This document shows, in pieces, positions 1 to 46,030 of a stretch of DNA of 46,030 nt (positions are counted from its first letter, which is position 1; each line of letters starts with the position of its first letter). This stretch comes from Pseudonocardiales bacterium. Lineage in GTDB: Bacteria; Actinomycetota; Actinomycetes; Mycobacteriales; Jatrophihabitantaceae. A model generated the notes under the pieces. It ran no database searches and was not told the DNA's origin. It worked only from the letters and a program-made list of their open reading frames with translations. The stretch spans positions 1 to 46,030 of the forward strand of contig JAVEEN010000294.1 in NCBI GenBank assembly GCA_030840445.1, written 5' to 3'. A program made the position numbers and the translations under genes.

Positions 1-539
1 TTGAACGTCTCGCAGTTCTTGCCCTTGTCCCATTGCCCACCACGCTCCATCTGGAATTCCCGCTCGGACACGTCGTTGCTGATCGCATAACCGGCGATCA
101 CCGCCGCGGCATCCTCGGGCGAATCGAGGTAGCGGGCTTGATGGCCGATCACCACGGCCAGCTCGACCTCCCAGTCGGTCTTGACCGACTTGCGCGGCAC
201 CAGCACCTGATCATTCGGACCGATCACCGTGTCCGGCGTCTTGAGGAAAAGGATCGGCTCGGCGGGGATCTGCGCACCGGTCTCGGCCGCGTGATCGCGG
301 TAGTTCAACCCGATGCACACCACCTTGCCGATGCCGGCCAGCGGCGGACCGAAGCGCTGCACGGTCCGTACCTCCGGGAGAGCGCGGATGGCGGCTGCAT
401 CCAGGCCCCGACCGAGCACGGCCGGCAGGCCCGCGGCCGTCAGATCGGGCGTGACCGGACGCAGATCGTGCCAAGTTCCCTCACTGTCGGCGACCAGCGG
501 TTGCTCCGCTCCCGGTAGACCATGGCGGGCCAGTCTCAT
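1..539 (-). CDS. Fumarylacetoacetate hydrolase family protein, probable 2,4-diketo-3-deoxy-L-fuconate hydrolase (partial, runs off left edge)
   Basis: Minus-strand open frame from ATG at 539 to window start without stop: MRLARHGLPGAEQPLVADSEGTWHDLRPVTPDL...GIGKVVCIGLNYRDHAAETGAQIPAEPILFLKTPDTVIGPNDQVLVPRKSVKTDWEVELAVVIG...AISNDVSEREFQMERGGQWDKGKNCETF, typical FAH-fold motifs; next to L-fuconate dehydratase. Confidence 0.85.
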   Translation of the reverse strand, partial: MRLARHGLPGAEQPLVADSEGTWHDLRPVTPDLTAAGLPAVLGRGLDAAAIRALPEVRTVQRFGPPLAGIGKVVCIGLNYRDHAAETGAQIPAEPILFLKTPDTVIGPNDQVLVPRKSVKTDWEVELAVVIGHQARYLDSPEDAAAVIAGYAISNDVSEREFQMERGGQWDKGKNCETF

Positions 540-722
540 CTACGTCCTCCGGTTGTTGAACTGAATCCGTTTGCTCAATGTCTGTTTGCTCAAGATAAGT
601 CTAATCATCCGATCTTTTGATCCTACATCAGGGCTTTGGCGGGCTTCTATTGCCGCACGAGTTGGAAATCTGTCGGTTTCTCTGCTAAACATCAGATGAA
701 TCTCGGAAGGAGCGAAAACCCA

Positions 723-2018
723 ATGAGCCTGAACATCACCGAGCTGGATTGCGCGGACCTACGTTTCCCCACCTCCACAGAGTCCGACGGCTCGGACGCG
801 ATGAACCCCGACCCCGACTATTCCGCCGCGTACGTGATCGTGCGAACGAGCGATCCCGAGCAGAACGGCCACGGTTTCGTATTCACGATCGGGCGCGGCA
901 ACGAGGTCCAGACCGCCGCCATCCGGGCGCTGGAGCCGCACCTCGTCGGGATGGATCTCGAGACGGTGCTCGGTGACATGGGCGAGACGTGGCGCCGCCT
1001 GGTTCACGACTCGCAACTGCGCTGGCTGGGTCCGGAAAAGGGCGTCATGCACATGGCGATCGGGGCTGTGGTCAACGCGCTGTGGGATCTCAAAGCGCGC
1101 CGGGCTGGGCTACCGCTGTGGCAACTGCTGGCCGAGATGAGCCCCGAAGAGCTGGTCGATCTGGTCGACTTCCGTTACCTTACCGACGCGCTCACTCGCG
1201 ACGAGGCGCTGGAGATCCTGGCCAAGGCCGAGCCTGGGCGGCAGCACCGCATCGACCAGCTGCGCAATAACGGCTTCCCCGCTTATACGACGACGCCGGG
1301 TTGGCTGGGCTATTCGGACGAGAAGCTGGCGCAACTGTCCCGCGAGGCGGTTGTGGACGGGTTCACCCAGATCAAGCTGAAGGTCGGCGCGAACCTAGCC
1401 GACGATCAGCGCCGCATGGGCATCGCCCGCGCCGCGGTCGGGCCGGACCTGCGCATCGCCGTCGACGCCAACCAGCGCTGGGACGTGCCGGAGGCCATCG
1501 AGTGGATGACCGCACTGGCGCCGCACGAGCCGTACTGGATCGAGGAACCGACCAGTCCCGACGACATCCTCGGCCACGCCTCGATCCGCCGAGCCATCTC
1601 GACGCCAGTGGCGACGGGCGAGCACGTCCACAACCGGGTGATGTTCAAGCAGTTGCTCCAGTCGCAGGCCGTCGATTTTGTGCAGATTGATGCGACCAGG
1701 GTTGCCGGCGTGAATGAGAATGTCGCGATCCTGCTGCTCGCGGCCAAGTACGGCAAGCCGGTCTGCCCGCATGCCGGCGGCGTCGGGTTGTGCGAGCTGG
1801 TGCAGCACCTGTCGATGTTCGACTTCGTCGCGGTCAGCGGGTCGGTGGAGGACCGCGTGATCGAGTACGTCGACCACCTACATGAGCACTTCGCGACACC
1901 GGTGGTGGTCCGCGACGGGAGCTACGTCGCGCCGACCACCCCGGGCAGCTCCGCCGAGATCCTGCCGCTCACCCGGGAACGGTTCCGCTTCCCGGATGGT
2001 GAGGTCTGGTCGGGGTGA
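723..2018 (+). CDS. fucD: L-fuconate dehydratase (enolase superfamily)
   Basis: [31 protein letters not shown]...[64 protein letters not shown] 723 preceded by ggaaggag RBS (ORF track extends upstream to 636). Confidence 0.9.
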
Positions 2019-2026
2019 ACCGAGCG

Positions 2027-2722
2027 CTAGCTCGCCAACGCCTGGCGCAGCCACTCCTCGACACCGGCGACGTGCACGGTCGCCCAGGCGTGGGCAAGCG
2101 CGGGCTGGCGGCGCAGGATGGCGTCGGCGATAGCGTGATGTTCGGCCAGCGTCCGGGTACGCGAGTCGCCCTGGGTCAGACCCCGCCACACCCGGGCTCG
2201 CTGCGTGGGCCGCGAGAGGCTGTCGATCAGCGAGCAGAGCACGGGGTTGCCGCTTGCCTCGGCGATGCGGTGATGGAACTCGATGTCGTTCTGGACGAGT
2301 TCCTCGACGCTCGGTTCCGAACCGACGCTCCCGGCGAAGGCCACCAGGTCGCGCGCGTCGGCCTCACTCATCGCCGAGGCGGCCAGTTGCGAAGCGGCCG
2401 GCTCCAGCACGCGGCGGACCTCGAACAGCTGCAGGACGCTGGCATCTTGGTGGAAGTCGACGAGGAAGGCCATCGCCTCCATCAGCACGTCGGCTTGCAG
2501 GCTCGTGACGTAGGTCCCGTCGCCCTGCCGGACATCGAGGATGCGCACGAGCGACAGGGCTCGTACGGCCTCCCGCAGCGAGCCGCGACTGATACCGAGT
2601 TCGTCGGCGAGATCGGCCTCGCGGGGCAACCGGTCACCGGCTTTGAGCCGACCGTCCAGGATCATCTGCTTGATCTTGGTGATCGCGTCCTCGGTCAACG
2701 ACATTCGCTGGTCCTCACTCAT
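2027..2722 (-). CDS. GntR-family (FadR/FCD subfamily) transcriptional regulator
   Basis: MSEDQRMSLTEDAITKIKQMILDGRLKAGDRLPREADLADELGISRGSLREAVRALSLVRILDVRQGDGTYV wHTH plus FCD-like C-terminus; ORF opens at 2767 but the operator-like CATCGGATG at 2745-2753 favours the start at 2722 or 2704. Confidence 0.85.
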   Translation of the reverse strand: MSEDQRMSLTEDAITKIKQMILDGRLKAGDRLPREADLADELGISRGSLREAVRALSLVRILDVRQGDGTYVTSLQADVLMEAMAFLVDFHQDASVLQLFEVRRVLEPAASQLAASAMSEADARDLVAFAGSVGSEPSVEELVQNDIEFHHRIAEASGNPVLCSLIDSLSRPTQRARVWRGLTQGDSRTRTLAEHHAIADAILRRQPALAHAWATVHVAGVEEWLRQALAS

Positions 2723-2903
2723 TCGGTCGCGGCTGCACTCGAAACATCGGATGGTTGTCGGCTCCATCCCGGCTACGAGCCAGCGGGGCAGCCGAGAATA
2801 GCCTACTCAAGGGGAACATTCTCCACACTCGCCAAAGGGACCCTTTTCGAATGATCAGTTGTTTGGTGTCAACGCCGGGATCGCCGACCGGTAAGGACTG
2901 GGC

Positions 2904-4049
2904 GTGAAGATCACCAGCTTGGAGACGTTCATCGTCCCGCCGCGATGGTGCTTCCTGAAGATCACCACCGACGAGGGGATCGTTGGTTGGGGTGAGCCGG
3001 TAGTCGAAGGCAGGGCCGCCACCGTGGCTGCGGCGGTCGACGAGCTGAGTGATCAGTTGCTAGGTGCTGATCCGTTGACCATCGAGCGGCACTGGCAGCA
3101 ACTGACGAAAGGCGGCTTCTACCGCGGTGGCCCGGTACTCAGCAGTGCGGTCGCAGGTATCGACCAGGCACTGTGGGACATTGCCGGCAAGGTGCATGGT
3201 GTCCCGGTGCACGAACTGCTGGGCGGGGCGGTTCGTGACCGGGTTCGGGTCTACAGCTGGATAGGCGGCGATGAACCCGACGCGGTGGCGGATGCGGCGC
3301 TCGCGCGCCAGCAGGCTGGCTTCTCGGCCATCAAAATGAATGCCTCGGCCGGGCTGCGGCACCTCGACACCGCCCAGGCGGTGACCGACATCGTGGCGCG
3401 GGTTGCCGCGATCAGGCAGGCGTGTGGGCCGCAGTTCGACATCGCCATCGACTTCCACGGCCGGTTGACGCTGCCGATGGCCCGGCGGGTGCTGCCGTTG
3501 CTCGAGCCCTACCTGCCGATGTTCGTCGAGGAGCCGGTCGTTCCCGAGCTCAGCGGGCAGCTCGACCGGATCTGTGCGGGCACCTCGATACCCATCGCCA
3601 CAGGCGAACGGCTCTATTCCCGCTGGGACTTCGTCGCCGCCATCAACGCCGGTATCGCGGTGGCGCAGCCAGATGTGTCACACGCCGGCGGGATCTCCGA
3701 GCTTCGCCGGATCGCCACGCTGGCCGAGACCTACGACGTCGCTCTGGCGCCGCACTGCCCACTGGGGCCTATCGCTCTCGCCGCATGTCTGCAGGTCGAT
3801 CTGGTCAGCGCGAACACGCTGATCCAGGAGCAGAGCGTCGGTATCCACTACAACGAGGCGTACGACGTGCTCGACTACCTGGCCGACGTCTCGGTCTTCG
3901 AGATGGCCGACGGATACATCGAGCGCTTGACCGGCCCGGGCTTGGGTATCGAGGTCGATGAGAAGGCGGTGCGGCGTGCGGCCGAGATCGGTCACCGCTG
4001 GCGCAATCCGGTCTTTCGCCGCGACGACGGAGGGTTGACCGAGTGGTGA
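2904..4049 (+). CDS. Mandelate racemase/enolase superfamily enzyme, D-galactonate dehydratase-like
   Basis: MKITSLETFIVPPRWCFLKITTDEGIVGWGEPVVEG...GGPVLSSAVAGIDQALWDIAGK...DFHGRLTLPMARRVLPLLEPYLPMFVEEPVVPE...PHCPLGPIALAACLQVD. Confidence 0.8.
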   Translation: MKITSLETFIVPPRWCFLKITTDEGIVGWGEPVVEGRAATVAAAVDELSDQLLGADPLTIERHWQQLTKGGFYRGGPVLSSAVAGIDQALWDIAGKVHGVPVHELLGGAVRDRVRVYSWIGGDEPDAVADAALARQQAGFSAIKMNASAGLRHLDTAQAVTDIVARVAAIRQACGPQFDIAIDFHGRLTLPMARRVLPLLEPYLPMFVEEPVVPELSGQLDRICAGTSIPIATGERLYSRWDFVAAINAGIAVAQPDVSHAGGISELRRIATLAETYDVALAPHCPLGPIALAACLQVDLVSANTLIQEQSVGIHYNEAYDVLDYLADVSVFEMADGYIERLTGPGLGIEVDEKAVRRAAEIGHRWRNPVFRRDDGGLTEW

Positions 4050-4129
4050 GCTCCACCCCTCAGTTCACCCAAACATCGGATGCATAGGCCCAAATCAGCC
4101 AACGTTTCAGCAAGCTAACCCCAATTTAC

Positions 4130-4159
4130 TTGACATGAGCCAGGAAGACATCCTATGTT
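4130..4159 (+). promoter_or_regulatory. Putative promoter TTGACA-N18-TATGTT with operator-like CATCCTATG over the -10 region
   Basis: Upstream of sugar-binding protein gene; related CATCGGATG at 4074-4082. Confidence 0.5.
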
Positions 4160-4252
4160 TCCAGGAGATCAACCGCCTCTTTGCGGTTGGGAACGTGCGG
4201 GCCAACCGCAGTCAAAACCTCGCATCGCGACCCAATATTTCGTGGAGTGACC

Positions 4253-5635
4253 ATGACATCAGAATCGGATTGCGCTGTTTCCGGCACGGCGCCGGCTACC
4301 AGAACGCACTCGTGGCGCCGTCGCATCGTGCGGCGCGGCCTCGCGGCCACCGCGGTCGGCCTCGTACTGGCGAGCGTTCTCGCCGCCTGCGGGACCAAGA
4401 GCTCCTCGAGTGGGGGCACCGTCACCCTGCACGTGCAAACCCTCACCGGGCCGCAGGCGCAAGACATGCAGGTGATGGCGCAGGCCTATGAGGCAAGCCA
4501 TCCCAACGTCAAGATCCAGATCGACGCGCTGGCCGACGTCGCCTCCAAGATGCCCAACGTCGCCGTGCTGAACGGGTCCAACCCGCCCGACGTCGGCTTC
4601 GTCCAGTACGACGGCGGGGCCTACGCAGCCGAACTCGCCAACAACAAGCTCACGCCCTTGACGGACATCTGGCAGAGCAACAACCTCGCCAAGCACTACG
4701 GGCCGTCGGTCACGAAGCAGTACACCGTGAATGGCAGCCAGTACGCCGTGTTGTGGGACACCGTCTACATCGCCCCGATGTACTACAACGTCGACGCCTT
4801 CGCCAAGGCCGGCATCACGGTCACCAACCACCGGATAACGCTGCCGCAGTTCTACGACGCGGTGAGCAAGCTCAAGGCAAACGGATATCAGGGCCTCGGG
4901 GTGGGCGGTAACACGTCCTACCACCTCGGTCATCTAGTCGACATGCTGCTGCAGACGGCCGCTACGCCGGCGCAGTACGACAGCCTGCTGACCAACTGGC
5001 AGGGCTCGGTACCTGCGACGGTCAAGTACACCGACCCTGCGTTCGTGAACACCCTGCAGACGTTGAAGGACTTCCAGTCCAACGGCGTCTTCCAGTCGGG
5101 CATGCTCAGCCAGGATTACACCCAGGCCGAGGCGCTCTTTGCAGCCGGCAAGCTGGGCATGTTCATGGGCGGCACGTGGACGCCGAGCGAACTCAACGGA
5201 TCGTTGAAGGTTCCGTTCAAGTACGACTACATCCTGCCGCCGACGTTGAACCCGGCCCAGACGACCAAATTCGAAGGCGTCGCCACCGACGCTTTCGTGT
5301 TGCCGCTGAAGTCCAAGCACCCGACGCAGGCCAAGGACTTCCTGAAGTTCGTCGGTAGCGCGCAGGGCCAGACCGCGGTGGCCAAGGGCGGCTTGCTGCC
5401 GATCTTCGCCGACCTGCCGGCCAGCGACTTGACCACCATCGGCCCGGTCGTCTCCTCGATCCTGCAGGACGTCAAGACGAACGGCTCCGCAGGCCTTTGG
5501 GACTCGTTGGTCCCGAACACGATCGGCCAGCCCTTCGGAGTGCCGAAGTACCAGGCGCTGCTGAGCGGACAGTCGAGCGTGCAACAAGTGGCTTCGGAAT
5601 TCCAGACCGAGCTGGACAAGCTGCGGGCGGGCTGA
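4253..5635 (+). CDS. ABC transporter extracellular sugar-binding lipoprotein
   Basis: Signal/lipobox LAATAVGLVLASVLAACG; TLHVQTLTGPQAQDMQVMAQAYEASHPNVKIQID; followed by two permeases. Confidence 0.85.
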   Translation: MTSESDCAVSGTAPATRTHSWRRRIVRRGLAATAVGLVLASVLAACGTKSSSSGGTVTLHVQTLTGPQAQDMQVMAQAYEASHPNVKIQIDALADVASKMPNVAVLNGSNPPDVGFVQYDGGAYAAELANNKLTPLTDIWQSNNLAKHYGPSVTKQYTVNGSQYAVLWDTVYIAPMYYNVDAFAKAGITVTNHRITLPQFYDAVSKLKANGYQGLGVGGNTSYHLGHLVDMLLQTAATPAQYDSLLTNWQGSVPATVKYTDPAFVNTLQTLKDFQSNGVFQSGMLSQDYTQAEALFAAGKLGMFMGGTWTPSELNGSLKVPFKYDYILPPTLNPAQTTKFEGVATDAFVLPLKSKHPTQAKDFLKFVGSAQGQTAVAKGGLLPIFADLPASDLTTIGPVVSSILQDVKTNGSAGLWDSLVPNTIGQPFGVPKYQALLSGQSSVQQVASEFQTELDKLRAG

Positions 5636-5640
5636 GCCCG

Positions 5641-6591
5641 ATGCTGAGAACCCATCTTCGCCGCCGCTTGCTGGTGATCGGGGCGCTGCCGGCAGTCGCA
5701 GGGATCGCGCTGCTGGTGGCCTACCCGGTCGTGCGGACGGTCTACCTGAGCCTGACGTCGTGGGACGGGGCCAGTGCGCCGAAGTTCATCGGGACCACGA
5801 ATTTTCGTGACATCACCGGCCAGGGTGGTGATCTATGGGCGACAGTGCTCCGCACGATCCGGTTCAGCCTGGTCGCCACTATCGGGGTCATGGTGATCGG
5901 CACGTTGCTGGCCGCGGCCCTGAGCGCTGGAATCCCCGGAGCTCGCTTCTTCCGCGTGGTCTGGTTCCTGCCGATGGTGGTGCCGGTCAGCGTGTCCGGC
6001 GTGTACTGGGTGAACGCCTTCCAGCCGACGACCGGACTGTCGAACTACCTGCTGGGCAAGGTCGGTCTCGGGACCACCCACGCCTGGCTGGCCGATCCGC
6101 ACGCCGCTCTGTACGTGACCTCGTTCGTGTGGGTGTGGATCAGTACGGGCTTCGCCATGATCATCATGCTGGGCGCCATGAACGGAGTACCGGTCGAGAT
6201 CTACGAGGCCGCCGAGATGGACGGTTGCTCGGTGCTGCGCCGGTTCTTCTCCATCACGCTCCCGGTAGTCCGGCCGACGCTGGCAACCGTGGCGTTGCTG
6301 GAAATCATCTTCACGTTCAACGGATTCACCCTGATCTGGGCGATGACCCAGGGCGGTCCCGGAACCTCAACGCAGATCCTGCCGGTGGAGGTTTACCGGC
6401 AGGCGTTCATCAACGGCAATTACGGGGCGGCCTCGGCGCAGGCCGTCGTCGGTGGCGTGTTACTACTGCTCGTCAGCGTCGTGATGACCCGCTTCATCCG
6501 CAGCAGCTCCGGCTCCGGTCGCGCCCGTGCCGGCCTGTTCCGCCGGCGCGCCAACCGATCGGCGCTGGCCGCTGGGCAGGGGATCACATGA
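5641..6591 (+). CDS. ABC transporter permease (carbohydrate, MalF-like)
   Basis: Hydrophobic; EAA-loop EAAEMDGCSVLRRFFSITLPVVRPT; within operon. Confidence 0.85.
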   Translation: MLRTHLRRRLLVIGALPAVAGIALLVAYPVVRTVYLSLTSWDGASAPKFIGTTNFRDITGQGGDLWATVLRTIRFSLVATIGVMVIGTLLAAALSAGIPGARFFRVVWFLPMVVPVSVSGVYWVNAFQPTTGLSNYLLGKVGLGTTHAWLADPHAALYVTSFVWVWISTGFAMIIMLGAMNGVPVEIYEAAEMDGCSVLRRFFSITLPVVRPTLATVALLEIIFTFNGFTLIWAMTQGGPGTSTQILPVEVYRQAFINGNYGAASAQAVVGGVLLLLVSVVMTRFIRSSSGSGRARAGLFRRRANRSALAAGQGIT

Positions 6592-7502
6592 GCGCGACTC
6601 TGAGTACGGCTGAGCCTGCAGCGGCCGCTGTGATGGCCACCAAGACGAGACCCTCACGCAACCACCGCCGCAGCGTCTGGTGGTGGCTGGGCTTCCTGCT
6701 GCTCGTCGTCTGGACGATTGGAACGATCTTTCCGGTCCTGTCGATCTTCCTGTTGTCCGTACGGGGAACCCAGGACGTCTACAACCACCCGCTCGGCTTC
6801 AGCGGGGCATTGCAGTGGGGCAATTACAGTGAGGCGTGGAACGGCGCACCCGGCGGCACGGCTTTCTACCATTACCTGATCAACAGCGTGGTCTCGGTGG
6901 TTGCCGCAATGCTGATCGCGATCGTCCTCGGCACGGTTACGTCCTACGCGCTGGTGCGTAACACCTCTCCGGGCAAGACGCCTCTGCTCCTGCGGGTATT
7001 CGTCATTGCACTGGTGTTTCCATTGGTAGTGCTGGTGATCCCGATCTTCGGCCTGCTCGACCAGGCGGCGCTGCTCAACTCGCCGGCCGCGATTGGCGTC
7101 GTCTACGGTGTGCTCGCCTGTCCTACGGTCGTGCTGATCACCTACTCCGCCTTTCTCGAGTTTCCCGAAGAGCTCATCGACGCGGGCAACCTGGACGGAC
7201 TCTCGGAGTGGGGTGTCTTCCTGCGACTCGTCCTGCCATTGAACCGCGGCCCGATTGCGGCCTGCCTGGTGCTCACGATGATCTTCGTCTGGGGTGAGGC
7301 GCAACTGGGCATCATCGCATTGCAGCAGGCGCAGAGCAAGACGCTGGCCGTCGGTCTGCTCGGCCTGCAGGGCCAGTACTTCACCAACCAGGGAGTGCTG
7401 TTCTCGGGCCTGGCCCTGGCGACGCTGCCGATCTTGGTGGTCTATCTGATCATGCAGAAGTTCATCGTGCGCGGCCTGGCGCTCGGTGGCGCACTGCGCT
7501 GA
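6588..7502 (+). CDS. ABC transporter permease (carbohydrate, MalG-like)
   Basis: ATGA overlap with preceding gene; IDAGNLDGLSEWGVFLRLVLPLNRGPIAACL EAA-type loop; ORF-track start at 5835 is an upstream extension. Confidence 0.85.
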   Translation: MSATLSTAEPAAAAVMATKTRPSRNHRRSVWWWLGFLLLVVWTIGTIFPVLSIFLLSVRGTQDVYNHPLGFSGALQWGNYSEAWNGAPGGTAFYHYLINSVVSVVAAMLIAIVLGTVTSYALVRNTSPGKTPLLLRVFVIALVFPLVVLVIPIFGLLDQAALLNSPAAIGVVYGVLACPTVVLITYSAFLEFPEELIDAGNLDGLSEWGVFLRLVLPLNRGPIAACLVLTMIFVWGEAQLGIIALQQAQSKTLAVGLLGLQGQYFTNQGVLFSGLALATLPILVVYLIMQKFIVRGLALGGALR

Positions 7503-7562
7503 TCTACACACAGGTGGCCGACCCAAACAGCTGGCCGCCATCGCATCGACCGATTGGCTGAC

Positions 7563-8924
7563 ATGCTCGAAGATTTCCGCGACCGCAAGCTCGGCATCAT
7601 GATCCACTGGGGCCTGTACTCGGTGCCCGCTTGGGCGCCTCGCGACACCCGGTTGCTGGATCTCCTGGGTGAGGTGGAGCAGGGTACCTATGGCGTGAAC
7701 GATCCGCGGTACGCCGACATCGATCCGATCCTCACTTCGCCGTACTCCGAGTGGTATCAGAACAGCCAGGCCGACCCTCGCACGCCGACGGCCGCCTACC
7801 ACGGCGAGCACTTCGGCGATCGCGAATACGCTTCGTTCCGGGCTGACTTCGAGGCGGACATCGCCGGCTTCGACGCGCGGACGTGGGCATCGGCCTTCGG
7901 CGGCGCCGGCGCCCGATACCTCGTGCTGATCACCAAGCATCACGACGGTTACCAGTTGTGGCCCAGCGCAGTGGGTGACACCAGCCCACGTCCGGGCTTC
8001 AGCTCGACACGGGACCTGGTGGGGGAGGTCGCCGACGCGGTGAGGGCGCAGGGGCTGATGCTCGGCCTGTACTACTCCGGCGGCTTCGACTGGTGCTTCG
8101 GCGAGTTTCCGGTCACGTCGTACGAGAACTCGCAAGGCTTCATACCGGACACCCCTGAGTACGCCGCGTATGTCGACGCGCATTACCGCGAACTCGTCGA
8201 GCGATACCACCCAGAGGTGTTGTGGAACGACATCGGCTCCCCGCCCGGGCTAGATGTCGCGGGGCTGGTGGACTGGTACCGGGAGCAGGTACCGGGTGGG
8301 CTGATCAACGACCGGTTCCGTCAGGACTCAGTTCCCGACTTCACCACTCCCGAATACGGCAAGTCGGCTGACATCGCCGAGCAGCCTTGGGAAATGTGTC
8401 GCGGCGTCGGTCATTCATTCGGCTACAACCGCGCCGAAACCCAGGCCGAGACACTGAACGTCGCCGAGGCCGTGCGCCTGCTCGCCGACGTCGTCAGCAA
8501 GAACGGCAACCTGTTGCTCGGTGTCGGTCCCACCTCCACCGGCGAGATCCCACCGCTGCAGGCTGAGTTGTTGCGCGGGCTCGGCCGCTGGTTGCAGGTG
8601 AACGGCGACGCCATCTTCGGTACCCGCCCCTGGCATGCAGCCGAGGTCACCATCGTCGGCGGCCAGACCGGCTACTTCACCCGTCGCGGTAACGACGAGC
8701 TCTACCTGATCGTCCCGGGCTTGCAGGCCGGCCCCGTGGAAATCGAAGGCTTCATCGTCGCCGAGGATACGCAGGCAGCCGTGCTCGGTGCCGGACCGGT
8801 CGCGGTGCGGACCGAGGCCGGCCGGACCCGGTTGCAGATCGACGCTGTTCCGGTCGAGGAGGCCGTGGCAATCCGATTCGCTGGTTCCGACATCGTCCAC
8901 CGGGCCAGCCGGATCAGCAGCTGA
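7563..8924 (+). CDS. Alpha-L-fucosidase (GH29), no obvious signal peptide
   Basis: KLGIMIHWGLYSVPAWA; YLVLITKHHDGYQLWPS; RYHPEVLWNDIGSP (GH29 nucleophile Asp region); NGNLLLGVGPTSTGEIPPLQ. Confidence 0.9.
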   Translation: MLEDFRDRKLGIMIHWGLYSVPAWAPRDTRLLDLLGEVEQGTYGVNDPRYADIDPILTSPYSEWYQNSQADPRTPTAAYHGEHFGDREYASFRADFEADIAGFDARTWASAFGGAGARYLVLITKHHDGYQLWPSAVGDTSPRPGFSSTRDLVGEVADAVRAQGLMLGLYYSGGFDWCFGEFPVTSYENSQGFIPDTPEYAAYVDAHYRELVERYHPEVLWNDIGSPPGLDVAGLVDWYREQVPGGLINDRFRQDSVPDFTTPEYGKSADIAEQPWEMCRGVGHSFGYNRAETQAETLNVAEAVRLLADVVSKNGNLLLGVGPTSTGEIPPLQAELLRGLGRWLQVNGDAIFGTRPWHAAEVTIVGGQTGYFTRRGNDELYLIVPGLQAGPVEIEGFIVAEDTQAAVLGAGPVAVRTEAGRTRLQIDAVPVEEAVAIRFAGSDIVHRASRISS

Positions 8925-9397
8925 AGCGGTTCGTCGCTCGCTCATACCGCTGCCGAGGCGTGAGCATCACGCCGGCCAGGGGCCATCGGGCCCATCGGTA
9001 GCGCCGTAGCCTGCCGGCCCTGAAAAGTGGCCTCTTCGCTCGAAAACCGCGGGCAGCACTCTTTCTCACCTCAGACCTCGCCGTGACCAATCCGGCTGGC
9101 GCGCCAAGGGTCGCAGCTCGCTGATCACTCAGTGCGGCGGGACTTGGGGCGAAGGGTGTTCGAACGGGCGCCAGCTCGGGCGAGCGTCCGGTTGAGTTCG
9201 ATGCGGATTTCGCGTACGCAGCTCTGTTTCCGGTAGGTAACAGATTGGCATTTTGAATCCAAAGCGTTGACACCTACTTGGGGTTTCTGGCACGCTCGAG
9301 CCCTCGCACATATTGCATTCAGAATCCACAGACTATATCAAGCCGGCCGGGGCCGGAGAAGTTTTCGGAATTTTCCCGACGAACGGAATTGAGGAGC

Positions 9398-11158
9398 ATG
9401 ACCGAGCACCAGGAGTCCGAGCGGCAGCCGAAATACGGGTCCGATCTGATGGCCGATGCCATCGAGGCCCTCGGAGTCAAGTACATCAGTCTCAATCCCG
9501 GTGCCACATTTCGCGGACTGCACGACTCGTTGGTCAACTATCTCGACAACTCCGTCCAGATGATTGAATGCCCGCACGAGAAGCTTGCCGTCGGCCTTGC
9601 CCATGGCTACACCAAGGCGTGCGGCGAGCCGATGGCGGTGGTCCTGCACAACCTGGTCGGACTGTTGCACGGTGCGATGGGGATTTACTACGCGTATTCC
9701 GATCGGGTCCCGGTCTACGTCTTCGGTGGTTCCGGTCCGATGGACCATGATCGCCGCCGCGCCTACATCGACTGGGTGCATTCGGCCAATACTCAGGGCG
9801 GCGCGGTCCGCGACTACACCAAGTGGGACTACGAGCCCACCTCGATCGCGTCTGTTCCGCCGGTGATCACCCGCGCCGCGCGAATCGCGATGACCGAACC
9901 GCAGGGCCCTGTCTACGTGGCGCTGGATGCGGCGTTGCAAGAGGATGAGCTGCCGACGGACGGCCCGCCGATCGAGCTGATGAAGTTCTCGATGCCGTCC
10001 CTGATCGCTCCCGATCCGGCCGCGCTGCGGTTGGCGGCTGAGAAGCTGGTCGCCGCTGAGCGTCCGGTGTTCGTGACCGGCTTCGCCGGACGCGACCCGA
10101 AGGCATTCGACCAGCTCGTCGAGCTGACTGAGCTGCTCGGCGCAGGTATGCAGGACAACTTCTACCGGCTCAACTTCCCGAACCAGCATCCGCTGGCGGT
10201 CTTCGGGACGAAGAGCCTGGAACGTGCCGACTGCGTCGTGCTGCTCGATATGAAGGACACCGAGAAGGCAACCACGACCGTCGACTCGATCACCCGCAAG
10301 ACGACCTCACGGATCGCCACGGATGCCACGGTCATCGACATCGGCTTCAACGATCTCGGTATCGGCGCCTGGAGCGACGACTACGGAGCCCCGCGCAACG
10401 CTGATCTGATGATCACGGCGGACACCAAACTGGCGTTGCCGCAGCTGATCGATGCCTGCCGCGAGCTGATCAAGTCCGAGACCGGAGTGGCCCCGCGCAA
10501 CGACGACTGGCGCACCGAGATCGCCCAGTTGCGGGCCAAGACCAGGGCGAAGTGGCAGGAACAGATCGAAGAATCGTGGGACGTGCAGCCGATGTCGGCC
10601 TCCCGTCTTGCGTCCGAGGTGTGGGAAGTCGTCAAGGACTACGACTGGGTGCTCACCGCGAACACCGCCGAAGAATGGGCATTGAAGACCTGGAACTTCG
10701 ACAAGGCCTATCGCTACCCCGGCCGTCAGCTGGGGACGGCCACCCAGATCGGCATGTCACTCGGCGTGGCGCTTGCTCACAAGGGCACCGGACGACTCGT
10801 GGTCGACCTGCAGCCGGACGGCGACCTGATGTTCGACGCTGGGGCGCTTTGGGTTGCTTCCTACTACAAGCTGCCGATGCTCGTTGTCATGGTGAACAAC
10901 CGTGCGTACTACAACGACTGGGAACACCAGGAACGCATCGCTGTGGACCGCGGCACGGACATCGAGAAGGCCTACATCGGCATGGAGATCGACAGTCCGG
11001 CGCCTGACTTCGCCACGCTTGCCAAATCGTTCTCGTGGTATTCCGAAGGACCTATCACCGACCCGAACGACCTGCAGGCCGCGGTCCGCAGGGCTGCTGA
11101 ACACGTGATGACCACCGGCGAACCGGCGCTCGTGGATGCAGTGATTCGGCGGCGTTGA
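9398..11158 (+). CDS. Thiamine-diphosphate-dependent enzyme (acetolactate synthase/decarboxylase superfamily), paralogue 1
   Basis: YISLNPGATFRGLHDSLVNY; CPHEKLAVGLAHGYTKA (catalytic Glu region); QPDGDLMFDAGALWVASYYKLPMLVVMVNNRAYYND (ThDP/Mg motif). Confidence 0.8.
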   Translation: MTEHQESERQPKYGSDLMADAIEALGVKYISLNPGATFRGLHDSLVNYLDNSVQMIECPHEKLAVGLAHGYTKACGEPMAVVLHNLVGLLHGAMGIYYAYSDRVPVYVFGGSGPMDHDRRRAYIDWVHSANTQGGAVRDYTKWDYEPTSIASVPPVITRAARIAMTEPQGPVYVALDAALQEDELPTDGPPIELMKFSMPSLIAPDPAALRLAAEKLVAAERPVFVTGFAGRDPKAFDQLVELTELLGAGMQDNFYRLNFPNQHPLAVFGTKSLERADCVVLLDMKDTEKATTTVDSITRKTTSRIATDATVIDIGFNDLGIGAWSDDYGAPRNADLMITADTKLALPQLIDACRELIKSETGVAPRNDDWRTEIAQLRAKTRAKWQEQIEESWDVQPMSASRLASEVWEVVKDYDWVLTANTAEEWALKTWNFDKAYRYPGRQLGTATQIGMSLGVALAHKGTGRLVVDLQPDGDLMFDAGALWVASYYKLPMLVVMVNNRAYYNDWEHQERIAVDRGTDIEKAYIGMEIDSPAPDFATLAKSFSWYSEGPITDPNDLQAAVRRAAEHVMTTGEPALVDAVIRRR

Positions 11159-11199
11159 CCGTCACCTACCTAGCTCCAACGACTAGAGGAGAGTGCCAC

Positions 11200-12264
11200 A
11201 TGCTCAATCGACTGCGAGGCCCGCTCGCGATCGGGTCATCAGTACTACTTCTAGCCGGATTGGCTAGTGCCTGCAGCAGCAACAACAAGCCCAACGCCGG
11301 TGGCAGCGCCGCGTCCGCAACGGGGCCGATGACCCTGGACAGCGTGTGCAAGGCCGGCGCGGCGGAAGGCTCCGTGAGCTTCTGGGCCGACGTCGAACCG
11401 GACACGTTCAAACAGGAAATCGCGTCGTTCGAGAGTACCTACCCCGGTATCAAGGTCAATTACACCCAGCTGCAGCCGCAGGATCAGGTTCAGCGGATCT
11501 TGGCTGAGACGCAGGCGGGTCACGCTCTCGATGTCGACGCCTCGTCCCCGGACTCCGCATCCTCATTGCCGCTGTTCGCCGCCAAGGCCGTCGTGGAGGT
11601 CGACCTCAGCCAACTCGGTGTCAACCCGAATCTCGCGACCCAGGTCGACGGCATGAAGGTGTTCACCACCCAGCGGACCTACGGCGGTCTCGCCTACAAC
11701 ACCACGCTCGTCAAGCCGCAAGACCTGCCGAATACGTGGGAGGAGCTGGCGAACTCCAAGTACGCCGGCAAGGTTTCGGTCGACCCGCGCGGCAAGTGGC
11801 TGGCCCCGATCTCCATCGTCTGGGGTAAGGACAAGACCATCACCTGGTACCAGAACCTGATGAGCCAGGCGAAGCCGCAGGTCGTTTCGGGTATCACCAG
11901 CAGCCTTACCAAGGTGATCTCCGGCGAGGTGCCGATGACTGCCTCCGGTCGCGACGCCGAGGTGGCGCAGATGCAGGCCAAGAATGCCCCGGTTGCGATC
12001 AAGTACCTCGACGTCGTGCAGGAGACTGATCAGCTGGGCCTGCTGCTCAAGGGTGCCAAGCATCCCAATGCTGCCAAGTGCTTCCTTGCGTGGAAAGCGG
12101 GAGAAGGTGGTCAGTCTGCCCAGCTCAAGCACGAGTTCAAGGGCAACACTGCCACGCCGCAGGGCTTGCCCGCAGATGCCAAGTTGGCTATCAACGGCTC
12201 GCCGGAGGACCTGGCCCTGATCGCCGACGTCGGCAAGCAGCTCTCGAAGCTGAGCAAAGGCTGA
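11200..12264 (+). CDS. ABC transporter substrate-binding lipoprotein (Fe3+/polyamine-type), orphan paralogue 1
   Basis: Lipobox LLLAGLASAC; AAEGSVSFWADVEPDTFKQEIASFESTYPGIKVNYTQLQPQDQVQRILAETQAGHALDVD; similar to CDS 16194-17270. Confidence 0.8.
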   Translation: MLNRLRGPLAIGSSVLLLAGLASACSSNNKPNAGGSAASATGPMTLDSVCKAGAAEGSVSFWADVEPDTFKQEIASFESTYPGIKVNYTQLQPQDQVQRILAETQAGHALDVDASSPDSASSLPLFAAKAVVEVDLSQLGVNPNLATQVDGMKVFTTQRTYGGLAYNTTLVKPQDLPNTWEELANSKYAGKVSVDPRGKWLAPISIVWGKDKTITWYQNLMSQAKPQVVSGITSSLTKVISGEVPMTASGRDAEVAQMQAKNAPVAIKYLDVVQETDQLGLLLKGAKHPNAAKCFLAWKAGEGGQSAQLKHEFKGNTATPQGLPADAKLAINGSPEDLALIADVGKQLSKLSKG

Positions 12265-12294
12265 TCCGCGCTAGCTGAGGAGTTGGACAATCGA

Positions 12295-13164
12295 ATGACT
12301 GTCGGCATGGTTGGTGTGATCGGCCTGGGGAAGATGGGCCTCCCAATGGCTGGGCATCTGAAGCGCGCCGGGCACTTGGTAACAGGCTACGACCCATCGA
12401 ATGCAGCTCGCGATACGGCGCTAGCACAAGGGATTCCGGTCGTGACGAGCGTTGCTGAACTTGCCAGGGCAAGTGCTGGCACGCTCGTCGTGGTCGGGAC
12501 CGATGACCAGGTGCTGGACGTCTGCTGCGGCGAGGAGGGGATCATCGCCGCAGCCGCGGCGGGTCACGTGATCTTCATCTGCAGCACGGTCTCTCCGGAA
12601 ACATCGATCGAGGTAGGCGCGCGTGCCGCAGAGGCAGGCATCGAGGTACTGGATGCAACCATGTGCCGTGGCGAGGTCGGTGCGATCGAGGGCGACCTGC
12701 TGGTGATGGGAGCCGGGCGGGAAGACATCCTGCAAGCCTGGACCGAAACCTTTTCCTGCTTCGCCTCCGACATCGTTCACCTCGGTGAACTCGGTGCCGG
12801 GCAGGTCGGCAAGCTGGTGAACAACCTGCTGGTGTGGGTGGCAGCGGTCGGCAACTACGAAGCGCTCCGGCTGGGAATGCGGCTCGGTGTCGACCAGGAG
12901 AAGCTCCGGACAGCGTTGCTTCTTGCCGGCGGCGACAACCAGATGATGCGAACTTGGCACCGACCCCGGCCGATGCCGTGGGCCGAGGACGATATGTCCA
13001 TCGTGATGGAGCGTGCGGACGAGTTGAAGCTGTCCCTGCCGCTGGCAGGCGTGGTCCGCGAACTCATCAAGGACATCAAGATCCGCAAACGCGAGTGGGG
13101 TGTCGACCCGGAGTCCTATGAATCGATGTTCGACTTCGTGGAATGGGTCGAGGCCAAGCACTAG
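12295..13164 (+). CDS. NAD(P)-dependent 3-hydroxyisobutyrate dehydrogenase-family oxidoreductase
   Basis: GVIGLGKMGLPMAGHLKRAGHLVTGYDPS; LGELGAGQVGKLVNNLLVWV. Confidence 0.85.
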   Translation: MTVGMVGVIGLGKMGLPMAGHLKRAGHLVTGYDPSNAARDTALAQGIPVVTSVAELARASAGTLVVVGTDDQVLDVCCGEEGIIAAAAAGHVIFICSTVSPETSIEVGARAAEAGIEVLDATMCRGEVGAIEGDLLVMGAGREDILQAWTETFSCFASDIVHLGELGAGQVGKLVNNLLVWVAAVGNYEALRLGMRLGVDQEKLRTALLLAGGDNQMMRTWHRPRPMPWAEDDMSIVMERADELKLSLPLAGVVRELIKDIKIRKREWGVDPESYESMFDFVEWVEAKH

Positions 13165-13166
13165 CG

Positions 13167-13973
13167 ATGGCAGAGAATGCATGGCAGCCCAAAACGGCAA
13201 CGGTTATCGGTGCCGGATCGGGCATCGGCAGGGCGCTTGCCCTGGAGTTGGCCGGTCGCGGCCTTTCGGTGGCGGCACTGTCGCGCAGCCTGGCCAATCT
13301 GTCGAGCCTTCGGACAGAGGCAATCCAGCTGCGGAGGCATCTGCAGATTTTTCCCTGCGACGTCACTGAATCTGGCGACTTCGGCCGGGCGATGCAAGCC
13401 GCGGGCGACTCCGCGGTCATCGTGCATACCGCCGGGTCGGCGCTGCCGGTCGGCCCGGTTTGGGAGTGCGATCAGGACAACGGCATCGAAGCGCTGTCTG
13501 CCATGGTCCTCAGTCCTTGGCTCACCGCCCGGTTGTGCCTGCAACGTTTGCTGTCCGCGGGCTCGGGGATGCTGCTGCTCGCCTCCAGTGGTGCCGCGAA
13601 CAAGAGCGCACCCGCTCGATCGACCTACAGCATGAGCAAGGCCGCGGTGGATCAGCTGGTGCGCGTCGTGGGCGCGGAACTCCGGATGATCAACGCCGAT
13701 GTCGGCATCGCCGCTTTCTACCCGGGCATGGTCGATACTGGCATGCAGCAGCAGATGCGGCAGGCCGCCGAGAGCTACCGAGGGTCTCCGTTCGGCTCCC
13801 AGTTGGCGCCGTTTCTGCAGGTATCCGAAGCAGGTTCGCTGCTCAGCCCAGCAGTTGCAGCGGGGCACATAGCGGAGCTCGCCATGGTCGAGCCGCGTGA
13901 GCTCAATGGTCGCATCTGGCGGCTGCGCGACGGTGGATGGTCGCCGCTGAGTGAGCCTGGAAGGTACGAGTGA
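13167..13973 (+). CDS. Short-chain dehydrogenase/reductase
   Basis: VIGAGSGIGRALALELAGRG; STYSMSKAAVDQLV (YxxxK). Confidence 0.85.
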   Translation: MAENAWQPKTATVIGAGSGIGRALALELAGRGLSVAALSRSLANLSSLRTEAIQLRRHLQIFPCDVTESGDFGRAMQAAGDSAVIVHTAGSALPVGPVWECDQDNGIEALSAMVLSPWLTARLCLQRLLSAGSGMLLLASSGAANKSAPARSTYSMSKAAVDQLVRVVGAELRMINADVGIAAFYPGMVDTGMQQQMRQAAESYRGSPFGSQLAPFLQVSEAGSLLSPAVAAGHIAELAMVEPRELNGRIWRLRDGGWSPLSEPGRYE

Positions 13974-14779
13974 TGGGCGCAGCGGACGAAGCAAACCGCA
14001 TCGACGGCCCGCTCTACTACGAAGTCATGGGCCCGGTCGATGCGCCGCCGATGTTGTTCGTGCATCCGAATCCGATGGACAACGCCTGCTGGATCTACCA
14101 GATGGCCCATTTCTCCACGTGGTACCGATGTATCGCGGTCGACTTGCCGGGATACGGACGATCGCCGAGCGCCCAGCAGGGCCTGACGATGACCGATCTT
14201 GCCGAGGCGTGCTGGGATGTCGTGGACCAGGTGTCGCACGGCAGCCCAGTACTCATCGGTTGTTCGGTCGGCAGCTACGTAGTGCAGCACATGTACCACC
14301 GGCGGCCGGCAAAAACCGATTCACTCGTGCTGTGTGGCGCCGGCTGGCGTCCGGTCAAGGGCTTTCCCGCGAAGCGAATCGCCGGATACCGCGAGCACGG
14401 CATCAGCTACCGGCATGACTACACCCTCGAGGACTTCTCAGTGGCGTACCGCGGTACGCCGATGGCCGAATGGTTCGCGACACTGTTCACCGAACGTAAC
14501 AACACTGCGGACGTCGAATCCATCATCGCTACCTTCCAGGCGTTGTCGGAGCCCGATCCCGATTGGTTGCAGCGAGATTTGAAGGCGCCGGTACTGATCC
14601 TCACCGGTACTGAGGACGGCACCCATCCCGCCTCGGGGGCCTTGCTCGACCGGCTGCCCAATGCCGAGCTGGTGGCGATCTCCGGGGCGGGCCATGCCTG
14701 TCAGTTGGAGCAACCCTGGGTGTTCGATGCGGAGGTGATTCGTTTCCTGCGCAGTCACGGCCACCTGCTGCCGGCGTGA
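13973..14779 (+). CDS. Alpha/beta-hydrolase
   Basis: LFVHPNPMDNACWIYQ; DLPGYGRS; VLIGCSVGSYV (GxSxG); GAGHACQLEQP. Confidence 0.85.
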   Translation: MGAADEANRIDGPLYYEVMGPVDAPPMLFVHPNPMDNACWIYQMAHFSTWYRCIAVDLPGYGRSPSAQQGLTMTDLAEACWDVVDQVSHGSPVLIGCSVGSYVVQHMYHRRPAKTDSLVLCGAGWRPVKGFPAKRIAGYREHGISYRHDYTLEDFSVAYRGTPMAEWFATLFTERNNTADVESIIATFQALSEPDPDWLQRDLKAPVLILTGTEDGTHPASGALLDRLPNAELVAISGAGHACQLEQPWVFDAEVIRFLRSHGHLLPA

Positions 14780-14819
14780 CGGGTTTCATGATCCTGTGAT
14801 CGGATGCTGAGGAGACGGC

Positions 14820-16058
14820 GTGGCACGGTTCGGCGAGGCCGCTGCGCGAACGTTTCGATCGCTCCAAGTCCCTAACTATCGAAGGTACTTTCTGGGTTAC
14901 GCGGTTTCGGTAGCCGGTACCTGGATGCAGCGGATCGGCCAGGACTGGCTGGTCGTGCACCTGACCCACAACGCCTCGGCGCTGAGCCTTGTCCTGGTAC
15001 TTCAGTTCGCGCCCACTTTGCTGCTGGGCATCTGGGGTGGCACGGTTGTCGACCGCGTCGACACCCGCAAGTTGCTCATCGTGACGCAGTTGATCCAGGC
15101 TGCCCTTGCCGCCGTTCTCGCCGTGATCGCCTTGACGCAATTCCATAGCCTGCTCGGCATCTATGCGATGACGTTGCTGCTCGGCATCGTGACAGTCTTC
15201 GACAACCCTGCCCGGCAGGTATTCGTCGGGGAGCTGGTACGCCCGGCAGATCTGGTCAATGCGATCACCCTTGCGGGGGCGGTGAACAACGTCGGCCGAC
15301 TTGCCGGCCCGGCGCTGGCAGCCGGAATGATCGCGGTGTTCGGCGTCTGGTTCACGTTTCTGTTCAACGCGGTGTCGTTCCTGGCTGCCCTGGCCGGCCT
15401 GGTACGAGTGGATGGCAGCAACCTGCGACGGGTCGATCCGATCCCCAAGGCTGCCGGTCAGATGCGCGCCGGATTCCATTACGTCATGCAGGATCCCGCG
15501 GTCCGGGCGACAATGCTGCTGGTGGCCTGTGTCAGCGTGTTCGGCCAGAACTTCCGGGTAGTGCTGCCGATACTTGCGACGTCGACATTCGATGGCGACG
15601 CGGCGACCTACGGGTGGCTGACGGCCGCACTTGGTCTCGGCGCTGTGACCGGCGGGGTGATCAGCGCCGGCGCCGCTGAACCGACCCAGGCCCGCTTACG
15701 GCTGATGTGCATGGTCTTCTGTGCGGTCAACATTGTTGCGGCATTGGTACCGAACCTCGGTCTTGCATACGTGGCAATGTTCCTTATCGGGGTAGCAAAT
15801 ATCGCCTTCAACACCCTCGCCCGCAGCCTGTTGCAGATGGATTGCGATCCCACGATGATCGGCCGTGTCATGGGCGTGTACGGCATCGTATTCCTGGGTG
15901 GAAATCCCATCGGAGCACCGATTGCCGGCGTGATCTGTCAGGCCTGGGGTGCCCGTGCTGCATTAGCGGCCGCTGGGCTGCTGTCCGTCCTGCCCGTCCT
16001 GAGTGGATTGCGACGCCGTGTCCACGCTGGCAAAGTCACAAATGAATCGGCTTCGTAA
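14820..16058 (+). CDS. MFS transporter (EntS/MFS_3-like exporter)
   Basis: Multiple TM segments; YRRYFLGYAVSVAGTWMQRIGQDWLVVHLT; GGTVVDRVDTRKLLI. Confidence 0.8.
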   Translation: MARFGEAAARTFRSLQVPNYRRYFLGYAVSVAGTWMQRIGQDWLVVHLTHNASALSLVLVLQFAPTLLLGIWGGTVVDRVDTRKLLIVTQLIQAALAAVLAVIALTQFHSLLGIYAMTLLLGIVTVFDNPARQVFVGELVRPADLVNAITLAGAVNNVGRLAGPALAAGMIAVFGVWFTFLFNAVSFLAALAGLVRVDGSNLRRVDPIPKAAGQMRAGFHYVMQDPAVRATMLLVACVSVFGQNFRVVLPILATSTFDGDAATYGWLTAALGLGAVTGGVISAGAAEPTQARLRLMCMVFCAVNIVAALVPNLGLAYVAMFLIGVANIAFNTLARSLLQMDCDPTMIGRVMGVYGIVFLGGNPIGAPIAGVICQAWGARAALAAAGLLSVLPVLSGLRRRVHAGKVTNESAS

Positions 16059-16193
16059 ATTAAACGGATTCTGGATACGAAATCGTTGACCTTGGTGTAG
16101 TCGGGGTGCGAAACTCGCTGTCAAGCACCGCGCCGCGAGCCGGTGCCATCGCTTGATTGGGCGGATCCATCGACAAGAAGGATGGCTAGCGGA

Positions 16194-17270
16194 ATGAGCA
16201 GTCGATCAAGGTACGCGCGCATGACAGCAGTAATGGGTGCGGTCACGTGCATCTCGCTCGGAGCGGCCGCGTGCTCCAGCGGCAAGAAGGTCAGCGCCTC
16301 AGGTGGCGGGACCGGCGGTGGCAGTCCCACCATCGGTAAGACCGTACAAGAGGTCTGCGATCTCGGCGCGAAGGAAGGATCGGTCACCCTGCGTCGTGGA
16401 ACCGACGCCGACGTGTTCGATAAGGAGATCGCTCCGTTCAAGGCGAAGTACCCGGGCATCAAGGTCAACTATGTGTCGATGAAGCCGCAGGACAATGTCC
16501 AACGCATCCTGGCGTCGATCCAGACCAACCACACCCTGGACGTCGATGGCACCGACTTCGATCTGCCGTCGGCCGCGCCGCTGTTCCAGGGCAAGGCAGT
16601 AGCCAATGTGGACTGGACGGCCCTGGGAATTCCGCAGGACCAGCAGCTTTCCTACGCCGGGGTGAGCCTGGCCCGCACCGACGTGCTGCTCGGCGGATTG
16701 GTCTATGACAAGAACAAGACCAAGCCGGAGGATCTCCCGAATACCTGGGAAGAACTGGCCGACTCCAAGTACGCAGGCAAGTTCGTCGTGGACACTCGCG
16801 GTAAGCAGCTCTCGCCGCTGGCGCTCATCTGGGGAGAGCAGAAGGCTCTTGACTGGTACAAGAAGCTCATGAGCGATGGCAAGCCGATCGGTGTTCAGGG
16901 TGCGACCGCCAGTGTTCAGAAGGTGACGAGCGGCGAGGCTGTCTTCACCACCAGTGCGCACAACAATGAGACCGAGCAGACCAACGCCGAGGGTGGTTCG
17001 GTGGCGATCAAATACCTCAACATCGTCCCGGCCTTCACCGAGTACACCTACGTGCTCAAGGATGCTCCGCACCCGAATGCGATCCGCTGCCTGTACGCGT
17101 GGCGGCTCAGCGCAGAGGGCGAAGCGCAGATCAACAAGTACGAGTTCAAGACCAACGAGACCACCCCGACGGGCCTGCCTGCAGGCGCGCAGGTGGCCTC
17201 GGACCGCAGCGAGGAGCAGGGGCAACTGGACGCCAGCGTGGCCTCTCAGTTCGCCAAGCTCACCAAGTAA
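16194..17270 (+). CDS. ABC transporter substrate-binding lipoprotein (Fe3+/polyamine-type), paralogue 2
   Basis: Lipobox ISLGAAAC; GAKEGSVTLRRGTDADVFDKEIAPFKAKYPGIKVNYVSMKPQDNVQRILASIQTNHTLDVDG; followed directly by ATPase and permease. Confidence 0.8.
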   Translation: MSSRSRYARMTAVMGAVTCISLGAAACSSGKKVSASGGGTGGGSPTIGKTVQEVCDLGAKEGSVTLRRGTDADVFDKEIAPFKAKYPGIKVNYVSMKPQDNVQRILASIQTNHTLDVDGTDFDLPSAAPLFQGKAVANVDWTALGIPQDQQLSYAGVSLARTDVLLGGLVYDKNKTKPEDLPNTWEELADSKYAGKFVVDTRGKQLSPLALIWGEQKALDWYKKLMSDGKPIGVQGATASVQKVTSGEAVFTTSAHNNETEQTNAEGGSVAIKYLNIVPAFTEYTYVLKDAPHPNAIRCLYAWRLSAEGEAQINKYEFKTNETTPTGLPAGAQVASDRSEEQGQLDASVASQFAKLTK

Positions 17271-17285
17271 GGAACCGGCAGCGAC

Positions 17286-18407
17286 GTGACGACGGCGATC
17301 GAAGTTCGCAACCTGCATCACCGCTACCGCGGCGCGGGAGACCACCCGCCCGCGGTAGGGGATGTGTCGTTCGAGGTGGAGGAGAACCAGTTCTTCACCT
17401 TGCTCGGACCAAGTGGCTGTGGCAAGACGACAACTCTGCGGTGCATCGCCGGGCTGGAGAAGCCGGACAGCGGCGAAATCCGGTTGGGCGAGGTGGTCGT
17501 GGTCTCTGACCGGACCTTCGTTCCCACCCACCGTCGGGATATCGGCATGGTCTTTCAGGACTATGCAGTCTGGCCGCACATGACGGTATTCGAGAACGTG
17601 GCGTTTCCGCTGCGGATGCGATCGAACCGCCGGGTTCGTACGTCGGAGCTTCGGAAGAAGGTCATGCCCATGCTGGAAATGATGGGCATGACCCAGTTCG
17701 AGAAGCGACGGGCTACCCAGCTTTCCGGTGGCCAGCAACAGCGGCTGTCGCTGGCTCGCGCCCTGGTGCGCGAGCCGGAGGTGCTGCTGCTGGACGAGCC
17801 GTTGTCCAGCCTCGATGCCCGGCTCCGCGCGCAGATGCGGACCGAACTACGTCGAGTGCAGCGCCAGCTCAAGGTGACCACGGTCTTCGTCACCCACGAC
17901 CAGATAGAGGCGTTGTCGCTGTCGAACGAGATCGCGGTCATGCAGGACGGCAACATCGTCCAGCAGGGCCGGCCGCGCGATCTGTACTTCCATCCCGACA
18001 GCGAATTCGTCGGGAATCTGGTCGGCGCGGCCAACCTGATCACCGGAGTGGTGCACACGGTCGGCGATGTCGACTCCGACGGCATCCGTCGGGTCGAGGT
18101 GGCGACCGATCTGGGCACCGTGGTGTGCGAGGATGCCAGCGAGCAGGCCCTCAACACCGGGATGAACTGCTCGGTTTTGGTGCGTCCCGAAGCCGTCCTG
18201 ATGCACCACAGCGAACCGGAGCAACGGGAGAACATCTTCGTCGGCCGGGTCGATCTCGGGCTGTTCATCGGCGAAGGTGTCGAGCACGAGGTCACGGTGG
18301 GTCCGATCGGGCTCAAGATCAAGGTGCCCACCAGCGTTCGGTTCCGTCGCGACGACAAGGTCTACGTCGAGATTCCGTCCAAGAGCTGCGTGGTATTCGC
18401 CCAGTGA
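17286..18407 (+). CDS. ABC transporter ATP-binding protein
   Basis: GPSGCGKTTTLRCIAGLE (Walker A); LSGGQQQRLSLARALVREPEVLLLDEPLSSLDA; TOBE-like C-terminus. Confidence 0.95.
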   Translation: MTTAIEVRNLHHRYRGAGDHPPAVGDVSFEVEENQFFTLLGPSGCGKTTTLRCIAGLEKPDSGEIRLGEVVVVSDRTFVPTHRRDIGMVFQDYAVWPHMTVFENVAFPLRMRSNRRVRTSELRKKVMPMLEMMGMTQFEKRRATQLSGGQQQRLSLARALVREPEVLLLDEPLSSLDARLRAQMRTELRRVQRQLKVTTVFVTHDQIEALSLSNEIAVMQDGNIVQQGRPRDLYFHPDSEFVGNLVGAANLITGVVHTVGDVDSDGIRRVEVATDLGTVVCEDASEQALNTGMNCSVLVRPEAVLMHHSEPEQRENIFVGRVDLGLFIGEGVEHEVTVGPIGLKIKVPTSVRFRRDDKVYVEIPSKSCVVFAQ

Positions 18408-20185
18408 CCCTGTTACAAGACTCGCCACCGTCTGAGCCGCCCGCCGCACCGAGCAGGCCGCGCCACCTGAGCCTGCTCGACAACATCTACGCCCGCAGGC
18501 TGCGCGGCCGTACTGTGATGGCGATCCTCGCGATCGCTGTCCTGCTGTACCTGGTGGGCGGCCCGCTGTTCATCCTGGCCACGTCGACATTCCAGAAGAA
18601 CGAGTTCGGCCTGCCGCTATCGGCCGGTTCCCGTTGGACCACGGAGAACATCCAGACCGTCTTCGGCAGCAGCGAGACCTATCACGTCCTGATCACGACT
18701 CTGCTGTTCGCGTTGGGCTCGCTGATCGTCGCGTTCATCGTGGCGCTGTCGTTCTCCTGGCTGATCGAACGAACCAATATTCCGTGCCGGAACCTGTTGT
18801 TCGTGCTGGTGGTGGCGCCCTCGGGTATGCCGCTGCTGATCACCTCTATCTCCTGGAGCCTGTTGCTGAACCCCACCAACGGGGTGATCAATCAGTTCCT
18901 GCACGCCGTGCTCGGGATCAAGTTCAGTGCCTATTCGCTTCCCGGCATGATCCTGGTCCAAGCGTTCGGCATGGTGCCCCTGACCTTCCTGCTGATCACC
19001 GGGTCACTGCGGTCGATGAACGGGGTGCTCGAGGATGCGGCGGACGCCTCAGGTGCCAACCGGTGGCGGATCGTCCGCAAGATCACCCTGCCGCTGCTCA
19101 CGCCGGCGCTGCTCGGTGCGCTCATCTACGAGTTCGTCAACTCGGTGGAGAACGTCGATGTTCCTCTGGTGCTGGGTCTTCCTGGACACATCACGGTGCT
19201 CAGCACCACCATCTTCAACAACACTCACCCCGCCACCGGCCTGCCCGACTACGGGCTGTCGAGCACCTACGGCCTGCTGTTGCTGATCCTGGCGCTCGGC
19301 CCGCTGATCGTCTATGACCGCGCCATCGGTTCGGGTGGAAAATACGCCACGATCACCGGACGTGTGCGCCGGCCTACCCGAATCGATCTCGGCCGCTGGC
19401 GAATTCCGATGTTCATCGGGGCAATGAGCTACATCGTGGTTTCGTTCCTGCTCCCATTACTGATCCTGATCTTCGCCAGCGTTCAGCCCTTCTACAGTGG
19501 CGTGAACAAGGCGGCGTTCGGCAAGGTGACGCTGAACGAGTGGCGGAACATCTGGCACACCGGCAGCGTCGGTATGGCGATCAAGAACACGATCTTGCTC
19601 GGTGTCGTGGTCTCGGTGGGCACGATGTTGCTCTCGGTGATGATCGCGTGGGTGATTGTCCGGGCCCGGTCACGCTTCATCTGGATCCTGGACCTGCTGG
19701 CGTTCATGCCGCACGCGATTCCCGGCGTCGTCATCGGCCTGTCCGTGCTGTTGTTGTACTTGATGCTGCCGCTGCCGATCTACGGCACGATCTGGATCAT
19801 CGTCATCGCACAATCGACGTTGTACGTCAGCCTGGGTACCAGGTTGATGGGCGCCGCGATCGCCCAGACACAAGTGGTACTTGAAGAGGCTGCGGCGGCC
19901 AGTGGCGCGCCGATGCGACGAATCTGGTTCCGGGTGATCATCCCGCTCATCCGCCCGTCCTTCTTCAACGGTGCGCTGCTGGTCTTCATGGCGAGCATGC
20001 AGAACCTGACGCTGCCGTTGATGCTGTCTTCGCCCGGCAACGTCGTGCTGTCCTCGCTCATCTGGGATCGCTGGAACTACGGACTGCCGACCCAGGCGGC
20101 GGTGCTCAGTGTCGTGATGACCGCGATTACCGTCACCATCGCTGCCTTGCTCCGAGGCGGCAGCGGTACCCGGGACACGGTCTAG
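18404..20185 (+). CDS. ABC transporter permease, fused two-module type (iron/polyamine-like)
   Basis: GTG 18404 overlaps ATPase stop; two permease modules with EAA loops (LEDAADASGANRWRIVRKITLPLLTPALL and LEEAAAASGAPMRRIWFRVIIPLIRPSFF). Confidence 0.85.
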   Translation: MTLLQDSPPSEPPAAPSRPRHLSLLDNIYARRLRGRTVMAILAIAVLLYLVGGPLFILATSTFQKNEFGLPLSAGSRWTTENIQTVFGSSETYHVLITTLLFALGSLIVAFIVALSFSWLIERTNIPCRNLLFVLVVAPSGMPLLITSISWSLLLNPTNGVINQFLHAVLGIKFSAYSLPGMILVQAFGMVPLTFLLITGSLRSMNGVLEDAADASGANRWRIVRKITLPLLTPALLGALIYEFVNSVENVDVPLVLGLPGHITVLSTTIFNNTHPATGLPDYGLSSTYGLLLLILALGPLIVYDRAIGSGGKYATITGRVRRPTRIDLGRWRIPMFIGAMSYIVVSFLLPLLILIFASVQPFYSGVNKAAFGKVTLNEWRNIWHTGSVGMAIKNTILLGVVVSVGTMLLSVMIAWVIVRARSRFIWILDLLAFMPHAIPGVVIGLSVLLLYLMLPLPIYGTIWIIVIAQSTLYVSLGTRLMGAAIAQTQVVLEEAAAASGAPMRRIWFRVIIPLIRPSFFNGALLVFMASMQNLTLPLMLSSPGNVVLSSLIWDRWNYGLPTQAAVLSVVMTAITVTIAALLRGGSGTRDTV

Positions 20186-20207
20186 CTATATCGAGGAGGC
20201 GGGCCTG

Positions 20208-20921
20208 ATGGCCGGCGAGCGGATCTGGGATCAGTTTCTGACCGAGCGGGACAAGGCCCATCTGGGTGCACTGGGGCCCCGAACGTCCTATGGCTTCGGC
20301 GCGAAGCCTGCCGTGCTGTCGGTAGACAACTATCGCGGCGTGGTCGGTGACCGCCCGGAGCCGTTACTGGATGCGATCAGCACCTGGCCGAACAGCACCG
20401 GCCTCGAAGGCTGGCAAGCCCTCGAGCGGATCACCGAGTTGTTCGGTGCGGCCCGCAAATCGGGGGTGCCGGTGATCCATGTCAGCGGCGCTGCATCTGA
20501 GGTAACCGGCGTCCCGCGGTGGCGCAGCCACGGTCTGAACCCGGAGCCGGTCACCGAAGACCGGCACCGGCGGCGTTACGACATCGTCGAGCAGGCCAGA
20601 CCGGAGCCGGGTGAGGTGATGCTCACCAAGACAGCGCCCAGTGCGTTCTTCGGCACGCCGCTGGCGGCTTACCTTATCGGCCGGGGCATCGACACCCTGA
20701 TCGTGTGCGGCGAGGCCGTGAGCGGCTGCGTGCGGGCCACGGTGGTCGACGGCTGCAGCTATCGCCTGCGGATGATCGTGGTCGAGGACTGCGTCTACGA
20801 CCGCCACCAGGCGACCTGGGCGATGAACCTGTTCGACATCCACCACAAGTACGGCGACGTGGTCTCGCTGCAGTCCACTCTGGACTGGCTGGCCTCCTAC
20901 CGGCCGGAACCAGCGGCCTAG
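20208..20921 (+). CDS. Isochorismatase-family cysteine hydrolase, N-carbamoylsarcosine amidohydrolase-like
   Basis: AVLSVDNYRG (Asp), LTKTAPSAFFGTPLAAYL (Lys), GEAVSGCVRATVVDG (Cys), WAMNLFDIHHKYGDV. Confidence 0.75.
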   Translation: MAGERIWDQFLTERDKAHLGALGPRTSYGFGAKPAVLSVDNYRGVVGDRPEPLLDAISTWPNSTGLEGWQALERITELFGAARKSGVPVIHVSGAASEVTGVPRWRSHGLNPEPVTEDRHRRRYDIVEQARPEPGEVMLTKTAPSAFFGTPLAAYLIGRGIDTLIVCGEAVSGCVRATVVDGCSYRLRMIVVEDCVYDRHQATWAMNLFDIHHKYGDVVSLQSTLDWLASYRPEPAA

Positions 20922-22216
20922 CCGCTGGCCTCGGCGACCGGGGCGGCCGAGGCCCTAGCGCCGGCCGTAGTGCCCCCACCTGAGCGCGCGACCGACATCG
21001 CACGGCTGGTCGCGCCGACGAATCGCAGCGCGATGATGGGGAAGAGTACGAAGATCAAGATCACCACCGTGGGACTCACCACCGAGGCAAGCCCGCCGGC
21101 CGTGAGGGAGAACAGCGGCCGAAGTCCGAACATCGACATCGAGAAGAAGCTCATCACCCGACCCTGTAGCGCCACGGGACTGAGCACCAGCAGACCGGAA
21201 CTCAGGATCGGAATGTTGAAGGCGAACGCCAAGCCGACCGGAATCGTGACCGCGATACCCATGACCACATTGCGCGACAGCGCCAACCCGACCATCCCGA
21301 GTGCCTGCATCAGAAACGCTGCCACCAGCAGCTTGTTGCTGGAGAACCGCCGCGAGAGCGCCCCGAAGGCGAAAATGCCCGCCGTTCCCCCCGCGCTGTA
21401 ACCCATCACCAACAAACCGGCCGAGTCGGCGTCGAGATGCATGCTGCCACTGGTGAGCGACGGCGCCAGGGTTCGAAGGCATTCCACCGAGGCGTTGCTG
21501 AGGGCGACCGCGCCGAGGATGGCAAGGATGGCCGGCGACCCGAGTGCGAAGCGAAGCCCTTCCCGTCCGCTGCCCTTCAATGCACTGGTCCGTACCTGGT
21601 CGTTGACCCTCAGGAGCGCGGTGCTGACGACCGGTGCCACGAACGAAGCCGCGTTGACCCCGAAGGCCCAGGTCGGGTTGGCCACCGCGAGGATCGACGC
21701 GGACAGTATCGCGCCGCCCAGCTGACCGATGTTGAATTGCAGCGAGTTCATCGCGGTGGCATGCGCAAGATCGCTGCGCGGGACGACAGCGGGCAACATG
21801 GCCTGAAACGCCGGCTTGCTGATCGAGTAGGAGGTGCCCAGCAGGAACGCCATCGCGATCAGGATCGGGGCGTTCAGCCGGCCCGTGGCGGCTGCGACGG
21901 TGATCATGGTCGCTACCACGGCTGAGAGCAGCTGGGTGACGATGATGACGGCGCGACGGTCGAACCGGTCGGCGATCATGCCTCCCACGATCGAGAAGAG
22001 GAAGATCGGGGCGAAGGTGGCGACGTTGAGCAGGCCCACCAACAGCGTGGAATGGGTGTGGTCCAGGATGTACACAGAGCCGGTCACGTTCTGCAGCCAG
22101 GTACCGATGTTGGACAGCAGACCCCCGGACCAGTACAGCCGGAAATTGCGGGTTCGGAACGGATTGGGCGGTCGATTCAGGGCCTTTGAGTTCACAGCCG
22201 ACATCGGCCCTGCCAC
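20918..22216 (-). CDS. MFS transporter (EntS/MFS_3-like exporter)
   Basis: NPFRTRNFRLYWSGGLLSNIGTWLQNVTGSVYIL; GGMIADRFDRRAVIIVTQ; start GTG 22216 or ATG 22204. Confidence 0.8.
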   Translation of the reverse strand: MAGPMSAVNSKALNRPPNPFRTRNFRLYWSGGLLSNIGTWLQNVTGSVYILDHTHSTLLVGLLNVATFAPIFLFSIVGGMIADRFDRRAVIIVTQLLSAVVATMITVAAATGRLNAPILIAMAFLLGTSYSISKPAFQAMLPAVVPRSDLAHATAMNSLQFNIGQLGGAILSASILAVANPTWAFGVNAASFVAPVVSTALLRVNDQVRTSALKGSGREGLRFALGSPAILAILGAVALSNASVECLRTLAPSLTSGSMHLDADSAGLLVMGYSAGGTAGIFAFGALSRRFSSNKLLVAAFLMQALGMVGLALSRNVVMGIAVTIPVGLAFAFNIPILSSGLLVLSPVALQGRVMSFFSMSMFGLRPLFSLTAGGLASVVSPTVVILIFVLFPIIALRFVGATSRAMSVARSGGGTTAGARASAAPVAEASG

Positions 22217-22250
22217 GACGACGTCGACATCGTTCTCCTTCGCAGGTCGC

Positions 22251-22278
22251 TTGACTTATTAATTGGATACCATATCCT
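22251..22278 (+). promoter_or_regulatory. Putative promoter TTGACT-N16-TATCCT with embedded palindromic operator GGATA-CCA-TATCC (22265-22277)
   Basis: Read directly; upstream of SRPBCC/Mo-hydroxylase operon and between divergent genes. Confidence 0.55.
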
Positions 22279-22307
22279 TTAACCAACCCAAAGACCTAGG
22301 AGCAGTT

Positions 22308-22769
22308 GTGCCATCTGCGAGTTTCACGCGGGAAATTGTGGTCACCGCGGACCCGGCTCGGTGCTGGGAGGTGTTGACCGACGTCCCGCGCCTCGTCGAC
22401 TGGGTGAGCATCGTTGATGATGCCAAGGAGATCGCCCATCTCGAGCGGTACACCGCCGTGTTGATGGACCGGCTCGGCCCGTTCAAGCTCAAAGCCGATC
22501 TCGACATCGTGGTGAGCGAGGTCGAGCAGGGCAAGCGGATCCGGGTCCAGGCCAATGGCGAGGACCGACAGGTTGCCTCGCGAATCGGCATCAACGCCGT
22601 CCTGGTGCTCAACGCACGCCACGATGGTCAGACGGCCATCGGTGTCGATGGCACCTACGAGGTCATCGGACGGGTAGCCACCATGGGGGCCGGGACGATC
22701 CGCACCAAGGCGAACAAGGTCATGGACGAGTTCTTCAGCCGCGCCACCGTAGAGCTGGGATCCGCCTAG
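22308..22769 (+). CDS. SRPBCC / CoxG-like protein
   Basis: PSASFTREIVVTADPARCWEVLTDVPRLVDWVSIVDDAKEI...GPFKLKADLDIVVSEVEQGKRIRVQANGED; GTG 22308 after ctaggagc RBS; precedes FAD subunit. Confidence 0.75.
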   Translation: MPSASFTREIVVTADPARCWEVLTDVPRLVDWVSIVDDAKEIAHLERYTAVLMDRLGPFKLKADLDIVVSEVEQGKRIRVQANGEDRQVASRIGINAVLVLNARHDGQTAIGVDGTYEVIGRVATMGAGTIRTKANKVMDEFFSRATVELGSA

Positions 22770-23572
22770 TGCTGGGGACGTTCACGGTATCGCGCCCGAC
22801 CGAGCTCGGGCAGGCTCTCGACCTCATCGGCGAGGAGTCGCTGGCGTACTGGGGCGGCACCGAGCTGTTCCTGGCCATGAAGATGCAGCTGCTCATGCCG
22901 GGCAACCTCGTCGATCTCAAGGGAATCCCGCAACTGCGGGAGATTCGGATGAGCGGTGACGAGCTGGTGATCGGCGCCGGAACAACCCATGACGAGATTG
23001 CCACCGATCCGGGGGTCCGCGGCGCTGCCGGCCTGCTGTCCTCGGTCACCAGTCGGGTCGGCAACTCGCGGGTGCGGGCCCAAGGGACCATCGGCGGCAA
23101 TCTCTGCTTCGCCGAACCCCGTTCAGATCTGGCAACCGTGCTGCTCGCGCTGGATGCAATGGTGCAGCTGCAGTCCTCGTCAGGAGAACGTCGCCTCAGC
23201 ATCACGGAGTTCCTGCTCGGCCCCTACTGGACGGCCAGGGAACCCGAAGAGCTCCTGGTGGCGGTGTGCGTACCTATCCCCGCCGCCACCGGTGTCTACC
23301 TGAAGTTCCAGTTCACCGAGCGCCCCAGCGTGGCTGTGACGGCTGTCGTGTCAGATGGCGGCCAGCCGTGCCGGCTGGCGATCGGGGCGGTGGCGGACGT
23401 GCCGGCGCTGCACACCGCTGAGAGCTGGGATGAGTTCGACGCGGCAAGCATTGCCGCCGGCATCGAGCCGGTGCCGGACCTGACCGGCTCCGTGACCTAC
23501 AAGAGGCACCTCACCGAGGTGCTAGTGAAGAAGGCCATTGCGGCCGTTCGGGCAGGTGAACGTGATGGCTGA
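22769..23572 (+). CDS. Molybdenum hydroxylase FAD-binding (medium) subunit
   Basis: FTVSRPTELGQALDLIGEESLAYWGGTELFLAMKMQLLMPGNLVDLKGI; RVRAQGTIGGNLCFAEPRSDLATVLLALDA. Confidence 0.9.
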   Translation: MLGTFTVSRPTELGQALDLIGEESLAYWGGTELFLAMKMQLLMPGNLVDLKGIPQLREIRMSGDELVIGAGTTHDEIATDPGVRGAAGLLSSVTSRVGNSRVRAQGTIGGNLCFAEPRSDLATVLLALDAMVQLQSSSGERRLSITEFLLGPYWTAREPEELLVAVCVPIPAATGVYLKFQFTERPSVAVTAVVSDGGQPCRLAIGAVADVPALHTAESWDEFDAASIAAGIEPVPDLTGSVTYKRHLTEVLVKKAIAAVRAGERDG

Positions 23573-24065
23573 CGGTGGAGAACTCGGCAGGACTGTCCGA
23601 GCGAATGTCAACGGCACCGAGGTGTCGCGATATGTGGCAAACCGGAGCACGCTCGCGCAATTCCTGCGGGACGACCTGGGGTTGACCGGGACCAAGGTGA
23701 GCTGCGAGCTGCAGGTGTGCGGTGTCTGCTCGGTGCTCGTCGACGGCTCGCCGGTGAGTGCCTGTACCTATCTTGCGGTCGACATCGACGGCCGCAAGGT
23801 GGAGACCGTCGAGGGCCTGGCGGACGGCGACACGCTGCACCCGCTGCAGCAGGCGTTCGTCGAGGAGTTTGCTCTGCAGTGCGGGTTTTGCACGCCGGGC
23901 TTCCTGATGATGTCGGTAGCACTCCTGCGCCGCAATCCCGATCCCTCCGAAGAGGACGTCAAGGAATACCTGGACGGAAACATCTGCCGGTGCACCGGGT
24001 ACCGCCCGATCGTCGAAGCGGTTCAGCTGGCCGCGACCCGGATGCGTGAGGACGGTCATGTCTGA
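23565..24065 (+). CDS. Molybdenum hydroxylase 2Fe-2S (small) subunit
   Basis: CELQVCGVCSVLVDGSPVSAC and QCGFCTPGFLMMSVALL...GNICRCTGYRPIVEAVQ cysteine motifs. Confidence 0.95.
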   Translation: MADGGELGRTVRANVNGTEVSRYVANRSTLAQFLRDDLGLTGTKVSCELQVCGVCSVLVDGSPVSACTYLAVDIDGRKVETVEGLADGDTLHPLQQAFVEEFALQCGFCTPGFLMMSVALLRRNPDPSEEDVKEYLDGNICRCTGYRPIVEAVQLAATRMREDGHV

Positions 24066-26358
24066 CCAGCGGACGCAGGTCGGTGTCCCGGTACTACGCC
24101 GGGACCTGTACGCCAAGGTCACCGGTGCGGCCACGTACACCGTTGACGTCAGCCCGCCGGGCACCTTGCACGCGAAGGTGGTCCGGTCCTCCCACGCGCA
24201 CGCCCGGATCACCCGCATCGAGCGTGACGCAGCGCTCGCTACTCCCGGCGTGGTCGGCATCGTGGTCGCGGAGGATCTGAAGGACCTCTTTCCGAGGTTC
24301 GGTCACATCGTTCCCGACCACTGCATCCTGGCCATCGGGAAGGTGCGCTACTACGGCGAGCCGGTAGCCCTGGTGGTGGCTGAGAGTCTGTTCGCCGCTG
24401 AGGACGCCGCGGCGGCCGTCGAGGTGCATTACGAGGAGTTGGACGCCGTGATGACGGCCGGCGATGCGCTGGCCGACGGCGCCCCGCTGGTACACGAGGA
24501 GTTCTACCGCGCCGCCACCGACGAGTCCTTTGCCGCCATGGCAGCGGCGCCGACGGAGGACGGGGACGGCGGGGCTCGCGACAACGTCGCACACACCGTG
24601 GAGCTCGAATGGGGCGACGTCGATGCGGCGTTCGCCGATGCGCACCTGGTGGTCGAGAACGAACGGGTGCACTACCCGATGCTCTACGCCTATGCGATGG
24701 AGCCGTACAACGCCGTGGCCGATTTCCGGGATGGCCGGCTGCACGTGACCAGCACGGCCCAGCATCCGTTCATGGTACGTACTGATCTGGCCCGGATTTT
24801 CGATCTGCCGTTGTCCCGGGTACGCGTCGAGGTGCCCTACCTCGGCGGCGGGTACGGGTCGAAGTCATACACGAAGGTCGAACCGCTGGCCGCGATCGGA
24901 TCCTGGGCCACGGGTCGTCCGGTGAAGCTGGTTCTCGACGTCGAGGAATCGATCTACACCACCCGGGCAGACTCCGCCGATGTCACGGTCCGCTCCGCCT
25001 TCGACGCCGAGGGCCGGATCATCGCGCGGGAGTTCGACGTGGTGCTTGATTCGGGTGCTTACGCCGATAACAGCCCACTGGTACTGGCAAAAACCGTGAA
25101 TCGCTGTTTCGGGCCATACCGGGTCCCGAACCTGCGTGCCCGTGGCCGGTCGGTCTATACCAACACCTCGCCCGCGTCGTCCTACCGCGGCTTCGGCGCA
25201 CCGCAGGGATCGCTGCCGGGAGAGCTGAACATCGAGAAGGCAGCGGCCGAACTCGGCCTGGACTCGTTCGAGATCCGGCGCCGTAACCTGGTTCGGCCCG
25301 GTGAAGAAATCCTGCGCGGTAAGCGGGGCATCGACGCCGACTTGCTCGGCGATCTGGAAATGCTCGCCAACTCCCTGCAGTCACACGCTCGCGAGGATTC
25401 AGCGATCGGTATCGGCTTCACGGCCTCGGACGCCGGGGCGTTTCCGGTGTCCACCGCTCAGATCCGACTTCAGGTCGACGGCTCGGTGCTGGTGCTCAGC
25501 GGCTCCACCGAGATGGGTCAGGGCAGCGAGTCGGCACTGGCGCAGATCGCCGCGGAGGAGCTGGGGGTGCCGCTGGATGCAGTGAGCGTCGCGCAGTCCG
25601 ACACCGGCACCGGCCCGTACGAGCGGACCACCGGCGCCAGCCGTACGACCACCCTGGCCGGCCTTGCCTTGCAGCGCGCCTGCACCGAGGCCAAGCAGAA
25701 GGTGGTCGCAATGGCCGCCGAAGTGTTCGGACTGCCGGAGGCGGACATCGCGTCGGTCCCAGGTGGCGTGCAGGTCGCCGATCGGCCCCGGGTGCCGTTC
25801 GGCGAGGTGATCAGCCGCTGGTTCGGTGCCGCTGCCGGTGAGGTCACCGGTGTGGGCCTGGTGCGTCGTGAGGGCGTCACTCAGAAGATGCCGCCGTTCT
25901 GGGAAGTCGGGGTGGTGGGCGTCGATGTCGAGGTCGACCCCGACACCGGGGCGGTGAAAGTGCGCCAGCTTGCCACGGTGGCCGACGTCGGCTTCGCGAT
26001 CAACCCGCGCGCGGTCGAGGGTCAGGATCTGGGCGCGGCAACCCAGGGACTCGGTGGGGCACTGTTCGAAGAACTCATTTACGACGGGCCGCAGTTGGTC
26101 AATCCGAATATGGTCGAGTACCGGGTGCCGCGGATGCAGGATCTGGCGGAGCGGATCGACACGATGATCGCCGAGCGCGGCGATGGCGTCGGCCCGTACG
26201 GAGCAAAGGGCGCAGGGGAGGGAACTCTGAACCCGATGGCCGCTGCGGTCGCCGGTGCGGTCGCCAAGGCGATCGGGCGGTGGCCCACCAGGGTTCCGCT
26301 GACGCCGGAACGGGTCTGGCGCCTGATGAACGATCTGCCTGAGGAAGACGGGGAATAA
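24058..26358 (+). CDS. Molybdenum hydroxylase large (Mo-cofactor) subunit, xanthine dehydrogenase/aldehyde oxidase family
   Basis: HAHARITRIERDAAL; YLGGGYGSKSYTKVEP; SPASSYRGFGAPQG; STEMGQGSESALAQIAAEELG; GAKGAGEGTLNPMAAAVAGAVAKA. Confidence 0.9.
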   Translation: MSDQRTQVGVPVLRRDLYAKVTGAATYTVDVSPPGTLHAKVVRSSHAHARITRIERDAALATPGVVGIVVAEDLKDLFPRFGHIVPDHCILAIGKVRYYGEPVALVVAESLFAAEDAAAAVEVHYEELDAVMTAGDALADGAPLVHEEFYRAATDESFAAMAAAPTEDGDGGARDNVAHTVELEWGDVDAAFADAHLVVENERVHYPMLYAYAMEPYNAVADFRDGRLHVTSTAQHPFMVRTDLARIFDLPLSRVRVEVPYLGGGYGSKSYTKVEPLAAIGSWATGRPVKLVLDVEESIYTTRADSADVTVRSAFDAEGRIIAREFDVVLDSGAYADNSPLVLAKTVNRCFGPYRVPNLRARGRSVYTNTSPASSYRGFGAPQGSLPGELNIEKAAAELGLDSFEIRRRNLVRPGEEILRGKRGIDADLLGDLEMLANSLQSHAREDSAIGIGFTASDAGAFPVSTAQIRLQVDGSVLVLSGSTEMGQGSESALAQIAAEELGVPLDAVSVAQSDTGTGPYERTTGASRTTTLAGLALQRACTEAKQKVVAMAAEVFGLPEADIASVPGGVQVADRPRVPFGEVISRWFGAAAGEVTGVGLVRREGVTQKMPPFWEVGVVGVDVEVDPDTGAVKVRQLATVADVGFAINPRAVEGQDLGAATQGLGGALFEELIYDGPQLVNPNMVEYRVPRMQDLAERIDTMIAERGDGVGPYGAKGAGEGTLNPMAAAVAGAVAKAIGRWPTRVPLTPERVWRLMNDLPEEDGE

Positions 26359-26384
26359 CGCGCTGCTGTCGACGCGGCGAGCGG

Positions 26385-27200
26385 CTAGTCTCGCGAGGAG
26401 ATGTTGATCCCGCGCTTGGCCGCCGTCGCGGGACGCTTGGTCCGCTGCTTGCTGGTCCGCTTGGCGGCCGCCGGCTTCGGCTCCGCGGCGGCCTCTAGTC
26501 CGCTGTCGGCTGCGTCTTCGACGATGAGATCGCGAATGCCCATCCGTACCTGGTCGAGGTGCTTTGTGAGCCACTCCTCGGCGCCGGCCAGGTCGCCCCT
26601 GGCTATTTGCTTGACCACTGAGGCGTGGTGATGTGCGTGGGCGTCGAACCGAATGCCGAGGAAGTACCGGCCGACGTGGCTGCGCAGGTCCTCGATCATT
26701 TCGACCAGCAGCGGATTGCGGTCAGAGTCGTAGAGCGACCGATAGAAGGCTATGCGCAGTTCGAGAAACTCGCCGCCCTCATCGCCTTCGTCGAGTTGTT
26801 TGGCCATCTCGGACAGGCTCGCCAACCGCTCCGGGGTCATCGTTTCTACCGCCCGCCGAAGCGCATAGGTCTCCAGCAGGGTGCGAAGACGGTAGATCTC
26901 GTCCACCTGCTCGGCGGTCAGGGTCCGAACCCGTGCGCCACGGTGCGGGTGGAAGGTGATCATGCCTTCGGACTCGAGTTGCAACAGTGCGGTGCGGACC
27001 GGGATCCGGGATACCCCGATCGCCTCGGCCAGCGATTCCTGGCGCAGCCACTCACCGGGAGCGAACGCGCCGGTGAGGATTGCTTCTCTCAGGACCGCAT
27101 ACACCATCTGGCCGACGGTCTTGTAGCCGCCGGAGAGGTTGTCGACGACGACAGAGAACTTCTGATCGGTACTGAGGTTGCGACCTTTACGCGGAGCCAT
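26385..27200 (-). CDS. GntR-family regulator (FCD subfamily) with Lys/Ala-rich C-terminal tail
   Basis: VYAVLREAILTGAFAPGEWLRQESLAEAIGVSRIPVRTALLQLESEGMITFHPHRGARV; HHHASVVKQIARGD; tail PKPAAAKRTSKQRTKRPATAAKRG. Confidence 0.85.
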   Translation of the reverse strand: MAPRKGRNLSTDQKFSVVVDNLSGGYKTVGQMVYAVLREAILTGAFAPGEWLRQESLAEAIGVSRIPVRTALLQLESEGMITFHPHRGARVRTLTAEQVDEIYRLRTLLETYALRRAVETMTPERLASLSEMAKQLDEGDEGGEFLELRIAFYRSLYDSDRNPLLVEMIEDLRSHVGRYFLGIRFDAHAHHHASVVKQIARGDLAGAEEWLTKHLDQVRMGIRDLIVEDAADSGLEAAAEPKPAAAKRTSKQRTKRPATAAKRGINISSRD

Positions 27201-27378
27201 GGATGCAATGTACTGCCATCCGGGCCGTTAGAGGCCAAGGACGTGCAGATTTACTATTCCCGCGTGGGCCATGCTGAGGCTTGCGTCGCTGTAGGCATCC
27301 ACTGTAGGTTGAATATCGTATCCAGGATCGCGAATTAGGGCGGCGGACCAGGCCCCCACCACACATGGGAGACCATCG

Positions 27379-28401
27379 ATGACCAAGATCGAGTTCGGTA
27401 TTCGAGTGCCGAATTCTGGACCATTGTCAAGTGTCCAAAACTTGATTCGTACCGCGAAGGCTGCCGAGGATCTGGGTTTCGACACGGTATGGACGCACGA
27501 CCACGTCGTGTGGAGTTCGGAGATGCACCGGCATCACATCTCGTCGGGTTCGATGGATGCGCTCAAAGACGACCAGACCGCAGACTTCTACGAGTCGGTG
27601 ACCACCCTCGCATTCCTGGCGGCACACACCAGCCGGGTCAAGCTCGGCGTCGCCTGCCTGGTCATGCCGACCCGCAATCCCATCTACGCAGCAAAGCAGC
27701 TGGCGACGGTGGATCATTTCACCAACGGCCGACTGCTGGTGGGTGTCGGTCTCGGCTCGCGCGCCACTGAGGGCTCGAACGAGTTCGAGGTCTTCGGGGT
27801 GCCGTTCAACAAGCGTGCCTCGCTCACCGACGAGTACATCGACGTGATGCGCAAGATCTGGACCGAGCCGCTGGCCACCCACCATGGCAAGACTATCGAC
27901 TTCACCGACGCCGAGCTGTTCCCCAAGCCGTTGCAGTCCCCGTACCCGCCGATCTGGGTGGGCGGCTGGACCGACAAGGCCGCCGAGCGCACCGGGCGGA
28001 TCGGCGACGGCTGGATTCCGGGATGGCTCTCGCCCAGCGAGATGGCTGCCGGTCGCCAGGTGCTGCTGCGCACCGCCGAGGAACACAACCGCGATGGCAG
28101 CAAGATCACCGTCGCTGTCGAGAAGTTGACCACGATCGCCAAGACCCGCGACGAGGCCCTGGAGCGGGCGATGCCGACGGTCAAGACGAGCAGCAACACC
28201 TACGAGCGGGACGTGGACAACATCCAGTTCGCCCTCGACCGGCACATCTTCGGTTCGGTGGACGATGTGCGGCGCCGCGTCCACGAGTTCCTCGAGGCCG
28301 GTGTCACCCACTTCGAACTGAAGCTGCTTTACTCCTCCATCGACCAGATGGAGGAGCAGATGCAGCTCTGGGCAGAAACGATCATGCCCGAGTTTCGCTG
28401 A
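27379..28401 (+). CDS. Luciferase-like monooxygenase (LLM) family flavin/F420-dependent oxidoreductase 1
   Basis: IEFGIRVPNSGPLSSVQNLIRTAKAAEDLGFDTVWTHDHVVW; RLLVGVGLGSRATE; PPIWVGGWTDKAAERTGRIGDGWIPGW. Confidence 0.85.
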   Translation: MTKIEFGIRVPNSGPLSSVQNLIRTAKAAEDLGFDTVWTHDHVVWSSEMHRHHISSGSMDALKDDQTADFYESVTTLAFLAAHTSRVKLGVACLVMPTRNPIYAAKQLATVDHFTNGRLLVGVGLGSRATEGSNEFEVFGVPFNKRASLTDEYIDVMRKIWTEPLATHHGKTIDFTDAELFPKPLQSPYPPIWVGGWTDKAAERTGRIGDGWIPGWLSPSEMAAGRQVLLRTAEEHNRDGSKITVAVEKLTTIAKTRDEALERAMPTVKTSSNTYERDVDNIQFALDRHIFGSVDDVRRRVHEFLEAGVTHFELKLLYSSIDQMEEQMQLWAETIMPEFR

Positions 28402-28449
28402 CCCAACCGGGCGGTGGCCGAATCGCCGTCGAGCAGAGGAATCGAAGCC

Positions 28450-30057
28450 TTGAGTAGTCATCACCATCACCACGATCACCACCACGATGACGAGGTGGAC
28501 TTCGACGACGATGAGGTCGAGAACCCGGCTGATCCGAACGGCATGCCGGATCAGATCCGATTGACCACGGTTGGCATCGACATCGGCTCGGCCACCACCC
28601 ATTTCTTGCTGTCCAGACTGACCTTGCGCCGGCTCGGTGTCGCGTTGATGAGTCGCTACGAGATCGTCTCCAAGGAAGAGCTCTACCGTTCGGGCATCCT
28701 CTTCACGCCGTACCGGTCCTCGACCGAGATCGACTCCGATCAGCTCAACGCGTTCTTCGCCCAGAACTTCGAGCAGTCGGGCGTCGGCTACGACGAGCTC
28801 GACACCGGCATCGTGATGCTCACCGGCGAGGCTGCCCGCAAGACCAACGCCAGGGCGATCGCGACGATGTTCGCCGAGACCATGGGCAAGTTCGTGTGCA
28901 CGTCTGCCGGGCACCACCTCGAGGCTCGGATGGCCGCCAGCGGTTCAGGTGCCCTGCTTGCCTCACGTGAAGCGGGTTCGACCATCGTCAACGTTGATGT
29001 CGGTGGCGGTACCACCAAGTTCACCCATATCCACAAGGGCGAGATCGTCGGTACCGCAGCACTGAACGTCGGCGGCCGGTTGGTCGCGATCGAGGACGGT
29101 CAGGTGGTGCGCGTCGACGAGGCCGCGCGTCGTGCCGCCGAGGTCGCTGGCGTGTCGCTGATCCTGGGCCAACCACTGTCAACCGAAGACCAGCGGACGC
29201 TGAGCGCGACACTCGCAGGTGCAGTCATCGAGTACCTGACCAAGGATCCGTCCGAATTCTCGGTGTTCACCGATGCGCTGCTGCTTACCGATCCATTGCG
29301 CGGGCTGCCGGCCATCGACCAGATCGTGTTGTCCGGTGGTGTGTCCGAGTACATCAATGCAGACATCGCCGAGACCCGTGACCTCGGGCCGACCCTGGCG
29401 GCGGAGCTGGTCGCACAGGCAACGGCCGCAGGCCGGAATCTACGACCGGCCGCCGAGCGGATGCGGGCAACGGTGGTCGGACTGTCGCAGTTCACTACCC
29501 AGCTGTCGGGTGACACGGTCTTCGTGTCCTCGGCTCAGGCGACCCCGCGGCTCAACCTTCCAGTGGTAGAGGTAGGTATCGAGCACCTGGGCGAGGAGGT
29601 CAGCGCACCGGAGGTCGCCGAGGCGATCCATCGCGGGCTGGTTCTCGGCGGGCGGGAGGATTTGCTCGATCCGGTCGCGATCTCCATCGACTGGAAGGGC
29701 AAGCCGTATTTCCGGACGCTCACCGCCATAGCCGAGGGTGTCGCGCTCGCAGCCAAGCTGCACCTGCCCGACGGAGCGGTGGTCGTGGTGCTCTCGCAGG
29801 ATTGTGCGCGATCACTTGGCCATGCGCTGCGGGCGGCCGTGCCGACCGAGCGCGAGATCGTATGCATCGACGGCCTCAGCCTTCGCGCGAACGACTTCAT
29901 AGATGTGGGGGCGCCCATCCACAACGGCCGGGTGCTTCCGGTTGTCGTGAAGACCCTGGTCTTTCCCGAAGTCCGGCAGGTCTCCGCCGACACGGATGCC
30001 GACGGTACCGAAAGCCGGGAATCGTCATATATCGAGGTCGGTGGACAGATTCTTTGA
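28450..30057 (+). CDS. EutA-like ethanolamine ammonia-lyase reactivating factor family protein (ASKHA ATPase) with His/Asp-rich N-terminus
   Basis: LTTVGIDIGSATTHFLLSRLTLRRLG; DTGIVMLTGEAARKTNARAIATMFAETMGKFVCTSAGHHLEARMAASGSGA; IVNVDVGGGTTKFTHIHKGEIVGTAALNVGGR; TTG 28450 after agagga. Confidence 0.8.
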   Translation: MSSHHHHHDHHHDDEVDFDDDEVENPADPNGMPDQIRLTTVGIDIGSATTHFLLSRLTLRRLGVALMSRYEIVSKEELYRSGILFTPYRSSTEIDSDQLNAFFAQNFEQSGVGYDELDTGIVMLTGEAARKTNARAIATMFAETMGKFVCTSAGHHLEARMAASGSGALLASREAGSTIVNVDVGGGTTKFTHIHKGEIVGTAALNVGGRLVAIEDGQVVRVDEAARRAAEVAGVSLILGQPLSTEDQRTLSATLAGAVIEYLTKDPSEFSVFTDALLLTDPLRGLPAIDQIVLSGGVSEYINADIAETRDLGPTLAAELVAQATAAGRNLRPAAERMRATVVGLSQFTTQLSGDTVFVSSAQATPRLNLPVVEVGIEHLGEEVSAPEVAEAIHRGLVLGGREDLLDPVAISIDWKGKPYFRTLTAIAEGVALAAKLHLPDGAVVVVLSQDCARSLGHALRAAVPTEREIVCIDGLSLRANDFIDVGAPIHNGRVLPVVVKTLVFPEVRQVSADTDADGTESRESSYIEVGGQIL

Positions 30058-30117
30058 AGCTCCATCGCGCTAACTCCCAGCGATGACCCCCTAACCGCCT
30101 AGCTCTGGAGGTTCCTG

Positions 30118-31209
30118 ATGGCCGAACGCAAGACTGAGATCGAGTTCGATACTCACTCGTACGTGATCTACATGCGGGACAAGTACGACGCGTACCGGAA
30201 TTGGTTGAAGCAGGAGAATCTCCCCGCGTACAACGGCGAATTCATCCAGGACGTGCGTGAAATCGAACTCGGCGACTGGCCGCGACGCAAGGCCCGCGGC
30301 GCATACCTGGAGTTCCGCGACCAGCAGGTGTCCGAGGCTTACGTCCTGGAGATCCCGCCGGGTGGCAGCACCGAGCCGCAGCGGCAAATGTTCGAGGAGA
30401 TCGTCGTCATTGCCGAAGGGCAAGGCGCAACAACGCTGTGGTGGGACGACAACAGTCCGAAGCACACGTTCGAGTGGACTCGCGGCAGCCTGTTCGCCAT
30501 CCCGCTCAACTGTAACTACGAGCATTTCAATACCAGCGGTACCGAGCCGGCACGGTTCATGGCCTTGACCGATGCGCCGGTCACCTGGGAGCTCTTCCGG
30601 GACCAGGAATTCGTCTTCAACAGCAACTTCCAGTTCCGCGACAGGTTCGATCCGGATATCTCTGACTTCTACAGCAAGCCCGGCAAGTACCTCACCGACT
30701 ACTACGGCGGTATTCTCGATACCGCGTTCATCGCGGATCTGCGCGAGGTAAAGCTGGTTCCGCGATCCAAGCGCGGTGCCGGAACGATGAACATGTACAT
30801 CCACCTGGCCGGCAGCACGATGTTCGCGCACATCTCCGAGTTCCCGGTAGGCACCTACAAAAAGGCACACCGGCACGGCCCGGGCGCGCACATCTACACC
30901 CTCGACTCCACCGGCTACACCCTGATGTGGAAGGACGGCGAGGAGCCGCAGCGCTTCGATTGGTCCGAAGGCAGCGTGATCTCGCCGTCGGCCGGCTACT
31001 GGCACCAGCACTACAACACCGGCACGAAACCGGCGAAGTTCGTGGCGCTGCACGCCTCGATCGCGTTCGGCGGTGGCTCGGAGAAGAACGTCGAGCAGAT
31101 CGACTTCCGCTACGAGGACGCATTCCTGCGCGATATGTACGTCGAGGAATGCCGCAAGAACGGCGTCGAAGTGAAGATGGAGAAGATCGACAAATCCCAC
31201 CATGACTGA
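30118..31209 (+). CDS. Bicupin protein, possible dioxygenase/isomerase
   Basis: N-domain EAYVLEIPPGGSTEPQRQMFEEIVVIAEGQG; C-domain YKKAHRHGPGAHIYTLDSTGYTLMW and SPSAGYWHQHYNTG. Confidence 0.7.
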   Translation: MAERKTEIEFDTHSYVIYMRDKYDAYRNWLKQENLPAYNGEFIQDVREIELGDWPRRKARGAYLEFRDQQVSEAYVLEIPPGGSTEPQRQMFEEIVVIAEGQGATTLWWDDNSPKHTFEWTRGSLFAIPLNCNYEHFNTSGTEPARFMALTDAPVTWELFRDQEFVFNSNFQFRDRFDPDISDFYSKPGKYLTDYYGGILDTAFIADLREVKLVPRSKRGAGTMNMYIHLAGSTMFAHISEFPVGTYKKAHRHGPGAHIYTLDSTGYTLMWKDGEEPQRFDWSEGSVISPSAGYWHQHYNTGTKPAKFVALHASIAFGGGSEKNVEQIDFRYEDAFLRDMYVEECRKNGVEVKMEKIDKSHHD

Positions 31210-33001
31210 TCAGGTGCTCGCTGACGATCCAGCAACCATGGACTTCGTCAGCGAGCAGCCCGATCCGGCCAACATCGAAACGCCGGCCGGTTACACCGAT
31301 GAGCAGCCCGCGTTCGGTTCGGACCTGGTCGTGTCGGCGTTGCGCAGGCTGGGGTATCGCTATCTCCCGATGAACCCGGGCTCGAGCTGGCGGGGCCTGC
31401 ATGATTCGGTCGTCAACTACGGGGCAAACCGCGATCCACAGCTGTTGCTTTGCCTGCACGAGGAGATTGCGGTCTCGCTGGCGCACGCCTATGCAAAGGG
31501 CAGTGGGTTACCCGCGGCAGCCGCGGTGCACGACTTGGTCGGTTTGATGCATGCCTCGATGGCCGTGTACAACGCGGCATGCGATCAGGTTGCATTGCTC
31601 TTGCTCGGCGGTAGCGGGCCGGCGGATCCGACCAAGCGCCGGCCGGTCGACTGGATCCACACCGCGAGCACCCAAGGCGACCTGGTGCGCGACTATGTGA
31701 AATGGGATGCCGAGGCGATCGTGCCCGAGGTATTCACCTCCACGATCGAGCGGGCGCATGCCATTTCCCGATCCGGTCCACCCGGTCCGACGTACGTCTC
31801 GCTGGATTCCGACGCGCAGGAGGTGGCACTTGCCGACGGCTGGTCAGAGCTGGCCAGCCCAAGCGCTGCCCACACCGACGTGATGTATCCGGATCCGGCC
31901 GTGGTTCGGCAGTTCGGATCCGCGCTGGCCCAGGCCCGCTCGGTCACGATCGTTGCCGGCCGCCAGGTCCGGGATCCCGCCATGACATCGTTGTTGATCC
32001 GGCTCGTGGAGGCACTCGGCGCGGCATATCAAGACGAGCGCAACACCGTGTGCTTTCCGACCTCCCATCCGCAGAACTGCACCGGTGATCGGACGGCGAT
32101 CGGCAACAGCGACGTAGTGTTGTGCATCGGCGTGGGTGACATCCCCGGTCTGTTGGCGGGTCATGGGAGCACCGATGCACCAACCGTGCTCGAAATTTCC
32201 TACGGTGACCTCGGACTGCGGTCCTGGTCGCAAGAACGCGGGCATCACCCGATCTCCGATCTTCGGCTGGTGTCCGATCTGATCCCCGGGACGTCGGCGC
32301 TGCTCACCGAGGTGCTCTCGCGCATCGAGCCGGCACAGGCAGCCGATCGTGCCGCACCGGTAAGCGAGCGCGTGACCGCCCTGCATACCAAGCAACAGCA
32401 GAGCATCGCGGCCCGATGGGATGACGCGGTGGTCTCGCCGACGCGATTGGTCGGCGAGGTTTGGAACGCCGTGCGCGACATCGACTGGATGCTGGTGTTG
32501 CGTAATACCCGCAGCTTCCCAGAGGGCCTGTGGCAGTTCAACGGTGTGGGTGACTTCCTCGGACACTCGGTCGGCGCGGGCGTCGGCTACGGCCCAGGTG
32601 CGATGGTGGGCGGCTCGTTGGCCGCCAGGGATGTCGGACGGCTCGGCGTCGGCATCATCGGCGATGGCGATTTCCTGATGGCGGCAGGCGCGCTGTGGAC
32701 GGCGGTGCACTACCGGATACCGATGCTCATGGTGGTCAACGACAACTCCTCCTTCTACAACGATGAGGAACATCAGGCCGAGGTTGCCCGGCACCGAGGT
32801 CGGCCCGTGGAGAACTCCTGGATCGGCATGCGGATGGCCTCCCCGCGGATCGACATCGCCGCGCTCGCGCGATCCTATGGCGCTTATGCGACCGAGACGG
32901 TCGCTGATCCGGCGCGGTTGGCGGTCAACCTGGCCGTGGCTCGGGACGTGGCTCTGGCCGGCGGCGTCGCGGTGGTTCACGTCCATACGAGCCCAACCTG
33001 A
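31202..33001 (+). CDS. Thiamine-diphosphate-dependent enzyme, paralogue 2
   Basis: YLPMNPGSSWRGLHDSVVNY; CLHEEIAVSLAHAYAKG; IIGDGDFLMAAGALWTAVHYRIPMLMVVNDNSSFYND; ATG overlaps preceding stop. Confidence 0.8.
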   Translation: MTDQVLADDPATMDFVSEQPDPANIETPAGYTDEQPAFGSDLVVSALRRLGYRYLPMNPGSSWRGLHDSVVNYGANRDPQLLLCLHEEIAVSLAHAYAKGSGLPAAAAVHDLVGLMHASMAVYNAACDQVALLLLGGSGPADPTKRRPVDWIHTASTQGDLVRDYVKWDAEAIVPEVFTSTIERAHAISRSGPPGPTYVSLDSDAQEVALADGWSELASPSAAHTDVMYPDPAVVRQFGSALAQARSVTIVAGRQVRDPAMTSLLIRLVEALGAAYQDERNTVCFPTSHPQNCTGDRTAIGNSDVVLCIGVGDIPGLLAGHGSTDAPTVLEISYGDLGLRSWSQERGHHPISDLRLVSDLIPGTSALLTEVLSRIEPAQAADRAAPVSERVTALHTKQQQSIAARWDDAVVSPTRLVGEVWNAVRDIDWMLVLRNTRSFPEGLWQFNGVGDFLGHSVGAGVGYGPGAMVGGSLAARDVGRLGVGIIGDGDFLMAAGALWTAVHYRIPMLMVVNDNSSFYNDEEHQAEVARHRGRPVENSWIGMRMASPRIDIAALARSYGAYATETVADPARLAVNLAVARDVALAGGVAVVHVHTSPT

Positions 33002-33015
33002 TCGAAAGGTGTCCC

Positions 33016-34470
33016 ATGACGACTGAGGTCGTGAAGGAAGCAGAACTGTTCATCGGCGGTACGTTTCAACCGTCGGCCGGCGACGCCACGTTCGACACTG
33101 TCGATCCCGCGACCGAGCAGACGCTGGCGACCCTTCCCGAGGCGTCGTCGGTGGATCTCGATCGTGCGGTTGCGGCCGCGGTGGAGGCGCAGCGCGAATG
33201 GCGTGCATTGCCCTGGCAACGCCGAGCGCGGACCCTGCAGGCGATGGCCGACGCGCTGGAGGCGCACGCCGAGGAGCTTGCCCGGCTCGATGTTTCCGAC
33301 TCCGGAAATCCGATCGTCGCGATGCGTAACGACGTCACCGGCGGTTTGGCCGAGTTGCGCTTCTATGCCGGCCTCGCTTCCGAGGTCAAGGGCACGACCC
33401 AACCGGCCAGTCCTGACGCGGTGACCTTCACCGAGCGGACCCCGTATGGCGTGGTCGGTCGGCTGGTGCCGTACAACCACCCGTTCAAGGCCGCGGTCGG
33501 CAAGATCGCAGCACCATTGATCGCCGGTAACGCGGTGATACTCAAGCCGTCGGAACACGCACCGCTATCGGCACTGGAAATGGCCCGGCTGGTTCAGCCG
33601 ATCCTGCCTGCCGGGCTGCTGTCGGTGCTCACCGGTCAGGGTTCCGGTGTCGGGGCCGACCTGGTCGGTCATCCGCTGGTTCCGCGGATCTCGTTCACCG
33701 GCTCGGTTCCCACCGGCCGTGCGGTGCTGCGGGCTGCGGCCGAGCACATCAAGCACGTGAGCGTAGAACTCGGTGGGAAGAACCCGTTCGTGCTGTTTCC
33801 CGACGCTGATGTGCGCCGCGCCGCCCAAGCTGCGGTAAAGGGTATGAACCTGGCCCGATCCAGCGGCCAGTCCTGCCAGTCGACGTCGCGCATCTACGTG
33901 CACGCCGATGTCAAGGAAGCCTTCATCGACGCCCTGCTCGAGGTCGTGTCCGGCCTGCGCATCGGCGATCCGCATGACGAGGCCACCGACCTGGGTCCGC
34001 TGTCCTTCCGGGCGCACTACGACCGGGTGCTCGACTACATCGCTCGCGGCAGCAATGAGGGTGCCACGTTGTTGTCCGGCGGCGGTCGTCCGGCGGAATT
34101 CGACCGCGGGTTCTACGTCGCGCCGACGATTTTCAGCGATGTCGCCGATGACATGACGGTGGCCCGGGAAGAGATCTTCGGCCCGGTCATGAGCGTGCTC
34201 TCATGGACCGATCCCGAAGACGTCATCGCGCGTGCGAACAACACTCAGTACGGCCTGACCGCCAACGTGTGGAGCGCCAATGCTTCCCAGGCGCTGCGCG
34301 CAGCTCGTGCGATCGATGCCGGCTACGTGTTCGTCAACAGCCAGGGCAAGCGGCCGCTCGGAGCACCGTTCGGTGGCTGGAAGGCCAGCGGGCTCGGCAA
34401 GGGTTCCACCCTCGAGGAATTGATCTCCTACACCCGGGAGAAGTCGATCACGATCGAGATCGGGGACTAG
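33016..34470 (+). CDS. NAD(P)-dependent aldehyde dehydrogenase
   Basis: VPYNHPF; ISFTGSVPTGRAVL; HVSVELGGKNPFVLFPDADV; NLARSSGQSCQSTSRIYV (active-site Cys region); EEIFGPVMSVL. Confidence 0.9.
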   Translation: MTTEVVKEAELFIGGTFQPSAGDATFDTVDPATEQTLATLPEASSVDLDRAVAAAVEAQREWRALPWQRRARTLQAMADALEAHAEELARLDVSDSGNPIVAMRNDVTGGLAELRFYAGLASEVKGTTQPASPDAVTFTERTPYGVVGRLVPYNHPFKAAVGKIAAPLIAGNAVILKPSEHAPLSALEMARLVQPILPAGLLSVLTGQGSGVGADLVGHPLVPRISFTGSVPTGRAVLRAAAEHIKHVSVELGGKNPFVLFPDADVRRAAQAAVKGMNLARSSGQSCQSTSRIYVHADVKEAFIDALLEVVSGLRIGDPHDEATDLGPLSFRAHYDRVLDYIARGSNEGATLLSGGGRPAEFDRGFYVAPTIFSDVADDMTVAREEIFGPVMSVLSWTDPEDVIARANNTQYGLTANVWSANASQALRAARAIDAGYVFVNSQGKRPLGAPFGGWKASGLGKGSTLEELISYTREKSITIEIGD

Positions 34471-34513
34471 CTGCGCTGACCGCGCGGGTCACCAACGTCC
34501 GTCGGCGATACGG

Positions 34514-35812
34514 CTAGCGGGCCCGACGTGGTCGGATCGGCCAGCGTCGATTGCCCCGCCGGCGTAATGCCTCGGCGACCTGGGCGGCGGAGACGATTAC
34601 CGGCGTGCGCTGGTCCGCCACCGCCAACTGGACCGCTGCACAGGCATCGTCAATCAGATCCAGTGCGGCGTCCGGCCGGCGCCGGTGCGTCCGTGCGCTC
34701 AGCCGAGCGGCTGCCTGCAGCGCATCGTCGGTGATCTGAACTCCGTGGAACGACTGGTATTGGCTGCGCACGCCCCGCAGGATCTGCACCGTCTCGGCTC
34801 GGCTCGGTTCCCCGACCTCGATCACCTGGACCCGCCGGGCGAGCGGACCGGTCGGGCGGACGTGCTCGTGGTACAGGGCAGGCGTGGTGGCGCCGATGAC
34901 GGACAGCTCGTCGCGCGCCATCCCGGCCAGTAGTAGGGAACCGAGGTCCAGCCCACCCTCGGCAGCACCGGCTTTGACAATAAGGTGAAATTCGTCGATG
35001 AACAGGATCGTGCGACGATCTGACTCGGTCACCTCGCTCAGTAGGTCGTGCACCCGGGCTTCGAACTCGCCACGGTAGCGGGTGTTGCCCAGCAGACTCG
35101 CCAGGCTGACCGAGATGATGCGCGCGTCGACGAGTTGCTTGCCGACGTCGCCCTGGGCAATCCGCATGGCCAGGCCCTCGACCAGCGCCGTCTTGCCCAC
35201 CCCAGGTTCACCGACCAGCAACGGATTGCGCTTGCGGCGCCGGGACAGCACCCGAATCAGCTCATCCAGTTCCCGCTCGCGCCCGATCATCGGATCCAGC
35301 GCGCCGAACAGCGCCAGCCGGGTCAGGTCCAGCGCGTGTTCGGCCAGCAGGTCGACGCTTTCATCGGGTTCCACAGGCGCGGACTTCGAGATCGGTGAGG
35401 CCACCTCTGGCCGCATGGGCGATCCCGGTAACGGCGGCAGGAATGTGAGCAGCGTAGCGGCCACCGCAGAGGCGCTATCGCCTTGTCCGATCGACTGTTT
35501 GACCTCCGAGTAGGCGCGCAGTAGCTCGGTTGCCTCCGGTGTGATGACCAGTTGGCCGGTTACCGCGGCAAGGAAGCGGTGGTTGCGGCCAGGATGCCCG
35601 GCTGCCGGCGCGCTGGTCACGCCCAGCTCGCGTACGGCCAAATCGTCATTGATGCCCAATGAACGCCAATGCCGCCGGACGCCGGGCTCGCGCTCGAGCA
35701 GAGTGAGAGCCAGATGTTCGACCGTTACCTGCTGGCCGCCGCGCTCGGCGGCCAGCTCATGCGCCCGTCGCAGCAGCGACGGCTGGTCAGCCGGCTCGGA
35801 GCTTGGCGGCAT
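34514..35812 (-). CDS. Clp/Hsp100-like AAA ATPase with Clp_N-like domain and a single (D1-type) AAA module
   Basis: MPPSSEPADQPSLLRRAHELAAERGGQQVTVEHLALTLLERE; DPMIGRERELDELIRVLSRRRKRNPLLVGEPGVGKTALVEGLA (Walker A); RRTILFIDEFHLIV (Walker B); ELSVIGATTPALYHEHV; terminates after small domain. Start ATG 35812, not the ORF-track 36028. Confidence 0.8.
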   Translation of the reverse strand: MPPSSEPADQPSLLRRAHELAAERGGQQVTVEHLALTLLEREPGVRRHWRSLGINDDLAVRELGVTSAPAAGHPGRNHRFLAAVTGQLVITPEATELLRAYSEVKQSIGQGDSASAVAATLLTFLPPLPGSPMRPEVASPISKSAPVEPDESVDLLAEHALDLTRLALFGALDPMIGRERELDELIRVLSRRRKRNPLLVGEPGVGKTALVEGLAMRIAQGDVGKQLVDARIISVSLASLLGNTRYRGEFEARVHDLLSEVTESDRRTILFIDEFHLIVKAGAAEGGLDLGSLLLAGMARDELSVIGATTPALYHEHVRPTGPLARRVQVIEVGEPSRAETVQILRGVRSQYQSFHGVQITDDALQAAARLSARTHRRRPDAALDLIDDACAAVQLAVADQRTPVIVSAAQVAEALRRRGNRRWPIRPRRAR

Positions 35813-37179
35813 GATTGTCGAGCCAGGTCGCTGGATCGTGTGCGTAGTCGGCCCAGTAGTCACCGGGCTCGTTGACGCCGGGCAGCGGGGGAGTCCAGGC
35901 CTTCTGAAGCAGCTCCTCGGGATTGCCGAGCTGCTCAGCCAGTTCGACGACGCCCGGATCGGACAGCGCGCTGAGGCGGCCTTCCTCGACCACCGTGAAC
36001 TCCTCGCCGGCGGTGCTGGTAAGCACATAGGTCGGAAGCTGCAGGTGGATGTGCAGATGACCCCACGTGATGCCCCGCTCCGCTGCCCATGCCTCCGAGG
36101 GGTTTCCGTTGGCGGTGCCGAAGCCCATGTGCATGTAGCCCGAGCTCAGCCGCTCGAACATCGCGGCGTGCCCGGCGAGGGAGAACGCGTACGGCGGACG
36201 AACCATCTTCGGATGGGTACCGATTGCCGCCTCCCACAGCCAGAACAGGCCGGGTCCGGGGTGCTCGGGGTACTGGATGTTGCGAGTCTCGTGCAGCACC
36301 TCCCGCCACTTCTCGCCGTACTCGCCGCCGCCATCGATCTTGGTGACCTGGCCGTCCTCGACCGTCAGCGTGCAGTGCTGGAACGGCTTGCCGTAGTGGT
36401 TCAAGGTTCCCGCGACCACACCGTTCACAGTTGGCATCGGGTTGTACGGCGGCGTCGGGTATCCATACAGGTGACCGAGGTAGTACTTGTCGACGAATCG
36501 TCGACGCGAGTTGGTTCGCTCGTAGTGTTCGGCCGTCCAGTGCTCGGCTTTGAGCTCGAAGCGCAGGTCGGTCCCCTCGGGATCGGTCAGGTGCACGCTC
36601 GCGCCGCGACCGTGCTCCCAGATCGGCTTCCACGCGGTCTCATTGATTCGGTCCCAGAGCGGCCACGGGAATCCGGCGGCGGGGAAGGTCGCGCGGTGGA
36701 ACCACGGGATGCCTTCGTACCGGGTGCCGTCGAGAACCGGCAGCGGGCCGCCCTCGCCCTGCAGCAAAAGGGAATAGCCTTGCTTGACCGCGGCATCCTC
36801 GAGCCACTTCAGCCGGCCCTGCCACGCGTCGAAGGCAACATCACGCTCGATACCCGGGACGTTGTGCATCATGCCGCGAAATTCATCCAGCGGGTCGAGG
36901 GCGCGGTCGGCCACATCCACATGGAAGATGTCGACGGTCGCGTCCAGTTCGGTCATTGCCTCGACCAGTGCAGCGGTCACGGCCGGATCGTCGGTTGCCT
37001 TCTCCACCAGCAGCACCCGCTCGCCGGCCTTTATGTCATATCCTGCTGTCTTGGTCCGGTTGAGCGAGGGCCCGCGCACGATTGCGCGGGCGGCATCCAG
37101 CAGCGTCGGCGCGACTACGACCTGGTCTACCCGTGATTCGGTAGAGATTGATGCGGCGCCGTTTTCGGTTGAAGCCATA
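35787..37179 (-). CDS. M29 aminopeptidase / 2,5-dihydroxypyridine 5,6-dioxygenase (NicX) superfamily metalloenzyme
   Basis: YDIKAGERVLLVEKATDDPAVTAALVEAMTELDATVDIFHVD; ASVHLTDPEGTDLRFELK; PTVNGVVAGTLNHYGKPFQHCTLTVEDGQVTKIDGG; MFERLSSGYMHMGFGTANGNPSEAWAAERGITWGHLHIHLQL; probable start MASTENGAAS (ORF track opens at 37232). Confidence 0.6.
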
Positions 37180-37238
37180 TGTCTTCCCGATCCGTTGCTC
37201 GTGAGGATGCTCATCGGCCTGATGCGAGGCATCAGATA

Positions 37239-37263
37239 GAATACGTATCGTATTCAGAATCCA
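37239..37263. promoter_or_regulatory. Perfect inverted repeat GAATACG-TAT-CGTATTC overlapping ATTCAGAATCCA element
   Basis: Located in the divergent intergenic region between M29-like gene and alpha/beta-hydrolase gene. Confidence 0.5.
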
Positions 37264-37531
37264 TGCGGTGTGGCAAGGTCCTGTGATCAGGACGAGGTGT
37301 GGCCCTCGGATGCCACTGGCTGGGTCATTTCGCGTTGTCGGTCAAGCTGCTCAGCGCCCGGGATCGCGATTTCAGCCGCCGGCGGTCTGTTGCCCAGCGA
37401 GCCGGGCAGGGCTCTGATCTTCTGGGAAATCCAGCTATTCGACGAGTTGGGATTCACAACTGCTTGATGGCGGGCACCATCGGTTGTACTGTTTGATGAA
37501 TATTGGATACGGTAGCCAAGCAGGAGAGACA

Positions 37532-38482
37532 TTGAAGACTGAGCGGGTGCAGTTCTATAGCGACGGATCTCTGATCGCTGGGTTGTGGCGCACTCCCGAC
37601 CAGCCGGCTGACGGCCCGCTTCGCGCCATCGTGCAGGGACCCGGGTGGCTCGGTCTCAAGGACGCGAAACTTTACGTGCGGTACCACGAGGCATTGACCG
37701 CCGCCGGATTCGGCGTGCTGATCTTCGACTACCGAGGGTTCGGTGAGTCCGAAGGTGACCGCAACATCGTCTCGCCGGCCAACCAGTTGGCTGACCTGGT
37801 GAACGCGGTTACCTACCTGACCACTCGCGAGGACGTCCAGGCCGACGCCATCGGCGCCTTCGGAACTGGCGGTACCGGCGGTGGAAACGCTGTGTTATTG
37901 CTCGCGGCCGACGATCGGGTGCGGGCAGCGGTAAGTCAGGTACCGGTGGCCGACGGCCGGGACTGGTTGCACCGGATGCGTCCGGAGCACGAATGGCTCA
38001 GCTACCTCGAAGCCTTGGACACCGACCGCCGCGATCGGGTGCTCACCGGCAAGGGCCGGCTGATCCACCCTCGTGAGGAGATCATGGTTCCGACACCGGA
38101 ACGTCGGGCGACGACCGTCAAGTCCGACGTGGACGATCTGATCCCGACCGCGGTGAGCTTGCGCTCGGCCGATGAAATCATGCAATACCAGCCGATCGAG
38201 GCGGCTAAGTCGCTGACCAAACCGCTGATGACCATCGCGGTCGAGGGTGACGCCACGACCCCGACCGATCATGCCATCGCGCTGCACGAGGCGGCGCGCG
38301 GACCGAAGTGCCTGATCATGCAGCGGCACACGACTCACTATGCCGCCTACGACCGCTACTGGACCACTGTTACCCCACGCTTGGTGGCTTGGCTGGACAC
38401 CTATGTCCAGCCGGCCGATGTCGCCGTGCACACAGTCGCCGACGACGGTTCTATCTCGACAACCCTGGAGGTTTCTTCGTGA
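37532..38482 (+). CDS. Alpha/beta-hydrolase (dienelactone hydrolase/UilS-like), non-canonical nucleophile elbow
   Basis: AIVQGPGWLGLKDAKLYVRYHEALTAAGFGVLIFDYRGFGESEGDR; AIGAFGTGGTGGGNAVLLLAADDRVRAAVSQVPV; TTG 37532 after caggagag RBS. Confidence 0.7.
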   Translation: MKTERVQFYSDGSLIAGLWRTPDQPADGPLRAIVQGPGWLGLKDAKLYVRYHEALTAAGFGVLIFDYRGFGESEGDRNIVSPANQLADLVNAVTYLTTREDVQADAIGAFGTGGTGGGNAVLLLAADDRVRAAVSQVPVADGRDWLHRMRPEHEWLSYLEALDTDRRDRVLTGKGRLIHPREEIMVPTPERRATTVKSDVDDLIPTAVSLRSADEIMQYQPIEAAKSLTKPLMTIAVEGDATTPTDHAIALHEAARGPKCLIMQRHTTHYAAYDRYWTTVTPRLVAWLDTYVQPADVAVHTVADDGSISTTLEVSS

Positions 38483-39852
38483 CAGTCGACCTGCGGATCA
38501 GCGGCGGTACCGTCGCGATTCCGACCGGATCGGTTACTGCTGACGTACTCGTCAACGACGGGCGGATCGTCGGCATCGTCGACCCCGCCCTCGACACCGA
38601 AGCGCGCCGAACCATCGACGCCACCGGCCGCTACGTACTGCCCGGCATGGTCGATGTGCATGTGCATACCCGCGAGCCTGGGTACGAGTACAAGGACGAT
38701 ATCCGCACCACGAGCGAGCAGGCTGCTGCCGGTGGGGTGACCACGATCTTCGGCATGCCGAACCTGAAGCCGGCAACGACGACCGCGGCCCTGCTCTCCG
38801 ACGTGTTCGAGCAGTACGCCCAGACATCACTGGTTGACTACAACCACAATCCGGCCGCGACCCAGAGCGGCGAGATTGCCGGGATGGCGGCGCAGGGCAT
38901 TCGTGCCTACAAGGTGTACATGGTGGTCGACACCGGGCGTGACTACCCACATCCGGCCGGCACCGGCATGCACGATCACGGTGATCTGCTGCGAATGATG
39001 GATGAAATCACAAAGACGGGCCTGCGGTTCATCATTCATCCGCACGACCAGTCATTGATGGACTACATCGAGAAGCAGTACCTCGACCGCGGCGAGAACA
39101 CCCCGCAGGGTTACGCGCAGGCCTATGCAGAGCGCAACGGCGTCATCTGGGATACCGCCATCGACGTCGTCCTGCGCCTGGCCGAGGCGTCGGGTTGCCC
39201 GGTCCACATCGCGCATATGCAGACCAAGCGTTCCATCGACGCAGTCCGCCGGGCCAAGATCCGCGGTATCGATGTGACCTGCGAGGTCAACCACTGGGGA
39301 CCGTTCCTATCCACCTGGGACGACGTGGAGCGGCTCGGTCCGTACGCACTGTCGTACTGGGTGCCTGACGAAGGTCGCGAGGCGATCTGGGAAGGCTTGC
39401 GGGACGGCACTATCGACATCTGCTCCTCTGATCACGCACCCCACACCCGTGAGGAGAAGGAGATCGGGTGGACCGAGATGTGGAGCTGCCACACCGGCAC
39501 CCCGGGTATCCAGTACTACTACCCGTTGCTGCTCGACGCGGTCACCAAGGGCAAGCTGACCCTGGAGCGAGTTACCGACCTGGTCGCCTTCCAGCCTGCA
39601 GCGAAGTTCGGTTTGGAAAGCTCCAAGGGGGCGATCGAAGTCGGCCGGGATGCTGACCTGGTGATCGCCAACCTCGATTCACCCTGGACGATCGCCAACG
39701 ACGGCGTGCTGTCGAAGACCGGCTGGACCCCGTACGACGGACGGACTATCAACGCCGCCATCGAACACACCCTCGTTCGCGGCGAATTCGTTCTCGAAGA
39801 CAGCAAGGTGGTCGGCGTCGCGGGACAGGCCCGCCTTGCCACCCCACGCTGA
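38479..39852 (+). CDS. Cyclic amidohydrolase (dihydroorotase/allantoinase/hydantoinase family)
   Basis: LPGMVDVHVHTREPGYEYKDD (HxH); GIRAYKVYM (carboxylated Lys region); FIIHPHD; VHIAHMQT; DICSSDHAPH; GTG 38479 overlaps preceding stop. Confidence 0.85.
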   Translation: MTVDLRISGGTVAIPTGSVTADVLVNDGRIVGIVDPALDTEARRTIDATGRYVLPGMVDVHVHTREPGYEYKDDIRTTSEQAAAGGVTTIFGMPNLKPATTTAALLSDVFEQYAQTSLVDYNHNPAATQSGEIAGMAAQGIRAYKVYMVVDTGRDYPHPAGTGMHDHGDLLRMMDEITKTGLRFIIHPHDQSLMDYIEKQYLDRGENTPQGYAQAYAERNGVIWDTAIDVVLRLAEASGCPVHIAHMQTKRSIDAVRRAKIRGIDVTCEVNHWGPFLSTWDDVERLGPYALSYWVPDEGREAIWEGLRDGTIDICSSDHAPHTREEKEIGWTEMWSCHTGTPGIQYYYPLLLDAVTKGKLTLERVTDLVAFQPAAKFGLESSKGAIEVGRDADLVIANLDSPWTIANDGVLSKTGWTPYDGRTINAAIEHTLVRGEFVLEDSKVVGVAGQARLATPR

Positions 39853-39877
39853 CCAACCAGTAGATGAGGACAAACCG

Positions 39878-40852
39878 ATGAAGTTTGGACTGCTGCTTCC
39901 CCATTTCGGCGAGCACGCATCGAAAGAGAACCTGTTGCAAGGTGCCAAGCGCGCCGAAGAGCTTGGATTCGACTCGGTATGGGTACGCGATCACCTTGTG
40001 TTCGAGCCCCATGGCGAGATGGAGAAGCCCAATCGCACGTTCTACGACGCGCTCACCACGCTGACCGCGATCGGTGCGGTGACCGAGCGGATCCAGCTTG
40101 GCACCGGCTCGCTGATCCCGTTCCGGCACCCGCTCGTCACCGCCCTGATGGCCGGCACCATCACCCAGTTGGTCGGTAACCGGTTGATCCTCGGTTTCGG
40201 TGCGGGCACCTTCGACCACGAGTTCGACGCCATCGAGTGGGGTGGCCGTGATCGCGTGGAGATGGTTCGCTCCAACGCCGAGATCCTGCGCAGGGTGTTC
40301 ACCGAGAACGACGTGAGCTATGACGATGGCATCTTCAAGTTCAACGATGTCACCATCGAGCCCAAGCCCGTCGGTGGCCGGGTGCCGTTCTGGTACTGCG
40401 GCGCGACTCCCCGCTCGGCTCGGCTGGCCGTGGAGTTCTGTGACGGCTGGATGCCTGGTCGGATCGGTCTGGGGACGATGGAAAAGCGCATTCAGACAAT
40501 GAAGGAACTATCGTCCGAGCAGAATAAGCCGATGCCGACCATCGCCGTCATTCCGCCGACCTCGATCGAGTCCTCACGCGAGGAAGCGCTCAAGGACGTG
40601 AATATCCCGGGTTTGCTCGCTTGGGCCAACAAGGCGAAGTTCACGGTCAAGCCGCCATCGGGCTCGTTCGAGACCGTTGACGATCTGGCTGGACAGCTGA
40701 TCGCCGGCAACCCGGACGAGGCAGTCGCTCAGGTGGAGCAATTCCGCGAGGTCGGCGTGGAGCATCTGGTTTTCGACTTCCGATTCAAGTTCGACCGTTG
40801 GTTCGAGCAGATCGAACTTCTCGGCACCGAGGTGCTTCCCAAGCTGCGCTGA
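39878..40852 (+). CDS. Luciferase-like monooxygenase (LLM) family flavin/F420-dependent oxidoreductase 2
   Basis: MKFGLLLPHFGEHASKENLLQGAKRAEELGFDSVWVRDHLVF; LILGFGAGTFDHEFDAIEW; PFWYCGATPRSARLAVEFCDGWMPGR. Confidence 0.85.
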   Translation: MKFGLLLPHFGEHASKENLLQGAKRAEELGFDSVWVRDHLVFEPHGEMEKPNRTFYDALTTLTAIGAVTERIQLGTGSLIPFRHPLVTALMAGTITQLVGNRLILGFGAGTFDHEFDAIEWGGRDRVEMVRSNAEILRRVFTENDVSYDDGIFKFNDVTIEPKPVGGRVPFWYCGATPRSARLAVEFCDGWMPGRIGLGTMEKRIQTMKELSSEQNKPMPTIAVIPPTSIESSREEALKDVNIPGLLAWANKAKFTVKPPSGSFETVDDLAGQLIAGNPDEAVAQVEQFREVGVEHLVFDFRFKFDRWFEQIELLGTEVLPKLR

Positions 40853-40863
40853 AAGAGGTTCGC

Positions 40864-40937
40864 TCCGATTCCCACAGATCAGCCGGGGTCAGACCGGACT
40901 GGTTGGTCGCGCTGGCCGCTGGTCTGTGGGGATTGGA
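40864..40937 (+). other. Long RNA hairpin candidate, 20-bp stem (17 WC + 3 G-U), 34-nt loop
   Basis: Arms tccgattcccacagatcagc (40864-40883) and gctggtctgtggggattgga (40918-40937), 11 nt after LLM stop. Confidence 0.6.
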
Positions 40938-40981
40938 AGGGCTGGTCGGTGACTGCAACTTCCTTGTTCCTGCGAGCCTCT

Positions 40982-41017
40982 TCGAAGACCTCGAAGACCT
41001 CGAAGACCTCGAAGACC
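40982..41017 (+). repeat. Tandem repeat, 9-bp unit TCGAAGACC x4 (degenerate flanking copies)
   Basis: Read directly. Confidence 0.95.
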
Positions 41018-41385
41018 TCGACGGTTCGCACCCGCCACGCTCGGCACGGATCGTCGGCGTCCGGCTTTCCGCAGCGGCCCGGAGCTCCTGATGATGCGGT
41101 GTGGCTGCAAATCTGTCGTCGGTACTTCGCCTTATCCAGGCAACGGCGTCACGTTCTTCGGATTCTCGCATCCTCCTAGATGGAATCTCCCTGACTGTTA
41201 CGGGTACCGGAACCGGCGGCTTGTGAGGTGGGCGAGAGGGGTGGCCGTGATCCGCTTGCGGAGGGGTGCGCTGCTGTACTTGATGCCGCCTGCCGTTGTT
41301 CTGGCCGGGATTGGTCCGGACGCCTCGGCCAGGCGACGCCGCAACGGTTCGGGGCGCCGCTAGACATCGGCCATCGGATACCGGG

Positions 41386-41898
41386 ATGCAAACGTGGGCG
41401 GCGCGCGTCGCGACGGGTGTTGCGGCGCTTGTGGTCGCCGCAAATGTCGTAATGCTCGAGCGTTCCGATCATTCACACCAGACGGCGGACTTGCCGCGCG
41501 GTCGGCCGATAACGTTCGCCGACCAACCAGCCGTGATGAACCGGCTGGGCGCGTTGGCTGTGGCGAACTCGGTCCGTGCCAACCTGAAGGCCGCGCCGCT
41601 GCGGGCGTCCTGGTGCCTGGATGGCTTGGCCGCGACCTACGCGGCCAGCGCCGCGACCGGTGTCGCGCAGCCAACTATCTCACCCGGCACCTGCGGGCAG
41701 CCGCAGGTGCGATTCGGGTGGGCAACGGGTGCCGACCGGACGGGTATCCAAATGGCCCGCGCCGCGCTGGGCGCGAGCCCGTCCGGTCCTAGCCCGCTGG
41801 TCGATTCCGTGGCCCGGTCCGTGGGCTGGGCGCTGGCTCCATGCCGAGCTGGCGGGCAAGTGACGGGCTACGCGCTTGCGTGGGTGGTCAGCCCCTGA
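41386..41898 (+). CDS. Hypothetical small secreted/membrane-anchored protein
   Basis: MQTWAARVATGVAALVVAANVVMLE N-terminal hydrophobic segment; remainder weakly reminiscent of a CAP domain but not conclusive. Confidence 0.35.
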   Translation: MQTWAARVATGVAALVVAANVVMLERSDHSHQTADLPRGRPITFADQPAVMNRLGALAVANSVRANLKAAPLRASWCLDGLAATYAASAATGVAQPTISPGTCGQPQVRFGWATGADRTGIQMARAALGASPSGPSPLVDSVARSVGWALAPCRAGGQVTGYALAWVVSP

Positions 41899-42753
41899 CG
41901 ACGCCGAAGGGTCCGTTTCGGACCTGCGCCGCGGCCTGGTCTGTCCCATGGTCATTCTCCCCGGAGATCTGTCCTTGTCCTGGCCGGTTGGCCCGGACGC
42001 CGCCGGCGCGACCTGAGGCCGATGAAAACCACGTCAACGCTGAGCACGCCCATTACTACGATGACGGCGGCGATGAGCAAGGAGGCGCTCATCGCTGCCC
42101 ATTGGCGATCGCGAGCCCCGGGCTGCCGGTGGCGTCGGGTCGGGCTGGCCGGTGCTTTCCCACCGGCTCGCAGCCTGATTCGTCCAAACGGTTCATCGGC
42201 TTATCGGCACTACGGTTCATCGGTTCCGCGCGGAGCGCAGAAGCGGGGCAACCGCTCGTAATACCCGTCCGGCGCGCCGCATCACGTCAACGGGGTCGAG
42301 GTCCTCTTCCCGTGAGTGGCTGGCATCGTCGTAGTGCTGCCACGCAATGGTCAATCGCGCAAGGCTGTCCCGGTCGACCAGGATCTCGCGGTCCTCGGTG
42401 AGGAACAACGCCTGCGCCTTCGGTTGCGACAGTAGAAGTCGTCGATGGCGTCGAAGACATCGTTGTTGGTTCGGTTGCATGCCGTCTCCACCTGTCCTTG
42501 CTTGACTGTTCTGAAGCGGCCGACCCGGTCGTCGGCGGGTAGGTCTGTGAGGCGACTCGGGTCGATGGGCGCTCAGCACCAGCAGTGCGCGGGTCGCGAC
42601 GGCTTTGGCGTGGGCGCGCACCGTGCGCGACGTGAGACGGTGTCATACGGGTGGCCCGTTCGCCGGCACGATCCGAAAGCGACCGGCTGCGGGCGCACCG
42701 CCAACGTTGACACCGGCGATCGAACCCGGACTGTCCTCCCGTTGCCGTCCCCG

Positions 42754-42787
42754 TCGTCTTTGCGTTCCCATCGTCTTTGCGTTCCCA
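42754..42787 (+). repeat. Tandem duplication of tcgtctttgcgttccca (17 bp x2)
   Basis: Read directly. Confidence 0.9.
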
Positions 42788-43169
42788 TCTTCGATCGCGC
42801 CGAGGTTGGGCACGGCGTTCTACATGAGACACGCGCCAGGGCCGCGTTTATGACGCGAACTCGAAAGCTGCCCATAGCTCTGCGGAGGTAGCCGTTTGGT
42901 GCCGCGGCGACGGCAACACCTGTGGGTAATCGAGCGGTCACTCTCCGACCTGCGCGGTCTTCAGGCGGCGACCTCTGCTTCGCCGCGTCATGATCGAGTG
43001 GCGTCAAACTTCACCAGAGTGGATGGCGCCTTCAAGGCGCCGCCACGCCGCTCCCCCGCGGCGAAACTGTTGGCGCCGACAACCCCCCGTCTTGGCGCTG
43101 ACCCGAGGGCGGCGGCGCGCCAGGGGATAGCGCCTGGGGTGGTCTTCGCGTCGCCGCCTCTCCGGCGCT

Positions 43170-43183
43170 CGAACATACGTTCA
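43170..43183. promoter_or_regulatory. LexA/SOS-box-like palindrome CGAACATACGTTCA
   Basis: GAAC-N4-GTTC core; 13 of 14 positions fit CGAACRNRYGTTYC. Confidence 0.45.
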
Positions 43184-43552
43184 CCGCGGCCGGTGTAGCG
43201 GCTTGCGTGACCCCGCCCCACCGCTGAGGCCGTCCCCAGCACCGCCGCCGCACCGCCCCCAGCACCGCGGACAAGACCATCGCCTGCGAACTTTGCCCCG
43301 AACCGTTTGCCCCGACCAGGGGGTCTGCTGCGCCCGCCCGGGATAAGGCCCAGGTGCTCGGTCCTCTTGTAAAACGTGCAAACCCGACGGGGCGGACCAA
43401 TCGCAGTACGAATCGCAGCACGAACGCTGTCGGGAATGTGCTGGCGCGGTGTCCGAAATCGGAAGCATCGCCGGTCGGCCGCAGGGCCGGACGTCACGTA
43501 CCCGCGGCTGCCGTCTCGTACTCAACGAGTCCAGCGAAGAGAGGAGGGGACG

Positions 43553-44641
43553 ATGCCGCGCGCCGTCAAGATCGTTGTGGTGCTTGGAACGAGACCCGAG
43601 ATCATCAAGCTCGCAAGCGTCATTCGGGAGCTCGGTGATCAGGCCGAGGTGGTCAACACCGGTCAGCATTACGACGCCGACATGTCTGGTGTGTTTCTCA
43701 AGCAGCTGGGCATCCCCGAGCCGAAGTACAACCTGGGCATCGGGGGGAAGACGCGGGGCGCCCAGATCGCCCGTGGCCTGGAAGAAATGGAGGCCCTCTT
43801 CCGCGCGAGCAGCCCAGCCGCGGTCATCGTGCAGGGCGACACCAATTCGACGCTGGCCGGCGCCCTCGCGGCCAACGCTCTCGGGATCCAGCTCGTGCAT
43901 GTGGAAGCGGGGCTGCGCAGTTACGACCGCGCCATGCCTGAGGAGCACAACCGGGTCCTGGTCGACCACCTCTCGGACTTCCTAGCTGCCGGAACAAGTG
44001 GCAATCTCACCAACCTAGTGCGTGAGGGCATTGACGCCAGCAGCATCGAAGTCACCGGCAACACGGTCGTCGAAGCCGTCCACGCGGCGCTCCCCGACGA
44101 GGCCAGCCGCCAGCAGGCTCTGGCAGATCTTCGCCTCACACCGGATCGGTTCGTGCTCGCGACGATCCATCGACCTGAGAACACCGACGACCCCGTCCAG
44201 CTCGCCGCGACGCTGACCGAGCTGGGCAGGCTGGGAATGCCGGTTGTCTTTCCGGTTCATCCGAGGACTCGTGCTGCGATCGAGCGCCACGGACTTGAGG
44301 CTCTGCTCGAGAAATTTGTCACCACCCAGCCGCTGGACTACCAGTCCTTCCTTGGCCTGGCAGCGCATGCCGCCGTGATCGTGTCCGACTCAGGCGGTGT
44401 GCAGGAAGAGGTCACGGTCCTGAAACGACCGCTCGTGGTTGTCCGTCGTTCCACCGAACGCCCCGAGTCCCTGGAGCATTTCGCGCGCATCGTGCCGCCG
44501 GGACCAACGGTTGGGGAGGCGGCCCGGGCGGCGATCGAGGACGGCGAACTCCTCGATGTGCTCGCCACGATCCCATCGCCCTTCGGCGACGGACGTGCGT
44601 CGCAGCGCATCGCAGAACGAATCCGGGCACTGGTCGCCTAG
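43553..44641 (+). CDS. wecB: Non-hydrolysing UDP-N-acetylglucosamine 2-epimerase
   Basis: VVLGTRPEIIKLASVIREL; VNTGQHYDADM; VQGDTNSTLAGALAA; HVEAGLRSYDRAMPEEHNRVLVDHLSD; SDSGGVQEE; ATG 43553 after gaggagggga. Confidence 0.92.
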   Translation: MPRAVKIVVVLGTRPEIIKLASVIRELGDQAEVVNTGQHYDADMSGVFLKQLGIPEPKYNLGIGGKTRGAQIARGLEEMEALFRASSPAAVIVQGDTNSTLAGALAANALGIQLVHVEAGLRSYDRAMPEEHNRVLVDHLSDFLAAGTSGNLTNLVREGIDASSIEVTGNTVVEAVHAALPDEASRQQALADLRLTPDRFVLATIHRPENTDDPVQLAATLTELGRLGMPVVFPVHPRTRAAIERHGLEALLEKFVTTQPLDYQSFLGLAAHAAVIVSDSGGVQEEVTVLKRPLVVVRRSTERPESLEHFARIVPPGPTVGEAARAAIEDGELLDVLATIPSPFGDGRASQRIAERIRALVA

Positions 44642-44655
44642 CGCCCGAGAACCCC

Positions 44656-46030
44656 ATGGACGATTCTGAATCGAACGACGCTGCCCTTCTTGAGCGGGTC
44701 AGGTCAGGCGACGTTGCGGCGTACGCCGAGCTCTACCGACGTCACGTGCGGGTGGCGACCCGCGCCGCACTCAAATGGACCCGACAGCCGGCCGACGCTG
44801 CCGACCTCGTGTCTGACTGCTTCACGCGGACGCTCATTGCGATTCGCGCCGGGAAGGGTCCCGAGCACCACTTCGTGCCTTATCTGCTGAGCGCCGTTCG
44901 CAACGGTGCCATCGAGGCATCGCGGCGCGCAGCCAGAACCATCCCGGTCGGTACCGACGATGCCATCGGTGACAAGGGACGTTCTGATCCAGGCCCGAGT
45001 GCTGACGACACGGTCTTCCGCAACATCGACCGCTCCCTCGTGATGAAGGCATTGCTGAGTCTTCCCGAGCGCTGGCGGGATGTCCTCGTCCGCACCGAGA
45101 TCCACGGCAGGAGCCCGAAGGAGATCGGACAGGAACTCGGCATGACACCCAACAGCGTTTCAGCGCTCGCCGTCCGGGCTCGCGAAGGGCTGCGGATGGC
45201 ATGGTTGGACGCCCACGTGATGAGCCTGGCCGCGGACGCTTCGTCGGTGTGCCGTGAGGTGCGCCCGGATCTGAGCGCATGGCTGCTCGGCAGGCTGAGG
45301 TCACGGCGCGCGAAGGAGATTGCCGATCACGTCGGTGACTGTGAAGACTGCTCACTGATTCTCGATGAGCTCGGTACTGTCCGCCAAAACATGCGTGCGT
45401 TTTTCCTTCCGATCAGCGCCGGTCCACCGGCATCGGCACTTCAGTCCACGCACCGCCGGCCGCCGCGCCGAGTTCGGCGCCGACTGCTGCATCGCGCCTC
45501 GCTGATCGCTGCCGCTGGTGGTGTCGCGGGAGTGGTGATCCTGGCCGCTGCGCTACGCGACCACGGTGGCCCGCATTCACCGGCGCCGGAGGCCGCCCAA
45601 CAGGGAACGTCGGCCACGTCCCCGGCCACGTCCCCGGCCACGTCCCCGGCCATGCCCCCAGCCATGCCCCCAGCCATGCCCCCGGCTAACCCGCCACGTA
45701 TCGCCAAACCTTCCCCACCGGTTCTCCGCGTGACGATTGCGCTGATTGTCGACGAGAACACGCCACCCTCTGCTGTGGCCTTTCGAGTCACTGCCCGCCA
45801 GGATGCGAACGTCCCTACTCCGGGTCCGATCACCGTCACGATCGACGTACCAGTGGGCGCCTCATATACCGGCACCCAGTCACCGACCGTGCTGTGCAGA
45901 AAAGCCGCCGGTGGCCCCATCGCCTGTCAACTGCCGGGACTGGCCGCACAGGAGCAGCAATCGTGGACCATCTTCGTCGCGCAGCCACCGGGATCCCCCT
46001 CGGTCAGGCTCCCCGTTGTGGCGGCAGCTA
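44656..46030 (+). CDS. ECF-type RNA polymerase sigma factor fused to zinc anti-sigma motif, TM helix and extracytoplasmic domain (partial, runs off right edge)
   Basis: Open frame from ATG 44656 to window end: LLERVRSGDVAAYAELYRRHVRVATRAALKWTRQPADAADLVSDCFTRTL; LLSLPERWRDVLVRTEIHGRSPKEIGQELGMTPNSVSALAVRAREGLR; HVGDCEDC (HxxxCxxC); LIAAAGGVAGVVILAAAL; absent from ORF track because no stop lies in the window. Confidence 0.8.
   Translation, partial: MDDSESNDAALLERVRSGDVAAYAELYRRHVRVATRAALKWTRQPADAADLVSDCFTRTLIAIRAGKGPEHHFVPYLLSAVRNGAIEASRRAARTIPVGTDDAIGDKGRSDPGPSADDTVFRNIDRSLVMKALLSLPERWRDVLVRTEIHGRSPKEIGQELGMTPNSVSALAVRAREGLRMAWLDAHVMSLAADASSVCREVRPDLSAWLLGRLRSRRAKEIADHVGDCEDCSLILDELGTVRQNMRAFFLPISAGPPASALQSTHRRPPRRVRRRLLHRASLIAAAGGVAGVVILAAALRDHGGPHSPAPEAAQQGTSATSPATSPATSPAMPPAMPPAMPPANPPRIAKPSPPVLRVTIALIVDENTPPSAVAFRVTARQDANVPTPGPITVTIDVPVGASYTGTQSPTVLCRKAAGGPIACQLPGLAAQEQQSWTIFVAQPPGSPSVRLPVVAAA
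45613..45684 (+). repeat. 12-bp repeats: (gccacgtccccg)x3 then (gccatgcccccR)x3, encoding ATSP x3 + AMPP x3
   Basis: Read directly, in frame in the sigma-fusion CDS. Confidence 0.9.

Follow-up and report, generated by a model that had tools for sequence, protein, structure and literature searches.

A conserved D1-only Clp/Hsp100 ATPase gene paired with an M29-like metalloprotein gene in an actinobacterial catabolic locus

The window, a 46,030-nucleotide stretch of DNA from a Pseudonocardiales bacterium (contig JAVEEN010000294.1), was found to encode a Clp/Hsp100 ATPase that ends after its first AAA+ module (D1). The gene is genuine, conserved and under purifying selection. As it always lay directly behind a gene for an M29-like metalloprotein, the ATPase is probably a private helper of that enzyme. 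The fuller reading, that it is a dedicated, protease-independent and Hsp100-derived remodeller of the upstream M29-fold-like metalloenzyme, was judged from sequence comparison to have an even chance of being correct.

In class I Hsp100 machines the motor consists of two rings, and the activity of a lone D1 ring is known mainly from artificial truncations. A literature search found no natural D1-only protein with a Clp_N domain, which does not prove that none exists. With a conserved Clp_N-D1 protein that occurs naturally and is linked to a single enzyme, the lone D1 ring could be tested directly. If the reading is correct, the enzyme activases would gain a new AAA+ lineage, beside CbbX, MoxR/NorQ and rubisco activase, and there would be a handle on an uncharacterised family of M29-like metalloenzymes.

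The D1-only ATPase gene

The features of the gene and its immediate neighbours are as follows.

34514..35812, minus strand: D1-only Clp/Hsp100 ATPase gene, 432 aa (ATG at 35812, stop at 34514); its parts are a probable, divergent Clp_N (~1–147), the D1 AAA+ large domain (~160–336), the lid (337–407) and an Arg-rich tail (408–432)
35186..35212, minus strand: Walker A, GEPGVGKTA, ATPase residues 201–209
34985..35005, minus strand: Walker B, LFIDEFH, ATPase residues 270–276
34832..34837, minus strand: arginine pair R326/R327 of the ATPase, equivalent to R322/R323 of Thermus ClpB
35787..37232, minus strand: M29-fold-like metalloprotein gene, 481 aa, the upstream partner
33016..34470, plus strand: aldehyde dehydrogenase (ALDH) gene, converging on the ATPase gene

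The D1-only reading frame given in the preliminary description was confirmed and placed on the minus strand. The two Walker motifs and the C-terminus that it had listed (RRRGNRRWPIRPRRAR) were all present, and the 26-bp overlap between the ATPase gene and the M29-like gene was correct. The reading frame remains open upstream as far as 36028, and the position of the start codon was taken from the orthologues. In Pfam, AAA (52.8 bits) and AAA_lid_9 (72.1 bits) both scored above their cut-offs, and Clp_N reached 20.4 bits against a cut-off of 20.7. Clp_N was matched in three of four orthologues at E<=1 (best 4e-5), and the N-domain was also covered by the alignment and by a fold match to Clp proteins from a low-confidence model. 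It is probably a divergent Clp_N. The top NCBIfam matches were ClpB, ClpV1 and ClpA over residues ~138–412, all far below cut-offs that are set for full-length proteins. The closest solved structure was Thermus ClpB NBD1 (4HSE; residues 152–400, E 6e-70). The AlphaFold model was built from a four-row alignment, had low confidence (pLDDT 58) and served for fold matching only; its match to ClpC spanned 428 columns and took in both the N-domain and D1.

The same architecture recurred in six genomes, including Pseudonocardiales, Sphaerisporangium and Propionibacteriales, with identities of 42–95%: 95% for genome G004, 73% for G007, 46–51% for G023, 53% for a Sphaerisporangium metagenome-assembled genome (MAG) and 42–46% for a Propionibacteriales MAG. 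These six are the only known instances, and at least four of them are in MAGs. The protein has a sensor-1 Thr, a pore-loop-1 Tyr, paired arginine fingers and intact Walker A and B motifs, and the corresponding residues K207, T208, Y246 (pore loop), D273, E274, T310 (sensor), R326 and R327 were invariant in all six orthologues. For the window gene, dN/dS was 0.14 against G004 and 0.19 against G007; more distant pairs were near synonymous saturation. The D1-only architecture noticed earlier is thus borne out by its recurrence, by purifying selection and by the invariant catalytic residues. In a tree with nine full-length Clp sequences the six ATPases formed a separate clade with 100/100 support, some branches being long, and the D1 module was 44–49% identical to that of the genome's own ClpC and ClpB. 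The idea of a plasmid-borne gene was rejected: among 72,556 plasmids all matches of the ATPase were below 60% identity, and the best ten carried Clp-type or unnamed AAA annotations, or none.

The D2 domain and the ClpP-binding loop had been described as absent, and this held. The stop codon of the ATPase gene is only 43 bp from that of the converging ALDH gene (34470), too short a distance to hold a D2. No D2-like sequence was found in the window, where the genome's own ClpB and ClpC matched the D1 stretch only. At the orthologous loci, these two proteins likewise matched only the N-D1 part, and D2 was absent from all six orthologues. With no D2, the ATPase also lacks the ClpP-binding IGF/LGF loop, which the genome's own ClpC carries as LGF at approximately residue 692. 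In the alignment of the six orthologues, no M-domain was present between lid and linker, and all six stopped at the D1-D2 linker position with an Arg-rich tail. Full-length ClpC (853 aa) and ClpB (876 aa) are encoded separately in the genome and are intact.

A broken or mis-assembled ClpB/ClpC gene would also have a D1 that stops precisely where D2 should start. This explanation has next to no probability left and is already refuted: the ending is common to six genomes, dN/dS is low in the close pairs, no D2 sequence lies nearby, and the genome has both ClpB and ClpC intact. A frameshift or assembly error hiding a D2, raised in the preliminary description as the event that would overturn it, was excluded by the six-orthologue alignment, by dN/dS and by the search with the genome's own ClpB and ClpC.

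Pairing with the M29-like gene

The ATPase gene lay directly behind an M29-like homologue of 72–98% identity, on the same strand, in all five genomes where the arrangement could be tested (the window, G004, G023 and the Sphaerisporangium and Propionibacteriales MAGs). The spacing varied between an overlap of 26 bp and a gap of 54 bp. In G007 the contig ends within the M29-like gene, and the ATPase gene begins 65 bp inside another contig. Co-occurrence, the lack of which had been named as evidence against the idea, was therefore strict with close homologues. In the window, the two genes form a unit of their own after the ALDH gene, and the catabolic genes on either side are encoded on the other strand. 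In the Propionibacteriales MAG they lie between a Mo gene and the EutA/cupin genes, co-directional with both, and in the Sphaerisporangium MAG the genes of the catabolic island are scattered along a 30.9-kb contig, where ~24 kb separate EutA/cupin from the pair. Since placement and strand differ between genomes, the pair has been kept together through rearrangement while its other neighbours changed. The ATPase gene had been described as sitting inside a catabolic operon; it does lie within a catabolic locus, but as part of a separate two-gene unit on the opposite strand.

Distant M29-like homologues (33–40% identity) were found in G001, G016, G043 and G106 with no such ATPase nearby. Because these proteins manage without it, the M29-like enzyme fold does not itself require the ATPase. 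The M29-like gene is rare, being found in 7 of 399 genomes of the order and in 2 of 397 across the phylum. The search for D1-only proteins covered these actinobacterial orders. When 498 genomes of two other orders were searched with profiles, only the genes of the two centre genomes appeared at 1e-235 and 1e-212; the next-best match (1e-98) was in a full-length frame. Among the matches listed below it, frames were full-length or nearly so except for a few short ones (e.g. 467 and 473 aa), and at least one short-frame match sits at a contig end. Across the same distant pairs, the ATPases were 43–54% identical and the M29-like partners 73–79%, so the ATPase evolves faster than its partner; its fastest-evolving part is the N-domain (30–36% in distant pairs).

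In the partner protein, residues H254, H279, E360, H368, H392, H394 and H396 were invariant in all nine family members. No Pfam family scored above cut-off, M29 (PF02073) reaching 12.0 bits against a cut-off of 27. The structural model was poor (pLDDT 36), and its first seven Foldseek matches were PepS, AmpS and NicX, with a best E of ~1e-4. Alignment by hhalign to four true M29 proteins covered the metal-motif region weakly (P 0.044, probability 1.2). Nothing useful was obtained from single-sequence or profile searches against PDB chains, and no match was found in the 72,556 plasmids. The M29 aminopeptidases PepS and AmpS and the 2,5-dihydroxypyridine dioxygenase NicX resemble the partner in the order of motifs around the metal-binding histidines. 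The metal ligands of NicX are H265, S302, H318 and D320 (PMC7910607); in contrast to this HxD motif (H318/D320), all nine members of the partner family have HxHxH (H392, H394, H396). The partner is possibly a distant M29-fold relative of PepS and NicX, as judged from modelled fold and motif order. It is here labelled M29-fold-like because the M29 Pfam match is sub-threshold, the fold model poor, the profile alignment weak and HxD replaced by HxHxH.

The 33–40% homologues adjoin ABC transporter and LLM oxidoreductase genes. In G043 (L032, 223–2844), the homologue lies within the C-terminal half of one open frame of 874 codons, the first 420 of which matched no Pfam family; the frame may be either a fusion or merely open.

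Proposed role of the ATPase and alternative readings

Given the strict pairing, the M29-like protein is the likely client of the ATPase. That the pore-loop Tyr and the Walker B Glu have both been kept favours an active, pulling ring, and the missing D2 and ClpP loop argue against proteolysis and processive unfolding. In the proposed mechanism, the D1 arginine pair would join the subunits in a ring that hydrolyses ATP, the M29-like partner would be recognised by the fast-evolving N-domain, and the pore-loop Tyr would pull on an exposed end or loop of the partner. Pulling may then allow metal to be loaded into the partner's site, or free the partner from a dead-end state, whether oxidised or inhibitor-bound. 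Without D2, the motor would be expected to give short, non-processive pulls, not full unfolding.

The nearest precedent is the NBD1-M construct of Thermus thermophilus ClpB (NBD1 structure 4HSE). Without N-domain and D2, it binds and hydrolyses ATP cooperatively and oligomerises; a trimer is the smallest hydrolysis-competent unit, and R322/R323, which correspond in the alignment to R326/R327 of the ATPase, are essential (PMC4239642). A lone D1 can thus be a working ATPase, although NBD1-M keeps its M-domain. The two proteins share a single D1 module and the arginine pair. They differ in that NBD1-M is an artificial truncation from which the N-domain was removed, whereas the ATPase is a natural gene product with a probable N-domain and no M-domain. 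Compared with the class I Hsp100/Clp proteins ClpB, ClpC and ClpA, the ATPase has a probable N-domain of the same type, the same D1 AAA+ module, a ClpA/B-type lid (AAA_lid_9) and the same Walker, pore-loop and arginine-finger residues. Unlike them, it has no M-domain, D2 or ClpP loop, falls in a separate clade, ends in an Arg-rich tail and is tied to one enzyme gene. As it descends from class I Hsp100 but is missing the defining D2, ‘D1-only variant’ describes it best.

The role suggested earlier had been likened to that of CoxD/MoxR or CbbX. Like the ATPase, the rubisco activases CbbX/CbbQ and the MoxR-type NorQ/CoxD are single AAA+ proteins encoded beside the enzyme they would serve, but what they share with it is only the proposed role, namely active-site repair or metal-centre assembly. 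The ATPase belongs to a different AAA+ clade (AAA_lid_9) and probably has a Clp_N domain. MoxR membership was ruled out by the ClpA/B-type lid and by the lack of any MoxR-type Pfam match at E<=0.001; at E<=1, a single orthologue gave a weak bpMoxR match (E 0.036). CbbX membership was ruled out by the AAA_lid_9 lid together with the top NCBIfam matches to ClpB, ClpV and ClpA. No rubisco was present among the window proteins scanned, and no VWA domain, the hallmark of a MoxR-type partner, was matched among those scanned with Pfam. The Mo-hydroxylase is not supported as a client in the manner of CoxD, as the Mo gene is in the wider locus only and adjacency is to the M29-like gene alone.

The 33–40% M29-like proteins that occur without an ATPase count against a dedicated remodeller. 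The faster evolution of the ATPase fits a loose or species-tuned interaction with the partner, but would equally fit a different client. It is rather unlikely, but the most plausible of the rival roles, that the ATPase remodels another protein of the island (the EutA-like protein, cupin, TPP enzyme, ALDH or Mo-hydroxylase) and that its position reflects co-expression only. Consistent with this, the EutA-like gene occurs in five of the six ATPase genomes and is absent from three genomes with only distant M29-like genes, and in the window, G004 and G023 the locus further contains cupin, TPP enzyme, ALDH and Mo genes. However, the M29-like gene is the only invariant immediate neighbour of the ATPase gene. 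EutA/cupin lie on the same contig but far from the pair in Sphaerisporangium, and the Propionibacteriales MAG contains another EutA-cupin-TPP set (L041) with no ATPase gene in the surrounding 20 kb.

Two further roles would detach the ATPase from any single client. It may be a regulatory subunit whose Clp_N-D1 joins ClpC/ClpB, or competes for their adaptors, and so tunes proteolysis or disaggregation when the locus is expressed. Its alignment with the N-terminal half of ClpC/ClpB and the retained D1 interface arginines would allow this, but the intact, strictly conserved Walker B and the pore-loop Tyr argue for a motor activity of its own, D1 is only 44–49% identical to that of the cell's ClpC/ClpB, and there is no need for a general regulator to be linked to one particular enzyme gene; this role appears improbable. 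Slightly more improbable is a role in general stress protection, in which the ATPase would act as a chaperone (holdase or mild disaggregase) that shields the enzymes of the locus from toxic catabolic intermediates. The ancestry of the Clp family speaks for it, as does the stress tolerance given by some mobile Clp proteins, of which ClpK and ClpG are examples; those two are full-length. Against it stand the strict linkage to one gene, the absence of the ATPase elsewhere and the lack of an M-domain to couple to DnaK. A role in anti-phage defence was rejected, since PADLOC gave weak generic AAA matches to IetA/TRIP13 only and the context is metabolic.

The surrounding catabolic locus

One further gene of the same island is the following.

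28414..30057, plus strand: EutA-like gene of the ethanolamine ammonia-lyase reactivase family (PF06277, 371 bits)

This gene accompanies a cupin gene and a TPP enzyme gene. Service to a resident ethanolamine ammonia-lyase was ruled out, as EutB was absent from all six genomes with the locus. The EutA fold is Hsp70-like. It is conceivable, though quite unlikely as a whole, that the D1 half of an Hsp100 evolved independently into an activase, that the Clp_N-D1 ring loads or repairs the metal site of a ring-cleaving enzyme of M29/NicX fold, and that the orphan EutA-like reactivase is a second dedicated chaperone, the two forming an enzyme-specific counterpart of Hsp70-Hsp100.

An isochorismatase-family gene and Mo-hydroxylase genes occupy 20208–26358, and alpha/beta hydrolases are also present in the locus. 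The set of Mo-hydroxylase, isochorismatase-family, M29-like and alpha/beta-hydrolase genes recalls the order of activities in nicotinate degradation, an analogy that suggests a possible locus for N-heterocycle catabolism. Two different TPP-dependent enzyme genes are present on the plus strand (9278–11158 and 31202–33001), and the first of these is also kept in the Sphaerisporangium contig (80%).
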